A DNA stretch of 64,000 nucleotides, from NCBI GenBank assembly GCA_026125795.1, contig JAHCKM010000001.1, positions 372,001 to 436,000 of the forward strand, read 5' to 3'. Position 1 is the stretch's first letter; every line of letters starts with the position of its first letter. Made by a program: the position numbers and the translations under genes. Of the stretch, positions 1-64,000 are shown one piece after another. Source of the stretch: Burkholderiaceae bacterium (GTDB taxonomy: Bacteria > Pseudomonadota > Gammaproteobacteria > Burkholderiales > Burkholderiaceae_C). Under the pieces are notes generated by a model. The model was not told the DNA's origin and ran no database searches. It saw nothing but the letters and a program-made list of their open reading frames with translations.

Positions 1-858
1 CTGCATGTCGCTATCCCAGGCGCCCGGCGTGCCATGCAGGCTCAGGGCGTCGTCGTCCCGGGTCCAGTTCACGAGGTCGTTCGAGCTGGCGTGTCCGACT
101 CGATAGCCACGATCGGGATTTTTGCGGAAGTCGTCCGAGCGCCGATAACAGAAGAACATGTGGTAAGCATCGCCCACCTGGACCACCGTAGGCAATGCCT
201 GAGACTCGTCGCTGCCCAACCGGTCGGCGATGATCTGCCGGGCTTCTTCCTTGACCCAGTTGATCCCGTTTACCGATGTAGCGTGGCCGATCTTGTAGGT
301 GCGTTCGGGCGCACCGTCGGCCGAGAAGCGCTGCCAGCGCGTGCCGAAGATGTACCACATGTGGAAGGTGCCATCGATAGTTGCCACGAACCCGTCACCT
401 ACGAGGAACGGTTCGTGCAGGGAACTGCCGAGCACGGGTCCGGTGCCGACCCGCTGAAACGTGTTGCCGCCGTCGCGGCTGATGGCCAGGCCGATCGCGG
501 TTTCCACCGACACCGATCGTCGCCGGCTCCAGCCCGTGGTGTAGCCGTACACGAGATCACCGTACCGCACCACGTTCATCGGAAAGATGCCGTGCTCGTC
601 GAAGCAGCCCAGGCCGCCCGGTTCGATGGCCGCCCGCTCCGAGACGCGAAGAATGACGCGCAGATCCTTCGCAAAATCGACGAATGCGACGTGGCTCAGG
701 TACTTGCCGTTCGTTCGATCCACCGACCGGCAAGAGAAGTACACGCGCACGAAGTCATCGAACACCAGCGCCTGGGGCGACTGCGCGAACTGCGTGCAGC
801 CGTTGGGCAACCGATGCTGTGTCGGATCGAAAATGCAGCCGATCTTCTTCCACCGCAT
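1..858 (-). CDS. Beta-propeller glycosidase-like protein, copy 2 (3' end beyond window)
   Basis: An open frame of 286 codons runs from ATG at 858 off the left edge without a stop. It reads MRWKKIGCIFDP, then DDFVRVYFSCRS, ISRDGGNTF and HMFFCYRRS. These blocks align with the protein encoded just upstream (870-1832), so this is a tandem paralog missing about its last 35 residues. Repeated Asp/Trp-rich blades (SRDGG, HATS, WTRDD) are typical of five-bladed propellers of the GH43/GH32-like fold found in polysaccharide clusters. AAGGGG lies about 7 nt before the ATG. The start is 11 nt after the preceding stop, so it is in the same operon. Catalytic activity and substrate are unknown; a binding role is equally possible. 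Confidence 0.8.
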   Translation of the reverse strand, partial: MRWKKIGCIFDPTQHRLPNGCTQFAQSPQALVFDDFVRVYFSCRSVDRTNGKYLSHVAFVDFAKDLRVILRVSERAAIEPGGLGCFDEHGIFPMNVVRYGDLVYGYTTGWSRRRSVSVETAIGLAISRDGGNTFQRVGTGPVLGSSLHEPFLVGDGFVATIDGTFHMWYIFGTRWQRFSADGAPERTYKIGHATSVNGINWVKEEARQIIADRLGSDESQALPTVVQVGDAYHMFFCYRRSDDFRKNPDRGYRVGHASSNDLVNWTRDDDALSLHGTPGAWDSDMQ

Positions 859-869
859 TGCCGGCCCCT

Positions 870-1832
870 TCAACCCAGTGTTCCGTCGAGGACGGCCAAG
901 CCGAAACCCTCGCGGCCGACCTGATTGCCAAGGTAGGCTAGGTAAGTGGTGCCGTCGACCTCGAACACATGCGGATAGCTGATCATTTCAGAGTCCCAGC
1001 CCTGCTCCGAAACGTCGATGCCTGCTTTCGCATCGTCGCGCTGCCAATCCGTCAGGTTCGTACTCGACGCGTATCCGATGCGATAGCCCCTGTCCCGGCT
1101 GCGAAAGCCGGTGCTGTGGCGATAGCAGAAGAACATGTGGTATCGGCCATTCGCGAAATGGACGTCCGGGCTGGCCTGTGCCTCGTCTTCCTCGATGCGG
1201 CTCGGAATCAGATCCCGGTTTTCACGCTCCCAATGGATGCCGTCGGCCGACGACGCCATCCGGATTCTGTAGACGGGCTCCATGCGGCCGTCGGCCGGTT
1301 TCCACTTGCGCCCGGCGATGTACCACAGGAACCAACGGTCGCCGAACCGGCGCACCTTGGGACCGCTGACCACGAAAGGCTCGTCAGGCGAATACGGCAG
1401 CACCGGCCCGCGTCCGAGTTTGGCGAATGTTTTGCCGCCGTCGCGGCTGACAGCTGCGCCGATGGCGACATTGAAGGGCACCGATTCGCACCGCGTCCAA
1501 CCGCCGTAGTAGGCACGGACATCGGGGCCGTCACGAACGACTGACACGGGGTAGGTGCCGAATTCGTCGAACTCGCCCAAGCCGCCTAGCTCGAGGATTG
1601 GCCGAGCGGACACGCGGAGGATCCGAAACAGGTCAGCGCGGTCCAGGTCGACGAAGGCCGAGTAGCTTACGTACTCGCCGCGTGCATCGGCCGGCGGCCG
1701 ACACGAGAAGTAGACCCGCACGAAGTCTTCGTGCAGCAGCGTGGCTGGGGCCTGTGCGAATTCCTTCAGCCACGGACGGTGATCGACACCTTGCGGAGAA
1801 AAGACCTTGCCGAGCTTTCTCCAGAAGAACAT
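870..1832 (-). CDS. Beta-propeller glycosidase-like protein, copy 1
   Basis: A 320-residue protein starting MFFWRKLGKVF, with no signal peptide. Blade-like repeats include AAVSRDGGKTF near residue 130, a WYIAGRKW segment, RMASSADGIHWERE, YHMFFCYRHS and GYASSTNLTDW. The pattern matches uncharacterised glycosyl-hydrolase-like proteins that sit in O-antigen or EPS clusters beside WbqC and DegT proteins. It starts 3 nt after the wbqC-like stop and is followed 11 nt later by a paralog, so the pair arose by tandem duplication. A cytoplasmic place and a role in handling or modifying a sugar intermediate are inferred; the reaction is not known. Confidence 0.8.
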   Translation of the reverse strand: MFFWRKLGKVFSPQGVDHRPWLKEFAQAPATLLHEDFVRVYFSCRPPADARGEYVSYSAFVDLDRADLFRILRVSARPILELGGLGEFDEFGTYPVSVVRDGPDVRAYYGGWTRCESVPFNVAIGAAVSRDGGKTFAKLGRGPVLPYSPDEPFVVSGPKVRRFGDRWFLWYIAGRKWKPADGRMEPVYRIRMASSADGIHWERENRDLIPSRIEEDEAQASPDVHFANGRYHMFFCYRHSTGFRSRDRGYRIGYASSTNLTDWQRDDAKAGIDVSEQGWDSEMISYPHVFEVDGTTYLAYLGNQVGREGFGLAVLDGTLG

Positions 1833-1835
1833 GGC

Positions 1836-2534
1836 TCAGGCCAGCTCGTGGTGAGGAAGCAGCCGCGTGCGCACGGTCGGCAGCGGATTGAACATCAGCA
1901 CATCGATGATCGACAGCCAAGCGACGAACGGCTCGCCGAATTGCTCGTATTCATGCGGCCGGGATTCCAGGAACTTCAGGTCGACTCCTCGATTCTGGAA
2001 GAACTCGCGCGAGTACAGATCGACGCCGCCAATGGGGTTGACGTAGGTCGTGGCGCCGACCGCCCGGCAGATTGCCATCACCCTGTCCGCGTTCTTCAGC
2101 CCGTGGTCGCAATCGACATCGGACGAGACGCGGACCTCAGTTGGAATCCCGAGATGATCGCGGGTCTTTAGAAGCGCGTGATGCAGGAAGCGGAACAGAT
2201 TGCGCTCCGGATGGCGGACGACCTGCTCGACCAGCGCCAATGTGTCGTCGAAGTGGGGCGCACGTCGGTAGGCGCCGCGGAACTGGTTGAGCAACTTCTC
2301 GGGGTCGAAGTCCGCGGCCAGCGCTCGGTCGCGAATGTCGAGGTGGTCCGAGTCGCCCTTCAAGGGCAGAGAGAACATCACATCCTTGCCTGCGCGCAGC
2401 AGGCGGTTTCGGTTAATCCATCCCTTCTTCGTGTATTTGATGTTGTCGTAGATCACGAACAGATCCACCGACGCCAGCAACTGGAAGTAGCCGATGTAGG
2501 GAAAGAAGTACGGCTGCATGATCGCCACCCTCAC
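1836..2534 (-). CDS. WbqC-family protein
   Basis: A 232-residue WbqC-like protein. The GTG at 2534 gives the family's usual opening VRVAIMQPYFFPYIGYFQL and has GGAG 8 nt upstream; a longer frame to 2681 would overlap the preceding gene and has no family support. Later motifs are YDNIKYTKKGWINRNR and a C-terminal FGEPFVAWLSIIDVLMFN. WbqC proteins occur in O-antigen and glycolipid clusters next to sugar aminotransferases and have been proposed to acylate or aminoacylate amino sugars. Here the gene follows a DegT/VioA-like aminotransferase, which fits that idea (inference). It is cytoplasmic and sits in the same minus-strand operon as rmlBDAC. Confidence 0.85.
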   Translation of the reverse strand: MRVAIMQPYFFPYIGYFQLLASVDLFVIYDNIKYTKKGWINRNRLLRAGKDVMFSLPLKGDSDHLDIRDRALAADFDPEKLLNQFRGAYRRAPHFDDTLALVEQVVRHPERNLFRFLHHALLKTRDHLGIPTEVRVSSDVDCDHGLKNADRVMAICRAVGATTYVNPIGGVDLYSREFFQNRGVDLKFLESRPHEYEQFGEPFVAWLSIIDVLMFNPLPTVRTRLLPHHELA

Positions 2535-2577
2535 CGCGTCTTCTCCGCACGAAGGTGGCCTGTGGCATCGGGTTGCT

Positions 2578-3693
2578 TCATTTGGCGGAGGCGATGATCG
2601 TGCAGATCTCCTCGACGTCGCCGCTCGACAGGTCGGGGTAGATCGGCAGACACAGCACCTGCTGCGACGCCGCGGTGGCAACCGGCAGGTTGTTGCTGTT
2701 CGCGGAGGGCAGGCCGCGATACATCGGGAACTCCGAGATCAGCGGATAGAAGTAGCGCCGCGGGTTTATGCCGTGGTCCTTGAGGTGTTCGTTCAGTGCG
2801 TCGCGGCTCAGCGGGTAGTCGGGTTTGACCAGGATTGGAAAGTAGGCATGGTTGGCGCGCGATTCGCCTGCCGTGCCGAGACATTGAATGCCCTTGACGG
2901 CTCCGAGCCGGCCGCGATACAGCGCGTCGATCTCGCTGCGCCGCGCCAGTGCGCTGTCGAGATGCTTTAGCTGAAGCAGCCCCAGGGCTGCGTTGAACTC
3001 ACTCATCTTGCCGTTGATGCCCGGTGCCACCACGGTCGTCTCGCCAGCGTGGCCGAAGTTCTTGAGGCGGTCAATGCGCGCCTTGGTTCTGTCGTCCGGG
3101 CAGACAATTGCGCCGCCTTCGAATGTGTTGAAGACCTTGGTCGCGTGGAAGCTCAGCACCGACAGGTCACCGTGCGTCAGGATGCTGTCGCCGTTCCGCT
3201 CCACACCGAAGGCATGCGCTGCGTCATAGATCACTTTGAGGTTGTAGGCGTCGGCAATCTGTTGGATTCCTTCAGTGTCACAGGGATGGCCGTAGCAGTG
3301 AACGGGCATGATCGCTGTGGTCTGCGGCGTGATGGCAGCCTCGATCCTGCTGGGATCAAGATTCAATGTGTGCTCGTCGACATCGACGAAGACCGGCTTG
3401 ATGCCGTTCCATACGAGTGAATGAGCGGTCGCGACGAACGAGTAGGGCGTCGTGATGACTTCACCGGTGATCCTGAGTGATTGCAGCGCAGTTACCAGAG
3501 CGATCGTGCCGTTGCAGAACAGGGCGATGTGGTCCACGCCGAGGTACGCCTGGAGCGCGTGCTCCAGTCGCTCGTGGTATGGCCCACCGTTGGTAAGGAC
3601 GCGACGGTCCCAGATGTCCCTCAGATAGGGAATGAACTCGTCGAGCGGCGGCAGCTCCGGCTTCGTGACGTAGATCGGGCTGCTCTTACGCAT
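2578..3693 (-). CDS. DegT/DnrJ/EryC1/StrS sugar aminotransferase, VioA-like
   Basis: A 371-residue PLP-dependent sugar aminotransferase. The Schiff-base lysine is K186 in SFHATK, the PLP-contacting Asp is D157 in YDAAHAFG, and CNGTIAL near residue 60 begins the cofactor site. The opening (PPLDEFIPYLRDIWD, TNGGPYHERLE) and GEVITTPYSFVAT resemble VioA-type enzymes, which convert dTDP-4-keto-6-deoxyglucose to dTDP-4-amino-4,6-dideoxyglucose. RmlA and RmlB upstream in the same operon would supply that substrate, so the gene is a likely branch from dTDP-rhamnose synthesis. Whether C4 or C3 is aminated cannot be settled from sequence alone. It starts 18 nt after the MarR-like gene's stop. Confidence 0.88.
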   Translation of the reverse strand: MRKSSPIYVTKPELPPLDEFIPYLRDIWDRRVLTNGGPYHERLEHALQAYLGVDHIALFCNGTIALVTALQSLRITGEVITTPYSFVATAHSLVWNGIKPVFVDVDEHTLNLDPSRIEAAITPQTTAIMPVHCYGHPCDTEGIQQIADAYNLKVIYDAAHAFGVERNGDSILTHGDLSVLSFHATKVFNTFEGGAIVCPDDRTKARIDRLKNFGHAGETTVVAPGINGKMSEFNAALGLLQLKHLDSALARRSEIDALYRGRLGAVKGIQCLGTAGESRANHAYFPILVKPDYPLSRDALNEHLKDHGINPRRYFYPLISEFPMYRGLPSANSNNLPVATAASQQVLCLPIYPDLSSGDVEEICTIIASAK

Positions 3694-3711
3694 TGATCTT
3701 GCCCCTATTCA

Positions 3712-4086
3712 TCAATCGGTCGAGGCGGGGGTGCTCCGGCTCCTCACCTCGGCTCGGAGTTGCACAATCATGGCCTGCAGACGTTCGAATTCGACTTCCT
3801 TGCGCGCGAGAAAGCTGCGAGTCAAACGAAGCTTTTCTTTCACCCCCTTGGGTGTGAGCAGATACGAGTAGGCAAGCTTGTTGTCGTTGCGCCGAAAGTT
3901 CTGGATCTTCACCAGACCCTTGTCGAGCAACGCGTGCAGCACGTAGTGTGTCTTGCCGAGGCTCAATCCCAGCGCCCGCGACAGTTCCCGCTGGGAAAGC
4001 TCGGGGCGCCCCTCGAGCAGGCGCATGGCCTCCAGCGCCCGGGCCGTCTCGGCATCTGTGGGTTCAGGAGCGGTCATGGTGAGCAT
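3712..4086 (-). CDS. MarR-family EPS-associated transcriptional regulator
   Basis: About 124 residues with a winged helix: LSQRELSRALGLSLGKTHYVLHALLDKGLV is the helix-turn-helix, followed by a wing (KLAYSYLLTPKG) and a C-terminal helix (LARKEVEFERLQAMI) likely used for dimerisation. It matches the small MarR-like regulators found inside exopolysaccharide operons. The start is uncertain: ATG at 4086 or 4077, neither with a good ribosome-binding site; a longer frame reaches 4122. A perfect 15-bp palindrome abuts the 4086 start and is the obvious candidate operator for autoregulation. It lies between rmlC and the aminotransferase gene, so it could control the downstream half of the operon separately. 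Confidence 0.85.
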   Translation of the reverse strand: MLTMTAPEPTDAETARALEAMRLLEGRPELSQRELSRALGLSLGKTHYVLHALLDKGLVKIQNFRRNDNKLAYSYLLTPKGVKEKLRLTRSFLARKEVEFERLQAMIVQLRAEVRSRSTPASTD

Positions 4087-4101
4087 GTTCACGCGGTGAA
4101 C
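4087..4101. promoter_or_regulatory. Perfect palindrome, candidate MarR operator
   Basis: GTTCAC-GCG-GTGAAC is a perfect 6-bp dyad around a 3-bp centre, directly upstream of the regulator ATG at 4086. On the minus strand a TACACT -10-like hexamer lies 8 bp before it, with no convincing -35. Size, symmetry and position fit a dimeric winged-helix operator. No second copy was seen near wza, wecA or the aminotransferase gene. Binding is inference. Confidence 0.5.
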
Positions 4102-4149
4102 GCAGTGTAGTTGATTGGGCAACCTGCCCGCGGCCTCCGCAAGGCGCCT

Positions 4150-4701
4150 TCAGTCGAAAGCCAGCGCTTGCGCGAACGATGGCGCGTTGCGGTCCTTGTC
4201 GGTGAGCCGTATTGGCACCCCTGGATCCGGCCAGCCGATGGCCAGTTGCGGATCGTCCCATCGCACGGAACCTTCCGCGGCCGGCGCGTAGTAGTCCGTC
4301 GTCTTATAGAGGAAGTCTGCCGCCTCGCTCAACACCAGAAAGCCGTGAGCAAATCCCGTCGGAATCCAGAGTTGCCGATGCTCGGAGGCGGTGAGGTCAG
4401 TGCCTGCCCACCGGCCGAACGTGGCACTGCCGCGTCGCATGTCCACGGCCACGTCAAACACGCGGCCACTGACCACGCGTACGAGCTTGCCCTGCGCGTA
4501 CGGCGGCAGCTGATAGTGCAGCCCGCGTAGCACGCCGCGGTGGGATCGAGAGTGGTTGTCCTGCACGAATCTCACGTGGTCCCCGACGGCTTCGTCGAAC
4601 GCGCGCTGGTTGAAGCTCTCGAGGAAGAAGCCGCGTTCGTCGCCGAAGACCTTGGGCTCCAGGATCAACACGCCGGGCAACGAGGTGGGTACGACGTGCA
4701 T
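4150..4701 (-). CDS. rfbC: dTDP-4-dehydrorhamnose 3,5-epimerase
   Basis: RmlC, 183 residues, epimerises C3 and C5 of dTDP-4-keto-6-deoxyglucose, the third step to dTDP-L-rhamnose. The cupin core is clear: FGDERGFFLESF, DNHSRSHRGVLRGLHYQ with catalytic H62, K72 after the PPYAQG turn, WIPTGFAHGF with H119, and Tyr132 in FLYKTTDYY. The length is normal for the family. The ATG overlaps the rmlA stop by one base (TGATG), so it is translationally coupled. Gene order here is rmlB-D-A-C. The enzyme is a cytoplasmic dimer. Confidence 0.96.
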   Translation of the reverse strand: MHVVPTSLPGVLILEPKVFGDERGFFLESFNQRAFDEAVGDHVRFVQDNHSRSHRGVLRGLHYQLPPYAQGKLVRVVSGRVFDVAVDMRRGSATFGRWAGTDLTASEHRQLWIPTGFAHGFLVLSEAADFLYKTTDYYAPAAEGSVRWDDPQLAIGWPDPGVPIRLTDKDRNAPSFAQALAFD

Positions 4702-5594
4702 CAGTAGCTTCTATCGGACAGCAGTCTCAGCAAGTACTGCCCGTAGCCATTCTTTGCCAGTGAGGTGGCCAATGCTTCCAGTTGCGCTGCGTCGATCCAC
4801 CCGCTGCGATAGGCCACCTCTTCGGGGCATGACACCTTGAGGGCCTGGCGCCTTTCGAGCGTGGCGATGAACTGGCCTGCCTCGAGCAGGCTGTCGTGCG
4901 TGCCGGTGTCCAGCCAAGCGTAGCCACGGCCCATGATCTCCACGTCGAGTTGCGCCCGCTCGAGGTACTTTGCGTTCACCTCGGTGATCTCGAGTTCTCC
5001 GCGCGCGCTGGGCTTGGTCGACGCAGCAATGTCGCACACCTGTTCGTCGTAGAAATACAGCCCGGTGACGGCGTAGTTGCTCTTCGGCACCTTGGGTTTT
5101 TCCTCGATCGACAGAGCCCGGCAGCGATCGTCGAACGCCACCACACCGTAGCGCTCGGGGTCGCTCACGTGGTACGCAAAGATAGTGGCCCCATTCGGGC
5201 GCTCGTCTGCGCGCCTGAGCAGCGCCTGCAGGTCGTGCCCATAGAAGATGTTATCGCCGAGCACCAGCGCGCTCGGCTGACCATTGACGAATCGCCGGCC
5301 AAGGATGAACGCATGTGCCAGCCCATCAGGGCTCGGCTGCACGCAGTAGCTCAGATTCAGACCCCACTGGCTGCCGTCGCCCAGCAGCGCCTCGAACCTA
5401 GGCGTGTCTTGCGGCGTGCTGATGAGCAGGATGTCGCGGATGCCCGCCAGCATCAAGGTGCTCAGCGGGTAGTACACCATCGGCTTGTCGTACACCGGCA
5501 GCAGCTGTTTGCTCACCGCCAGCGTGGCCGGGTGTAGTCGCGTGCCCGAGCCGCCGGCGAGGATGATGCCCTTGCGTGGCGTGGTGTCGCTCAT
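4701..5594 (-). CDS. rfbA: Glucose-1-phosphate thymidylyltransferase
   Basis: RmlA, 297 residues, makes dTDP-glucose from glucose-1-phosphate and dTTP, the entry step for dTDP-rhamnose and dTDP-amino sugars. The nucleotide-binding signature LAGGSGTRL (residues 12-20) is followed by [12 protein letters not shown]. Metal and sugar-phosphate residues lie in LGDNIFYG (D114) and in [13 protein letters not shown]. Length and start ([15 protein letters not shown]) agree with the family. It begins 7 nt after the rmlD stop and its own stop overlaps rmlC. Product feedback by dTDP-rhamnose is known for the family. Confidence 0.96.
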
Positions 5595-5601
5595 GTCGGT
5601 G

Positions 5602-6498
5602 TCAGGGGCCTTGGATCTCGGTGAGCATACGCAGCACGCCGCTGCGCCAATGCGGCATTGTCAGACCAAAGCTATGCTGCAAACGGCTGCAATCCAGTCG
5701 CGAGTTCAGAGGCCGGCGTGCCGCAGTGGGGTACGCGCTCGACAGCACGGGCTTCACGCGATCATGCGGCACCCGGATGGCATAGCCTTGCCGGCGCGCC
5801 CACTCGATCACGAACTGCGCGTAGCCATGCCAGCTGGTTTTGCTCGCTGCCGCGGCATGATAGGTGCCGGCCAGACCCGGCGTTTGGATCGAGGCGCGCA
5901 GTGCGTGGGCCGTCACGTCGGCCAGCAGATCGGCACCTGTCGGGGCGCCCACCTGATCGGACACCACATTGAGCTCGTCGCGCTCATGGGCGAGCTTCAG
6001 CATCGTGCGCGCAAAGTTGCCACCGCGCGCCGCGTAGACCCAACTCGTGCGCAGGATCAGGTGGCGACAGCCGCTCGCGCGCACCAGGGTCTCCCCTTCA
6101 AGCTTGCTGCGGCCGTACACGCTGAGCGGGCCAGTGGCATCTTCTTCTTGCCAGGGCCGCTCGCCGCTGCCGTCGAACACGTAGTCGGTGCTGTAGTGCA
6201 CGAGCCAGGCGTTCAGCGCGGCCGCTTCGCGCGCAAGGACGCCGGGTGCCTCTGCGTTGATCGTGTGTGCAAGCTCTGGCTCGATTTCGGCCTTATCCAC
6301 GGCAGTGTGGGCGGCCGCATTCACGATGACATCGGGTCGCAGCGTGCGCACGGTCGGGGCCAGCGACTCGGGGCGGGTGAAGTCGGCGGCATGCTCGCGG
6401 CTGTCGAAATCCAGCGCCACCAGCTCGCCCAGCACAGCGAGCGAGCGCTGCAACTCCCAGCCCACCTGGCCGTTGCAGCCGAACAGCACGATCTTCAT
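5602..6498 (-). CDS. rfbD: dTDP-4-dehydrorhamnose reductase
   Basis: RmlD, 298 residues, NAD(P)H-dependent reduction of the 4-keto sugar to dTDP-L-rhamnose. The Rossmann motif GCNGQVG is at residues 7-13, followed by STDYVFDG (103-110) and the SDR pair Y128-x3-K132 in YGRSK. The ATG at 6498 gives the standard N-terminus MKIVLFG and forms an ATGA overlap with the rmlB stop; a longer frame to 6537 would intrude into rmlB and is not supported. It is coupled with rmlB and rmlA. Confidence 0.96.
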
Positions 6499-7568
6499 GG
6501 TGTGGCCGCCGGCGCGCCGTAATGCCGCCGCACCCACGCGCGGTACTCACCAGACTGCACACGCGCCACCCAGGGCCCATGGTCAAGATACCACTGCACG
6601 GTCTTGCGAATGCCGGTGTCCAACGTCTCGGCCGGGCGCCACCCGAGCTCGCGCTCGATCTTGCGCGCGTCGATCGCGTAGCGCCGGTCGTGGCCGGGGC
6701 GGTCGGTCACAAAGGTGATCAGGCGCTCGTGAGGACCGCCGGAATCCGGCCGCAGTTCGTTGAGCAACGTGCACACTGTCTGCACGATCCGACGGTTGGG
6801 CATCTCGTTCCAGCCGCCGATGTTGTACGTCTCGCCGATCCGACCGCCGGCCAGCACGGCACGGATGCCGCTGCAGTGGTCGCGCACATACAACCAGTCG
6901 CGCACGTTCATGCCGTCGCCGTAGATCGGCAGCGGTTTGCCTGCCAGCGCGTTCACGATCATCAGCGGGATCAGCTTCTCGGGAAACTGATAGGGCCCGT
7001 AGTTGTTGGAACAGTTGGTGGTGAGCACCGGCAACCCGTAGGTGTGGTGCCAGGCGCGCACCAGATGGTCGCTCGCAGCCTTGCTGGCGGAGTACGGGCT
7101 GTTGGGCTCGTAGCCGTGCGCCTCCGTGAACGCGGGCGCGTTAGCCGCCAGGCTGCCGTACACCTCGTCGGTGCTGACGTGCAGGAAACGAAAGGCCTCG
7201 CGCTCGCTACCGGAGAGCATGCGCCAGAAACCGAGCGCAGCCTCCAACAGGTGGAACGTGCCCTCGATGTTGGTGCGTACGAATGCGGCGGGGCCGTGGA
7301 TGCTGCGGTCCACGTGGCTCTCGGCGGCAAAGTGCACCACGGCGCGTGGCCGGTACTCGGTGAACACCTTGTCCAGCAGGGCACGGTCGCATATATCGCC
7401 TTGCACGAAGCGGTGGCGCGCGTCTCCGTGCAGGCCGTCCAGGTTCTCCAAGTTGCCAGCGTAGGTGAGGACGTCGAGGTTGACGATCGGCTCGTCGCGC
7501 TGTGCCAGCCAATCGAGCACGAAGTTGCTGCCGATGAAGCCGGCGCCGCCGGTCACGAGTAGGGTCAT
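6495..7568 (-). CDS. rfbB: dTDP-glucose 4,6-dehydratase
   Basis: RmlB, 357 residues, an extended SDR that converts dTDP-glucose to dTDP-4-keto-6-deoxyglucose. The NAD-binding GGAGFIG is at residues 7-13, the catalytic T133-D134-E135 lies in STDEVYG, and Y159-x3-K163 in [16 protein letters not shown] is the family signature. The ATG at 7568 gives [13 protein letters not shown]; the longer frame to 7643 would overlap wzz. It starts 16 nt after the wzz stop. Its product is the branch point between rhamnose and the amino sugar expected from the aminotransferase at 2578-3693. Confidence 0.96.
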
Positions 7569-7584
7569 GCGTGGCGTCCCTGTG

Positions 7585-8757
7585 TCACGCGGCAGGTGAG
7601 GAGGGCAACCCGTCGACCCGCGTGCGCTGCTGCCGTCCCGCATGGCGCATCAGCACCACCATGGCTAGCAGCAGCGCGGCGACCAACGTGGCCGCTACCG
7701 TAATGACTGCGCGCTTGGGCTTGCTCTTGCGCTCCGGTGGCGAAGCGGGATCGACCACCTGGATCAACGCGCCCTCGCGGCTTTCGTCCACGCGCGCCAG
7801 TTCGTACTGGCGCGCCATCAGGTCAAACAGCGTCTCCTGGTACTTGAACTCGCGGTATTTGCCCACGTAGTCGGGGCCGGCATTCACATCGCTGGCTTGT
7901 TCGAGGCGCGCAAGCTGGCTGCGCAGCGCGCCCAGCGTGGCCTGTTGTTGCCGCACCTCGGGTGTGTCGTCAGCCAGATTGCCGCGCATGGTTTGCAGCC
8001 GCACCTCGGCGGAGGTGACTTCGGCACGCAGCCGTGCGTAGCCCTCGGCAGCGGCCTTCGGTTCAGCCTTGATAGCACCCTGGCTAAAGCCGCTGGCCTG
8101 CAACGCCAACTGTGCCGCGGTGAGCCTGTCCTTCGTTTGCTGCAATTGATGCTCGAAGAACATGCGGCGCTGCTGCGCCTCGCTGACGGCGATGGTGCCG
8201 GTCATGCGCCGCAACTCGTCGACATAGCGGTTGGCAATGTCGGCCGCGCGCTGCGGGCTTTCGTCGTCGACCTCCACCGTGATCAGCCCGTCCTTCCTGC
8301 CCACGGCAATGTGCACGTTGCTGCGCAGCTCCTTGCGGGCGTCCATTCGGAACTCTTCGTCGTAGACCTCCATCAGCTTGAACTGATCGATGATCCGGTC
8401 GGAGACTGTCACGCTCAGCATTAGCGCCACGTACTGCTCAGCCGGCGTGCGCACTCCGCCAACCGCGCCGCCCACCAGTCCCGCCAGCGGCCCCAGCTGC
8501 GACAGCACCGATGCCGCTGCGCTTTGTTGCTGCTGCGGCGGAAGGAACGCGGTGGCCGCGGTGTAGCTGGGTGTGATCACGAAGGTGGTGACGCCCAACG
8601 CCACCAAGCCGGCTGCCAGGGGCACCGCAATCAACAGCTTCAGGTGCTGACCGAGCAGCGCCGCGGCCTCGAACAGGCCAATGCCGTCGTCGTCATCGTC
8701 GTCGTAGACGCCGGCCTCTGGCTGCTGCAATTGGCGGGTGGGCAGATCGTCGCGCAT
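7585..8757 (-). CDS. Wzz-type chain-length determinant / polysaccharide co-polymerase
   Basis: A 390-residue inner-membrane protein with the PCP layout. A cytoplasmic N-terminus carries an unusual run of six Asp (residues 19-24). TM1 is at about 41-61 ([15 protein letters not shown]), then a long helical periplasmic domain rich in Gln, Ala and Arg, and TM2 at about 357-377 ([19 protein letters not shown]). A Pro-rich [13 protein letters not shown] precedes TM2, as in Wzz proteins. No tyrosine-kinase domain is fused. It regulates chain length during polymerisation or export. It starts 3 nt after the wza stop, so the pair is co-translated. Confidence 0.9.
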
Positions 8758-8760
8758 GGC

Positions 8761-10746
8761 TCAAAAAGCACCCACCGCCTTGAATCCCGCCAGCCCGAGC
8801 CCGAACTGGTACAGAATCTGCGTCCAGTCCTTCCCGTCCTGCACGAGCGTGGTCTTGTTGATCTCCTCCGGCACGAACACCGTATCGCCGGGCTCCGCCT
8901 TCACCGACGACAGATCCTGCCGCCTGAACCACCCTCTGCCTTGCGGGTTTGACACCACGCTGCCGTTGGCGCGGATCACGAACACACTGCCCTGGTCGGC
9001 GCCGCGCGTGGGGCCACCGGCCAGGCTGAGATAGTTGTCGATGCTGCGCTCGCTGGAGTAGAGGTAACTGCCGCCGTTGAACACGCTGCCGAACACACCC
9101 ACGGTGGTGGGGCGGGGCGGTACGTAGAGGCGGTCACCGTCTTCGAGCGCGAGTTCGGGCAACTCGCTGCTGTCGGGCTGGATCTGCAGCACCACGCGGC
9201 CGTTGGGTTTCACGGCACGCAGGCGCTCGATCAGTCGTGTGGTGCCGCTGGCCCTGGCGGCCTGGGCCGCGGCTTCGTCGGCCGTGCTGGTGCGCTGGGT
9301 CGAGGCGGCCTTGGCGAACTCGGTCTCCAGATCACGCAGCGCGCGCTCGTAGTTCTGCTGCTGCGTCTGGCGCACCGTTTCGCGGCTGAACTCGGTGCCA
9401 AATAGGTAGGCCGCCGGGGTCAGCCCGCCTGCCGCGCGCAGCGCATCGGAAATGGTTGATTGCGGCGGCAGCACGAACTCACCCGGCCGCAGCACTTCGC
9501 CCTCCACCCGCACGCGTTTGTTCTGCCTCTGCACCGGAAGTGCCACGTTGGTGATGTTGAATGCACGCAGCACGTCGCCGTTGCGCAGCGGTGTGGTCTG
9601 GCCCTGCGGCAGTTCGATCTGCGTGATGCGCACGGTGTTGCGCTCGTCAAGCCGCTCGATCGCCAGCCGCGTGGTGTCGGCTACCGCTCCCAGGCCGCCG
9701 GCCATCTGCAGCAAGTCGTTGATCGTTTCGCCGGACTTGAGTTCGAATATCGCCGGCTGGTTGACGCTGCCGATCACTGCCACCTGGGGGCCCACCGGGC
9801 CTACGTAGACCACGTCGTCGGGCTGCATCGCGCGGTCGGCCGAGCGGTCGCCCCTGAGCAGCAGATCGTACAGGTCGAAGGTTGTCACCACCTCTCGGCC
9901 GCGCCGCAGCTGCACGGTGCGGAAGCTGCCGGCGGCCGTGGGACCGCCCGAGCGCATCAGCGCATTCACCAGGGTCGACAGGCTGCTGACCGTGATGCTG
10001 CCCGGCCGCGCCACGAAGCCGGCCACGTAGACGCGGATGCCGCGCAGCTGGCCGAGCGAAGTGCTGAGCTGGAAGTTCTTGAACACCTGTGCTACGCGTC
10101 GCCCGATCACGTCACTCAAGTCGGACTGCTTGACCCCGGCTACAGGGATCGCACCGATGCGCGGCACCGAGATGCGCCCCGAACGGTCCACCACCAGTCG
10201 CAGGTCGGCGTCCACCGATCCCCACAGGGTCAGCAGCACCTCATCGCCGGCTTGAACAAGGTAATCGGGCGGCACCTGCGGGTTGTAGTCCTGTGCGTCG
10301 GCCACGGCGCCAGTGATGAGATCGGCACCGAAGCGGCGGATTGGGGGCGGCTCGAATGTCCGCTCGGCGGTGATCGGCTGGGTCGGATCATCGGGCCGTG
10401 GCGTGCGCGGCTCCTGCACGAGCCCGTTGGCCGAGCGGCTGATGTCTACCCCAGTGGCCAGCTTGTTCACGTAGATCTCGAACTCGCCGGGCACGTAGGG
10501 CGGGGGCGCAGGTTCGAGCACGCGCTGTTGAGTACCGTCCGGCAGCGTGAACACCCGGCTGGTGCCCGGCGCCATCAACTGCGACGGCTGCGGATTGGTC
10601 CGCAACCGCACCGGGCCCAACGGGGTGGCGGGCTGGGTCTGCTGCTGCTGCTCGTAGGTTCCTTGCAGGCTGGTCGGCTGTGCGAACGTGCCGCATGCCA
10701 GCAAGGCGAACAAGGCGGCGGTCAGCCGACTGGAAAGGTGGTGCAT
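8761..10746 (-). CDS. Outer-membrane polysaccharide export protein, Wza-like (SLBB)
   Basis: A 661-residue secreted protein. The ATG at 10746 gives MHHLSSRLTAALFALLACG, a signal peptide ending in a possible lipobox (LLAC, Cys18); a longer frame to 10794 has no signal logic. A poly_export domain follows (PQVPPDYLVQAGDEVLLTLWG, LVVDRSGRISVPRIG). Several SLBB beta-grasp repeats come next, for example RVYVAGFVARPG, VAVIGSVNQPAIFEL, RVRVEGEVLRPGEF and VGVFGSVFNGGSY. The protein forms the periplasmic and outer-membrane channel partner of the Wzz-type co-polymerase encoded 3 nt downstream. It is longer than E. coli Wza (about 380) because of extra SLBB repeats. It is the first gene of the minus-strand polysaccharide operon. 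Confidence 0.92.
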   Translation of the reverse strand: MHHLSSRLTAALFALLACGTFAQPTSLQGTYEQQQQTQPATPLGPVRLRTNPQPSQLMAPGTSRVFTLPDGTQQRVLEPAPPPYVPGEFEIYVNKLATGVDISRSANGLVQEPRTPRPDDPTQPITAERTFEPPPIRRFGADLITGAVADAQDYNPQVPPDYLVQAGDEVLLTLWGSVDADLRLVVDRSGRISVPRIGAIPVAGVKQSDLSDVIGRRVAQVFKNFQLSTSLGQLRGIRVYVAGFVARPGSITVSSLSTLVNALMRSGGPTAAGSFRTVQLRRGREVVTTFDLYDLLLRGDRSADRAMQPDDVVYVGPVGPQVAVIGSVNQPAIFELKSGETINDLLQMAGGLGAVADTTRLAIERLDERNTVRITQIELPQGQTTPLRNGDVLRAFNITNVALPVQRQNKRVRVEGEVLRPGEFVLPPQSTISDALRAAGGLTPAAYLFGTEFSRETVRQTQQQNYERALRDLETEFAKAASTQRTSTADEAAAQAARASGTTRLIERLRAVKPNGRVVLQIQPDSSELPELALEDGDRLYVPPRPTTVGVFGSVFNGGSYLYSSERSIDNYLSLAGGPTRGADQGSVFVIRANGSVVSNPQGRGWFRRQDLSSVKAEPGDTVFVPEEINKTTLVQDGKDWTQILYQFGLGLAGFKAVGAF

Positions 10747-10794
10747 GAAGCCTCTGCGCTGCGGGTGGCGCCGGCCAAGCGCCGACCCTGTCAC

Positions 10795-10937
10795 TCATGG
10801 TTGTGTCTAATCGCAAGGTTCGCAGGCGAGCAGACTGCTGCTGCGGACCTCTATCGATCGGCGGCGATTCTATTCCGCGACAAATCGGGGTTGCCCAGGG
10901 ACTGCCTGGCGGCGTGGACGCCTAGAATCCGCCCCCT
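10795..10937. promoter_or_regulatory. Divergent promoter region between wza and wecA-like genes
   Basis: TAGAAT at 10923-10928 (plus) lies 9 nt before the wecA-like ATG, implying a nearly leaderless transcript. A minus-strand TAGAAT (10867-10872) could serve wza. No good -35 with 16-18 bp spacing was found for either, so these are -10-like only. Confidence 0.3.
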
Positions 10938-12068
10938 ATGTCGATTCTCGTGGCCGCATTCGTCGCCGCACTGCTGGCAACGCTGTGGGTCGTGCGGGCG
11001 AGCCGGATCGACGGCCACAGGGCGCACGACAGCGACTTGAGCGGACCGCAGAAGTTCCATGCCACGCCGGTGCCACGCATCGGCGGTATCGGCATCGTGG
11101 CGGGCGCGCTGGCCGGTGCATTGGTCATGGCCTGGCGAGCGCCGGACGCGGCGGCGCTGCCATTGTTGCTGCTGGCGTGCGGCATGCCATGCTTCCTGGC
11201 CGGGCTAGCAGAGGACTACACCAAGCGCATCAGTCCGCGCCGGCGGCTCTTCTTTACGGCCGTGTCCGCTGGACTAGCGGTTTGGGCGCTGCAGTCGGTG
11301 ATCACCCGCACGACGATCCCTGGGTTGGATTGGCTGGTGGCGATGCCCGCCGGCGCGGCTCTCGTGACGATGTTCGTCGTCACGGGGGTGGCCAACTCGA
11401 TCAACATCATCGACGGCTTCAACGGCCTGTCGTCGATGTGTGCGGTGCTCATCCTGGCGGCGGTGGCCTACGTGGGTTTCCAGGTCGGCGACGCCACGGT
11501 GATGTGGCTGGCGCTGGCCGGCATCGGCGCTCTGCTCGGCTTCTTTGTCTGGAACTACCCCGCGGGGCTGGTTTTTCTCGGCGATGGCGGCGCCTACTTC
11601 GTCGGCTTCTATGTCGCTGAGGTGGCGATCCTGCTGCTGCATCGCAACCCGCAAGTCTCGCCGATGTTCCCGTTGCTGGCCTGCATCTATCCGGTGTTCG
11701 AAACGCTGTTCTCGATCTACCGTCGCCGTGTGTTGCGGGAGCGCTCGCCCGGGGTGCCCGATGGCATCCATCTGCATTCCCTCATCTATCGCCGTGTGGT
11801 GCGCTGGGCTGCCGGGCCGCGCGAGGCGAAGCAGTTGACGCGGCGCAATTCGATGACTTCGCCGTATCTGTGGCTGTTGTGCATGTGTGCGGTGGTGCCG
11901 GCGATGCTGTTCTGGAGCAACACGGCGGTGCTGGCCGGATTCATCGGGCTGTTCAGCTTGGGCTACACGATGCTGTACTGGCGCATCGTGCGCTTCCGCG
12001 CGCCGCGCTGGCTCTTCTTTCACGCCCATACCCACCATCAGCCGACGAGCTTGCCGGGTCAGGGATAA
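10938..12068 (+). CDS. Undecaprenyl-phosphate sugar-1-phosphate transferase, WecA/MraY superfamily
   Basis: A 376-residue polytopic membrane enzyme that would attach a sugar-1-phosphate to undecaprenyl phosphate to start repeat-unit synthesis. WecA motifs are present: an acidic AEDYTKRISPRRR (the usual DD is ED here), NSINIIDGFNGLSS, FLGDGGAYFVGF, and the basic loop HLHSLIYRR. PQKFHATPVPRIGGIGI is the family's N-terminal loop. About ten hydrophobic segments are visible. It is divergent from the wza operon and probably primes the same polysaccharide. The sugar, GlcNAc-1-P or another HexNAc-1-P, cannot be decided. The last bases run into the helicase promoter region. Confidence 0.9.
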   Translation: MSILVAAFVAALLATLWVVRASRIDGHRAHDSDLSGPQKFHATPVPRIGGIGIVAGALAGALVMAWRAPDAAALPLLLLACGMPCFLAGLAEDYTKRISPRRRLFFTAVSAGLAVWALQSVITRTTIPGLDWLVAMPAGAALVTMFVVTGVANSINIIDGFNGLSSMCAVLILAAVAYVGFQVGDATVMWLALAGIGALLGFFVWNYPAGLVFLGDGGAYFVGFYVAEVAILLLHRNPQVSPMFPLLACIYPVFETLFSIYRRRVLRERSPGVPDGIHLHSLIYRRVVRWAAGPREAKQLTRRNSMTSPYLWLLCMCAVVPAMLFWSNTAVLAGFIGLFSLGYTMLYWRIVRFRAPRWLFFHAHTHHQPTSLPGQG

Positions 12069-12078
12069 TCCCCATTCG

Positions 12079-13515
12079 ATGACCGAAGCAGTTTCAGATC
12101 CTGCCGCCCCCGTGGCGGCCCCGCCCGCCCGCTTCGCCACCCTCGCGCTCGACGCCAAGCTCCTGCGCGCCGTGGCCGACCAGGGCTACGAAACGATGAC
12201 CCCGATCCAGGCCAAGGCGATCCCGATCGTCTTGGATGGCCGCGACGTGATGGGCGCCGCGCAGACCGGCACCGGCAAGACCGCGGCGTTTTCGCTGCCG
12301 CTGCTGCAGAAGATGCTGCGCCACGAAACCGCGTCGATGTCGCCGGCGCGCCACCCGGTGCGCGCGCTGGTACTGGCGCCCACGCGCGAGCTGGCCGACC
12401 AGGTGGCCGCCAACGTGAAGGCGTATGCCAAGCACACGCTGCTGCGCTCCACGGTGGTGTTCGGCGGCATCGACATCAAGCCGCAGGCGGCGGAGCTGAA
12501 GGCCGGCGTCGAGGTGCTGATTGCCACGCCCGGACGCCTGCTCGACCACATCGAGTCCAAGAACTGCTCGTTGAACCAGGTGGAGTACGTGGTGCTCGAC
12601 GAGGCCGATCGCATGCTCGATATCGGCTTCCTGCCCGACCTCCAGCGCATCCTGTCGTACCTGCCTCAAGCGCGTCAGACGTTGCTCTTCTCGGCCACGT
12701 TTTCGCCGGAGATCCGCCGCCTGGCGCAAAGCTACCTGCAGGATCCGGTCACGGTCGAGGTGGCGCAGCGCAACGCCACGGCATCCACCGTCGAGCAGCA
12801 CTTCTTCAGCGTCACCGAGGACGACAAGCGCAAGGCGGTGCGCCAGCTGGTGGCGCGGCGCGAGCTGTCGCAGGCTCTGGTGTTTGTCAACTCCAAGCTC
12901 GGCGCGGCCCGGCTGGCGCGCGCCTTCGAGCGCGACGGGCTGAAGACCACCGCGCTGCACGGCGACAAGTCGCAGGATGAGCGCTTGAAGGCGCTCGACG
13001 CCTTCAAGCGCGGCGAGGTGCAGTTGCTGGTGGCCACCGACGTGGCCGCGCGCGGCCTCGACATCGTCGACCTGCCCGCGGTTTTCAACTACGACGTTCC
13101 GTTCAACGCCGAGGACTACGTGCATCGCATCGGCCGCACCGGGCGTGCCGGCGCCGCCGGGCTGTCGGTCACGCTGGTGACGCGCGACGACACCCGGCTG
13201 GTTGGCGATATCGAGCGGCTGATCAAGAAGAAGCTCGAAATCGAGCCGTTCGAGTTCGACGACGAGCGCCCGCGCCGTGCGCCGCGCCGGCGCGACGACG
13301 ATGACGATCGCCGCGAGCCGGCCTACGACCGGCCGCCCGAGCGCCGGGCCCAGGCCGTTCCGGCGGACCCGCTGTTCGATCAGCCCTACGAGCCCAGCAG
13401 CAGCGGCACGCCGCAATGGGAGCAGAAGGCGCCCCCGCAGCCCATCCGGCGAGCGCTGTCGCCGAACATCAAGCCCAAGCGCAAGGTGGCGGCGCTGCTC
13501 GGCGGAGGCGGCTGA
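12079..13515 (+). CDS. DEAD-box ATP-dependent RNA helicase, RhlE-like
   Basis: A 478-residue helicase. In order: a Q-motif region (GYETMTPIQAKAIP, 37-50), Walker A AQTGTGKT (61-68), PTRELA, DEAD at 174-177, SAT at 205-207, then the second RecA domain with VFVNSKLGAARLA, ATDVAARGLDI and HRIGRTGRAG. The C-terminal tail from about residue 390 is charged and Arg/Asp/Pro-rich, ending in a Lys/Arg patch (PNIKPKRKVAALLGGGG), as in RhlE proteins. Its role is in RNA remodelling or ribosome assembly. ATG 12079 is chosen over an upstream frame that overlaps the wecA-like gene; GATAAT just before it may be a -10. Confidence 0.93.
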   Translation: MTEAVSDPAAPVAAPPARFATLALDAKLLRAVADQGYETMTPIQAKAIPIVLDGRDVMGAAQTGTGKTAAFSLPLLQKMLRHETASMSPARHPVRALVLAPTRELADQVAANVKAYAKHTLLRSTVVFGGIDIKPQAAELKAGVEVLIATPGRLLDHIESKNCSLNQVEYVVLDEADRMLDIGFLPDLQRILSYLPQARQTLLFSATFSPEIRRLAQSYLQDPVTVEVAQRNATASTVEQHFFSVTEDDKRKAVRQLVARRELSQALVFVNSKLGAARLARAFERDGLKTTALHGDKSQDERLKALDAFKRGEVQLLVATDVAARGLDIVDLPAVFNYDVPFNAEDYVHRIGRTGRAGAAGLSVTLVTRDDTRLVGDIERLIKKKLEIEPFEFDDERPRRAPRRRDDDDDRREPAYDRPPERRAQAVPADPLFDQPYEPSSSGTPQWEQKAPPQPIRRALSPNIKPKRKVAALLGGGG

Positions 13516-13519
13516 GCCG

Positions 13520-14275
13520 CTAGGCCTGGAAGACAAACACGGCCGGCAGCCGCTCGTCCAGAGCCGGCGCCGCCTGCCGCCACCGGCTGACCGGTTGCGT
13601 CTTGCACCAGCCGATTGGCCATCCGATCGCGCAGGCCACGCCGAGGCGCGTCGCCGGGGCCAGGTGTTTCGTCAGCGCGGCGAAGAGCGCTGTGTTGCGA
13701 TACGGGGTTTCGATGGCGATCTGGGTCTGCCCGGTTCGCTTGGACAGCGCGTCGAGTTCCCGGATGCGCGCGGCGCGCGCCTCGTCGGGTACCGGCAGGT
13801 AGCCGACGAAGGCGAACTGCTGTCCGTTGAGCCCACTCGCGGCGAGGGCCAGCATCAGCGAACTGGCGCCGGGCAGCGGGTCCACGCCGATGCCCAGCGC
13901 ATGGGCGCGGGCGACCAAGGCGGAGCCCGGATCCGCGACTGCCGCCAAGCCGGCTTCAGACAGCAGACCGATGTCGTGGCCCTGCAGCGCCGGACGCAGC
14001 AGCGCATCCAGATCGGCGCTGGTGGCGCTTGCCCGCGCCAGTTCCACGATCTGCAAAGACTGCAGCGGCGCCGTCAGGGGCGCGATAGCCGCCACCCGTT
14101 TCAGGAACGCGCGCGTGGTCTTGGCGTTCTCCACCACCCAGTGCGGCAGCGCGGCGGCGCGTTCGATCACCGCCAGCGGAAGGTGGGCGCGCAGATCGCA
14201 AGGCTGCGCCGACCCGAAGTCGAGTGCGTTCGGCACCAGCACCAGCGTGCCGTGGCCGGGCTCACTGCTCAGCAT
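13520..14275 (-). CDS. Tetrapyrrole-methylase-fold SAM methyltransferase, RsmI-like
   Basis: A 251-residue protein of the tetrapyrrole (corrin/porphyrin) methylase superfamily. LLSEAGLAAVADPGSALV (about residue 103) corresponds to the RsmI SDAGTP-DPG loop, and PLPGASSLMLALAASGL is the second SAM-site motif, followed by FAFVGYLP. The usual RsmI N-terminal GT.IGN motif is replaced by LVLVPNALDFG, so the substrate may differ from 16S rRNA C1402. It is the divergent paralog often found beside maf/yceF in Burkholderiales (family knowledge). It starts 9 nt after the maf stop, so probably shares its transcript. The 3' end converges with the helicase, with 4 nt between the stops. Confidence 0.82.
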   Translation of the reverse strand: MLSSEPGHGTLVLVPNALDFGSAQPCDLRAHLPLAVIERAAALPHWVVENAKTTRAFLKRVAAIAPLTAPLQSLQIVELARASATSADLDALLRPALQGHDIGLLSEAGLAAVADPGSALVARAHALGIGVDPLPGASSLMLALAASGLNGQQFAFVGYLPVPDEARAARIRELDALSKRTGQTQIAIETPYRNTALFAALTKHLAPATRLGVACAIGWPIGWCKTQPVSRWRQAAPALDERLPAVFVFQA

Positions 14276-14284
14276 GCGCGGCCG

Positions 14285-14878
14285 TCATGTCGTGCCCGCC
14301 AACGGGTTCAGCCCGGCCGCGCGCAGCATCGCGCTGGTTCGGATCAGTGGCAGTCCGACCAGGGCGGTTGGGTCGTCGGACTCGATGGCATCGACCAGCG
14401 CGATGCCGAGCGTCTCGCACTTGGCGCTCCCGGCGCAGTCGTAGGGCTGCTCGAGCTGCAGGTATCGTTCGATCTCGTCGTCGCCGAGGTCACGGAAGTG
14501 CACCCGCACGGTGACCAGCGCCTGCTGTTCGAAGCCAGTCCGCCGGCACGTCACGACCACCGCGGTGTGGAAGCGCACGTCGCGTCCGCGCATCGCGCGC
14601 AGTTGCGACACGGCCCGATCGTGCGTGCCGGGCTTGCCGAGGGCCCGGCCGTCCAGCTCGGCAACCTGGTCGGAGCCGATGACCACCGCGTCGGCGGCGC
14701 GTGACGCCACGGCCCGCGCCTTGGACAACGCCAGGCGTTGCGCCAGCGCCGCCGGCGTTTCGTCCGCTCGAGCGGCTTCGTCGACCCCGGGCGCGAGGGT
14801 CTCGAACGGGAGCCGCAGGCGCGACAGCAGTTCGCGCCGGTACGGCGATGTCGACGCGAGGATCAAGCGGGGAACCAT
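14285..14878 (-). CDS. Maf/YceF-family nucleotide pyrophosphatase
   Basis: A 197-residue Maf protein. The signature LILASTSPYRRELLSRL opens the protein. GVDEAARADETP, the catalytic region SDQVAELDG and the YceF-type CAGSAKCETLGIALV follow. Maf enzymes hydrolyse non-canonical or modified NTPs; the YceF subgroup prefers 7-methyl-GTP. ATG 14878 gives the canonical start; a much longer frame to 15727 is antisense to yceD and is rejected. It is divergent from yceD with the starts 40 bp apart, the classic yceF|yceD-rpmF arrangement. Confidence 0.92.
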   Translation of the reverse strand: MVPRLILASTSPYRRELLSRLRLPFETLAPGVDEAARADETPAALAQRLALSKARAVASRAADAVVIGSDQVAELDGRALGKPGTHDRAVSQLRAMRGRDVRFHTAVVVTCRRTGFEQQALVTVRVHFRDLGDDEIERYLQLEQPYDCAGSAKCETLGIALVDAIESDDPTALVGLPLIRTSAMLRAAGLNPLAGTT

Positions 14879-14885
14879 GCCCAAA

Positions 14886-14912
14886 TTGTCCCATTCGGAC
14901 GCGCCGTACACT
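14886..14912 (+). promoter_or_regulatory. Candidate sigma-70 promoter for yceD
   Basis: TTGTCC (14886-14891) and TACACT (14907-14912) are 15 bp apart, slightly short. They end 6 nt before the yceD ATG, so the transcript would be nearly leaderless. They lie in the maf/yceD divergent gap. Confidence 0.35.
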
Positions 14913-14918
14913 GCCCTG

Positions 14919-15461
14919 ATGGCAGCGCGCAGGCTCGACCCGCACAAGCTCGATATAGCCGCACTGGCAGCCGACGCCGGCCGAATCGAAGGTGAAGTCG
15001 ATGGCCAGGCGCTCGAGCGCTGGCGCGAGATGCAATCGCCACCGGCCGACGTGAGCCTGCCGCCGGTGCGCTGGACGGCGCGCGGCGAACGGCGCGCGCG
15101 CAGTGGCCAGGTGCCGCAGACCTGGATCCACCTGCAGGTGCAGGCGCGGGCTTGGCCCACATGCCAGCGCTGCCTGCAACCCTTTTGCACGCCGATCGAG
15201 CTGGAGCGGGCGTTTCGTTTCGTCGCCACCGAAGGCGAAGCCGAGGCGCTCGATGCCGAGAGCGAAGACGACGTGCTGGCGCTTTCCCCGTCGTTCGACC
15301 TGATCGGGCTGGTCGAGGACGAGCTCGTGCTGGATTGGCCGCTGGTGCCGCGCCATGCGCAGTGCAATCCGCCCGAACATGGCCGGGACGGCGAGCCGCC
15401 GCCCGAGCAAGGGCCGTTCGCTGCACTCGCGGCCCTGAAGTCGCGCCAACCCAGACCTTGA
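14919..15461 (+). CDS. yceD: DUF177 protein YceD, large-ribosomal-subunit accumulation protein
   Basis: A 180-residue DUF177 protein. The family Cys pair is in CQRCLQPF, followed by the acidic segment ([10 protein letters not shown]) and [20 protein letters not shown]. YceD is needed for normal 23S rRNA or 50S accumulation in bacteria and plastids. The ATG at 14919 gives [13 protein letters not shown]; an upstream ATG at 14877 would overlap the maf start and lies before the candidate promoter. It is followed by rpmF, as is universal in proteobacteria. Confidence 0.92.
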
Positions 15462-15474
15462 GCGCTCGGGTTGT

Positions 15475-15480
15475 TATAAT
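15475..15480 (+). promoter_or_regulatory. -10 element upstream of rpmF
   Basis: A perfect TATAAT lies 14 nt after the yceD stop and 125 nt before the rpmF ATG. No matching -35 at 16-18 bp is visible. It probably gives ribosomal protein L32 and the fab cluster extra transcription. Confidence 0.45.
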
Positions 15481-15604
15481 CCGCCGCTTTTCCTGGGGTG
15501 ATACCGGGGCCGCCGTGCGGCCCGCAACCCCGTCCGCCCAACGGCCCAACGAGGCAGCCGCACAGCGCGCCGGGGCTTGCAGGTGGTTTGCACCGGAGAA
15601 CCCC

Positions 15605-15787
15605 ATGGCTGTCCAGCAAAACAAGAAGTCGCCGTCGAAACGCGGCATGCATCGCGCGCACAATGCGCTGACCGCGCCGGGCACCGGCATCGAGCCGACA
15701 ACCGGCGAGGTGCACCTGCGCCACCACATCAGCCCCACCGGCTTCTATCGCGGCCGCAAGGTGCTGAAGGCCAAATCGGACGCCTGA
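15605..15787 (+). CDS. rpmF: 50S ribosomal protein L32
   Basis: A 60-residue L32, the usual bacterial length. [20 protein letters not shown] and the C-terminal [15 protein letters not shown] are diagnostic. The zinc-binding cysteines found in some L32 proteins are absent, as in most proteobacteria. GGAG lies 8 nt before the ATG. It lies between yceD and plsX, linking ribosome and lipid synthesis. Confidence 0.97.
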
Positions 15788-15861
15788 TTCAATATCAATA
15801 GCGCCCGCCCAGGCCGCCGCGACGTGGCTCCGGGTCGCGCCCGCTTGCGGCGCGCACGCGC

Positions 15862-16968
15862 ATGGCCTACCGTCTGCAGCGAGTGAGTTCTCTCCAACCC
15901 CTCGCGCGCGTCTGCATCGCCGTCGATTGCATGGGCGGCGATCATGGGCCGTCTGCCACGCTGCCGGGCTGTCGCGCGTTTCTCGCCTCCCACCCGCAGG
16001 CCGAGCTGATCCTGGTCGGCACCGAGTCCGCGTTGACTGGGGCCAAGGGCTGGGAGCGCTGTCAGACGGTCTTTGCCACCGAGGTCGTCAGCATGGACGA
16101 TCCCATCGAGGTGGCGATGCGGCGCAAGAAGGACTCTTCGCTGCGCGTGGCGGTCGCGCAGGTCAAGGCCGGTGAAGCAGACGATGCGCGCGCGCAGGCC
16201 TGCGTCTCGGCTGGCAACACCGGGGCGCTGATGGCCGTGGCGCGTTACCTGCTCAAGACCGTGGAGGGCATCGACCGGCCGGCGATTGCCGCCTACCTGC
16301 CCAATGCCAAGGGCCGCCTGACGCAGGTTCTCGACCTGGGCGCCAACGTCGACTGCACGGCCGAACACCTGCTGCAGTTTGCCGTGATGGGCAGCGCACT
16401 GGCCAGCGCGCTGAGCGGCGACGAGAACCCGAGCGTGGGCCTGCTCAACATCGGCGAAGAAGCGATCAAAGGCAGCGAGACGATCAAGCGCGCCGCCGAG
16501 CTGCTGCGTGCGGCGGCGGCCGACGGCCACCTCAACTTCCACGGCAACGTCGAGGGCAACGACATCTTCAAGGGCACCACCGACATCGTGGTGTGCGACG
16601 GTTTCGTGGGCAACGTGATGCTCAAGACCTCCGAGGGACTGGCGGCGATGCTGGGCGGCATGATCCGCGAGGAGTTCCGCCGCAACCTGTTCACCCGGCT
16701 CGCCGCGCTCGCGTCGCTGCCGGTGCTCAACCACTTCAAGGCGCGCGTCGATCACCGGCGCTACAGCGGCGGCGCGCTGCTTGGGTTGAAGGGCCTTGTG
16801 TTCAAGGCCCATGGATCGTCGGATGCCTTTGCCTTCGAGCAGGCTCTTGCGCGCGCGTATGATGCGGCCCGCAATCGACTGCTGGAGCGGGTGCACGATC
16901 GCATCCTCGAGACGCTGCAGGCCATGCCGACGGCGGTCGACGAGTCGAACCTTTCTCCTGCTCAATGA
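15862..16968 (+). CDS. plsX: Phosphate acyltransferase PlsX
   Basis: A 368-residue PlsX, which makes acyl-phosphate from acyl-ACP for phospholipid synthesis. The family start [12 protein letters not shown] is at about residue 19. [40 protein letters not shown] and [13 protein letters not shown] are all present. ATG 15862 is the start used; a GTG at 15883 would give a length nearer the family norm. It is a peripheral membrane enzyme. It precedes fabH across a 112-nt hairpin-rich gap. Confidence 0.95.
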
Positions 16969-16974
16969 GCGATG

Positions 16975-17075
16975 CACGGCCGTTCCGAAGACGCTCGCTC
17001 CCCCTCGAGGGCGAGCGCGGACACGGACAGTCCGGGGGACTGTTCGTGCCAGTGAGCGGCCTTAGGCCCAAGGGG
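16975..17075. repeat. Hairpin-rich intergenic element (plsX-fabH)
   Basis: One hairpin pairs CGCTCGC (16992-16998) with GCGAGCG (17011-17017) around CCCTCGAGGG. A second, ACAGTCC-GGG-GGACTGT, is at 17027-17043. The string ACAGTCCGGGGGA recurs in the gap at 41.87 kb, and CCCCT-AGGGG-type cores recur in several gaps. It looks like a dispersed REP-like element rather than a simple terminator, as no T-tract follows. Confidence 0.55.
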
Positions 17076-17080
17076 GCCCA

Positions 17081-18067
17081 ATGACCGCAGGCAGCCGTTT
17101 CTCGCGCATCACCGGCACCGGCAGCTATCTGCCGCCGCGCCAGGTGAGCAACGCCGAGCTCGCGGCCGAGCTGGCCACGCGCGGCATCGAAACCTCCGAC
17201 CAGTGGATCGTGGAGCGCACCGGCATCCAGGCGCGCCATTTCGCCGCCGACGGCGTCACCGCCAGCGACCTGGCGCTCGAGGCATCGCGCCACGCGCTCG
17301 AATCGGCCGGGCGCAAGGCGACCGAGATCGACCTCATCGTCGTGGCCACATCGACGCCCGACATGGTGTTCCCGTCGACCGCGACCATTCTGCAGAACAA
17401 GCTCGGCATCGCGGGGTGCCCGGCGTTCGATCTTCAGGCCGTGTGCTCGGGCTTTGTCTACGCGCTCTCGGTGGCCGATTCGATGATCCGCACCGGCGCC
17501 GCGTCGCGCGCGCTGGTGGTGGGCAGCGAGGTGTTCTCGCGCATCCTCGACTTCAACGATCGCACCACCTGCGTGCTGTTCGGCGATGGCGCGGGTGCCG
17601 TGGTGCTCGAAGCCAGCGACACGCCCGGCATCCTGGCCAGCGATCTGCATGCCGACGGCGCCCACCGCGACATCCTCTGTGTACCCGGCACAGTGGCCGG
17701 CGGCAAGGTGCTGGGCGATCCGCTGCTCAAGATGGACGGCCCGGCGGTGTTCAAGCTCGCGGTCCACGTGCTCGAAGCCTCGGCGCGCGCCGCGCTGCGC
17801 GCCGCCGGCCGCAGCGAAACCGACATCGACTGGCTGATTCCGCACCAGGCCAACATCCGGATCATGCACGGCACGGCGCGCAAGCTGAAGCTGCCGCTTG
17901 ACAAGCTGGTGGCCACGGTACAAACGCACGGCAACACATCGGCCGCGTCGATTCCGCTGGCGCTCGACGTGGCCTGCAAGGACGGCCGCGTGAAGCGCGG
18001 CGACACGGTGATGCTCGAAGGCGTCGGAGGTGGCTTCACCTGGGGCGCCGTGTTGCTCGATTTCTGA
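17081..18067 (+). CDS. fabH: 3-oxoacyl-ACP synthase III
   Basis: KAS III, 328 residues, condenses acetyl-CoA with malonyl-ACP to start type II fatty-acid synthesis. The catalytic triad is C122 ([12 protein letters not shown]), H255 ([10 protein letters not shown]) and N285 ([10 protein letters not shown]). The opening [11 protein letters not shown] and [11 protein letters not shown] are canonical. It lies between plsX and fabD, 19 nt before the fabD ATG. Confidence 0.97.
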
Positions 18068-18086
18068 TGGCTCCGAGGCTTGTTCG

Positions 18087-19025
18087 ATGAAGCCGTTCGC
18101 ATTCGTCTTTCCCGGCCAAGGCGCGCAAAGCGTCGGCATGCTCGACGCCTGGGGCGATCACCCGGCCGTGCGAGCGGTCCTCGCCGAGGCCTCCGAAGCC
18201 CTCGGCGAGGACGTCGGTCGCCTGATCCGCGAGGGCCCGGCACAGGCGCTCGAGCTCACGACCAACACACAGCCGGTGATGCTCGCGGCAGGCATCGCGT
18301 GCTACCGCGCGTGGCGCGCCGAAGGTGGCGCCGAACCGGTGGCGCTCGCGGGACACTCGCTCGGGGAGTACAGCGCGCTGGTGGCTGCGGAGGCGTTGAG
18401 CCTGTCGGATGCCTTGCCGCTGGTGCGCTTTCGTGCGCAGGCGATGCAGCAGGCCGTGCCGGTGGGAGCGGGCGCGATGGCGGCCATTCTGGGGCTCGAG
18501 GCGCACGCCGTGGTCGAGGGCTGCGCTCGCGCCGCGGCTGAATCCGGCGCCGTGGTCTCGGCGGCCAATTTCAACGACCCCAGGCAGACCGTGATCTCCG
18601 GCGCCAAGGCCGGGGTCGACAAGGCCTGCGAGATTCTCAAGGGCATGGGCGCCAAGCGCGCGCTGCCGCTCGCGGTGTCGGCGCCGTTTCACTGCGCGCT
18701 GATGAAGCCGGCGGCCGACGCGTTACGCGAGAGGCTGTCCACGGCGGCGATCACCGCGCCGCGCCTGCAGGTGATCAACAACATCGATGTCGCCAGCGTG
18801 AGCGATGCACAAGCGATTCGCGACGCACTGTTCCGCCAGGCGTTCGGTCCGGTGCGTTGGGTCGAGGTGGTGCAGGCGTTGCGTGCACAGGGGCTGACGC
18901 ACGTGTTCGAATGCGGCCCGGGCAAGGTGCTCACCGGCATGGTCAAACGCATCGATGGCGATGCGGTGGCTGCCTCGGTGGCCGATCCGACCTCGCTGCG
19001 CGATGCGATGGGGTTGCTGGCATGA
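18087..19025 (+). CDS. fabD: Malonyl-CoA:ACP transacylase
   Basis: FabD, 312 residues, loads malonyl onto ACP. The nucleophile is S91 in GHSLGEYSAL, the catalytic His is H202 in SAPFHCALMKP, the substrate Arg is in PLVRFRAQAM, and the oxyanion Gln is in FPGQGAQSVG. The ATG at 18087 gives MKPFAFVFPGQG; an upstream frame into fabH is rejected. It is followed by fabG after 43 nt. Confidence 0.97.
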   Translation: MKPFAFVFPGQGAQSVGMLDAWGDHPAVRAVLAEASEALGEDVGRLIREGPAQALELTTNTQPVMLAAGIACYRAWRAEGGAEPVALAGHSLGEYSALVAAEALSLSDALPLVRFRAQAMQQAVPVGAGAMAAILGLEAHAVVEGCARAAAESGAVVSAANFNDPRQTVISGAKAGVDKACEILKGMGAKRALPLAVSAPFHCALMKPAADALRERLSTAAITAPRLQVINNIDVASVSDAQAIRDALFRQAFGPVRWVEVVQALRAQGLTHVFECGPGKVLTGMVKRIDGDAVAASVADPTSLRDAMGLLA

Positions 19026-19068
19026 CCCGTCGGGCCGATACTGCGGCGCCCAGCGCGAGGGTCCGTCG

Positions 19069-19827
19069 ATGAGCGGCGAGTCGACTCCGACCCAGGTCGC
19101 GCTGGTCACCGGCGCATCGCGTGGCATCGGGCGCGCAATCGCGTTGGCGCTGGCTGCCCAGGGCTTTCGCGTCATCGGCACCGGCACCACCGAAGCCGGC
19201 GCACGAGCGCTGGATCAAGCCCTGCGTGAGGCCGCCGCGCCAAGCGGCAGCCGGGGCGCGGTGCTTGATGTCAACGACGCAGCGGCCACCGACGGCCTGG
19301 TCGAGGCCATCGTCAAGCAAGACGGCGCTCTGCACGTGCTGGTCAACAACGCCGGCATCACGCGCGATGGCCTGGCGATGCGCATGAAGGACGATGACTG
19401 GGCCGCGGTGCTCGACACCAACCTCAATGCCGTCTTTCGCCTGTGCCGCGCGGTGATGCGATCGATGATGAAGCAGCGCCATGGCCGCATCGTCAACATC
19501 ACATCGGTGGTGGGCGCCGTCGGCAACGCGGGCCAGGCGAACTATGCGGCCGCCAAGGCCGGTGTGGCGGGGCTCACGCGTTCGTTGGCGCGCGAGCTCG
19601 CCAGCCGCAACATCACGGTGAACTGCGTCGCGCCGGGGTTCATCGGCACCGACATGACCGAGGCGCTCTCCGAGGCGCAGCGCCAGGCGTTGCTGGCCCA
19701 GGTGCCGCTCGGCCGTCTCGGCAGCGCCGAAGAAGTGGCGGCGGCGGTGTCGTTCCTCGTGTCGCCAGGCGCCGGCTACATCACGGGCACGCAGTTGCAC
19801 GTCAACGGCGGAATGTTCATGGACTGA
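19069..19827 (+). CDS. fabG: 3-oxoacyl-ACP reductase
   Basis: FabG, 252 residues, a classical SDR that reduces 3-ketoacyl-ACP with NADPH. TGASRGIG (14-21), NNAG (93-96), S146, Y159 and K163 are all in place, and the C-terminal GTQLHVNGGMFMD is typical. ATG 19069 has only a weak GAGG upstream, so coupling to fabD is likely. The chain is slightly longer than E. coli FabG (244) through a loop near residue 55. Confidence 0.97.
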   Translation: MSGESTPTQVALVTGASRGIGRAIALALAAQGFRVIGTGTTEAGARALDQALREAAAPSGSRGAVLDVNDAAATDGLVEAIVKQDGALHVLVNNAGITRDGLAMRMKDDDWAAVLDTNLNAVFRLCRAVMRSMMKQRHGRIVNITSVVGAVGNAGQANYAAAKAGVAGLTRSLARELASRNITVNCVAPGFIGTDMTEALSEAQRQALLAQVPLGRLGSAEEVAAAVSFLVSPGAGYITGTQLHVNGGMFMD

Positions 19828-20178
<351 letters not shown>

Positions 20179-20190
20179 ACGGAATCCCGC

Positions 20191-21435
20191 ATGTCGCGGC
20201 GTCGCGTTGTTGTCACCGGCCTCGGACTGATCAGCCCGGTGGGCAATTCGGTCGAGCAGGCCTGGGCCAACCTGACGGCCGGGCGCTCGGGCATCGCCAC
20301 GATCACGCACTTCGACCCGACACCGTTTGCCTGCCGCTTCGCCGGCGAGGTGAAGGACTTCAAGATCGATGAATATGTGCCGGCCAAGGAGGCGCGGCAC
20401 ATGGACACGTTCATCCACTACGGCTTGGCGGCCGCGATTCAGGCGGTGCAGGACTCCGGTCTGCCGACCGGCGACGCGCTGACCGAAGAGCGCGCCGAGC
20501 GCATCGGCTGCGTGGTGGGCTCGGGCATCGGCGGGCTTCCGTTGATCGAAGAAACCCATACTGAGCTGGCTTCGCGCGGACCGCGGCGCATCTCGCCGTT
20601 CTTCATTCCCGGAACGATCATCAACATGGTCGCCGGCCACGTGTCGATGCGCTTCGGCTTCAAGGGCCCGAATCTGTCGGTGGTGACGGCATGCACCACC
20701 GGCTTGCACTGCATCGGCGAGGCCGGCCGGCTCATCGAGTACGGCGATGCCGATGTGATGGTCGCTGGTGGAACCGAGGCGGCGGTGTCGCCGCTGGGCG
20801 TGGGAGGCTTCGCCGCGATGCGCGCGCTGTCCACCCGCAACGACGACCCGGCCACCGCATCGCGCCCGTGGGACAAGGACCGCGATGGTTTCGTGCTCGG
20901 CGAGGGCGCGGGTGTGGTGGTGCTCGAGGAATACGAGCATGCGAAGGCGCGCGGCGCCAAGGTCTACGCAGAGCTCGTCGGCTACGGCATGAGTGCCGAT
21001 GCCGGGCACATCACCGCTCCCAACACCGACGGACCGCGCCGCGCCATGCAGGCGGCTCTGCGCAATGCGCGCCTCGACCCGTCGCGGATCCAGTACCTCA
21101 ACGCCCACGGCACGTCCACACCTTTGGGCGATGTGAACGAGACGCAGGCCATCAAGATGGCGTTCGGCGAGCAGGCCAGGAAGATAGTGGTCAGCTCGAC
21201 GAAGTCGATGACCGGACACCTTCTGGGTGGCGCGGGCGGCATCGAGACCGTGTTCACCGTGCTGGCGCTGCACCACCAAGTCGTACCGCCGACCATCAAC
21301 TTGTTCAACCAGGATCCGGAGTGCGATCTCGACTACTGCGCCAATCAGGCGCGCGAGATGCGCATCGACGCGGCGGCCAAGAACAACTTCGGGTTCGGCG
21401 GCACCAACGGCACCCTGGTGTTGCGTCGCGCGTGA
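20191..21435 (+). CDS. fabF: 3-oxoacyl-ACP synthase II
   Basis: KAS II, 414 residues, elongates acyl-ACP. The catalytic C168 is in [14 protein letters not shown]306 in [12 protein letters not shown]338 in SSTKSMTGH and H343 in [20 protein letters not shown] and [14 protein letters not shown] are further family marks. It starts 12 nt after acpP. Length and order are standard, so acpP-fabF are co-transcribed. Confidence 0.97.
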
Positions 21436-21457
21436 TCCGCGCACGCGCGGCGGCCCC

Positions 21458-21937
21458 ATGCGCGCGGCCCCGGCATTCGAGTTGCCGCTGACCTTGAGCG
21501 CGACCGAGCGCGCGTTCCTCGCACTGCTGGGTGCCGTGCTGGCCGCGGCGCTGGCGGCTTGGGTCTGGTCGCACGTCGACGCGGCGGCGGGCCCGAACGG
21601 TCGGGGCTGGTGGCCGTGGCTGACGTGGATGCCGGCCGCCGCCGGCATCGGCGCATGGATCGCCTGGAGCGTGGCGCGCCCAAAGCCGCGCACGCTGCGT
21701 TGGCAGCAGGGGCGCTGGAGCTGGATCGACGGCGGCATCCAGCGTGAGGGCATGGTCCATCCCAAGCTTGACCTCGGCAATTGGCTGCTGCTGTTGCTGC
21801 GGCCGCAAGACGGCAGCCCGGCGTGCTGGGGCACCGTCGGTCGCCGGCGAGCCGGGCCGGCTTGGCATCCGCTGCGCGCCACGCTGTTCGCGCCTGCCGC
21901 GGCTGAACCTGATACCGGCGAAGGCGCTCCAACATGA
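21458..21937 (+). CDS. Small membrane protein, possibly YgfX/CptA-like
   Basis: A 159-residue protein not firmly recognised. Two hydrophobic segments lie near the N-terminus (FLALLGAVLAAALAAWVW and WLTWMPAAAGIGAWIAW). A soluble part follows, with LRWQQGRWSWIDGG, LGNWLLLLLRPQD and WHPLRATLF. That order (two TMs, a W-rich beta segment, then W..LR..LF) resembles YgfX/CptA-type proteins, but the match is weak. The stop overlaps the rpoE start as ATGA, so its translation is coupled to the sigma factor. A membrane location is likely; function is not assigned. Confidence 0.65.
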   Translation: MRAAPAFELPLTLSATERAFLALLGAVLAAALAAWVWSHVDAAAGPNGRGWWPWLTWMPAAAGIGAWIAWSVARPKPRTLRWQQGRWSWIDGGIQREGMVHPKLDLGNWLLLLLRPQDGSPACWGTVGRRRAGPAWHPLRATLFAPAAAEPDTGEGAPT

Positions 21938-22542
21938 GCGCGGCCGACGCGGATCGGGCGCTGGTCGAGCGTGCGCAACAAGGCGATGCGCGCGCCTTCG
22001 AGATGCTGGTCGTGAAGTACCAGCGTCGCATCGAGCGCCTGATCTCGCGCATGGTGCGTGACGCCGATCTGGTGCATGACGTGGCGCAGGAATCGTTCAT
22101 CCGCGCCTACCGTGCGCTGCCGCAGTTCCGCGGCGAGAGCGCGTTCTACACCTGGCTGTACCGCATCGCCGTCAACACCGCGAAAAAGGCGCTGGTCGAG
22201 ATGAAACGCGACCCGGTGCTGACCGAGTCCTCCCGCAGCCGGGTGGCCGAGGAGGACGAAACTTACCGCGTCGACAATGAACTAAGCGACGGCGAAACCC
22301 CGGAGGCGTTGCTGGCGAGCAAGGAGATTGCCGCGACCGTCAACGCCGCGATCGATGCCCTGTCGGAAGAGCTCCGGCAGGCCATCACGTTGCGGGAGAT
22401 CGAAGGCCTCAGTTACGAAGAGATCGCCGACGTGATGAATTGCCCGATCGGAACCGTGCGGTCGCGGATCTTTCGTGCCCGCGAAGCGATCGCATCGCGA
22501 TTGCGGCCGCTGCTCGGCACGCGCGAAGGGGAGCGCTGGTGA
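21934..22542 (+). CDS. rpoE: RNA polymerase ECF sigma factor RpoE
   Basis: A 202-residue group IV sigma factor. Region 2 is LVVKYQRRIERLISRMV...AQESFIRAYRALPQFRGES. Region 4 is LREIEGLSYEEIADVMNCPIGTVRSRIFRAREAI. ECF02/RpoE-like features and the downstream rseA-rseB-degP identify it as the envelope-stress sigma-E (AlgU type). It is released when RseA is proteolysed. Its ATG overlaps the preceding gene (ATGA). Confidence 0.96.
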   Translation: MSAADADRALVERAQQGDARAFEMLVVKYQRRIERLISRMVRDADLVHDVAQESFIRAYRALPQFRGESAFYTWLYRIAVNTAKKALVEMKRDPVLTESSRSRVAEEDETYRVDNELSDGETPEALLASKEIAATVNAAIDALSEELRQAITLREIEGLSYEEIADVMNCPIGTVRSRIFRAREAIASRLRPLLGTREGERW

Positions 22543-22587
22543 CTGGCAAAGACCTGCAAGCGCGAGCCACAATGTCTGGAGTGAACG

Positions 22588-23199
22588 ATGGCCGACCCAC
22601 ATCCTGAGCGCAACGACGATTGGGCGGCTTTGTCGTCGATGGCCGACGGCGAGGCCAGCCCGGGCGTGCAGGCGCATTGCCTCGCCCTGTGGGCGGCGGA
22701 TGCGCAGGCGCGCGAACGCTGGCGCGACTACCAGCTGATCGGCGACGTGCTGCGCTCTCAGGAGCTGGCGCGCCACGCCTCGCACGACGCGGCGTTCGTG
22801 CAGGCGTTGCGAGAGCGCTTGAAGCGCGAGCCGGTCGTGCTGCGGCCCCGGACCGCCGCCCCGCAGGCGACAAGACGTGCCCGCACCTGGGGCGTGCCCA
22901 TGGCCGCGATGGCCGGCGTGGCCGCGGTGGCCGGCGTGGTGGTTGTGCTGCGCGGTGCGCCGGACAGTGGCGCACCGATGCTCGCCAAGGGAAACAACGC
23001 GGAACCCATGGTGGCCACGTCGTCGCCGCCACAGCAGCAGCCGATGCCGACAGCCCAGGTCGTCAATGGGCGCTTGATTCGCGACGCGCGGCTTGATCGG
23101 TACTTCACGGCGCACCGCCAGAGCGCCAACGGCACGGCCCTGCAAATGCCTGGATCCGTGGTGCGCAGCGTCGATACCATCGTGCTGGAGGATCGGTGA
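22588..23199 (+). CDS. rseA: Sigma-E anti-sigma factor RseA
   Basis: A 203-residue anti-sigma factor. The N-terminal cytoplasmic RseA domain carries LSSMADGEAS...RERWRDYQLIGDVLRS (binds sigma-E). One membrane span is at about residues 101-120 (WGVPMAAMAGVAAVAGVVVV). The periplasmic tail is Pro/Gln-rich and ends in a conserved RLDRYFTAHRQ...DTIVLED. It holds RpoE at the membrane until cleaved. Its stop overlaps the rseB GTG (GTGA). Confidence 0.93.
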   Translation: MADPHPERNDDWAALSSMADGEASPGVQAHCLALWAADAQARERWRDYQLIGDVLRSQELARHASHDAAFVQALRERLKREPVVLRPRTAAPQATRRARTWGVPMAAMAGVAAVAGVVVVLRGAPDSGAPMLAKGNNAEPMVATSSPPQQQPMPTAQVVNGRLIRDARLDRYFTAHRQSANGTALQMPGSVVRSVDTIVLEDR

Positions 23200-24212
23200 T
23201 CGGGCGGGTGAGGCCATCACGCGCTTGGCACTGGCTCGGCGCCGTCGCGTTGACGACGCTGCAAGGTCAACTGCTGGCCGGACCGCTGGCGGAGGGGTCG
23301 CCAACCGATGCCCGCGCATGGATGTCGCGCGTGCAGCAGGCGGCCATGACTCTCAACTACCAGGGCACGCTGGTGTTCAATGCGGCCGGCGTGGTGTCGA
23401 GCTCGCGCGTGGCGCACTACTGCGAAGGCAAGCAGCGCTACGAGCGCATCGATGTGCTCGACGGCGAGGCACGCCAGGTGTTGCGGCACAACGAGGTCAC
23501 GCAGACCTTGTGGCCGCGCACGCGCGTGGCGGTGGTCGAGCAGCGTGCCGGGATGCCGGAGTTCCCGGCGCTGCCCGCCGCCGATGCCCGCACGCTCGAA
23601 GCCTATGACCTGCGTGTACTGGGCACCGAACGGGTCGCGGGCCATGAAGCGCAGGTGCTGATTCTCAAGCCGCGCGATGCGCACCGGTTCGCGCAGCGTC
23701 TGTGGGCCGAACGATCCAGCGGCCTGCTGTTGCGCGCCGACGTGTTGGGTGCGCGTGGCGAAGTGCTGGAGTCGGCTTCGTTCTCCGATGTGTCCATCGG
23801 TGGCAAGGGCAGCCCTGAAGCGGTCCTGCAGGCCATGCGCAAGGTCGACGGCTATCGCATCGTGCGTCCGGCTGCGGCGCGGACCCAGCTCGACACGGAA
23901 GGTTGGACGCTGGCCAGGCCGGTGCCCGGCTTCCAACTCGTGGGTTGTGTGCGCAAGGAGTTGAATGCGCTCGGCGAACCGTTGCCCGCGGGCACTCCGC
24001 AGGTGCTGATGGCGGTCTTCTCCGACGGGCTGACGCACGTGTCGGTGTTCGTCGAGCCCTACGATGCGGGGCGCCACAAGCCGGTGGCGACCAGCCTGGG
24101 GGCCACCCACACGGTCATGACACGCTCGGGCGATTGGTGGATCACCGCAATGGGTGACGTGCCGATGGCCACCGTGCAGTTGTTCTCCGTGGCGCTGGAG
24201 CGCAGGCGCTGA
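23196..24212 (+). CDS. rseB: Periplasmic sigma-E regulator RseB/MucB
   Basis: A 338-residue periplasmic protein. The GTG start overlaps rseA, and an N-terminal signal-like segment (WHWLGAVALTTLQGQLLAG) is followed by the MucB/RseB N-domain (WMSRVQQAAMTLNYQGTLVF, GKQRYERIDVLDGEARQV) and a C-domain (GFQLVGCVRKEL, FVEPYDAGRHKPVATSLGATH). It binds RseA and shields it from DegS, sensing mislocalised LPS or lipoprotein (family knowledge). Confidence 0.93.
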   Translation: MIGRVRPSRAWHWLGAVALTTLQGQLLAGPLAEGSPTDARAWMSRVQQAAMTLNYQGTLVFNAAGVVSSSRVAHYCEGKQRYERIDVLDGEARQVLRHNEVTQTLWPRTRVAVVEQRAGMPEFPALPAADARTLEAYDLRVLGTERVAGHEAQVLILKPRDAHRFAQRLWAERSSGLLLRADVLGARGEVLESASFSDVSIGGKGSPEAVLQAMRKVDGYRIVRPAAARTQLDTEGWTLARPVPGFQLVGCVRKELNALGEPLPAGTPQVLMAVFSDGLTHVSVFVEPYDAGRHKPVATSLGATHTVMTRSGDWWITAMGDVPMATVQLFSVALERRR

Positions 24213-24226
24213 CGCGCGCCGGGCGC

Positions 24227-24256
24227 TTGACATCCGGCGTGTGCGACCCAAGTAAT
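24227..24256 (+). promoter_or_regulatory. Candidate promoter for degP
   Basis: TTGACA (24227-24232) and AGTAAT (24251-24256) with an 18-bp spacer lie in the 81-nt rseB-degP gap. This would allow degP expression apart from the rpoE operon. A sigma-E-type motif was not recognised here. Confidence 0.35.
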
Positions 24257-24293
24257 CGCGCCTGAAGCCGACCGTTCGATTGAGGTTCTTTGC

Positions 24294-25760
24294 ATGCAAC
24301 CAAGGTTTGGAGTTTCGATGTCTGTGCTGAGTCGCCGTGCCGTGATGGCTGCGCTGGCGCTTGTGGTGGGTGCGGCAACCCTTTGGTCGCCCGCGATGCC
24401 CGCGCAGGCCCAGGGCCGCGAGCTGCCCGACTTTGCCGAACTGGCCGACAAGTGGAGTCCGTCGGTGGTCAACATCCGCACGCTCGAGCGAGGCCGCGTG
24501 CCTTCCACCGGCGAGGTGGATCCCAGTGTCGAGGAGTTCTTTCGCCGCTTCGGCATCCCGATGCCCGGGCGTCCCGACCCGCGACGGGGTCCAAGAGGCG
24601 ACAACGACGAGCCGCAACAGCGAGGGGTCGGCTCGGGATTCATCCTGAGTCCCGATGGCTTCGTGATGACCAACGCGCACGTGGTCGACGGTGCCGATGA
24701 AGTGATGGTCACGCTGACCGACAAGCGGGAGTTCAAGGCGCGCATCATCGGCCACGACAAGCGCACGGACGTCGCGGTGGTGAAGATCGAAGCCAACGCC
24801 CTGCCGGCTGTGAAGATCGGCGACGTCAACAAGCTGCGCGTGGGCGAATGGGTCATGGCCATCGGTTCGCCGTTCGGCCTGGACAACACCGTGACGGCCG
24901 GCATCGTCAGCGCCAAGCAGCGCGACACCGGCGACTACCTGCCCTTCATCCAGACCGACGTCGCGATCAACCCCGGCAATTCCGGCGGACCGCTGCTCAA
25001 CATGCGCGGCGAGGTTGTGGGCATCAACTCCCAGATCTACAGCCGCTCGGGCGGCTTCATGGGCATCTCGTTCTCGATTCCTATCGACGAGGCGATGCGT
25101 GTCGCCGACCAGCTGCGGGCCAAGGGGCGAGTGGTGCGCGGAAAGATCGGCGTGACCATTGCCGCCGTGACCAAGGAAGTCGCCGAATCGATCGGCCTGG
25201 GCAAGCCGATGGGCGCATTGGTGCAAGGCGTGGAGTCCGGCGGCCCGGCGGAGAAGGCCGGCATCGAGGCGGGCGACATCATCGTCAAGGTGAACGGCCG
25301 GCCGGTGGAGAAGTCCGGCGACCTGCCACGCATCATCGGCAACACCGAACCCGGCAGCCGGGCTGCGCTGCAGCTGTTCAGGCGCGGTGCAACGCGTGAC
25401 GTGCAGGTGACCGTGGCGGAGTTCGAAGCCGATCGTCCGATCCGGCGCGCCCAGGCTGACCCTGGCGCCGCGAGTGCGCCCAGCAAGACGGCGCTCGGAC
25501 TGACGGTGTCGGAGCTCACCGATGCGCAGAAGCGCGAGCTCAAGATCAAGAACGGCGTGCGCGTGGAATCGGCAGAAGGCGCAGCGGCACGGGCCGGTGT
25601 GCGTGACGGCGACGTGGTGCTGGCAATCGACAACACCGAGGTCACCGACGTGAAGCAGTTTCTCGGCATCGCCACCAAGGTCGAGAAGTCGCGCGCGGTC
25701 AGCGTGATGGTCAAGCGCGGCGAGTTCGTCAACTACCTCGTGATCCGGCCGGCACGCTGA
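24294..25760 (+). CDS. degP: Periplasmic serine protease DegP/MucD
   Basis: A 488-residue HtrA protease. A signal peptide ends at about residue 40 (SPAMPAQAQG). The triad is H129 (TNAHVVDGADE), D159 (RTDVAVVKI) and S230 (NPGNSGGPLLN). Two PDZ domains follow (about 275-360 and 390-480). Start: ATG 24294, or 24318 (MSVLSRRAV), which has GGAG 5 nt upstream and may be the true start. Downstream of rseB it is a typical sigma-E effector, degrading misfolded periplasmic proteins and acting in feedback (MucD role). Confidence 0.95.
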   Translation: MQPRFGVSMSVLSRRAVMAALALVVGAATLWSPAMPAQAQGRELPDFAELADKWSPSVVNIRTLERGRVPSTGEVDPSVEEFFRRFGIPMPGRPDPRRGPRGDNDEPQQRGVGSGFILSPDGFVMTNAHVVDGADEVMVTLTDKREFKARIIGHDKRTDVAVVKIEANALPAVKIGDVNKLRVGEWVMAIGSPFGLDNTVTAGIVSAKQRDTGDYLPFIQTDVAINPGNSGGPLLNMRGEVVGINSQIYSRSGGFMGISFSIPIDEAMRVADQLRAKGRVVRGKIGVTIAAVTKEVAESIGLGKPMGALVQGVESGGPAEKAGIEAGDIIVKVNGRPVEKSGDLPRIIGNTEPGSRAALQLFRRGATRDVQVTVAEFEADRPIRRAQADPGAASAPSKTALGLTVSELTDAQKRELKIKNGVRVESAEGAAARAGVRDGDVVLAIDNTEVTDVKQFLGIATKVEKSRAVSVMVKRGEFVNYLVIRPAR

Positions 25761-26086
25761 ATCTCCTTGTGAATCAGTCGGAGTCCCCGGTCGGCGGACG
25801 CTCCGGTTCTGCAATGCGGAAGCGCGCCGATGTCTCGGATGGGTGTGCAGTAACGTTAGTGAGTTCTAGCTTTACTGGGGCTGGCCTGGATTCCGATGGG
25901 CCCTCGCTAGAATGGCTGGCTGTTTGCCTCCTGGAGCCCGACGCCGCGCGCTAATCGGCCGGGGACAGCGACGGCCGGCGGGCTATGGCGTGCCTGTTGA
26001 TAAGCTGTGGAGTCTTGCTTGCTGTTGGCGCCCTGCAACGAGCGGAAAACAAGCATTGGCGCGGATTTCCGCGAGGTGCTTTTGGC

Positions 26087-26092
26087 TACAAT
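26087..26092 (+). promoter_or_regulatory. -10-like element of candidate small RNA
   Basis: TACAAT lies 7 nt before the first hairpin of the candidate RNA at 26099. The best -35 match (TTTCCG, 15 bp away) is poor. Confidence 0.35.
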
Positions 26093-26098
26093 GAAGGC

Positions 26099-26162
26099 CC
26101 AACAAGCAGTTGCCATACGTTTTGTTGGAAGGCGCGTCTTCTCTTGGACGTGCCTTTTTTTT
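26099..26162 (+). ncRNA. Candidate two-hairpin small RNA upstream of lepA
   Basis: About 64 nt. CCAACAA (26099-26105) pairs perfectly with TTGTTGG (26122-26128), and this hairpin is followed one nucleotide later by an intrinsic terminator. A -10-like TACAAT sits at the right distance upstream. It could be an independent sRNA (with a Hfq-style poly-U tail) or a terminated leader of lepA. No known family was recognised. Confidence 0.4.
26130..26162 (+). terminator. Strong intrinsic terminator
   Basis: AGGCGCGTC (26130-26138) pairs with GACGTGCCT (26147-26155) over 9 bp with a single G-T pair and an 8-nt loop, followed by eight T (26155-26162). It ends the transcript starting near 26099 or read-through from degP. 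Confidence 0.8.
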
Positions 26163-26187
26163 AGCTCCAGCACGGGCCTGCGGCCCT

Positions 26188-26235
26188 TCACATCGCTGCG
26201 CGATGTGAGCTTGCGCTGAAACGGCTTCGCCGTTT
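26188..26235. repeat. Two hairpins of a dispersed intergenic repeat, before lepA
   Basis: TCACATCGC-TGC-GCGATGTGA (26188-26208) is a perfect 9-bp hairpin. AAACGGC-TTC-GCCGTTT (26219-26235) is a 7-bp hairpin. The first and the CTTGCGC that follows it match a diverged copy in the gap at 41.77-41.79 kb, so this is a repeated element rather than a lepA-specific signal. Confidence 0.55.
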
Positions 26236-26270
26236 TGTCTGCGGCGGCCGCACGCAGCACCGGTAGTTCA

Positions 26271-28079
<1,809 letters not shown>

Positions 28080-28136
28080 GCCGGCCAGGCGGCGCCGGTC
28101 CCATCCGAAGAAAGACAAGGGCACGACGATCACGAC

Positions 28137-29108
28137 ATGAGTGCATTGACAGCGATCCTGTACGCCGCGCTGGCGATCTATCTGGGGGGCTGGTACGCCG
28201 ACCGGTGGATCGGCAACTTCTCGCTGCTCTTGTTCGTGCTGACCGTGGTCACGCTGGCTTACTGGCTGGCCGAGCGGTTCCACTTCAAGCCGGCGCGCGA
28301 AGCGGCGGCGTCGGCGCTCGAGGCGCAGCAGGCGCAACGGCGCGCCGAGCTGGCCGGCAAGGGCATCACGCAAGTCGACGGCGACCTGCAATCGGCGCGC
28401 GAGCGCGTACTGGCGCAGCCCTGGTGGCTCGACTGGACGGCCGGTCTGTTCCCGGTGATCCTGGTCGTGTTCCTGCTGCGCTCGTTCCTGTTCGAGCCGT
28501 TCAAGATCCCGTCGGGTTCGATGGTGCCCACGCTGGTGGTCGGTGACCTGATCCTGGTGAACAAGTACCACTACGGCGTGCGCCTGCCGGTGATCAACAA
28601 GAAGATCGTCGCCAACCACAATCCGAAGCCAGGCGACGTGATGGTGTTTCGATACCCCGTCGACCCTCGCGTCGACTACATCAAGCGGGTCGTGGGGGTG
28701 CCTGGCGACGAGGTCGCATACCTCAATCAGAGGCTCATCATCAACGGCAAGCCGGTCGAGGTGCAGGCGCAGGGCGAGTACTACGACGAGGATTCACTGC
28801 GCTATGCCCCGCAGTTCGTCGAGACGCTGGGAAGCGTGCCGCACCGCATTTTGGTCGACCCCAAGCGCAACGCGTTCTACGGCAGCGCCGAGTCTCGACA
28901 GTTTCCGCACGCCCAGAACTGCCGCTACTCGGCAGAAGGCGTCGTCTGCAAGGTGCCTGAGGGCCACTATTTCATGATGGGCGACAACCGTGACAATTCA
29001 CAGGACTCTCGCTTCTGGGGCTTCGTGCCCGACGAGAACATCGTCGGCAAGGCCTTCTTCGTTTGGATGAATTTCGGTAATCTCCGCCGCATCGGGTCCT
29101 TCCAATGA
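28137..29108 (+). CDS. lepB: Signal peptidase I
   Basis: A 323-residue inner-membrane protease. There are N-terminal membrane segments at about 5-20 and 28-45 and another at 102-118. The catalytic S128 is in KIPSGSMVPTL and the general base K183 in DYIKRVVGVPGDEV. Box E is GHYFMMGDNRDNSQDSRFWGFV. It releases Sec/Tat-exported proteins. It is slightly longer than minimal forms through the cytoplasmic loop (46-95). Its stop overlaps the next gene (ATGA). Confidence 0.96.
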   Translation: MSALTAILYAALAIYLGGWYADRWIGNFSLLLFVLTVVTLAYWLAERFHFKPAREAAASALEAQQAQRRAELAGKGITQVDGDLQSARERVLAQPWWLDWTAGLFPVILVVFLLRSFLFEPFKIPSGSMVPTLVVGDLILVNKYHYGVRLPVINKKIVANHNPKPGDVMVFRYPVDPRVDYIKRVVGVPGDEVAYLNQRLIINGKPVEVQAQGEYYDEDSLRYAPQFVETLGSVPHRILVDPKRNAFYGSAESRQFPHAQNCRYSAEGVVCKVPEGHYFMMGDNRDNSQDSRFWGFVPDENIVGKAFFVWMNFGNLRRIGSFQ

Positions 29109-29503
29109 CGATAGACAAGAAGGGGTCTGGCATGGGTTCATCGGGTCGACCGGGGAGTGGCCATCAGCGCGGCGTCAGCCTGATCGGCTTGTTGTTCTGG
29201 GCGATCGTCATCGGCTTCATCGGCTATGTGCTGGTGCGCGCGCTGCCCACGCTCAACGAGTACTTCACGATCCAGAGCGCGGTCAACAAGATCGCCGCAT
29301 CGAACCCGAGCACGGTCGGCGAGATACGAGCCCAGTTTGACAAGCAGAAGGAGATCGAATATTCGATCGCGTCGATCTCCGGCAAGGATCTCGACATCAC
29401 CAAGGAGAACGACCGTATCGTGATCCGCTTTGCCTACAACAAGGAGTTGGAGCTGATCGCGCCGGTGTACCTGCTCATCAAGTACGAGGGGCGATCGCGT
29501 TAG
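29105..29503 (+). CDS. DUF4845 membrane protein
   Basis: A 132-residue protein of the DUF4845 family, which almost always lies between lepB and rnc in beta- and gammaproteobacteria. One hydrophobic segment near residues 24-45 (VSLIGLLFWAIVIGFIGYVLV) resembles a pseudopilin-like N-terminus. The periplasmic part has YFTIQSAVNKIAASN and a conserved end YNKELELIAPVYLLIKYEG. Function unknown. It is translationally coupled to lepB (ATGA). Confidence 0.9.
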   Translation: MTIDKKGSGMGSSGRPGSGHQRGVSLIGLLFWAIVIGFIGYVLVRALPTLNEYFTIQSAVNKIAASNPSTVGEIRAQFDKQKEIEYSIASISGKDLDITKENDRIVIRFAYNKELELIAPVYLLIKYEGRSR

Positions 29504-29532
29504 GGCACGCGCGTTGCCGATCTCGATCTCGC

Positions 29533-30237
29533 ATGGATTCGCGCCTCGACGCCCTGCAAAAACGCCTCGGCCACCGCTTTGCTGAACAGGCGCTGCTGAC
29601 GCGCGCGTTGACCCACCGCAGCTTCGGTGCGGACCACAACGAGCGGTTGGAGTTTCTCGGCGACGCCGTGCTCAACCTCGCGGTGTCCACGCTGTTGTTC
29701 GAGCGCTTCGGCGGCTCCGACGAAGGTGATCTCACGCGCGTGCGCGCCCACCTTGTCAGAGAAGAGAGCCTGCACCGCGCCGCACTGGCGCTTGGGCTGC
29801 CCGACGTGATGCGCCTGTCCGAGGGCGAGGTGCGCGGCGGCGGCGCGCAGCGCCCGTCGATCCTGGCCGATGCGGTCGAGGCCCTGATCGGCGCCACCTA
29901 CGTCGACGGAGGCTTCGATCGTGCACTGGAGCTCGTGCGGCGTCTGTTCGGCGAGGTGATTGCCGCCAGCGAGGCGCACGCGTGGTCCAAGGACGCGAAG
30001 ACGGAACTGCAGGAGTGGTTGCAGGCGCGGCGCATCGCGGTGCCGTCGTACCGCATCGTCGGCACCACGGGTCAGGCGCATGCCCAAACCTTCGAGGTGG
30101 AATGCAGCATCCCGGCGTTGTCGTTGAGCCAATCCGGCCGCGGGCGCTCGCGCCGCGCCGCCGAGCAGGAGGCCGCGCGGCACATGCTCGATGCGCTGAA
30201 GGCGAGCGACCGGCCGGGCGGTCCGCTTAGATCGTGA
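29533..30237 (+). CDS. rnc: Ribonuclease III
   Basis: A 234-residue RNase III that processes rRNA precursors and double-stranded mRNA. The signature [15 protein letters not shown] carries E40 and D44. The second acidic pair is in [20 protein letters not shown]-terminal dsRBD begins near residue 155 ([11 protein letters not shown]) and ends [15 protein letters not shown]. It lies between DUF4845 and era, the usual order. Confidence 0.96.
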
Positions 30238-30310
30238 GCCCGATGGCGCCTCCCGCCCGGTCGCTGCCCTCCGAGGAGGTACAGCGGACCGGCGGAGCCG
30301 GATCCGCCGC
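30238..30310. repeat. GC-rich palindromic gap (rnc-era)
   Basis: A 73-nt gap containing CCTCCGAGGAGG and CCGGCGGAGCCGG palindromes, similar in style to the other intergenic elements. No T-tract is present. It may act as an RNA-stability or processing hairpin between rnc and era. Confidence 0.35.
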
Positions 30311-31261
30311 GTGACCTTGGCTGAATCCAAACGCTCGGCTGCGCAACGTTGCGGCACGGTGGCGATCGTCGGGCGGCCCAATGTGGGCAAATCCACGCTG
30401 CTCAACGCCCTGGTCGGTCAGAAGATCAGCATCACGTCGCGCAAGGCGCAGACCACGCGGCATCGCATCGTCGGCGTGCGCACGCGCGGCAGCGCGCAGT
30501 TCGTGTTCCTGGACACGCCCGGCTTCCAGACCCGCCACGGCCAGGCGCTGAACCGCAACCTGAACCGCGCGGTGCGCGGCGCGTTGGCCGACGTGGATGT
30601 CGTGCTGCTGGTGGTCGAGGCCGGTCGTTTCGGACCCGACGATGCACGTGTGGTCGAGTTGTTGCCTGCCGGCCTGCCGACCGTGCTGGTGGCCAACAAG
30701 CTCGACACGGTGAGGCGCCGCGAAGACCTGCTGCCGTGGCTGCAGAAGCTGCCCGAGCGACACGCCTTCGCCGAATACGTGCCGATGTCGGCCGAACGCC
30801 ACGCCGATGTCGAACGGCTGCTCGACATCCTGGAGCCGCTCCTGCCGCCGCAGCCCTGGGCGTACGATCCGGACGCTCTCACAGACCGCAACGAGCGATT
30901 TCTGGCGGGCGAGATCGTGCGCGAGAAGCTGTTTCGCCTCACCGGTGACGAACTGCCGTACACGTCGACCGTCGTCGTCGACCGCTTCGAGGAAGAAACG
31001 GCGCCGCCCCGCAAGTCGGCGCATGGCAAGGCGCCGGGGCAGCGCCGGGTGCACATCGCCGCCACCATCGTCGTCGAACGGGATTCACACAAAGGCATCG
31101 TGATCGGCCAAGGCGGCGAGCGCCTCAAGCGCATCGGCACCGAGGCTCGCCACGAGCTGCAGCAGTTGCTCGATGCGCAGGTCGTGCTGGCACTTTGGGT
31201 GCAGGTGCGCTCGGGATGGGCCGACGACGAGAAGCACTTGCGCAGCTACGGCATCGAATGA
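30311..31261 (+). CDS. era: GTPase Era
   Basis: A 316-residue essential GTPase that binds the 3' end of 16S rRNA in 30S assembly. [37 protein letters not shown] and ANKLD are the GTPase motifs. The C-terminal KH domain carries [24 protein letters not shown]. The start is GTG at 30311, giving an N-terminal extension of about 15 residues before the G-domain. It follows rnc. Confidence 0.96.
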
Positions 31262-31358
31262 GCTTCACCGGGCCGTTTCGACGGAGCTCGCTGCCCAGGA
31301 GCGACGAGGGGGCACCTTCGGAGCTCTGCGGGACGGCGCGTGGCGCCAAGGGGGCAGG

Positions 31359-32168
31359 GTGAACGACACCCGCCGCAGCGCCGCCGCGCACGTCGCCTAT
31401 GTGCTGCACAGCCACGACTGGAGCGAATCGAGCCTGATTCTCGAGCTGTTCACGCGCGAGGCCGGCCGCCTCGTTGCGGCGGCCAAGGGCGCCAAGCGGC
31501 CGACCTCGCAGCTGCGCGCCGCGCTGATGCCGTTTCAGCGCATCACGGTGCAGTTCGCGCGTACGCGCGGCGATGAGGGCGCCGAGGTGCGCACCCTGCG
31601 CAGCGCCGAGTGGGGGGGCCAGGCGGCGGCGCTGCATGGCGCAGCCTGGTTCGCCGGCTTCTACCTCAACGAGCTGCTGCTGCGCCTGCTGGCGCGTGAG
31701 GACGCGCATCCGCTGCTGTTCGATGCCTACACGGCGGCGCTCGGCGCGCTCGATGGCGGCGAGAGCCGCTCGGAGTCGGCGTTGCGCGCCTTTGAACTGC
31801 TGTTGCTACGCGAAACCGGCGTGCTGCCCGAGCTGCACCGTGTCACCCTGACCCAGGCGCCGGTGCATCCGAAGCGGCGCTATGGCTTGCGGGCGGATCA
31901 GGGCCTGGCCGAAGCGGCGGCTCAGGACACCTCGCTCAGCGGTGCTTGCTGTCTGGCACTGGCCCGGGCGCTGCAATCATGGCCGGCTGATGCCGCCAAC
32001 GCCGGTGCCTTCGCCGCCCTGCAGGAGGTTTGTGCAGCGGAGCTGCAACCCCTGAAGGCTCAGCTGCGGGCGCAGCTTCACTATCATCTGGGCGGTGCCC
32101 CGCTGCGCACACGCCAGATGATGATCGACGCGCAGCGGCTGTTCGAGCCCGGACCCCCCAGACGATGA
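31359..32168 (+). CDS. recO: DNA repair protein RecO
   Basis: A 269-residue RecO, acting with RecF/RecR to load RecA. The GTG at 31359 has AAGGGGG 5 nt upstream. The OB-fold N-domain is visible (HVAYVLHSHDWSESSLILELFTREAGRL, RPTSQLRAALMPFQ). The helical C-domain has FYLNELLLRLLAREDAHPLLF and ends LHYHLGGAPLRTRQMM. Zinc cysteines seen in some RecO proteins are not evident. The stop overlaps the pdxJ ATG (ATGA). Confidence 0.93.
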   Translation: MNDTRRSAAAHVAYVLHSHDWSESSLILELFTREAGRLVAAAKGAKRPTSQLRAALMPFQRITVQFARTRGDEGAEVRTLRSAEWGGQAAALHGAAWFAGFYLNELLLRLLAREDAHPLLFDAYTAALGALDGGESRSESALRAFELLLLRETGVLPELHRVTLTQAPVHPKRRYGLRADQGLAEAAAQDTSLSGACCLALARALQSWPADAANAGAFAALQEVCAAELQPLKAQLRAQLHYHLGGAPLRTRQMMIDAQRLFEPGPPRR

Positions 32169-32959
32169 ACCCGATGGTCGCTCCCGAGGCGTTCGCGCGC
32201 GACGCGCGCACCGCGTTGTCGGTCAACGTCAACAAGATCGCGCTGCTGCGCAACTCGCGCCACCTCGACATCCCCAACGTGGTGGCACTGGCGCGCATCG
32301 CACTGGAGGCCGGCGCCCAAGGCATCACGGTGCACCCCCGGCCCGACCAGCGCCACATTCGCTCGCACGACGTGCACGACCTCGCCGCCCTGATGCGGCA
32401 GTGGCCGCATGCGGAGTACAACATCGAGGGCAATCCGTCGCACAACCTGATGCAGTTCGTGCGCGAGCTCAAACCGCACCAGTGCACGCTGGTGCCCGAC
32501 AGCGAAAGCCAGTTCACATCCGACCACGGCTACGACCTGCCGCGCGACAGCGCCGCGCTGAAAGCCCTGGTCGACGAACTGCGATCGCTCGGTGTTCGCA
32601 TCAGTCTGTTCATGGATCCGCTGCCTGGGGCGATGCGCCACGCCGCCGAGCTGGGCGTCGATCGCGTCGAGCTGTACACCGAGCCGTACGCCAGGGCGCA
32701 CGGCACGCCCGAGCAGGCCGCACAATTGGCGCGTTATGTGGCCGCTGCGCAAGCGGCGCAGGCCGTCGGCCTGGGCGTCAACGCCGGCCACGACCTGAAC
32801 CGCGACAACCTCACCGATTTCCTGCGCGCCCTACCCGGCGTGCTTGAAGTGTCGATCGGCCACGCGTTGATCGCCGATGCGCTCGAGCTCGGCATGTCGG
32901 CCACGGTGCGCGCCTACCAGCGCTGCATCGATCTGGCGCAGGCGGCGCCCGCGCGATGA
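32165..32959 (+). CDS. pdxJ: Pyridoxine 5'-phosphate synthase
   Basis: A 264-residue TIM barrel that makes pyridoxine-5-phosphate from 3-amino-2-oxopropyl phosphate and deoxyxylulose phosphate. Conserved blocks are [81 protein letters not shown] and [12 protein letters not shown]. The start is set by the ATGA overlap with recO, and the stop overlaps acpS the same way. Confidence 0.96.
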
Positions 32960-33351
32960 TCGTCGGCATCGGCACCGACGTGTGCAGCATCGATCGCATC
33001 GCCGCCGCGGTGCAGCGCCACGGCGATCGTTTTGCGCAGCGGGTGCTTGGCATCGACGAGTGGCGCGTGTACGAGGCGCGGCGCGCCCGCGTGGCCAAGC
33101 GCGGCATGAGCTACCTGGCCACGCGGTTCGCCGCCAAGGAAGCCTTTTCCAAGGCCATCGGCCTGGGCATGCGCATGCCGATGACCTGGCGCGCCTGCGA
33201 GGTGATCAATGCACCGGGCGGGCGGCCCGAGATCCGGCTCCATGGCGAGCTGGCGCGCTGGTTCGATGAGCGCCGCTGGCGTGCCTTTGTCAGCGTCAGC
33301 GACGAGATCAACGTGGCGACTGCGTTCGTCGTGGTCGAGAAAGACGGCTGA
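32956..33351 (+). CDS. acpS: Holo-ACP synthase
   Basis: A 131-residue AcpS that transfers 4'-phosphopantetheine to S37 of [15 protein letters not shown] carries the Mg-binding Asp, and [15 protein letters not shown] the Glu. The length is normal. It is coupled to pdxJ by ATGA. Confidence 0.96.
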
Positions 33352-33356
33352 AATGA

Positions 33357-33428
33357 CCCCCATGCTCACTTCGTTCGCTGCCCCCCGAGGGGGCGCGTCT
33401 GTGCCTTCGGGCGGCCGGGCGGCGCAGA
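33357..33428. repeat. Hairpin-rich intergenic element (acpS-nagZ)
   Basis: GCCCCC-CGA-GGGGGC (33380-33394) is a perfect 6-bp hairpin. GTCTGTGCC and GGCGCAGAC flank a second one. CTCACTTCGTTCGCTG here is also found inside the long repeat at 63.44 kb. It is part of the dispersed palindromic family; no T-tract. Confidence 0.5.
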
Positions 33429-33429
33429 C

Positions 33430-34488
33430 ATGAACCTTCACGCACCGCTGGTGCTCGACGTGGCCGGTCTCGCCTTGAACGACGATGATCGACGACGGCT
33501 GCAGAACCCGCTGACCGGCGGCCTGATCCTGTTTGCGCGCAACTGGCAGGACCGTCGCCAGCTCACCGAGTTGACGGCAGAGGTCAAGTCGCTGCGGCCC
33601 GATCTGCTGATCTGCGTGGATCACGAAGGTGGGCGCGTGCAGCGCTTTCGCAGCGACGGCTTCAGCGTGCTGGCGCCCATGCGCGCGCTGGGAGAGCTGT
33701 GGATGCGCGATGCGATGCGCGCGACCGATGCCGCCACCGCCACCGGCCACGTGCTCGGCGCGGAGCTGCGTGCCTGCGGCGTCGATCTGAGCTTCGCGCC
33801 GGTGCTCGACCTCGACCATGGTGGCAGCACCGTGATCGGCGACCGCGCGTTCCATCGCGATGCGCGTGTGGTGAGCGTGCTGGCCAAGAGCCTCATGCAC
33901 GGTCTGCTGCTGGCCGGCATGGCCAACTGCGGCAAGCACTTTCCCGGGCACGGACATGTCAAGGCGGACAGCCACGTCGACGTTCCGGTCGACCACCGCA
34001 GCCTGAAGGCGCTGCTGGCCGACGACGCCGCGCCGTACGGCTGGTTGAGCACCAGCTTGGCCAGCGTGATGCCGGCGCACGTGGTGTATGACAAGGTCGA
34101 TTCGCGTCCGGCGGGATTCTCAACGCGCTGGTTGCAGGACATCCTGCGCGCGCAGCTGGGCTTTGGTGGCGCGATCTTCAGCGACGATCTGAGCATGGCC
34201 GGTGCGCGCCAGCTCGACGGGCGCGAGCTGAGCTACACCGAAGCGGCCGTGGCAGCCCTGCAGGCCGGGTGCGACATGGTGCTGTTGTGCAACCAGTCGG
34301 TCGACGGTGGTGCGGCGGTCGATGCCTTGCTTGACGGCCTGTCGGCCGCGCGATCGGCCGGCCAGTGGCAGGCCAGCGAAGCCAGCGAAGCGCGCCGCCT
34401 GGCGTTGCTGCCGGTCAGTGCCCCATTGCCGTGGGATGTACTGATGCGATCGAGCGCATACAGGCACGCGCTCGATCGCCTGGCCTGA
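33430..34488 (+). CDS. nagZ: Beta-N-acetylhexosaminidase NagZ
   Basis: A 352-residue GH3 enzyme that removes GlcNAc from anhydromuropeptides during cell-wall recycling. The GH3 signature is KHFPGHGHVKADSHVDVPV. The catalytic Asp is in FSDDLSMAGA. LILFARNW, ICVDHEGGRVQRF and the early LDVAGLALNDDDRR fit the cytoplasmic NagZ type. It ends the acpS-nagZ run and converges with rne. Confidence 0.95.
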   Translation: MNLHAPLVLDVAGLALNDDDRRRLQNPLTGGLILFARNWQDRRQLTELTAEVKSLRPDLLICVDHEGGRVQRFRSDGFSVLAPMRALGELWMRDAMRATDAATATGHVLGAELRACGVDLSFAPVLDLDHGGSTVIGDRAFHRDARVVSVLAKSLMHGLLLAGMANCGKHFPGHGHVKADSHVDVPVDHRSLKALLADDAAPYGWLSTSLASVMPAHVVYDKVDSRPAGFSTRWLQDILRAQLGFGGAIFSDDLSMAGARQLDGRELSYTEAAVAALQAGCDMVLLCNQSVDGGAAVDALLDGLSAARSAGQWQASEASEARRLALLPVSAPLPWDVLMRSSAYRHALDRLA

Positions 34489-34501
34489 AGCGGCGCGGGG
34501 T

Positions 34502-37318
34502 TCAGCCCGGCGGCAGACCCTGCTGCCCCGCCTGCCGTTCGAACGGCAGCGCGATCTGCGACAGGTCTTTGCGCGTCTCCACCAGCACCAATGGTCCGTC
34601 GTCGGGCAGCACCACCGGCTTGCGCTCGCGCGGCACGTGCGGCGGCATCGGCTCGGCCGCGATCGCCTGCTGGACCGCCTGCACCTTGTCGGCATCCGAG
34701 TGCACCCATTGCAGGCCGGCGCCGTCGGCGAGTTGCTGCAGATCGGACAGCGGCAGCTCGAAGCTCGGCACCGTCGGCATCGCGGCCGGCGCACGTGACA
34801 CCGCGGGTGCGCTGGCGCCGTTGCCGGCGTGCACTTCGGCCGGTGCGACTGGCGCTGGCGCCGCACGATCGTCAGCCGCCGGGCGGGGCGTTTGTGCAAC
34901 CACAGGTTCGTCGCGTCGCGGCTCCGGCTCGATTGCGGCCACAGCATCGTCCGGGCTCGGCACCGCGAGGTCGACGGCGGCGCCGGCGGCTGCAGCGGGC
35001 TCGAAGCCGGCTTCGTCGCGCCGACCACCACCGCGGCGGCGACGGCGGCGACGGCCTTCGCGTTCTCCGTCGCCGGCTTCAACGGGGCTTTCGTCCACCG
35101 GGATCGTGTCGACAAAGGTGGCCGGCGCTGCGGCCTGTGTGCCGCCGGCGGGCCGATCCTCCCGCGGTGGACGCGGGCCGCGTGCGCCGCTGGCATCGGT
35201 GCGGGCCTCGCCGCGCGCTGGCGCGGCACCGGTCGGCGTGCCTTCGCTGCGCTCGCCACGTTCGCCGCGTCCGCGGCGACGACCCTCGTCTCCACGTGCT
35301 TCGCCGCGTGCGGCTTCGCGCTCGCCACGTCCATCACGGTCGCCGGCGCGCGCCGGGCGCTCCCCGCGTTCGCCGCGATCCGGGCGTTCACCGCGTTCTG
35401 CGCGCTCGCTCCGTTCGCCGCGTTCGCCGCCGCGTTCCCCGCGTTCGCCACCACGTCCGCCGCGACCGCGGCCGCCGCGCTCGCCGCGCCGGCCGTCCCG
35501 ACCGGAGGTGCCTTCACGCTCCTTGCGCGCCGGCTCGGGCGATGCCATGGGCGCTTCGGCCGCCATCGGCTGCGGCGTCTCGCTGCTGCCACCGAACAGT
35601 TTCTTCAGCCAGGCCTTGAAACCGGTGTGCGCCGGCTCGGGCGCAGCCATCGGTGCAGGCTTGGCCACGGGAGCCGGCGCCGGCGGCTCGGCCGGCTTGG
35701 GCGGCGACACCGGCGCCGGCTGGTCGGGCAGCACGCCCTTGATCACCGGCTCCTGCTTGACCTTGGCCTTCTCGCGACGCGATATCGACACCTCGTCGTC
35801 GGGCTCCTCGATCATCGTGTAGCTGGCCTGCAGGTTCTCCAGGCGCGGGTCGTCATGGCGCAGGCGCTCGAGCTTGTAGTTGGGCGTTTCGAGGTGTTTG
35901 TTGGGCACCAGCAGCACGGTGACGCGCTGCTTGAGTTCGATCTTGGTGATCTCGGTGCGCTTCTCGTTGAGCAGGAAACTCGTCACCTCCACCGGCACCT
36001 GCACGTGCACGGCGGCGGTGTTGTCCTTCATCGACTCCTCTTGGATGATGCGCAGGATCTGCAGCGCGCTCGATTCGGTGTCGCGGATGTGGCCGGTGCC
36101 GTTGCAGCGCGGGCAGGTGATGTGGTTGCCTTCGGAGAGCGCCGGGCGCAGCCGCTGCCGGCTCAGTTCCAGCAGGCCGAACTTCGAGATCGACGAGAAC
36201 TGCACACGGGCGCGGTCGTAGCGCATGGCATCACGCAGCCGCTGCTCGACCTCGCGCCGGTTCTTCGACTCTTCCATGTCGATGAAGTCGACCACGATCA
36301 GGCCGCCCAGATCGCGCAGCCGCATCTGGCGCGCGATTTCGTCGGCCGCCTCCAGGTTGGTGCGCGTGGCGGTTTCCTCGATGTCGCCGCCGCGCGTCGC
36401 GCGCGCCGAGTTGACGTCGATCGACACCAGCGCCTCGGTGTGGTCGATCACGATCGCGCCGCCGGCCGGCAGGGTCACCGTGCGGGAGAACGCCGTCTCG
36501 ATCTGGTGCTCGATCTGGAAGCGGCTGAACAGCGCCGCATCGTCCCGATAGCGCTTGACCTTGGGTGCCGACTCCGGCATCACGTGGTTCATGAACTGGT
36601 GCGCCTGATCGTAGATGTCGTCGGTGTCGATCAGGATCTCGCCGATGTCGGCGGTGAAGTAGTCGCGGATCGCACGGATGACGAGCGAGCTCTCCTGGTA
36701 GATCAGGAACGCCCCCTTGCCGGCCTTGCTGGCTTCGTCGATCGCGGACCACAGCTTGAGCATGTAGTTCAGGTCCCACTGCAGTTCGGCGGCCGAGCGT
36801 CCGATGCCGGCGGTTCGGGCGATCAGGCTCATGCCTTTGGGATAGTCCAGCTGGTCGAGGTTTTCCTTCAGCTCCTCGCGGTCCTCGCCCTCGATGCGCC
36901 GGCTCACGCCGCCGCCGCGCGGGTTGTTGGGCATCAGCACCAGATACCGGCCCGCCAGCGAGATGAAGGTGGTGAGCGCCGCACCTTTGTTGCCGCGCTC
37001 CTCCTTCTCCACCTGCACCAGCAGTTCCTGGCCTTCCTTGATTGCGTCCTTGATGGTGGCGTTCTTCACGTCCGAGCCGTCGCGGAAGTAGGTGCGCGAG
37101 ATTTCCTTGAACGGCAGGAAGCCGTGGCGGTCCTCGCCGTAGTCGACGAAACACGCCTCGAGCGACGGCTCGACGCGCGTCACCACCGCCTTGTAGATAT
37201 TGCCCTTGCGCTGCTCGCGCCCTTCGAGCTCGGTTTCGAAATCGAGCAGCTTCTGGCCATCAACGATGGCCAGGCGCCGCTCTTCCGCCTGGGTGGCGTT
37301 GATCAGCATGCGTTTCAT
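34502..37318 (-). CDS. rne: Ribonuclease E
   Basis: A 938-residue RNase E. The S1 domain occupies about 35-125. The catalytic metal ligands are D301 (SIDVNSAR) and D344 (VVDFIDM), and the zinc-link cysteines C402 and C405 (CPRC), matching E. coli 303/346/404/407 closely. ATG 37318 ([10 protein letters not shown]) has GAGGAG 5 nt upstream. After about residue 500 the chain is disordered, with a Pro/Ala stretch and a long Arg-Gly-Glu-rich segment (repeats of RGERGG), probably the RNA- and degradosome-binding scaffold. The length separates it from RNase G (about 490). It has a long upstream leader, described separately. Confidence 0.96.
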
Positions 37319-37967
37319 GTGCACTCCTCATCGGGTGCAACGCGGCCGTCTCGGATGGCGCGCGCACACCCCATTTCGATCCGCAGGCCTCGGGGCCGCG
37401 GACCCATCAATGCACGAGCAACGCTGAAAAAGTCCCTAGCGAAGAAAACTGCCCGGGGCCTAAACCGCTGCCGAGACGGCAGCGAGGTTCACGGTGGGGC
37501 GGCGTGCAGCGAGGCGCTGGAGGCGGCCGGCATGGCCCGCGGCGCGATGGGATGCATCGCGGCGGCCCCGGGCTCGCGTGCGCGGCAGACAGCCGGCGCG
37601 CGCGGACACGGCATGCGCGAGCGGTTGGCGCTCAGGCGTGCTCAAGGGCGGCAGGAGGGGCGACATGCTAGCGACCGGTTCGTGTTCGCTGCGATGGGCA
37701 GGTGCCTTGTGAGCGGCACCCGCCGCGATTGACCTTTTCTTTCCCGATGGACGGGAGGGCTTGTTCGACGTTGTTCTTCCACCACCGATCGATGCGCGGC
37801 CACGTCACGTTGGGAAGCGGCCCGGCTCACCGGCTCGGCGGTGTTGCATCACCAAAGAACTGCGCGCTGGCTAAGGCGCGCCTCAGCCACGACCGTCTTG
37901 CGTACCGGGTTCGCCGAGTAAACTCAAAGCAAATCAAGTACTTGCAGCACGAATCGTGGTCCGCCGC
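37319..37967 (-). other. Long rne leader (about 640 nt)
   Basis: No gene fits here. A minus-strand TATAAT (37968-37973) suggests that the rne transcript starts near 37961 and carries an approximately 640-nt 5' UTR ending in GAGGAG before the ATG. E. coli rne has a long structured leader used for autoregulation by RNase E, and this leader is a natural candidate for the same (inference). The stretch also overlaps the possible start region of rluC on the other strand. Confidence 0.5.
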
Positions 37968-38960
37968 ATTATAGACGCGCCGGCGCCGGCGCTCGCAGCC
38001 GGCGCCACAGCCCGTGCGGCCGTGCAGCGTGTCAATGTTGACGAAGGTTCCGCCGGTCAGCGCCTCGACAACTTTCTGCTGCGGCTGCTGAAGGGCGTGC
38101 CCAAGACCCACGTGTACCGGGTGATCCGCTCGGGCGAGGTGCGCGTCAACCGCGGTCGAGCCAGCGCCGACACGCGCCTTGCGCTCGGCGACGAGGTGCG
38201 CGTGCCGCCGGTGCGCACCGCCGAGCGTGCGAGCGCGGCGCCGGCGCGCGAGTTTTCGGTGCTGTTCGAAGACGAGCACCTCATCGCGGTCGACAAGCCG
38301 GCGGGCGTGGCGGTGCACGGCGGCAGCGGCGTCAGCTTCGGCGTGATCGAGCAGCTGCGCAGCGCGCGCCCGCAGGCGCGTTTTCTCGAGCTGGTGCACC
38401 GGCTCGACAAGCAGACCTCGGGCGTGCTGCTGCTGGCCAAGAAGCGCAGTGCGCTCACCCGGCTGCAGGACCAGTTTCGCGCCCGCAAGACCGACAAGAC
38501 CTATGCCGCCTTGGTGGTCGGCGCGTGGCCGGCCTCGAAGAAAGTGATCGACGTGGCGTTGCACAAGTTCGAGGGAGCCGACGGGCGCCGCCGCGTGCGT
38601 GCGGTGGACGATGCCGACGCCGACGGCCGGCGCTCGATCACGCTGGTGAAAGTGGTGCAGCACCTGCAGAACTACACCCAGCTCGACGTGACCATCAAGA
38701 CCGGCCGCACGCACCAGATCCGCGTGCACCTGGCGCACGCAGGCCACCCGATCGTCGGCGACGACCAGTACGGCGACTTCGAGCTCAACCGACAGCTGGC
38801 GCGCGGCGTCGGCCTGGATGGCGTGCGCTTCGATCGCATGTTCCTGCATGCCCGCCGTTTGGCTTTCGATCACCCCGCCAGCGGCGAACGCCTGCAGCTC
38901 GAGTCGCCGCTGCCGGCCGAGTGCGTCAGACTGCTGGCGGCCCTGTCCGAGCCGCATTGA
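37956..38960 (+). CDS. rluC: 23S rRNA pseudouridine synthase RluC
   Basis: A 334-residue RluA-family enzyme with an N-terminal S4 domain (RLDNFLLRLLKGVPKTHVYRVIRSGEVRVN) and catalytic D151 in HRLDKQTSGVLLLAKK. KTGRTHQIRVHLAHAGHPI is also typical. Neighbouring rne divergently is the classic RluC context. The start is uncertain: GTG 37956 overlaps the rne promoter; a GTG at 38022 (just before RVNVDEGSAGQ) would give the usual length. Confidence 0.92.
   Translation: MVRRIIDAPAPALAAGATARAAVQRVNVDEGSAGQRLDNFLLRLLKGVPKTHVYRVIRSGEVRVNRGRASADTRLALGDEVRVPPVRTAERASAAPAREFSVLFEDEHLIAVDKPAGVAVHGGSGVSFGVIEQLRSARPQARFLELVHRLDKQTSGVLLLAKKRSALTRLQDQFRARKTDKTYAALVVGAWPASKKVIDVALHKFEGADGRRRVRAVDDADADGRRSITLVKVVQHLQNYTQLDVTIKTGRTHQIRVHLAHAGHPIVGDDQYGDFELNRQLARGVGLDGVRFDRMFLHARRLAFDHPASGERLQLESPLPAECVRLLAALSEPH
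37968..37973 (-). promoter_or_regulatory. -10 element of rne
   Basis: A perfect TATAAT reading toward rne (GTCTATAATGCG on the minus strand). No clear -35 is seen. On the plus strand the same bases read ATTATA and could serve rluC, but consensus favours the minus strand. Confidence 0.5.
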
Positions 38961-38967
38961 CATTGAC

Positions 38968-39627
38968 ATGACGAGCCACCGTTTCGACCTGATCGCTTTC
39001 GACTGGGACGGCACGCTGTTCGATTCCACCGCGCTGATCGTGCGCTGCATCCAGCAGGCGTGTGCCGATGTGGGCGTGGTGGTGCCGAGCGACGAGCAGG
39101 CGGCCTTCGTCATCGGGCTCGGACTGCACGACGCGCTGGCGCATGCCGCGCCGGGTCTGCCGCCCGAGCGATACCCGGAGCTTGGACGGCGGTACCGCCA
39201 TCACTACTTCGAGCGCCAGCACGAGCTGGTGCTGTTCCCCGGCGCGCTGCAGCTGCTGCAGGCGCTGAAAGCGCGCCGTCAGCGCATTGCGGTGGCCACC
39301 GGCAAAGCCCGGCGCGGCCTGGACGCCGCGCTGGACAGTGTGCAACTGAGGGACCTGTTCGATGCCACCCGCACCGCCGATGAAACCGCGAGCAAGCCCG
39401 ATCCGCGCATGCTGCTGGAGCTCATGCACGAGTGCGGCAGCACGCCCGAGCGCACGCTGATGATCGGTGACACCACGCACGACCTGCAGCTGGCGGCCAA
39501 CGCCGGCACGCCTTGCGTCGCCGTGAGCTACGGCGCGCACAGCTACGAGGCGTTCGCCGAGTTCAAGCCGCTGTTCGTTGCGCACTCCACGCGCGAGCTG
39601 CACGACTGGCTCTTGATCCATGGGTGA
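38968..39627 (+). CDS. HAD-family hydrolase, Gph-like
   Basis: A 219-residue HAD phosphatase. Motif I is FDWDGTLFDS (D12, D14), motif II AVATGKARRG, motif III SKPDPRMLLEL, motif IV MIGDTTHDLQLA. The cap lies between residues 20 and 85. It resembles phosphoglycolate phosphatase or pyrimidine-nucleotidase-like proteins encoded downstream of rluC in betaproteobacteria. Exact substrate unknown. Its end overlaps the Rieske gene by 8 nt. Confidence 0.9.
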   Translation: MTSHRFDLIAFDWDGTLFDSTALIVRCIQQACADVGVVVPSDEQAAFVIGLGLHDALAHAAPGLPPERYPELGRRYRHHYFERQHELVLFPGALQLLQALKARRQRIAVATGKARRGLDAALDSVQLRDLFDATRTADETASKPDPRMLLELMHECGSTPERTLMIGDTTHDLQLAANAGTPCVAVSYGAHSYEAFAEFKPLFVAHSTRELHDWLLIHG

Positions 39628-40045
39628 CGAGCCGATCACGGCCGAGCAGCCGCTGTGCGCCAGCGGCGCGCTGCTCGAGCGCGGCAAGGCGGTGGTGTTC
39701 GACGTCATGCTGTGGCGCGCGCCGGCGCGTGCTTTCGCGCTGCGATTCGACGGCCGGGTGGTGTGCTACATCAACCGATGCGCCCACGTGCCCACCGAGA
39801 TGGACTGGCAAGAGGGGCAGTTCCTCGACATGGACAAGCGCTGGATCCTGTGCTCGATCCACGGCGCGGCCTATGAGCCGGCCGACGGCCGCTGCGTCGG
39901 CGGGCCCTGCGGCAACGGCCGCCTGATGCAGATTGCTACCACCGAGCGCGAGGGAACGGTGTATTGGTATCCTTCCCGCGACATCCAACCCGTCGTGTTC
40001 GACGACGCGGGGCCTGAATCCCCGGCCCCTGAAAGCGCACCATGA
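39620..40045 (+). CDS. Rieske [2Fe-2S] protein
   Basis: A 141-residue soluble Rieske-domain protein. The cluster ligands are C-x-H in NRCAHVPTEMDW and C-x2-H in WILCSIHGAAYEP. No membrane anchor or catalytic domain is present, so it may act as a ferredoxin-like electron carrier or redox sensor. It overlaps the HAD gene by 8 nt and the S49 peptidase gene by ATGA, so all three are coupled. Confidence 0.9.
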   Translation: MGDEPITAEQPLCASGALLERGKAVVFDVMLWRAPARAFALRFDGRVVCYINRCAHVPTEMDWQEGQFLDMDKRWILCSIHGAAYEPADGRCVGGPCGNGRLMQIATTEREGTVYWYPSRDIQPVVFDDAGPESPAPESAP

Positions 40046-41061
40046 CCTCCCAGGAACCTTATCTGCCTCCGCCGGCGCCCGGCTCCGAGGCCACGACGCT
40101 GCCTCCGCCGGTGACCGCGTCGCCCGCCGCATCACGCGGTCCGTCGAGCTTCGAGCGCGGCATGGCGCAGTTCACGCAGGCGCTGCTGCGCGAGCGCCGA
40201 GCCGACCGACGCTGGCGCGTGTTCTTCCGCCTGGCGTGGCTGCTCGTGTTCGTGCTGATCGCATGGACCTTGTTCGCCTCGCGTACGCACACCACCGCCA
40301 GTGGGCCGCACACCGCGCTGATCGAGGTGCGCGGCGAGATCGCGCCCGACAGCGAGGCCAGTGCCGAGAACCTGGTGGCCGCGATCAAGGGCGCGTTCGA
40401 GGACCATGGCTCGCAGGCGGTGGTGCTGCGCATCAACAGCCCCGGTGGCAGCCCGGTGCAGGCCGGCATCGTCAACGACGAGATCCGCCGCCTCAAGACC
40501 AAACACAAGAAGCCGGTGTACGCGGTGGTCGACGAGGTGTGCGCGTCGGGCGCCTACTACATCGCGGTGGCGGCCGACGAGATCTTCGTCGACAAGGCCA
40601 GCCTGGTCGGCTCGATCGGCGTGCTGATGGACGGCTTCGGCTTCGCCGGCACGTTGGAGAAGCTCGGCATCGAGCGGCGCCTGCTCACCGCCGGCGAGAA
40701 CAAGGGCATGCTGGATCCGTTCTCGCCGCAGAACGAAAAGCACCGCGCCTATGCGCAGGCGATGATCGACCAGATCCACCAGCAGTTCATCAAGGTGGTG
40801 AAAGACGGCCGCGGCAAACGCCTGAAGGAAACCGCCGACACCTTTTCCGGCCTTTTCTGGAACGGCGAAGAGGCGGTGCGCCAGGGCCTGGCCGACAAGT
40901 TCGGCAACCTCGACTACGTGGCGCGCGAGGTGATCAAGGCCGAGGAGGTGATCGACTACACGCCCAAGGAGAACGTGGCCGAGAAGCTGGCCAAGCGCTT
41001 CGGCGCGTCGATCGGCGAAGGCGCAGTGCGTGCGCTGCGATCGATGTCGCCGATCCGCTGA
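40042..41061 (+). CDS. S49-family signal peptide peptidase, SppA-like
   Basis: A 339-residue membrane-anchored serine protease. There is one TM at about 67-87 (FRLAWLLVFVLIAWTLFAS) after a Pro-rich cytosolic start. LRINSPGGSPVQAG forms the oxyanion region, the nucleophile Ser is in DEVCASGAYYIAVAADEI, and VGSIGVLMDGFGFAGTLEKLGI is conserved. The single catalytic domain is of the short SppA/SohB type, expected to form a ring. It degrades signal peptides or stressed membrane proteins. Coupled to the Rieske gene. Confidence 0.92.
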   Translation: MTSQEPYLPPPAPGSEATTLPPPVTASPAASRGPSSFERGMAQFTQALLRERRADRRWRVFFRLAWLLVFVLIAWTLFASRTHTTASGPHTALIEVRGEIAPDSEASAENLVAAIKGAFEDHGSQAVVLRINSPGGSPVQAGIVNDEIRRLKTKHKKPVYAVVDEVCASGAYYIAVAADEIFVDKASLVGSIGVLMDGFGFAGTLEKLGIERRLLTAGENKGMLDPFSPQNEKHRAYAQAMIDQIHQQFIKVVKDGRGKRLKETADTFSGLFWNGEEAVRQGLADKFGNLDYVAREVIKAEEVIDYTPKENVAEKLAKRFGASIGEGAVRALRSMSPIR

Positions 41062-41071
41062 GTTGCCGCCC

Positions 41072-41698
41072 GTGCTGACCTTCTACTACGCCCCCAACAC
41101 CTGCGCGCTCGCGTCGCACATCGCGCTCGAGTCCGCTGGCGCGCGCTATGAGGCGGTGCGCGTCAGCTTCGCCCAGCAGGAGCAGCGCTCGGCCGAGTAC
41201 CTGCGCATCAACCCCAAAGGTCGCGTGCCGGCACTGGTGACCGAGCGCGGCATCCTGACCGAGACGCCGGCCATCCTGCAGTTCATCGCGCAGACGCACC
41301 CGGCGGCGCAGCTTGCGCCGCTCGACGATGCGTTCGAGATGGCGCGCCTGAACGCCTTCAACAGCTATCTGTGCTCCACCGTGCACGTGGCACACGCACA
41401 TCGTATGCGCGGCTACCGTTGGGCCGACGATCCGGCGGCGCTCGAGGCCATGAAGAAGAAGGTGCCGCAGTCGGTGGGCGAATGCTTCGAGCTGATCGAG
41501 CGCGAGTTCTTCGTCAGCCCGTGGGTGCTGGGCGAGCGCTACACAGTCAGCGACATGTACCTGTTCACGCTGGCCAACTGGCTCGAGGCCGACGGCGTCG
41601 ACGCGGCACGCTTCCCCAAACTGGCGGCGCACCGCGAGCGCATGCGCGCCGATCCGGTGGTGCGGCGAGTCCTCGAAAGCGAAACGAGCGTTCAGTAG
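41072..41698 (+). CDS. Glutathione S-transferase-like protein
   Basis: A 208-residue GST. The thioredoxin-fold N-domain has LTFYYAPNTCALASHIALE, NPKGRVPALV and the glutathione gamma-Glu site in TETPAILQFIAQT. The helical C-domain has WVLGERYTVSDMYLFTLANW. The active-site region C-A-L-A-S resembles beta-class GSTs (Cys-type). The start is GTG 41072; the upstream frame overlaps the peptidase gene. Substrate unknown. Confidence 0.88.
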   Translation: MLTFYYAPNTCALASHIALESAGARYEAVRVSFAQQEQRSAEYLRINPKGRVPALVTERGILTETPAILQFIAQTHPAAQLAPLDDAFEMARLNAFNSYLCSTVHVAHAHRMRGYRWADDPAALEAMKKKVPQSVGECFELIEREFFVSPWVLGERYTVSDMYLFTLANWLEADGVDAARFPKLAAHRERMRADPVVRRVLESETSVQ

Positions 41699-41705
41699 AG
41701 TGGAC

Positions 41706-41915
41706 TGCGGCGCACGGAGCGCCGCGGCTCACCAAGCGGACACAGCGGATCGGCTTTGGCTACGGCTCACATCGCTCTGCGATATGACCCTGCGCCGAAG
41801 CGCAAGCGCTTGCCGATCCGCTGGTGTCGCCCCCCCTTGAGGGGGCCGAGCGGCCGAGCCAAGAACAGTCCGGGGGAGCGTTCTTCGGCCGCGAGGGCCG
41901 ATAGGCCGCATCGGG
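41706..41915. repeat. Nested hairpin element (GST-lysM gap)
   Basis: GCGGCGC/GCGCCGC forms a hairpin at 41707-41725. CAGCGGATCGGC (41743-41754) pairs perfectly with GCCGATCCGCTG (41812-41823) over 12 bp and encloses two smaller hairpins, one a diverged copy of the 26188 hairpin. CCCCC-TTGA-GGGGG and ACAGTCCGGGGGA follow, the latter shared with 17.03 kb. No T-tract is visible. Confidence 0.6.
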
Positions 41916-41924
41916 GGTGGGCCA

Positions 41925-42425
41925 TCAGGTTGGCGGGATGCGCAACAGTTGCCCCGGATAGATCTTGTCCGGATGCGTCAGCATCGGCTTGTTGGCCTCG
42001 AAGATCTTGGGGTATTTGTTCGGGTCGCCGTAGAACTGCTTGGCGATCTTGGACAGGTTGTCGCCCTTGACCACCGTGTAGTACTTCGATTCGTCGGCCG
42101 GCTGCGCCACGGTCAGCATGTCGTTGACCGCGGCCACCTTCTCGACGTTGCCGCAGCACAGGACCACTTTCTCCTTCGTAGCCTGATCGGCCGCCACGCC
42201 CGAGACCGTCACCGTGCCGGTGGCGCCGTCAAAAGCCACGTCGAGCCCGTCGACCTTGAGATTCATCGCGGTGATGTACGTGGCGATGGCATCGCCGGCC
42301 GCCTTGTTCAGGCGCTCCACGTTGGCGGCGCTGGCTTCGCGTTCGGCGGCCTCCTGGGCCGCCTTGGCTTCGCCTTTTCCGAACAGTTTCTCGCCGGCTT
42401 CCTTGATGAAGGAGATCAGGCTCAT
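41925..42425 (-). CDS. BON/LysM-domain protein, Kbp/YgaU-like
   Basis: A 166-residue cytosolic-type protein. A short helical start (SLISFIKEAGEKLFGKG) precedes a BON domain (about 55-110, VDGLDVAFDGATGTVTVSGVA) and a C-terminal LysM (about 113-165, YYTVVKGDNLSKIAKQFYGD...YPGQLLRIPP). The architecture equals E. coli Kbp (YgaU), a potassium-binding stress protein. No signal peptide. It is monocistronic. Confidence 0.92.
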   Translation of the reverse strand: MSLISFIKEAGEKLFGKGEAKAAQEAAEREASAANVERLNKAAGDAIATYITAMNLKVDGLDVAFDGATGTVTVSGVAADQATKEKVVLCCGNVEKVAAVNDMLTVAQPADESKYYTVVKGDNLSKIAKQFYGDPNKYPKIFEANKPMLTHPDKIYPGQLLRIPPT

Positions 42426-42489
42426 CGGATCCTCCTGTGCGATGCGGTTGTTGGGGGAGGCCCGACTGTACGCCTGGGCGCGTTCGACT

Positions 42490-43140
42490 TCATGACGCCG
42501 TGAGCAGCCCCTTGCGCTCGATGAAAGCCACCACGTCGGCCAGCCCTTGTTTCGTGCGCAGGTTGGTCATCACATAGGGCTTGTTCGGGCGCATGCGCTT
42601 GGTGTCGGCCTCCATCACCGAGAGATCGGCGCCGACGTGCGGGGCGAGGTCGGTCTTGTTGATCACGAACAGGTCGCTCTTCGTGATGCCGGGGCCGCCT
42701 TTGCGCGGAATCTTCTCGCCGGCGGCCACGTCGATCACGTAGATCGTGAGGTCGCTCAGTTCGGGGCTGAAGGTGGCCGCCAGGTTGTCGCCGCCCGATT
42801 CGATGAACACGATGTCGGCCTCCGGAAAGTCAGCCAACAAACGGTCAACCGCTTCCAGGTTGATCGAGGCGTCCTCGCGGATCGCGGTGTGCGGGCAGCC
42901 ACCGGTTTCCACACCCAGGATGCGCTCGGGCTCGAGCGCGCCGGCCACGGTCAGCAGACGCTGGTCTTCCTTGGTGTAGATGTCGTTGGTCACCACCACC
43001 AGGTCCCAGCGCTCGCGCATGGTCTTGCACAACATCTCCACCAGCGTGGTCTTGCCCGAGCCCACCGGGCCGCCCACGCCCACGCGCAGCGGCGGCAGGC
43101 GCTTGCTGCGTCCGGCGATCGAATGCAGTGCTGAAGTCAT
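42490..43140 (-). CDS. ureG: Urease accessory GTPase UreG
   Basis: A 216-residue UreG. The P-loop [13 protein letters not shown] is at residues 21-33, the nickel-binding CPH in [32 protein letters not shown] is conserved, and NKTDLAP is the guanine-specificity motif. It drives nickel insertion with UreE, UreF and UreD (UreD is encoded at 60434-61252). It starts 132 nt after the ureF stop, a wider gap than within the rest of the cluster. Confidence 0.97.
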
Positions 43141-43272
43141 CAGGAGGCCTCCATGCTCCGCACTGCGGCGCGAACTCCCTTCGGAGCGGCCGGGCTGGAA
43201 CTCATGCGCGGGATTATCGGCGTTGCGGGTGCGGCTGACGCCGCGCCAAGCTGCGGCGCAAGCCGCGCGTGA

Positions 43273-44058
43273 TCACGAACGGAACAGCCTCGAATACTGC
43301 ATCTCATGGCGCGCCGACAGCACGGCGAGCATCGGCGCAAACGCCTGCCGTGCGTCATCGCCCATTTGCAGCGCCACGTCGACCACGGCGGGCGTCTGCG
43401 CCCCGAGCGCATCCAGCACGCGCTGCCCGGCCACCTGTCCCAGCGGCACCGCCTTGATCGCCGCGGCCACCAGGTTGTCGCACCAGCCGGCGGCGAAGGC
43501 CAGCATCGACTCGCGCAGCGGCGCGCCGCTGCGCGCGGCGGCGAGGGCGAACACGATCGGCCACATCGGCGCCGGCTGCAGCGCCGCTGCATGCGTGAGC
43601 CCGGCGTCGGGGGTGACGCTGCCGCGGCGGCGCAGCCATTCGAGCAGCGAGCGGCCCATCTGCTGCGACTGCGCCAGCAGCTCGCGCGACTCCCGCGTTT
43701 GCGCCACCCAGGCATTGAGCGCCGTCACGCGCGCGTGATCGGTTGCGCGCCAGGCGACGAAGGCCTGCGCCGCGGCGGGCAGATCGCTGCGCGCCAGGCC
43801 GAGGTGAAGTTGATCGGACAGCCAGCGCGTCACCGCCGCCTCATCGGGCAGCAGACCGGCATCGACGGCTGCCTCCAGGCCCTCGCTGTAGCTGAAGCCG
43901 CCCACCGGCAGCGCCGGCGACGCGAGCCGGATCAGCTCGATCAGCGCCGCGGGGCTTAGCGCCGATTCGGTCTCAGTGCTTGTGCGGGTGGTCGTGTCCG
44001 TGATGGTCGTGTCCGTGCTCGTCCTCGTCCCCGTGGTGCTCGTGCCCTTGGTGCTCAT
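43273..44058 (-). CDS. ureF: Urease accessory protein UreF
   Basis: UreF homology begins at about 43945 ([28 protein letters not shown]) and continues through [17 protein letters not shown] to the end. Between the ureE stop (43973-43975) and that point no ATG, GTG or TTG is in frame, so translation must begin inside ureE. ATG 44058 is used here (others are at 44073 and 44118). The resulting N-terminus is a low-complexity Thr/Ser-rich stretch read out of frame from the His-codon repeats of ureE. UreF forms the UreDFG nickel-loading complex. Confidence 0.9.
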
Positions 44059-44563
44059 GCCCTTGGTGGTCATGCCCGTGGGCATGGCCATGATCGTGGC
44101 CCTTTGTGTGTTCGCCATACGCACCGGCCTCGGGCTCGAACGGCAGCTGCTCGTCGCTGACCAGCAGATGCATGTGCTTGAGCATGCCGGCCAGCACGTG
44201 ATCGCGCTCCAGCAGTAGACGGTCGGGTTGCAGTTCGAGTGCCACGTGGCGGTTGCCGAGGTGGTAGGCGGCGCGCAGCAGGTCGAACGGCGAGCCGTGC
44301 TCGGCGCACGCGCGCACCACCATCACCGGCTGCGGCGCTGCCTTCACCACCACCAGCGAGCCGTCACCGGCCACCAGCACGTCGCCCCCGCGCACCACCG
44401 AGCCGCGCGGCAGGATCACGGCCAGCGCGCGGCCGGTCGAGTCGGTGGCGTCGAAGCGACTCTTCTGGCGCACGTCCCAGTCCAGCTCGACGGTGGCGGC
44501 GCGTCTCAGCAGGACCTTGGCCAGGCCGCGGCCATGGGGAATCACTTTGTTGATGCTCAGCAT
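43973..44563 (-). CDS. ureE: Urease nickel metallochaperone UreE
   Basis: A 196-residue UreE. The N-terminal domain is canonical ([36 protein letters not shown]). The metal-binding C-domain includes [11 protein letters not shown] and the conserved HxH-like KHMHLLV. From about residue 153 there is a His-rich tail (repeats of GHDHGH/GHEHQ) ending DHPHKH, expected to bind several nickel ions. The ATG at 44563 is the only good start. It overlaps ureF out of frame. No ureC lies directly upstream because an opposite-strand gene intervenes. Confidence 0.96.
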
Positions 44564-44701
44564 GGTCAAGGGGGTGAATCGGCGTGCCCGGCAGTGTGAC
44601 ACCGTTGCAAAGCAGCTTTGTCGGTTCGGTGCGTGCAAGCCCGCATACGGTGTGCCGCCGGCTCGGCTAGCGTGCGCACACCCATACCCAGGAGACTTGC
44701 C

Positions 44702-45775
44702 ATGCAGCGAATCGGCACCGTCGGACGCCAGTTGATGCTTTGGATCGGTGCTCTGTTCGCGCTGGGCACCTGGGCGGCGGACTTTCCGGCGCCCAGGCAG
44801 GGCACGTGGGTGGCCAAGGACTTCAAGTTCCACACCGGCGAGGTGATGCCGGAGCTCAAGCTTGCCTACACGACGGTGGGTGACCCGAAAGGAGAGCCGG
44901 TGCTCATGCTGCACGGCACCACCGGTTCGGCGGCCAGCATGCTGACGCCGGCATTCGGTGGCGAGTTGTTCGGCGCCGGGCAGCCGCTCGATGCGAGCCG
45001 GTACTTCATCATCATTCCGGATGCGCTCGGTCACGGCCAGTCGGCCAAGCCGTCGGACGGCTTGCGCGCCAGGTTTCCGCGCTACAACTACGACGACATG
45101 GTGGCCGCGCAGCACCGGCTGCTCACCGAGCACCTGGGCATCAAGCACGTCCGGCTGATCATGGGCAACTCGATGGGCGGCATGCACGCCTGGATCTGGG
45201 GCGTGACGCATCCGGGCTTCATGGACGCGCTGGTGCCGATGGCGTCGCAGCCCACCGAGATGTCGAGCCGCAACTGGATGATGCGGCGCCTGATCATCGA
45301 CTCGATCCGCAACGACCCGGACTGGAAGGACGGCAACTACACCGCACAGCCGAAGTCGGCGCAGTTCGCCAGCGTGTTCTTCGGCATCGGCACCAACGGC
45401 GGCAACCTGGCGCTGCAGAAGGCCGCACCGACACGCGACGCGGCCGACAAGCTGCTCGATGCGCGGCTGAAGGCGCCGTTCCGCGGCGATGCCAACGATG
45501 TGCTGTACCAATGGGACAGCTCGCGCGACTACAACCCCTCGCCGAAGCTCGAGCGCATCGAAGCAGCGGTATTGGCCATCAACGCCGCGGACGACGAGCG
45601 CAACCCGCCCGAGACCGGCATCATGGAGCGCGAACTGAAGCGGCTGAAGAACGGCAAGCTGCTGCTGATCCCCGCCAGCGAGAGCACCGCGGGGCACGGC
45701 ACCACCGGTTCGGCCAGGCACTACACGCAGGCGCTGCGCGAGTTCGTGCAGGGAGCGCCCAAGCGCGGGATGTAG
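44702..45775 (+). CDS. Secreted alpha/beta hydrolase, MetX-like fold
   Basis: A 357-residue alpha/beta hydrolase with a signal peptide (LMLWIGALFALGTWAADF). HGTTGSAASM is the oxyanion loop, the nucleophile S157 lies in GNSMGGMHAW, the probable Asp in NAADDERNPP and the His in TAGHGTTG. IPDALGHGQSAKPSDG and PKYNYDDMV-like spacing resemble the homoserine acetyltransferase (MetX) family, but export argues against methionine synthesis. AGGAGA lies before the ATG. It sits on the plus strand between ureC and ureE. Substrate unknown. Confidence 0.88.
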   Translation: MQRIGTVGRQLMLWIGALFALGTWAADFPAPRQGTWVAKDFKFHTGEVMPELKLAYTTVGDPKGEPVLMLHGTTGSAASMLTPAFGGELFGAGQPLDASRYFIIIPDALGHGQSAKPSDGLRARFPRYNYDDMVAAQHRLLTEHLGIKHVRLIMGNSMGGMHAWIWGVTHPGFMDALVPMASQPTEMSSRNWMMRRLIIDSIRNDPDWKDGNYTAQPKSAQFASVFFGIGTNGGNLALQKAAPTRDAADKLLDARLKAPFRGDANDVLYQWDSSRDYNPSPKLERIEAAVLAINAADDERNPPETGIMERELKRLKNGKLLLIPASESTAGHGTTGSARHYTQALREFVQGAPKRGM

Positions 45776-45784
45776 CGCGGCGGC

Positions 45785-47539
45785 TCAGAACAGGAAATAC
45801 CGCTGCGCCATCGGCAGCACCTTGGCCGGCTCGCAGGTCAGCAGCTGGCCGTCGGCGCGCACGTTATAGGTCTGTGCGTCGATCTCCATCCGCGGCAGAT
45901 AGTCGTTGTGCAGCATCTGCTTCTTGGTCACGCCGCGCACGTTCTTCACCGCGGCCAAACGCTTGCGCAAACCGTAGCCCTCGGCGGCACCTTGCTGCAG
46001 CGCCGACTGGCTGACAAAGCTCAATGAGGTGGCGCCCACCGCGCCGCCGAACGAGCCGAACATCGACCGCATGTGCACCGGCTGCGGCGTGGGAATGCTC
46101 GCGTTGGGGTCGCCCATCGCGGCGGCGGCGATGAAGCCGCCCTTGAGGATCAGGCTCGGCTTGACGCCGAAGAACGCCGGCTTCCACAGCACCAGGTCGG
46201 CCCACTTGCCGACCTCGATCGAACCCACCTCGTGCGCGATGCCGTTGGCGATGGCCGGGTTGATCGTGTACTTGGCCACGTAGCGCTTGACGCGACTGTT
46301 GTCGTGTCGTGCTGGATCACCGGGCAGCCCTCCGGGCTGCGTGTCGCCCGGCAGCGAGCCGCGCTGCGCCTTCATCTTGTGCGCGGTCTGCCAGGTGCGG
46401 ATGATCACCTCGCCGACGCGCCCCATCGCCTGGCTGTCGCTGCTCATCATGCTGATCGCGCCCATGTCGTGCAGCACGTCCTCGGCGGCGATGGTCTCCT
46501 TGCGGATGCGGCTCTCGGCAAACGCCAGGTCTTCGGCGATGGCCGAGTCGAGGTGGTGGCACACCATCAGCATGTCGAGGTGCTCGTCGACGGTGTTCAC
46601 CGTGTAGGGCATCGTCGGATTGGTCGAGCTCGGCAGGAAGTTCGCTTCGCCCACCACGCGCAGGATGTCGGGCGCATGGCCGCCGCCCGCGCCCTCGGTG
46701 TGGAACGCGCACAGGCCGCGCCCCCTGGTGGCGGCGATGGTGTCCTCGACGAAACCGCTTTCGTTCAGCGTGTCGCTGTGAATGGACACCTGCGTGTCGG
46801 TGGCTTCGGCCACCGTGAGGCAGCAGTCGATCGCGCTCGGCGTCGTGCCCCAGTCTTCGTGCAACTTAAGGCCGATGGCACCGGCCTGAATTTGCTGCTG
46901 CAGCGCGGCCGGCTGGCTGGCGTTGCCCTTGCCGAGGAAGCCGAGGTTCATCGCAAAACCATCGGCCGCCTGCAGCATCAGCCGGATGTGCTGCGGCCCC
47001 GGCGTGCACGTGGTGGCGAACGTGCCGGTGGCCGGGCCGGTGCCCCCGCCCAGCATCGTGGTGACGCCCGAGGCGAGCGCCTCGTCGATCTGCTGCGGGC
47101 AGATGAAGTGGATGTGGCTGTCGATGCCGCCCGCGGTGACGATCAGGCCTTCGCCGGCGATGATCTCGGTGCCCGGTCCGATCACGATGTCGACGCCGTT
47201 CATCACGTCGGGGTTGCCAGCCTTGCCGATGCCTGAGATGCGCGAGCGCTTGATGCCGATGTCGGCCTTCACAATGCCCCAGTGGTCGACGATCAGCGCG
47301 TTGGTGACCACACAGTCGGCCGCCTCGTGCGCGCCGGGGCCGTTGACCGCCTGGCCCTGGCCCATGCCGTCGCGGATGGTCTTGCCGCCGCCGAACTTCA
47401 CCTCGTCGCCGTAGCCGCCGGCGTTCAGCGTGTGGTCCTGCTCGACCTCGATGACCAGCCCGGTGTCGGCCAGGCGGAGGCGGTCACCGACCGTGGGGCC
47501 GAACATCTCGGCATATGCGCGCCGCCCGATCGTGGCCAT
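45785..47539 (-). CDS. ureC: Urease subunit alpha
   Basis: A 584-residue catalytic subunit. Nickel and catalytic residues: H142 and H144 (SHIHFICPQ), carbamylated K225 ([12 protein letters not shown]), H254, H280 ([12 protein letters not shown]), flap C327-H328 ([16 protein letters not shown]) and D368 (SSDSQAMG). It is about 15 residues longer than typical because of a Gly/Pro insertion at about 396-409 ([14 protein letters not shown]), whose DNA carries a perfect 7-bp hairpin (46324-46340). It starts 1 nt from ureB's end, so is translationally coupled. Confidence 0.97.
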
Positions 47540-47845
47540 TCAGAGTCTTCCTTGGATCTGTGCGCGAAAGCCCCAGACCGCGCGCGCGCCGGCGTAGTCC
47601 ACCAGCTCCACGGTGCGCTGCTGCCCCGGCTCGAAGCGCACCGCGGTGCCCGAAGCGATGTTCAAGCGCATGCCGCGAGCGGCCTGGCGGTCGAACTTCA
47701 ACGCGCCGTTGGTCTCCGCAAAGTGGTAGTGCGAGCCGACCTGGATCGGCCGGTCGCCGCTGTTCTCCACCACCAGCGTGATCGTGCGTCGGCCCGGATT
47801 GAGCGGATGATCCCCGCTGTCGGTGAACAGTTCGCCGGGGATCAT
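47540..47845 (-). CDS. ureB: Urease subunit beta
   Basis: A 101-residue beta subunit. The family start [19 protein letters not shown] at 47845 is preferred to a longer frame from 47872 that would overlap the small upstream gene. [22 protein letters not shown] and [24 protein letters not shown] are diagnostic. It lies between the 54-residue protein gene and ureC. Confidence 0.97.
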
Positions 47846-47850
47846 CGAAC

Positions 47851-48015
47851 TCACTTGCGACGGATGAGCCACGCGACGACGCCCACCGCCACCGCGAGCA
47901 CGACGAAACCCAGCGTGTCGGTGGCGTGCCAGTGATGCGTGCCCAGGCCATGGCCCTCGTGCCCGAGCGCCAGCGGCGAGAGCACGAGCGCGAGCGCTCC
48001 GGTCAATGATTTCAT
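47851..48015 (-). CDS. Small His-rich membrane protein inside the urease operon
   Basis: A 54-residue gene between ureA and ureB, starting at ATG 48015 and ending at TGA 47851-47853, 5 nt before ureB. The sequence has a signal-like segment ([18 protein letters not shown]), then a His cluster ([12 protein letters not shown]) and a C-terminal membrane segment ([20 protein letters not shown]). Tight packing (8 nt after ureA, 5 nt before ureB) supports expression. The His cluster on the periplasmic face suggests metal binding, possibly nickel (inference). It is not a UreJ/HupE permease, which is much larger. Confidence 0.75.
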
Positions 48016-48023
48016 GCGGCTCC

Positions 48024-48326
48024 TCATGTGATGGGTTGGTGCACCGTCACCAGTTTTGTGCCATCGGGAAACGTGGCCTCGACCTGGATCTCCGGAATCA
48101 GTTCGGCCACGCCGTCCATCACGTCAGCGCGCGACAGCACGAGCCGGCCCTCGCTCATCAGCTGCGCCACGGTCTTGCCGTCGCGCGCGCCCTCCAGGAT
48201 CGCCGCGGTGATCAAAGCCACCGCCTCGGGGTGATTGAGCTTCAGCCCACGCGCACGCCGCCGCTCGGCGAGCAGCGCGGCAGTGAAGATCAGCAGCTTG
48301 TCCTTCTCGCGCGGCGTCAGGTCCAT
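48024..48326 (-). CDS. ureA: Urease subunit gamma
   Basis: A 100-residue gamma subunit. [48 protein letters not shown] and [14 protein letters not shown]-like spacing near the end ([21 protein letters not shown]) are diagnostic. ATG 48326 is the family start. First gene of the minus-strand ureA-orf54-B-C operon, with a sigma-54-type promoter about 60 nt upstream. Confidence 0.97.
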
Positions 48327-48382
48327 TCGATGTGCGTGCGGGCGGTTGCGGGCCGTGAGCGGCGCATTGTGCCTGTCGCGCT

Positions 48383-48399
48383 CGCAATCACCATGCCAT
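48383..48399 (-). promoter_or_regulatory. Sigma-54-type promoter for ureA
   Basis: On the minus strand ATGGCATGGTGATTGCG matches the -24/-12 pattern TGGCAC-N5-TTGC with one change, and the GG and GC dinucleotides are 12 bp apart as required. Transcription would start near 48372, about 45 nt before ureA. This predicts nitrogen control of urease. Confidence 0.55.
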
Positions 48400-48460
48400 G
48401 CACTAAAGCCGGGTCCCGCCGCCGGCTCGGCGCGCATTGCGCACCACAAGCGAGCGCGAA

Positions 48461-48491
48461 GGCGCTGAAACGGTGCCTCCAACACGGTGCA
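48461..48491. promoter_or_regulatory. Candidate NtrC-like sites between the two sigma-54 promoters
   Basis: GGCGC-TGAAAC-GGTGCC (48461-48477) resembles the NtrC dyad TGCACY-N5-GGTGCA. A second right half-site GGTGCA ends at 48491. The matches are imperfect and by eye. Such sites between divergent sigma-54 promoters would serve both operons. Confidence 0.3.
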
Positions 48492-48506
48492 TGGGCCTGC
48501 GCCAGC

Positions 48507-48523
48507 TTGGCACGGCGCTTGCG
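48507..48523 (+). promoter_or_regulatory. Sigma-54-type promoter for urtA
   Basis: TTGGCACGGCGCTTGCG matches the sigma-54 consensus TTGGCACG-N4-TTGC exactly at its core (-24 GG at 48509-48510, -12 GC at 48521-48522, 12 bp apart). Transcription would start near 48534, about 45 nt before the urtA ATG. It predicts NtrC-dependent expression under nitrogen limitation. Confidence 0.65.
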
Positions 48524-48579
48524 AACGAAGGTGTCCGAGGAACACACGCCCGCCTCGGGCATAACAGGAGAAGACTCAC

Positions 48580-49845
48580 ATGGATCGTCGTTTCGCGCTC
48601 AAGTCGCTGAGCGTTGCTGTGGCGCTGTCGGGTGCGATGGCGCTGCCCGTGCACGCCCAAGAGACCATCAAGGTCGGCGTGCTGCACTCGTTGTCGGGCA
48701 CGATGGCGATCTCGGAGACGGTGTTGAAGGACACCATCCTGATGGCCATCGACGAGATCAACGCCAAGGGCGGCGTGCTCGGCAAGAAGCTCGAGCCGGT
48801 GGTGGTGGATCCCGCGTCGAATTGGCCCCTCTTTGCCGAGAAGGCGCGCCAGCTGATCAGCAAGGACAAGGTCGTGGTGACCTTCGGCTGCTGGACCAGC
48901 GTGTCGCGCAAGAGCGTGCTGCCGGTCTATGAAGAGCTGAACTCGCTGCTGTTCTACCCGGTGCAGTACGAAGGCGAAGAGCTCAGCAAGAACGTGTTCT
49001 ACACCGGCGCCGCGCCCAACCAGCAGGCGATCCCCGCGGTGGAATACCTGATGAGCAAGGACGGCGGTAACGCCAAGCGCTGGGTGCTGCTGGGCACCGA
49101 CTACGTCTACCCGCGCACCACCAACAAGATCCTGCGGTCGTTCCTCAAGAGCAAGGGTGTCGCCGAGGCCGACATCATGGAGGAGTACACCCCGTTCGGC
49201 CACGCCGACTACCAGAGCATCATCGCCAAGATCAAGAAGTTCGCTTCCGAGGGCAAGAAGACCGCGGTGGTGTCTACCATCAACGGCGACTCCAACGTGC
49301 CGTTCTACAAGGAGCTCGGCAACCAGGGCCTGAAGGCCACCGACGTGCCGGTGGTGGCGTTCTCGGTCGGCGAAGAAGAGCTGCGCGGCGTCGACACCAA
49401 GCCGCTGGTGGGTCACCTCGCGGCGTGGAACTACTTCCAGTCGATCAAGGCGCCGGCCAACGACGAGTTCATCAAGAAGTGGAGTGCCTATGCCAAGGCG
49501 AAGGGGATCGCCGGCCACAAGGACAAGCCGCTCACCAACGACCCGATGGAAGCCAGCTACATCGGCATCATGATGTGGAAGCAGGCGGTCGAGAAGGCCA
49601 AGAGCACCGACACCGACAAGGTGATCGCCGCGATGGCCGGCCAGACCTTCAAGGCGCCGTCGGGCATCACGTCGACGATGGACCCCAAGAACCACCACCT
49701 GCACAAGAGCGTGTTCATCGGCGAGGTCAAGGCCGACGGCCAGTTCAACGTGGTGTGGAAGACGCCCGGCCCGGTCAAGGCGCAGCCGTGGAGCCCGTTC
49801 ATTCCCGAGAACAAGGGCAAGAAGGACGAGCCCGAGAAGAAGTGA
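48580..49845 (+). CDS. urtA: Urea ABC transporter, substrate-binding protein
   Basis: A 421-residue periplasmic protein with a signal peptide (MDRRFALKSLSVAVALSGA, cut near VHAQE). The fold is type I Leu/Ile/Val-binding-like: IKVGVLHSLSGTMAISE, FGCWTSVSRKSVLPV, FYPVQYEGEE and WVLLGTDYVYPRTTN are UrtA marks. The C-terminus is Lys/Glu-rich. GGAG lies before the ATG. It delivers urea to UrtBC. It is divergent from ureA and followed by a hairpin-rich gap, which would favour excess UrtA over the permeases. Confidence 0.96.
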   Translation: MDRRFALKSLSVAVALSGAMALPVHAQETIKVGVLHSLSGTMAISETVLKDTILMAIDEINAKGGVLGKKLEPVVVDPASNWPLFAEKARQLISKDKVVVTFGCWTSVSRKSVLPVYEELNSLLFYPVQYEGEELSKNVFYTGAAPNQQAIPAVEYLMSKDGGNAKRWVLLGTDYVYPRTTNKILRSFLKSKGVAEADIMEEYTPFGHADYQSIIAKIKKFASEGKKTAVVSTINGDSNVPFYKELGNQGLKATDVPVVAFSVGEEELRGVDTKPLVGHLAAWNYFQSIKAPANDEFIKKWSAYAKAKGIAGHKDKPLTNDPMEASYIGIMMWKQAVEKAKSTDTDKVIAAMAGQTFKAPSGITSTMDPKNHHLHKSVFIGEVKADGQFNVVWKTPGPVKAQPWSPFIPENKGKKDEPEKK

Positions 49846-49855
49846 GCACACCCCC

Positions 49856-49945
49856 GAGGCGGCCTAGCGGCCGCCTCCCCCTCAAGGGGGCGACGCCAGT
49901 GGATCGGCCGAGCCGGATCCACGGCGTCCGCTTGATGGGGCGGGC
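49856..49945. repeat. Hairpin cluster between urtA and urtB
   Basis: GAGGCGGCC-TAGC-GGCCGCCTC (49856-49877) is a perfect 9-bp hairpin. CCCCCT-CA-AGGGGG follows (49877-49890), then GTGGATC/GATCCAC around GGCCGAGCCG. No T-tract is present. Similar cores occur in other gaps of the window. Confidence 0.6.
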
Positions 49946-49986
49946 TTACGCCGCCCTTGGTCGATGGTCTCGCTTGGGGCGCGTAG

Positions 49987-51558
49987 GTGCTGCTTCGCCT
50001 GGTTTTGGTTTGCCTGTCGCTGATCTCGCTGCCTGCGTGGGCCCTTACGCCCGAGCACGCGGCTCGCATTGCCGCCGGTGACAGCGACGAGCGCATTGCG
50101 GCGTTGAACGAGGCGGTGGCGGCGGCCGACGCGGGGCTGGGGCCGTTCCTGCAGGCGCTGCTGGCCGACGAGGTGAAGGTCGCCGCCGGCAAGGCCTACG
50201 TGGTGCGCGACGACAAGGTCATCGAGGCCGGCAGCGGGGTGGCAGCCAAGCTGCCCGATGGTGCCGAGGATGTCGTCAACAACAACCGCATGCGGCGCGA
50301 GATGGAAACCGCGCTGGCGGCGCTGTCGCTGTTTTCGCCCGACACGGCGGTGCGCGCCAAGGCGATCAACGAGCTGAAGGATCAGGTCGACGACGGCAAG
50401 CTTCCGCTGCTCGAGAAGGCCGAGGCGCAGGAGAAGGACGCCGCGCTGAAGGCGCAGCTCGGCGTGCTCAAGGCGGCGGTGCTGATCGGCTCGAAAGACA
50501 AGGACAAGCGCGTCGCCGCGGCCAAGCTGCTGGCTCACAGCAACGAGCCCGCCACGCGCTCGCTGTTGCTCGAGCGGCTGGCCGCCGAGAGCGATGCGCA
50601 GGTGAAGGCCGCGATCCGAACCTCACTCGATGCCGTGCAATCGCGCCTGGCCTGGGGCGAGCGCCTCGGGCTGCTGTTCACCGGCGCCAGCCTCGGCAGC
50701 ATCTTGCTGCTGGTCGCGCTGGGCCTGGCGATCACCTACGGCCTGATGGGCGTGATCAACATGGCGCACGGCGAGCTGATGATGATCGGCGCCTACGCGA
50801 CCTACGTGGTGCAGAACGCCTTCAGGGCCTGGCTCCCCGGCGCCTTCGATGCCTACGTGATCGTCGCGATTCCGGTCGCGTTTCTCACGTCGGCGCTGGT
50901 CGGCGTGATCCTCGAGCGCAGCGTGATCCGCTGGCTCTACGGTCGGCCGCTCGAGACGCTGCTGGCCACCTGGGGCATCAGCCTGGTGCTGATGCAGGGC
51001 GTGCGCTCGATCTTCGGCGCGCAGAACGTCGGCGTGGAGAATCCGAGCTGGTTGTCGGGCGGCGTGCAGGTGCTGCCCAATCTCACGCTGCCGTACAACC
51101 GCATCGCGATCCTGGTGTTCGCGGCGCTGGTGCTGGCCGGCATGGCGTGGTTGATCGCGCGCACGCGCTTGGGGCTGTTCGTGCGCGGCGTGACGCAGAA
51201 CCGGCGCATGGCATCGTGCGTGGGCGTCAACACGGCGCGCGTGGACATGGCGGCGTTTGCGCTGGGTGCCGGCATCGCCGGGCTCGCGGGCTGTGCATTG
51301 AGCCAGGTCGGCAACGTGGGCCCCGACCTGGGCCAGAGCTACATCGTCGACTCCTTCATGGTGGTGGTGCTCGGTGGCGTGGGCCAGCTCACCGGCACCG
51401 TGGTGGCCGCGCTCGGCCTGGGCGTGATCAACAAGTTTCTCGAGGGCTTCGCCGGCGCCGTGCTCGCCAAGATCATGGTGCTGGTGTTCATCGTCATCTT
51501 CATCCAGAAGCGGCCACAAGGGCTGTTTGCGGTGAAGGGGCGGAGCGCGGAGGCCTAG
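49987..51558 (+). CDS. urtB: Urea ABC transporter, permease UrtB
   Basis: A 523-residue protein. A signal-like start (MLLRLVLVCLSLISLPAWA) and a helical, charged periplasmic domain (about 20-225) precede the membrane domain with GLAITYGLMGVINMAHGELMMIGAY, ERSVIRWLYGRPLETLLATWG and VDSFMVVVLGGVGQLTGTVVAA. The large N-terminal extension is characteristic of UrtB compared with LivH. The start is GTG. The gene is followed by about 570 nt of repeat before urtC, unusual inside this operon. Confidence 0.95.
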   Translation: MLLRLVLVCLSLISLPAWALTPEHAARIAAGDSDERIAALNEAVAAADAGLGPFLQALLADEVKVAAGKAYVVRDDKVIEAGSGVAAKLPDGAEDVVNNNRMRREMETALAALSLFSPDTAVRAKAINELKDQVDDGKLPLLEKAEAQEKDAALKAQLGVLKAAVLIGSKDKDKRVAAAKLLAHSNEPATRSLLLERLAAESDAQVKAAIRTSLDAVQSRLAWGERLGLLFTGASLGSILLLVALGLAITYGLMGVINMAHGELMMIGAYATYVVQNAFRAWLPGAFDAYVIVAIPVAFLTSALVGVILERSVIRWLYGRPLETLLATWGISLVLMQGVRSIFGAQNVGVENPSWLSGGVQVLPNLTLPYNRIAILVFAALVLAGMAWLIARTRLGLFVRGVTQNRRMASCVGVNTARVDMAAFALGAGIAGLAGCALSQVGNVGPDLGQSYIVDSFMVVVLGGVGQLTGTVVAALGLGVINKFLEGFAGAVLAKIMVLVFIVIFIQKRPQGLFAVKGRSAEA

Positions 51559-51585
51559 GATGCAAATGCGAGCTTCTGCGCGGCG

Positions 51586-52110
51586 CGGCGGGCGGTACCC
51601 GGGGTGTGCTCCTACTGTCGCGGTCGGCGCTGCGCGCCGACTTCGCTGCGGTGCTCGCGGCACAAGGGCGGCTGCGATGCCGCTCGCAAGCGGCGCTGAA
51701 CGCGCCGCTGCTTCATGGCTTCTCGCCGGTCCGGCGCCTATCGGCGCCGGACTTCCCCTTGTGCCGCTGCGCTCCTCACCGCGCCACAAGTCGCCCACCC
51801 CGGATACCGCCCACCGCGCTGAGACGCTCGTGGTCATCCTCGACGAACACCTCGGTGGTGCCGGCAAAACCGTGGTCTGGTGTGCGCCGGCAGCGACATC
51901 TGCGGCGCCGAGGACCGCAGAGCGCATGGCCGCGCGCGCGCAGCGCGCGCTTCAACATCTGACTCGCGTCGACTGTTCGACCACAGCGAACGAAGTGAGC
52001 GGCGGGAGTTTCGACGCGGGCCATGCGATCGAGGACCGCAGGGGAGTCGGCCGCAGGCCGACCGCCGCAGCCGAGCGCCGGCGCATACCCGGCCGCGGCT
52101 TTGCGCGCTC
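51586..52110 (+). repeat. Long structured intergenic repeat, copy A (5' of urtC)
   Basis: About 520 nt fill the urtB-urtC gap. Successive hairpins: GTCGGCGC-TGC-GCGCCGAC (51623-51641), AGCGGCGC-TGAAC-GCGCCGCT (51689-51709), GTCCGGCGCC-TATC-GGCGCCGGAC (51729-51752), GCGCGCGC-GCA-GCGCGCGC (51932-51950) and GTCGGCC-GCA-GGCCGAC (52046-52062). The whole block matches the reverse complement of 63334-63857. Positions 51881-52099 differ from their counterpart at six sites with no gap. Open frames here are stop-poor GC artefacts, not genes. Confidence 0.9.
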
Positions 52111-52131
52111 GATCTCGAAAGTGAAGCAGAC

Positions 52132-53253
52132 ATGAGCGCAGTCCTGCCCACACCGCTCACCCTTCAGCCACGCCGCGGACTGCTGCTCGGCGCCACCGGC
52201 TGGACCGCGGTCATCGCCGTCATGTTGGTGATCACCGTCGGCATCCCAATCCTCAACCTCGCCGTCCCCGCCGACAGCGCGTTCCACATCAGCGACTACA
52301 CCGTCAGCCTGGCCGGCAAGATCCTGTGCTACGCGATCTGCGCGCTGGCGATGGACCTGATCTGGGGCTACACCGGCATCCTGTCGCTGGGGCACGGCCT
52401 GTTCTTCGCGCTCGGCGGTTATGCGATGGGCATGTACCTGATGCGCCAGATCGGGCGCGACGGACAGTACAAGGCCGACATGCCGGATTTCATGGTGTTC
52501 CTCAACTGGAAGGAATACCCCTGGCACTGGACTTTCAGCGACAGCTTCGTGTTCCAGCTGCTGATGGTGGTGCTGGTGCCGGGGCTGCTGGCGTTCGTGT
52601 TCGGCTGGTTCGCGTTCCGCTCGCGCATCAAGGGCGTGTACTTCTCCATCATCACGCAGGCGATGACGTTCGCCGCGATGCTGCTGTTCTTCCGCAACGA
52701 GACCGGCTTCGGCGGCAACAATGGCTTCACCGACTTCAAGCGCATCCTCGGCATCCCGATCACCACGCGCGAGGCGCGCGTGGTGCTGTTCGCCATCACC
52801 GGCTGTGTGCTGGTGGCGTTCTACCTGATGTCGCGCGCCATCGTGCACAGCAAGTACGGCCGTGTGCTGCAGGCGATCCGCGACGCCGAGAGCCGCGTGA
52901 TGTTCACCGGCTACAACCCGGTGGCCTACAAGCTCAGCATCTGGACGCTGTCGGCGGTGATGTGCGCGATCGCCGGCGCGCTGTACGTGCCGCAAGTGGG
53001 CATCATCAACCCGAGCGAGATGAGCCCGGCGGCGTCGATCGAGATCGCCATCTGGGCCGCGGTGGGCGGGCGCGGCACGTTGATCGGCCCGATCATCGGT
53101 GCGTTCTTCGTCAACGGCGCCAAGAGCTGGTTCACCGCCGCGTTTCCGGAGTTCTGGCTCTACTTTCTCGGCGCGCTGTTCATCGCGGTGACGCTGTTCC
53201 TGCCCCATGGCCTGATCGGGCTGCTGCGCAAGCGCAAGGAGAGTCGCTCATGA
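52132..53253 (+). CDS. urtC: Urea ABC transporter, permease UrtC
   Basis: A 373-residue LivM-like permease with about ten membrane segments. KILCYAICALAMDLIWGYTGILSLGHGLFFALGGY, FFRNETGFGGNNGFTDFK, IRDAESRVMFTGYNP and EIAIWAAVGGRGTLIGPIIGA are UrtC marks. ATG 52132 follows the long repeat almost directly; a frame reaching 51880 is repeat-derived. Its stop overlaps urtD (ATGA). Confidence 0.95.
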   Translation: MSAVLPTPLTLQPRRGLLLGATGWTAVIAVMLVITVGIPILNLAVPADSAFHISDYTVSLAGKILCYAICALAMDLIWGYTGILSLGHGLFFALGGYAMGMYLMRQIGRDGQYKADMPDFMVFLNWKEYPWHWTFSDSFVFQLLMVVLVPGLLAFVFGWFAFRSRIKGVYFSIITQAMTFAAMLLFFRNETGFGGNNGFTDFKRILGIPITTREARVVLFAITGCVLVAFYLMSRAIVHSKYGRVLQAIRDAESRVMFTGYNPVAYKLSIWTLSAVMCAIAGALYVPQVGIINPSEMSPAASIEIAIWAAVGGRGTLIGPIIGAFFVNGAKSWFTAAFPEFWLYFLGALFIAVTLFLPHGLIGLLRKRKESRS

Positions 53254-54131
53254 CGCCCGACCTGATGGAGGAAGGCACCAAGCGCATGCAGGCCTATGCG
53301 CGGCGCCAGGCCGAGCGCACGGCCTCGGGCGGCCGCAGCGCATCGTTCGGCCGCCTGCTCAAGGTGGGCGAGCCCGACTTCACGCACGGTGTGGCGTTGT
53401 ACCTGGAAGACATCACCGTCAGCTTCGACGGCTTCAAGGCGCTCAACGCGCTGTCGCTCACCGTCAACGTGGGCGAGCTGCGCTGCATCATCGGGCCCAA
53501 CGGCGCCGGCAAGACCACGATGATGGACTGCATCACCGGCAAGACGCGGCCCGATGCGGGCAGGGCCTTCTTCGGCTCCACCATCGACCTGTTGCGCCTC
53601 ACCGAACCCGAGATCGCGCAGATCGGCATCGGCCGCAAGTTCCAGAAACCCACGGTGTACGAAGAGCTCAGCGTGTTCGAGAACCTCGAGCTCGCGCTGG
53701 CGGCCGACCGGCGCGCGCGCGCGTCGCTGCTGTCGCGGCTGAGCGGCGCGCAGCTCGATCGCATCGGCGAGGTGCTTACGCTGATCCACCTGCGCGCCGA
53801 GGCGCAGCGCACCGCGGGCTTGCTGAGCCATGGCCAGAAGCAGTGGCTCGAGATCGGCATGCTGCTGATGCAGGACCCCAAGCTGCTGCTGCTCGACGAG
53901 CCGGTGGCCGGCATGACCGATGAAGAGACCGAGCGCACCGCTGAGCTGTTCCTCTCGCTCGAAGGGCAGCATTCGCTGGTGGTGGTGGAGCACGACATGA
54001 AGTTCGTCGAGCTGCTGACGCAAGGGCACAAGAAGGTCACCGTGCTGCACGAGGGCAGCGTGCTGGCGGAAGGCAGGCTCGCCGACGTACAGGCCAACGA
54101 CAAGGTGGTCGAAGTCTATTTGGGCCGTTGA
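53250..54131 (+). CDS. urtD: Urea ABC transporter, ATPase UrtD
   Basis: A 293-residue ATPase. Walker A GPNGAGKTT, signature LSHGQKQWLEIGMLL, Walker B LLLLDEPVAGM, H-loop VVVEHDM. The signature LSHGQKQ is UrtD-like. The N-terminal 45 residues before the ABC domain are longer than usual and charged. The start is fixed by the ATGA overlap with urtC. It works with UrtE. Confidence 0.96.
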   Translation: MTPDLMEEGTKRMQAYARRQAERTASGGRSASFGRLLKVGEPDFTHGVALYLEDITVSFDGFKALNALSLTVNVGELRCIIGPNGAGKTTMMDCITGKTRPDAGRAFFGSTIDLLRLTEPEIAQIGIGRKFQKPTVYEELSVFENLELALAADRRARASLLSRLSGAQLDRIGEVLTLIHLRAEAQRTAGLLSHGQKQWLEIGMLLMQDPKLLLLDEPVAGMTDEETERTAELFLSLEGQHSLVVVEHDMKFVELLTQGHKKVTVLHEGSVLAEGRLADVQANDKVVEVYLGR

Positions 54132-54134
54132 TCC

Positions 54135-54827
54135 ATGCTCCAGCTCGACGGCATCAACCAGTACTACGGCGGCTCGCACATCCTGCGCAACGTCGGCTTC
54201 GAAGCCAAGGTGGGCGAGGTCACGGTGGTTCTCGGCCGCAACGGCGTCGGCAAGACCACGTTGCTCAAGAGCCTGATGGGCGTGGTGCCGGTCAAGACCG
54301 GCACCATCGTGCTCGACGGCGCCGACATCACGCAGGCCACGCCGTATGAGCGCGTGCGCCGCGGCATCGGCTACGTGCCGCAGGGCCGTGAGATCTTCGC
54401 GCGCCTCACTGTGGAAGAAAACCTGCGCATGGGCCTGGCGTCCAAGCCGGCCGGCGCGGCGCTCAACGGCGAGCTGTTCGGGCTGTTTCCGGTGTTGAAG
54501 CAGATGATCCACCGGCGCGGTGGTGACTTGTCGGGCGGCCAGCAGCAGCAGCTGGCGATCGCACGTGCACTCGCCGCCGGACCGAAGCTGCTGCTGCTCG
54601 ACGAGCCCACCGAAGGCATCCAGCCCAGCATCATCAAGGACATCGGGCGAGTGATCCGAATGCTGGCCGAGCGCAAGACGATGGCCATCGTGCTGGTCGA
54701 GCAGTACTACGACTTCGCTGCCGAACTGGCCGATCAGTACCTCGTGATGGAGCGCGGCGAGGTGGTGGCACGCGGCGCGGGCGCCTCCATGGCGGCCGAC
54801 CGCGTGCGCGAGCGCATGGCGATCTGA
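54135..54827 (+). CDS. urtE: Urea ABC transporter, ATPase UrtE
   Basis: A 230-residue ATPase. Walker A GRNGVGKTT, GIGYVPQGREIFARLTVEENL, signature LSGGQQQQLAIARAL, Walker B LLLLDEPTEGIQPSII, H-loop VLVEQYYDFA. It starts 3 nt after urtD and ends the urt operon at a perfect hairpin. Confidence 0.96.
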   Translation: MLQLDGINQYYGGSHILRNVGFEAKVGEVTVVLGRNGVGKTTLLKSLMGVVPVKTGTIVLDGADITQATPYERVRRGIGYVPQGREIFARLTVEENLRMGLASKPAGAALNGELFGLFPVLKQMIHRRGGDLSGGQQQQLAIARALAAGPKLLLLDEPTEGIQPSIIKDIGRVIRMLAERKTMAIVLVEQYYDFAAELADQYLVMERGEVVARGAGASMAADRVRERMAI

Positions 54828-54847
54828 CAGCGGCCGAACGGCCGCTG
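54828..54847. terminator. Hairpin after urtE, possible bidirectional terminator
   Basis: CAGCGGCC-GAAC-GGCCGCTG is a perfect 8-bp stem with a 4-nt loop, between the convergent urtE and lipoprotein genes. No T-tract follows on either side, so it may stabilise 3' ends or act with Rho. Confidence 0.45.
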
Positions 54848-54855
54848 CGTATCGC

Positions 54856-55617
54856 TCACGGTTGGTTCGTCAGCTCGGTGACCGGCGCGCCCATGTCGGA
54901 CTGCACCACCAGCACGGTCATGTCGCCCGGCGTGACGCTGTCCGGCACCGGCACCAGCAGCCAGTCGGCGTCTTCGGGGATCGTGACCGGCGCCGTGAAC
55001 AGCACGGTCTTCGTTCCCGCGGCGGTCAGGCGCAGCGTGTACGAGCCGCTTTCCAGGTCGATCGAGTCGGCGCCGGACGGCGGTGCGGCCTCCTGGTAGC
55101 CGGCGCTCAGGTTGGGCGCCACGTTGGTGATGTTGACCGTGGGCGCGGTGATGTAGACATCCACGCGCCCGGTGTTGCCGGCGGCATGGAACACGCGCAC
55201 GCGGGCGTCGTCGGAAACCACGCTCTTGTTGTACGGGTCGGCGATCAGCACCACGCCGGTGGCCGATCCGGCGCCGGGCACGGCGATCAGCGTGTAGCGG
55301 TTGCCGGTGCCGGTGTTGAAGGTCTGGCTGCCCACGGTCACCGCCGGGGTCGTGGCGGTGCGCACGTCCCACACGTGGTCGCCGCGCTCGGTGTCGAAGT
55401 AGTTGGAGGCGCCCTTGTAGGGCAGGTTGGTGACTTCGGCACCCTGTGCCTCGTTGTCGCGGAACAGCGAGACGTCGGGACCGGCCGGGATGGCGTGCAC
55501 CAGCCGCACCTTGGGGTCGGCGATGTCGGCGCGGTCGTCAAAGCTGTCATCGCTGCCGCCGCAGGCAGCCAGCAGTGCGGGAATCAGCGTCAGCGCAAGC
55601 AGTTGGCGTTTGTTCAT
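54856..55617 (-). CDS. DUF4397 lipoprotein
   Basis: A 253-residue predicted lipoprotein. The signal MNKRQLLALTLIPALLAAC ends in a clear lipobox (LAAC, Cys19) followed by GGSDDS, suggesting outer-membrane sorting. Two similar beta-rich repeats of the DUF4397 type follow (KVRLVHAIPAGPDVSLF... and ARVRVFHAAGNTGRVDVYI...). The function of this family is unknown; cell-surface exposure is inferred. ATG 55617; a longer frame lacks a signal. Convergent with urtE. Confidence 0.88.
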   Translation of the reverse strand: MNKRQLLALTLIPALLAACGGSDDSFDDRADIADPKVRLVHAIPAGPDVSLFRDNEAQGAEVTNLPYKGASNYFDTERGDHVWDVRTATTPAVTVGSQTFNTGTGNRYTLIAVPGAGSATGVVLIADPYNKSVVSDDARVRVFHAAGNTGRVDVYITAPTVNITNVAPNLSAGYQEAAPPSGADSIDLESGSYTLRLTAAGTKTVLFTAPVTIPEDADWLLVPVPDSVTPGDMTVLVVQSDMGAPVTELTNQP

Positions 55618-55829
55618 GGCGTGTCCGTGCAAGTGGTGAAAGGCTGCTGCGACTCTAGGCAACGCCGCCTTTCGCGCGCGTCGGCCGCGGCGTATCAGCG
55701 CTGTCGGCCGGCGCCGGAACCCGGTGTCGGACAACGCCGCCCGGTCCGACGAGCCGTGCGGCGCGCGGGGCACCGCGCTTGCTGGTTAACGAGCAGATCC
55801 GCGCGCGGATGCGCACCGTACCCTGCGCC

Positions 55830-56495
55830 ATGATCACCGTCCACCACCTGAACAACTCGCGCTCGCAACGCGTGCTGTGGCTGCTCGAGGAGCTGGGGCT
55901 TCCCTACGAGATCCGCCACTACCAGCGCAACCCGGTCACCAACCTCGCGCCGCCCGAGTTGATGCAGGTGCATCCGCTCGGCAAGAGTCCCGTCGTCACC
56001 GACGGCGACGCCACGGTGGCCGAGACCGGTGCGGTGGTCGAGTACCTGGTGGACCGTGCCGGCGGCCGGCTGCGTCCGCCCATGGGCACGCCGGAGCACC
56101 GGCGCTACACCTACTGGCTGCACTTCGCCGAGGGCTCGGCGATGCCGCCGCTGCTGATGACGTTGATCCTCGGCCGCATCCGCAAGTCGGGGCCGTTCTT
56201 CGTGCGGCCGATCGCGCGCAAGATTGCCGACACGGTAGCCGCGGGCTTCGTCACGCCCAACATCCAGCGCCAGCTGGCGTTCATGGAGTCGGAGCTGGCG
56301 CAGCGGCCGTGGTTCGCCGGCGGCGAGTTCAGCGGCGCCGACGTCATGATGAGCTTTCCGCTCGAGGTGGCGGTGGTGCGCGGCGGACTCGACGCGCGCT
56401 TCCCCAAGCTCAAGGACTGGCTGGCGCGCATCCATGCGCGGCCGGCGTATCAGCAGGCGTTGAAGCGCGGCGGCCACTACGCCATCGTGCGCTGA
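55830..56495 (+). CDS. Glutathione S-transferase family protein
   Basis: A 221-residue GST. The N-domain is MITVHHLNNSRSQRVLWLLEELGLPYEI, where SRSQR carries the catalytic-type Ser, and HPLGKSPVV and ETGAVVEYLVDR form the glutathione site. The helical C-domain ends WLARIHARPAYQQAL. ATG 55830 is chosen for the family start over a TTG frame at 55779. Function unassigned. Confidence 0.9.
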   Translation: MITVHHLNNSRSQRVLWLLEELGLPYEIRHYQRNPVTNLAPPELMQVHPLGKSPVVTDGDATVAETGAVVEYLVDRAGGRLRPPMGTPEHRRYTYWLHFAEGSAMPPLLMTLILGRIRKSGPFFVRPIARKIADTVAAGFVTPNIQRQLAFMESELAQRPWFAGGEFSGADVMMSFPLEVAVVRGGLDARFPKLKDWLARIHARPAYQQALKRGGHYAIVR

Positions 56496-56550
56496 AGGCT
56501 TGCCGCCCGTTGACACACGCGCGTGGCACGCAGCTTGCTCGGTCAAGGCG

Positions 56551-57459
56551 ATGTCGCTGCCGCTGATCGATCTGTCTGCCGGCACCCGTGCGTTGCACGC
56601 GGCCGCGATCGACCATGCGCTGCGGGGCCCGGGCTTCTTCGCGGTCCGCGGCCATGGTGTGGACGCCGGCGCGCGCGATGCGGTCTTCAATGCCGCGCAT
56701 CGCTTCTTCGCGCTGCCCGATGACACCAAGGCGCGCTGGCATGTCGATCTTCACCCCACCGGACTCAAGCGCGGGTTCGATCCGATCGGCTGGCAGGCGC
56801 TCGACGTGGGCCAGCCGCACGACCTGAAGGAGAGCTACTACATCGGCGTCGAAGCGATCGGCCCGAACCAATGGCCTGACGAAGCGCTGGTGCCGGGCTT
56901 TTGCGTCGCCTGCCACGGCTACATGCACGCGATGGAGTCGGTGGCCCGCCGCCTGATGGGTCTGTTCGAGCTGGCGTTGGGACTTCGTGCGGGTCATTTC
57001 GACGGCTTCATGCGCCATCCCACCTGCACCACGCGGCTGTTGCACTACCCGCCGCAGCCGGCCGATGCCGCGCCGGGCCAGATCGGCTGCGGCGCGCACA
57101 CCGACTGGGGCGCGCTGACGCTGCTGGCGCAGGACGAGGCCGGCGGTCTGCAGGTGCAGACCGCCGACGGCTGGATCGACGTGCCGCCGGACCCCGAGGT
57201 GTTGATCGTCAATGCCGGCGACATGATGCCGCGCTGGACCAACGACCGCTGGCGCTCGACGCCGCACCGCGTGATCAACCGCCACGGCGGTCGCGACCGC
57301 TGGTCGATCGCCTACTTCTTCGATCTCGACGCCGAGGCGTCGATCGAGCCGCTGCCGGTGTGCGTGAGCGCCACCAATCCGCCGCGGTACCCGCCGATCA
57401 CCGCGGGACAGCACTTGGTGGAGATGTACCTCCGCACCACCGTAACGCGCGTGTCTTGA
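56551..57459 (+). CDS. 2-oxoglutarate/Fe(II) oxygenase, isopenicillin-N-synthase-like
   Basis: A 302-residue double-stranded beta-helix oxygenase. The iron ligands are H183 and D185 (GAHTDWGALTLL) and H239 (RSTPHRVIN). The 2-oxoglutarate Arg and Ser lie in DRWSIAYFF. The N-terminal DIOX_N domain (LPLIDLS...RGPGFFAVRGHGV) is typical. ATG 56551. The substrate is unknown; neighbours give no pathway hint. It converges with the histidine kinase. Confidence 0.92.
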   Translation: MSLPLIDLSAGTRALHAAAIDHALRGPGFFAVRGHGVDAGARDAVFNAAHRFFALPDDTKARWHVDLHPTGLKRGFDPIGWQALDVGQPHDLKESYYIGVEAIGPNQWPDEALVPGFCVACHGYMHAMESVARRLMGLFELALGLRAGHFDGFMRHPTCTTRLLHYPPQPADAAPGQIGCGAHTDWGALTLLAQDEAGGLQVQTADGWIDVPPDPEVLIVNAGDMMPRWTNDRWRSTPHRVINRHGGRDRWSIAYFFDLDAEASIEPLPVCVSATNPPRYPPITAGQHLVEMYLRTTVTRVS

Positions 57460-57471
57460 GCCCTTGCGCGG

Positions 57472-59673
57472 TCAAGCCGCGGTGGTGCGCGCCCCGGAGA
57501 TCAGCCTCTCGATGTCCTCGAGCATCGCGGGCTTGGTGAGGTGGCCGTCGAAGCCGGCTTCCATCGCGCGCCGCCGGTCGTCCTGCTGGCCCCAACCGGT
57601 GATGGCGATGAGCCGCATGCCGTCGCCCCACGGTTGCGCGCGGATGTGCTGCGCGACGTCGTAGCCGTTCAAGCGCGGCATGCCCACGTCGAGCAACGCC
57701 ACCGCCGGTTGGAACGCCCGCGCGACCTCCACCGCCTCGCGGCCGTCACGTGCCACCCGCACGTCGTAGCCCGACGCGAGCAGCAAGGCGGCCAGTGAAT
57801 CGACGGCGTCGGCGTTGTCGTCGGCCACCAGGATGCGCAGTGCCTCGGGTTTGCGCAGCGCGCCGGAGCGCGCGTGCGTCGCGGCCACGGCCGGCAAGGA
57901 TGCCACCGGCAGCTCGACGCTAAACACCGATCCATGCCCCGTGCCGGCACTGTCCGCCGTCACCGTGCCGCCGTGCAGCTCGACCAGGTTCTTCACCAGA
58001 AACAGGCCGATGCCGAGGCCGCCCTGCGCGCGCTGCAGGGCCGGTGTCGATTGCGAGAACAGCTCGAACAGGTGCGGCAGGTCGTGCGGCGCGATGCCGA
58101 TGCCGTTGTCGGTCACCGACACCGTCACGCGCCCATCGACACAATCGGCGCCGAGCGCGATCGTGCCGCCTTCATCGGTGTAGCGCGCCGCGTTGTTGAG
58201 CAGGTTGGAGAACACCTGGGCCAGGCGCACTGGGTCGGCGTCGACGAACACCTCATCCGGTGGGAGCTTCAGCTGCAGACGATGGCGCGCGCGCTCGAGC
58301 AGCGGCCGGCTGGTCTCCACCGCGGCCTCGACAACGGAGGCCAGGCTGACGCGCTGGCGTCGCAGCTCGAACTTGTTGCTGGTGATGCGGCCCACGTCGA
58401 GCAGGTCATCCAGCAGGCGCGACATGTGGCGCACCTGGCGTTCCATCACCTCGCGCGCCCAGACCAGCTGGGGATCGGAGATGCCCGACTTCTTCAGCAG
58501 TGCGACGCTGCTCAGCAGCGGCGCGAGCGGGTTGCGCAGCTCGTGCGCGAGCGTGGCGAGGAACTCGTCCTTGCGCCGGTCGGCGAGCTGCAGCGCCTCG
58601 GCGGCCTGGCGTGCGTCGTGCACGTCGAACGTGCACCCGGTGTAGCCCAGACACTCACCGTCGGCGGCCAGCCGGGGCTCGGCCACCGAGCGCATCCAGC
58701 GGTAGGCGCCGTCGTGACGACGGAAGCGGAACTCCATCGCAAACGGCTCGGCACGCGTGACGGCGTGCCGGTAGGCCTCGACGTAGGCGACACGGTCGTC
58801 CGGGTGCACATGCAGGGTCCAGTCGTATCCGGCCACGTCCAGCTGGCGCTGCGCGCCCACGAACTCCAGGTAGGCGCGGTTGACGAACACCGCGCCCGAC
58901 GCGTCGTTCAGCCACATCAGCACCGGTGCGCTGTCGGCAATGGTCCGGAAGCGCTGCTCGCTCTCGGCAAGCGCGGTGTTGCGCTGGTGGATCTCCTGCA
59001 GCATGCGGTTGAAGGCGTCGGCCAGTGCGCCGATCTCGTCCTCGCTGGTCTTGCGCGCGCGCACGGTGAAATCGCCGCCCTGCAGCACGCTGCGCGCCGC
59101 GTCGGCAACCTCGAGGATGGGGCGCGTGACGGCGCGTTGCAGCCAGGCCGACAGCAGCAGGGCTGCTGCCAGCGCGGCCACCATCGCGGCGCCGAGGATG
59201 CCGAGAAAATCGGACAAACGTTCAGCCCGGCCGTCGTGCGCATCGAGGAACACGGTGCCCAACCGCTCGCCGCGTTCGACGATGGGATGGAAGTAGTGGA
59301 TGCGCCCGCGCTCGATGCGGTGCCCCGCCGGCGCGGCGCGCGCGGGCACGTCGAAGCCGGGATCGCGGTAGGCGGCGAACAGCGTGCCGTCGGCCCGGTA
59401 CACGGCGGCGGCGCCGATGGTCGGCACGGGCTTCAGCGTGTCGAGCACCGCCTGCGCCTCCTTGGCGTCGTTGAACAGCAGCGTGGCGACGCTGGCGCTG
59501 CTGATGATGGTGGCGTTGCTGTGCAGGTCCTGCAGGCGCCTCGCGCGATAGTCGCTCGCGTCGTAGTAGACGAGCGCCGCGCCGCTGACCAGCAGCGCCA
59601 CGAGCGTGGTGGCGATGGCGAATGCCGTCACGCGGTGGCGCAGCGAGCGGCGCAGGAAGGCCGGCAGCTTCAC
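57472..59673 (-). CDS. Hybrid sensor histidine kinase with CHASE8-like sensor
   Basis: A 733-residue hybrid kinase. TM1 is at about 15-37; a periplasmic CHASE8-like domain (NATIISSASVATLLFNDAKEA) is at about 38-158; TM2 at about 158-178; HAMP at about 178-232; PAS at about 240-355 with a PAC region; HisKA with H377 in FLATLAHELRNPLAP; HATPase with NLLNNAARYT, TDNGIGIA and GGLGIGLFLVK; and a C-terminal receiver with D662 (ALLDVGMPRLNG) and K714. The start is GTG 59673, overlapping the yfiR stop (GTGA). It lacks an output domain, so phosphotransfer to a partner is expected. Confidence 0.92.
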   Translation of the reverse strand: MKLPAFLRRSLRHRVTAFAIATTLVALLVSGAALVYYDASDYRARRLQDLHSNATIISSASVATLLFNDAKEAQAVLDTLKPVPTIGAAAVYRADGTLFAAYRDPGFDVPARAAPAGHRIERGRIHYFHPIVERGERLGTVFLDAHDGRAERLSDFLGILGAAMVAALAAALLLSAWLQRAVTRPILEVADAARSVLQGGDFTVRARKTSEDEIGALADAFNRMLQEIHQRNTALAESEQRFRTIADSAPVLMWLNDASGAVFVNRAYLEFVGAQRQLDVAGYDWTLHVHPDDRVAYVEAYRHAVTRAEPFAMEFRFRRHDGAYRWMRSVAEPRLAADGECLGYTGCTFDVHDARQAAEALQLADRRKDEFLATLAHELRNPLAPLLSSVALLKKSGISDPQLVWAREVMERQVRHMSRLLDDLLDVGRITSNKFELRRQRVSLASVVEAAVETSRPLLERARHRLQLKLPPDEVFVDADPVRLAQVFSNLLNNAARYTDEGGTIALGADCVDGRVTVSVTDNGIGIAPHDLPHLFELFSQSTPALQRAQGGLGIGLFLVKNLVELHGGTVTADSAGTGHGSVFSVELPVASLPAVAATHARSGALRKPEALRILVADDNADAVDSLAALLLASGYDVRVARDGREAVEVARAFQPAVALLDVGMPRLNGYDVAQHIRAQPWGDGMRLIAITGWGQQDDRRRAMEAGFDGHLTKPAMLEDIERLISGARTTAA

Positions 59674-60194
59674 GGCATGGTCCCCCGCACGTGCTGCGCG
59701 ACCGCCAGCATGCGGGCGCCGATGCGCACCTTGGCGCGTTCGGCTGCCGGCAGCGACACCTCGAATCGCACGCGCCCGTCGGCGATGAGAAAGTTGATCG
59801 CCGCGCCGCGGTCGAGCGCGCTGCCCGACTCGCCGACCACCAGAACCCCTTGCCTGGCCAGAGCCGCGATGCGGTCGGACTGCTCGCGCCCGACCATCAC
59901 GAGGTGCACGCCGTTCGGTGACTCGCCGGGCAGGAGCCGGCGCACGGACACGTCCCGGCCCTCGACGTTGCGGCCGGGCACCACGCGCTCGAGCTCGCCG
60001 GCCACGGCCTCTGCGCCGACGAACCCGACGACGATCGGTCCGCTCGACGGCTGCGGCCACTCGATGAACGAGAGAAAGCGAAACAGGAAGGCGGCCTTCA
60101 CCGCGTGCTCCTGCGCCGTCTGCGCAAGCGCGGGCATGCAGGCCGCCGCCAACGCCCACGCGAGCAGGAGTCTGGAGATGTCGTGGCAGCGCAA
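59670..60194 (-). CDS. YfiR-family periplasmic protein
   Basis: A 174-residue YfiR (DUF4154) protein. A signal peptide (LLLAWALAAACMPALAQ) is followed by the family opening QEHAVKAAFLFRFLSFIEWP and the ending AINFLIADGRVRFEVSLPAAERAKVRIGARML. In Pseudomonas YfiR represses the CHASE8-HAMP-GGDEF protein YfiN. Here the coupled downstream gene is a CHASE8-like hybrid histidine kinase, so YfiR probably controls kinase activity from the periplasm (inference). Confidence 0.92.
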   Translation of the reverse strand: MRCHDISRLLLAWALAAACMPALAQTAQEHAVKAAFLFRFLSFIEWPQPSSGPIVVGFVGAEAVAGELERVVPGRNVEGRDVSVRRLLPGESPNGVHLVMVGREQSDRIAALARQGVLVVGESGSALDRGAAINFLIADGRVRFEVSLPAAERAKVRIGARMLAVAQHVRGTMP

Positions 60195-60433
60195 GGCGCA
60201 CGCTCACAACGGCGCTGCGAACGACCGGGCGCCGGTGCGAGCGGTCCATGCGCGCGCACCCAGAGTCCAACGAAGACCTGTTCTCATGGTCGTCTTCGAT
60301 CCCTTGTCCGCGCTAGCGGCGTCTGCGACGGGCCGCTGATCCGCACCCGCGGGAGCAGCGATCGATTCTAGGGAAACGGTCACTCAGGCGCGCGCGCCCG
60401 TGCCGCGAGTGGATTTGCCCTCCACCGGGCGCT

Positions 60434-61252
60434 TCAGGTGCGCCAGACGCGCGGCCGCGTGTCGGGCAGGGACCACGCTTGCATGCGCCAATGTGCGCGC
60501 ACCGCCTGGGCCAGCGCGATCAGCGGCTCGGTGCGGTCGGCCAGTGCCCGCAGCACGACCAGGCGCTGCTGCAGGCAGGTGGCACCGGCGGCCTGCATGG
60601 TCGCAGACTCGCGCGCGGCCTCGAGCAGCGCGTTGGCGCGAGTGGTGTGCAACGGCTGGGCAGCCGCGAACCACATGGTCAGCCAAGCGCTGTGGCCGCC
60701 GAGGCCCAGGGGCGACTGCAACAAACGCGTGTCGCCGCCATTGATCGCGCCGCGCTCGAGCCAGTGGCCGGGCCAATGCAGCTGCTGCGTGAAGCGGCCC
60801 GCGGTGAAGCGTTCGGCGGCGGCCGGCAGGCCGAGCGCGATCACGTCCCAGCCGATCATCTCGGCACCGTCGTCGAGCTCGAACTCGATCTTGTTGTCGG
60901 CCACGCAGCCGCTGTGCACGATGGTTTCCAGCGGCAGCCACTCCAGGCGCGCCCCGGCGCCCAGATGCGCCTCGACCGCCTGGGCGGCATCCCGGCCGTC
61001 GCTGCGGTAGAAACGCGTCGCGCCAGGGGTGGTGAGCACGGCGTGCGCGCCCGGCTGCAACGCCAACCCGACCTGCAGCCGATCGCCGCCGACGATGCCC
61101 CCCGGCGGGTGCACGATCACCTGGTGCGCGATCGCGTCGCCCTCCGGGTACAGCGTCTTGAGCACCCGCAGCGGCCCTTCATGCTGCGCATGCACGGTGC
61201 AGCGGCCGTCGTCGAGGCGCACCGTCAGCGCCAGCCGGGCATGCCAGCTCAA
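60434..61252 (-). CDS. ureD: Urease accessory protein UreD
   Basis: A 272-residue UreD, scaffold of the UreDFG nickel-loading complex. HPPGGIVGGDRLQVGLALQPGAHAVLTTPGATRFYRS is the family core, and LEWLPLETIVHSGCV follows. It is separated from ureABC/EFG by the urt operon and other genes. Instead it is coupled (ATGA) behind a deaminase and an ABC importer. Confidence 0.95.
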   Translation of the reverse strand: MSWHARLALTVRLDDGRCTVHAQHEGPLRVLKTLYPEGDAIAHQVIVHPPGGIVGGDRLQVGLALQPGAHAVLTTPGATRFYRSDGRDAAQAVEAHLGAGARLEWLPLETIVHSGCVADNKIEFELDDGAEMIGWDVIALGLPAAAERFTAGRFTQQLHWPGHWLERGAINGGDTRLLQSPLGLGGHSAWLTMWFAAAQPLHTTRANALLEAARESATMQAAGATCLQQRLVVLRALADRTEPLIALAQAVRAHWRMQAWSLPDTRPRVWRT

Positions 61253-61725
61253 CGCGGCTTCCAGAACGCCTGGTGCAGCGCGGCAATCTCGTCAGCCACC
61301 GCCGCCACCGGACCGGTCACCTGCACCGCCTTCTGGCCGCGCGCGAACACGTCGCGGCACGGCAGGTCAAGCGTCGGGTTCTCCGGATGCGCGCCGGTGT
61401 GGGCCAGCAGCTCACGCTCGCCGATGCCATACACCACGTGGCCGATGTGCGCCCAGTAGATCGTGCCGGCGCACATGACGCACGGCTCGACCGTGGTCAC
61501 CAGCGTGCAGTTCCACAGATCGGCCGCTGCATGGCGTCGCGCCGCTTCACGCGCCAGCACCGACTCGGCGTGGTCGACCGGGTCGACGTTGCCTTGCTCC
61601 AGCAGGACCGTCTCGCCATCGGGTGCCACCAGCAGCGCGCCGAACGGATGGCGGCCGGCGTCCATCGCGGCTTGCGCCACCGCATTGGCGCGGCGCAAAT
61701 GGCGCAGCATCTGGGCCTGCGTCAT
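61249..61725 (-). CDS. CMP/dCMP-type zinc deaminase (nucleobase deaminase)
   Basis: A 158-residue cytidine-deaminase-fold enzyme. Zinc and catalytic residues are H52 and E54 (DHAES) and C82/C85 (EPCVMC). The layout resembles small guanine or cytosine deaminases more than TadA: the TadA RNA-binding C-terminus is absent, and the chain ends FARGQKAVQVTGPV...ALHQAFWKP. ATG 61725 overlaps the permease stop (TGATG), and its own stop overlaps ureD (ATGA). This coupling to an importer and to urease maturation suggests use of an imported nitrogenous base. Substrate not determined. Confidence 0.88.
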   Translation of the reverse strand: MTQAQMLRHLRRANAVAQAAMDAGRHPFGALLVAPDGETVLLEQGNVDPVDHAESVLAREAARRHAAADLWNCTLVTTVEPCVMCAGTIYWAHIGHVVYGIGERELLAHTGAHPENPTLDLPCRDVFARGQKAVQVTGPVAAVADEIAALHQAFWKPR

Positions 61726-62495
61726 CACACCGCCTGCGAGCCGCGGTGCGCCCACCCGGTGGTGCGCTTCTCGATCCACGAGAACAGCTCGTACATGCCC
61801 ATCGCCATCGCGCCGATCGTGACCAGGCCGGCAAAGGCCAGCGGCATGCGCTGCTGGCTGCCGGCGGTCTGCATCAGGTAGCCGATGCCGGAGTCGCCGG
61901 CCGTCATCTCGGCCAGCACGGTGCCGACGAAGGCGAGCGTGATCGCGATCTTCAGCGAGCCGTAGAAGTACGGCATCGAGCGCGGCAGGCCCACCTTGAT
62001 GAGCACGTCCCAGCGCCGCGCGCCAAGCACGCGCAGCACGTCTTCAAGCTCGGGCTCCAGCGTGGCCAGCCCGGTGGCGATGTTGACGGTGATCGGGAAG
62101 AACGAAATCAGGAACGCGGTCAGGATGCCGGGCCCGAGGCCGATGCCGAACCACACCACCAGGATCGGCACCACCGCGGCCTTGGGCACCGCGTTGAACG
62201 CCACCATCAGCGGATAGAGCGAGGTGTAGGCCAGGCGCGAGCTGCCGATGAGAAAACCGAGCAGCACGCCCACCACGATCGACAGCGCGAAGCCGAGCAT
62301 CGTGACCCAGAAGGTCTTCCACGCCGCCTCGATCAGCGGCGCCTTGAACTCGATGAACTGCAGCGCGATCTGCCACGGGCTGGGGAAGATGTACTCGGCG
62401 ATGCCGAACGCCACCACGAAGAGCTGCCACAGCAGCAGCACGGCGGCCAGCACGATCAGCGGCGACCAGCGCTCGACGTTTTTCGTGATCTTCAT
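61725..62495 (-). CDS. ABC transporter permease, NitT/TauT type
   Basis: A 256-residue SsuC/TauC-like permease with about six membrane segments. The EAA loop region reads LEDVLRVLGARRWDVLIKVGLPRSMPYFY, the sequence the ATPase contacts. FNAVPKAAVVPILVVWFGIG is typical of NitT/TauT permeases. ATG 62495 gives MKITKNVERW; a longer frame overlaps the ATPase gene. It is coupled to the deaminase. Confidence 0.93.
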   Translation of the reverse strand: MKITKNVERWSPLIVLAAVLLLWQLFVVAFGIAEYIFPSPWQIALQFIEFKAPLIEAAWKTFWVTMLGFALSIVVGVLLGFLIGSSRLAYTSLYPLMVAFNAVPKAAVVPILVVWFGIGLGPGILTAFLISFFPITVNIATGLATLEPELEDVLRVLGARRWDVLIKVGLPRSMPYFYGSLKIAITLAFVGTVLAEMTAGDSGIGYLMQTAGSQQRMPLAFAGLVTIGAMAMGMYELFSWIEKRTTGWAHRGSQAV

Positions 62496-62505
62496 GGTCG
62501 AGTGA

Positions 62506-63324
62506 TCACTGCGGCACCGCGGACGCGCCCGCCTTGCCACGCACCGCGCCGATGTGGCCGCGCAGCTCGTGCACGATGTCTGTGAACTGCGGCGTGTAGG
62601 TCACCTCGAGGTCGCGCGGACGCGGCAGGTCGATCTCGCGCTTGACCACGAAGCGGCCCGGGCTCCTGCTCATGCAGTACACGGTGTCGGCCAGGAACAC
62701 GCTCTCGCGCAGGTCATGGGTCACCAGGATCACGTTGAACTTCTGCGCCGCGTGCAGGTCGCGCAGCGCGCACCACAGCTCCTCGCGCGTGAACGCATCG
62801 AGCGCACCGAACGGCTCGTCGAGCAGCAGCATCTTGGGCTCGTGCACGAGCGCGCGGCAGATGCTGGCGCGCTGCTGCATGCCACCCGACAGCTGCCACG
62901 GAAACTTGTCCTCGTAGCCGCCCAGGCCCACACTCTTCAGCAGCGCGATCGCCTTGGCCTCGTACTCCTTGCGCTTGCTCTTGAACGTGGAACGGTACGG
63001 CTCCACGATCTCCAGCGGCAGCAGCACGTTGTGCAGCGTGGTGCGCCACGGCAGCAGGCTCGGCGCCTGGAACGCCATGCCGCTGATCTTGAGCGGCCCG
63101 TTCACCAGCTTGCCATCGATCTGGATCGTGCCCTTGCTCGGCATCTTCAAGCCGGTGGTCAGCTTCATGAACGTCGACTTGCCGCAACCGCTTGGGCCGA
63201 CGATGGCGATGAACTCGCCCTGGTTCACTTGCAGCGAGATGTCTTCGACTGCGAAGTGTCCTTGCGCCAGCAGCTCGTCGTTGTAAGCGAGCCAGACGTT
63301 CTTGAAGTCGACGAACGCGTTCAT
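62506..63324 (-). CDS. ABC transporter ATPase, NitT/TauT type
   Basis: A 272-residue SsuB/TauB-like ATPase. Walker A is GPSGCGKST (43-51), the Q-loop FQAPSLLPWRT, signature LSGGMQQRASICRAL, Walker B MLLLDEPFGALDA, H-loop VTHDLRESVFLADTV. ATG 63324 gives MNAFVDFKNVWL; the longer frame to 63861 is derived from the repeat upstream. It is preceded by the long structured repeat, which separates it from the substrate-binding protein gene. Confidence 0.94.
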   Translation of the reverse strand: MNAFVDFKNVWLAYNDELLAQGHFAVEDISLQVNQGEFIAIVGPSGCGKSTFMKLTTGLKMPSKGTIQIDGKLVNGPLKISGMAFQAPSLLPWRTTLHNVLLPLEIVEPYRSTFKSKRKEYEAKAIALLKSVGLGGYEDKFPWQLSGGMQQRASICRALVHEPKMLLLDEPFGALDAFTREELWCALRDLHAAQKFNVILVTHDLRESVFLADTVYCMSRSPGRFVVKREIDLPRPRDLEVTYTPQFTDIVHELRGHIGAVRGKAGASAVPQ

Positions 63325-63333
63325 GCGTCGATT

Positions 63334-63857
63334 GAGCGAGCAAGGCCGCGGCCGGGTGTGCGCCGGCGCTCGGCTGCAGCGGTCGGCCTGCGGCCGACTC
63401 CCCTGCGGTGCTCGATCGCATGGCCCGCGTCGAAACTCGCTCCGCTCACTTCGTTCGCTGTGCTCGAACAGTCGACGCGAGTCAGATGTTGAAGCGCGCG
63501 CTGCGCGCGCGCGGCCATGCGCTCTGCGGTCCTCGGCGCCGCAGATGTCGCTGCCGGCGCACACCCGACCGCGGCTTTGCCGATGCAACGAGGTGTTTGT
63601 CGACCCACACCACGAGAGGTGCTGCGCGGTGGGCGGTACCCGGTGGCGGCGACTTGTGGGGCGGCGAGAAGCGCAGCGACACAAGGGGAAGTCCGGCGCC
63701 GCAGGCGCTGGACCGGCGAGAAGCCATGAAGCAGTGGCCCGTTCAGGGCCGCTGCGAGCGGCATCGCAGCCGCCCTTGTGGCGCGAGCATCGCAGCGCAG
63801 TCGGCCTGCAAGGCCGACCGACCCAGTAGGAGCCGCTACCGGGTACCGCCCACCGCG
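63334..63857 (-). repeat. Long structured intergenic repeat, copy B (5' of importer ATPase)
   Basis: About 520 nt fill the gap between the substrate-binding protein and ATPase genes. Hairpins (plus-strand coordinates) are at 63382-63398, 63494-63512, 63691-63713, 63731-63755 and 63800-63818, in the same order as in copy A when read with the genes. Positions 63345-63563 match copy A with six substitutions and no gap; the remainder is diverged but collinear. Except for 9 nt before the ATPase start, little else lies in this gene-free interval. Confidence 0.9.
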
Positions 63858-63877
63858 CCACGCCACTGATGGAAGAG

Positions 63878-64000
63878 TCACTTCTTCCCAGCAGGCAGGA
63901 TGTTCAACTCAGCCTTGGCCGGCAGATAAGCGTCACTCCACACCGCTGCAGCATCGACCCGCGTCTTGGTCGCGAACGCATCCGACACCTGCGACGCCAT
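63878..64000 (-). CDS. ABC transporter substrate-binding protein, C-terminal end (partial)
   Basis: The last 40 codons of a gene that begins beyond the right edge. The frame ends VWSDAYLPAKAELNILPAGKK and a TGA at 63878-63880. Position upstream of the NitT/TauT-type ATPase and permease, plus the Lys-rich end, fit a periplasmic substrate-binding protein (NMT1/SsuA-like). The ligand cannot be judged from this piece. Confidence 0.65.
   Translation of the reverse strand: MASQVSDAFATKTRVDAAAVWSDAYLPAKAELNILPAGKK

Follow-up and report, generated by a model that had tools for sequence, protein, structure and literature searches.

A structured repeat of two inverted folded domains at operon junctions in a Burkholderiaceae genome

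Two copies of a folded element beside transporter genes

The stretch of DNA that we analysed (the window, 64,000 nucleotides from a Burkholderiaceae bacterium) carries two copies of one element next to importer genes. Copy A (51579..52115, forward strand) lies between urtB (50104..51558, forward) and urtC (52132..53253, forward), and copy B (63330..63863, reverse) lies upstream of the ATPase gene of a second importer (62506..63324, reverse). The three genes were called with our own codon-usage script, trained on the window from two seed genes; the names urtB and urtC come from the sequence-only reading of this DNA, homologues were found for urtC, and the third gene encodes a Walker-A pattern of ABC ATPases. 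Both of the ~520-bp copies that this reading had placed in the two gaps exist there, and the bounds given above are set by ends common to the copies, which in copy A are CGCGGCGCGGCGGGCGGTACCCGG on the left and CGGCTTTGC.CGCTCG.TC on the right (forward strand). Both copies are sense to the gene that follows and stop short of its start codon by 17 nt (A) and 5 nt (B), in agreement with the common direction and the distance of within about 25 nt that it had stated. When copy A is aligned with copy B, 480 positions are identical, 50 are mismatched and 11 are gaps, and re-alignment of the gene-proximal 219 nt gave exactly the six differences, with no gap, that had been counted. The description of the element as hairpin-rich holds as well: the RNA fold of copy A has a predicted energy of -329.6 kcal/mol (z -6.08), and none of 100 shuffles was as low. 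The statement that the element occurs twice is correct for the window but not for the genome, which contains at least 51 copies.

A full copy (~540 nt) consists of two large folded domains in inverted order, each closed separately by inverted repeats. In copy A, domain 1 (51579..51824, reverse) is the reverse-orientation unit with the outer stem GCGGCGGGCGGTACCC / GGATACCGCCCACCGC, and domain 2 (51861..52113, forward) is the forward unit with the outer stem GCAAAACCG...GCGCCGGC / GCCGGCGC...CGGCTTTGC. Domain 2 opens with the motif GAGNANCGCAG, which is followed by a long stem, an inner GC hairpin and a second stem that leads into a loop region containing TGTTYGA..GAGTTT; the closing stem, the motif again and a hairpin complete it. 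Each unit has two such motifs, which are predicted to pair with each other. In domain 2 of copy A both read GAGGACCGCAG (motif 1 at 51910..51920, motif 2 at 52031..52041, forward), with the predicted pairing around an A.A mismatch; those of domain 1 are on the reverse strand (motif 1 at 51767..51777, motif 2 at 51646..51656). The motif spacing is 118-122 nt in domain 1, read on the other strand, and 121 nt in most domain-2 units. The conserved motif is GAGNANCGCAG on both sides of the long stem, and not a short hairpin with a GTAG-type 5' tetranucleotide. Since domain 1 follows the same plan on the other strand, and since three congener elements (L223, L229 and L214) have a domain-2-type unit in both halves, we conclude that two units in inverted orientation make up the element. 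The very ends are not terminal inverted repeats, as CGCGGCGCGG on the left and GCTCGGTC on the right were not complementary by eye.

Some copies contain further sequences. An ~80-bp two-hairpin module (GAGCCCGGAC - hairpin - GCCTGGCGA - hairpin), a second and smaller structured repeat whose hairpins also change in step, is inserted within the element at q70, q128-130, q334, q454-456 or q466 (carriers L024, L027, L028, L029, L030, L062, L063, L066, L304, L305 and L306). L066 has an additional, different insert of 56 nt at q195, and at L020 (C1:1233423-1233518) extra left ends stand in tandem, 39 nt apart, beside one element. In the left flanks of L018, L019 and L065, stop codon and element are separated by similar GC-rich sequence (..GAGGGCGG..), which may be a relic of another repeat.

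Copy number and placement in the genome

Copies in the window's own genome (6,568,748 bases in six contigs) were detected by three routes. Pieces found by a DNA search were grouped into at least 40 copies (40 of 384 candidates scored). A covariance model of domain 2 (R1) gave 36 strong matches, one of them new, and seven weak matches on the opposite strand of known elements, which are domain-1 units recognised by the domain-2 model. A left-end pattern matched at 97 sites (48 forward, 49 reverse; reversed control 0) and added ten loci, bringing the total to 51. An exact-pattern search of genome contigs returned no match. As the copies come from these three routes, 51 is a lower bound. The domain-2 core is missing in 15 of the 51 copies and domain 1 in one, so that copies decay and no part is strictly kept. 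At the DNA level, the element was matched in all five congeners sampled.

The placement of the copies is strongly biased: 44 of the 51 lie in sense orientation between co-directional genes, two are reversed between co-directional genes, three are between convergent and two between divergent genes. The sense excess of 44 versus 2 has a two-sided p of 3e-11. Co-directional junctions whose two gaps together amount to at most 100 nt hold 42 of the 51 copies; in the window, such junctions make up 1152 of 6297 intergenic bp. The median distance is 24.5 nt from the preceding stop codon and 24 nt to the following start codon, where right gaps were taken to the nearest in-frame start and six loci (L064, L065 and L067-L070) were reassigned by hand, as the nearest gene had been listed as spanning. 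A simple C/G strand asymmetry was considered and rejected (8321 C versus 8049 G over 40 copies). The bias recurs in two congeners (G004 and G005), where 24 of 27 distinct elements are sense, two are reversed and one is unresolved; this count rests on 30 loci of 40 matches, from which L231, L232 and L234 were dropped as second matches to elements already counted.

The neighbouring genes are of many kinds. Beyond ABC importers, their translations point to ileS/lspA, leuC/leuD-like, dehydrogenase E1-like and Mnh-like pairs, and in nine of 40 cases the right-hand neighbour is recognised as an ABC ATPase by its Walker-A pattern. The regulatory role specific to nitrogen uptake that the sequence-only reading had raised rested on the importer genes that follow both window copies; because the at least 51 copies occupy many kinds of operon, a regulator of this type is extremely improbable, and the genome survey refutes the proposal by the test set out with it.

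Covariation and relatives of the folded unit

The predicted fold was examined in three alignments. In 63 domain-2 units (alignment A2, fitted to its model, with 58 loci given, 30 of them from own copies, and leaving out partial copies and copies with inserts in domain 2), 98.8% of the cells were paired, and two-sided changes occurred in 29 of 41 pairs versus 18.3 expected by shuffling. The covariation score was 0.428 versus 0.113 for shuffled alignments, and at most 0.046 when the partner was slid by 1-3 columns. A MAFFT alignment of 24 full copies, which was not fitted to a model but whose structure is the RNAalifold prediction from the same alignment, had two-sided changes in 14 of 82 domain-1 pairs and 18 of 85 domain-2 pairs; the maxima of 200 shuffles were 12 and 16, respectively. 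Finally, 17 distant units from 14 loci (alignment A3) gave 17 predicted pairs, 14 of which showed two-sided changes. There, motifs 1 and 2 are predicted to form a duplex of nearly two-fold symmetry that contains an A.A mismatch, and two of its pairs (columns 7-128 and 9-126) are at positions left free by the motif filter with which the units were chosen, a filter that L073, L081, L084, L086 and L090 failed (five of the 19 loci L072-L090). The conservation of the motifs in A3 is therefore partly built in, but the covarying N positions are not, and in the genus set two-sided variation is seen at the same two motif pairs (columns 17-177 and 20-169). Part of the stem covariation could come from template-switch correction of quasi-palindromes rather than from selection. 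From the covariation, both ends of the element are probably large folded units.

The unit is not restricted to the genus. R1 matched in 21 of 274 genomes sampled from the class (presumably Gammaproteobacteria), and a second model built from the 17 units of A3 (R2) in 49 of these 274 genomes and in 53 of 200 genomes of the order (presumably Burkholderiales), the own genome being included in both R2 counts. Among 30 loci of 30 other genomes, 15 had a partner unit in minus-plus order, and one (L240, which a contig end interrupts) had a second unit pointing the same way as the first. This order is not universal, as plus-then-minus pairs ~0.4 kb apart occur in G333 and G379, and a tandem arrangement in G025. 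An inverted pair without a listed gene lies between convergent genes in Variovorax paradoxus VAI-C (CP063167.1, ~173.5-174.2 kb). Placement by the longest-ORF rule was attempted for 25 of the 30 loci, four of which were unresolved: 12 of the 21 classified were between co-directional, six between convergent and three between divergent genes. Because this placement is looser, the operon-internal rule looks specific to the genus.

Nine pairs picked for their spacing (L265-L273) have units at distances of 0.8-2.4 kb with different ORFs between them, which makes these pairs possible gene-carrying relatives; in L265, L266, L268 and L269, we read structured inverted ends of ~270 bp. Nine enclosed ORFs from eight of these nine loci (L265-L272; the ORF of L270 runs into a unit) were compared with Pfam, giving 8xMP above the cut-off and FG-GAP below it, and eight were compared with PADLOC, giving one weak DRT-related match. 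These scans gave no support for an autonomous gene within the pairs, a reading that was rejected: the ORFs differ, and no transposase was recognised among the nine (Pfam) or the eight (PADLOC).

A known Rfam family was also rejected. At the gathering threshold, no family matched the element in the window or in 15 relatives, for which the best score was RsmW near a reverse unit of L085 (33.2 of 52 bits, E 0.064), and copy A had no match at E<=1. If our reading is right, the family of structured repeats that R2 finds in 49 of 274 genomes of the class is one without an Rfam entry at threshold. Copies were not found by blastn in phage and plasmid collections; of three related stretches compared with plasmids, one had no match, a second matched eight records that cover no more than 21% of it, mainly in the outer hairpin, and the third matched two records. 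No description of the repeat was recognised among the papers that searches of the open PMC literature returned. Elsewhere in the window, Rfam RF02514 (5' ureB sRNA) matched at 47080-47378 (forward, 110.9 bits), antisense to the gene at 45785-47539 (reverse), and this match may be due to the protein-coding sequence of the opposite strand.

Origin of the element and comparison with known systems

Both window sites are empty in congeners that have the genes. A close UrtC was found in one of the five congeners only (G002), and there urtB overlaps urtC at ATGA (..GGCATGAAC); at the site of copy B, the genes overlap at GTGA in G003 and are separated by 5 nt in G002. In 80 named relatives, the urtB-urtC gaps range from -46 to 176 nt and are too short for the element. 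Some urtB-urtC gaps of other Burkholderiales carry several unrelated hairpin repeats (L111, L119, L120, L126, L149, L099, L141, L143, L121 and L145), and this junction seems to collect repeats. Six of 35 left flanks examined retain TGAgATG, which we read as the former start of the downstream gene. Permutation tests (p 0.41 and 0.69) gave no sign of a target-site duplication in general, the only exception being L008 with an imperfect duplication of ~58 nt of the junction. At seven of 40 own junctions (L002, L004, L005, L009, L026, L030 and L068), a congener also carries an element in the same position, and each of the two flanking proteins is at least 79% identical there; two more (L021 and L028) are weaker cases; at the site shared by L068 and L218, the congener copy is reversed. 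Such sharing of sites could mean that copies are retained because they are used. The identity of elements within genomes is 0.83, 0.82 and 0.81, as against 0.76-0.77 between genomes, and for 12 same-site pairs, the weaker cases among them, some other copy was always closer than the partner, which ranked 2 to 14 of 13 or 14. These two observations mean either that copies convert one another or that elements have inserted more than once at the same junctions.

From the copy number and the empty sites in congeners, we infer that the element is mobile. The REP- or MITE-like origin that the sequence-only reading had offered as the simpler alternative is supported in kind by the dispersed copies with common ends, the inverted pair and the empty sites, but neither an Rfam match at threshold nor, in the own genome and the five congeners, a Y1 transposase accompanies it. 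On balance, we favour, with confidence a little above even, a non-autonomous, high-copy mobile repeat of the REPIN/MITE type with structured ends, which is tolerated or used as a co-transcribed spacer. The pair would be moved by a trans-acting enzyme that recognises the folded unit in the form of single-stranded DNA or RNA. In the genus, the element persists almost only at stop/start junctions of operons and in sense direction, as the survey shows, and there it becomes a presumably co-transcribed spacer between two cistrons. At the sites of the two window copies, the cistrons of congeners that lack the element overlap or almost touch. The direction bias would arise either in the insertion step or by selection against the other orientation, and we lean towards selection on mRNA. 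A mild role in mRNA processing or in uncoupling of the two genes is possible. The strand bias is stronger than expected for a purely selfish element, which counts against this explanation; so do the searches that found no mover, the lack of a general target-site duplication, the seven junctions that are occupied in a congener as well, the exceptions to the pair order and the part of the covariation that template-switch correction could account for. A bolder reading, which we regard as tentative, is that the element belongs to a new class of mobile elements with paired folded ends and a two-fold symmetric motif duplex, moved in trans, enclosing genes elsewhere and, in one genus, confined strictly by strand to operon junctions, where it would turn overlapping gene pairs into separated ones.

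The strand bias could also mean that the element is a cis-acting structured RNA kept by selection in operons, where it would be cut, protect ends or uncouple translation, so that the two genes differ in level. We consider this possible but rather doubtful. The 44 versus 2 bias with its tight operon-internal placement, repeated in two congeners, the strong covariation with conserved unpaired motifs and the seven of 40 junctions that are occupied in a congener too would all fit such an RNA; loss of the domain-2 core in 15 of 51 copies, the congener copy that is never closest in the 12 same-site pairs, the emptiness of both window sites in congeners having those genes and the loose placement of units in other families (12 co-directional, six convergent and three divergent of 21) would not. 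Insertion coupled to transcription or mRNA, through an RNA intermediate or a folded single strand annealing at an R-loop, would produce the sense bias directly, even at unrelated operons, and the higher identity within genomes (0.83/0.82/0.81 versus 0.76-0.77) needs copying or conversion between copies. This route is quite unlikely, however: no element-linked enzyme was found in searches that covered Y1 transposases and the enclosed ORFs, and placement at junctions only would still require selection against insertions in coding sequence.

Movement as a REPIN or BIME by a RAYT (Y1 HUH) transposase acting on folded single strands would agree with an inverted folded pair present in many intergenic copies, and Y1_Tnp (PF01797) indeed matched in 16 of 25 unit-bearing genomes searched. 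Nevertheless, we consider it unlikely. PF01797 had no match in the own genome or in five congeners, of which three are 68-85% complete; the unit-bearing genomes G445, G139, G288 and G131 gave no match either, and a resident RAYT was rejected as the mover. Of 33 stretches around Y1 matches, only two had a unit within 1.2 kb, in both cases within ~0.6 kb of the Y1 gene (L286 in G212 and L313 in G116), and two more had one at 4-5 kb (L317 and L318). Further, the units are ~95-180 nt long with GAGNANCGCAG rather than a short GTAG hairpin. The transposase searches covered Y1 genome-wide and the nine enclosed ORFs, and no element-linked enzyme emerged from them. As to the two closest cases, L286 (357-1535) is an element-like stretch whose matching inverted ends enclose a RAYT gene (175 aa); this gene brings short repeats of its own, and we read it as a passenger. 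In L313 (800-1896), a unit is found within 1.1 kb of sequence together with a small ORF and a TnpA gene of the IS200 type. We read this Y1 gene as an ordinary IS200-type copy that has hairpins of its own, which also speaks against a RAYT as mover.

If the preferred reading, a non-autonomous mobile repeat, is right, the strict sense placement inside operons makes the genus, with its about fifty natural insertions and some empty sites, a system in which the effect of a large folded spacer on coupled genes can be measured, and in which insertion bias can be separated from selection.

Several known repeats are comparable. BRE (Beta-proteobacterial repeat element, Hot et al. 2011, PMC3110155) is described as a GC-rich, mostly intergenic repeat of ~90 bp in Burkholderiales, with features of mobile elements and tandem arrays at some loci; ERIC, Correia/NEMIS and similar palindromic repeats are named in PMC3110155 and PMC2267715, and for REP, BIME and REPIN with RAYT see PMC2817692. 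Our element is likewise GC-rich and mostly intergenic, with features of mobile elements, but far longer than BRE; by this comparison of descriptions, a shared core is possible. ERIC and Correia/NEMIS are single palindromes of about 100-160 bp, with proposed roles in mRNA stability or processing. Like them, the element is a dispersed palindromic repeat, but by description it differs in having two units in ~540 bp. MITEs and mobile insertion cassettes have inverted ends, no transposase and sometimes passenger genes, and the present family resembles them in its inverted ends, in the lack of a transposase among the ORFs scanned and in the sometimes enclosed genes. Its ends, however, are folded branched units and not plain terminal repeats, it makes no general target-site duplication, and no related IS appeared in the searches made. 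REP sequences and the BIMEs and REPINs they form have many intergenic copies in inverted folded pairs, are non-autonomous and depend on a RAYT transposase; REP hairpins are short and have a GTAG-type 5' tetranucleotide. The element is similar to a REPIN in its many intergenic copies, its inverted folded units and its non-autonomous nature. It differs in that no Y1_Tnp was found in the genus, in a unit that is several times longer (~95-180 nt) with a branched stem in the genus and paired GAGNANCGCAG motifs instead of GTAG, in units that may enclose genes, and in its sense bias inside operons.
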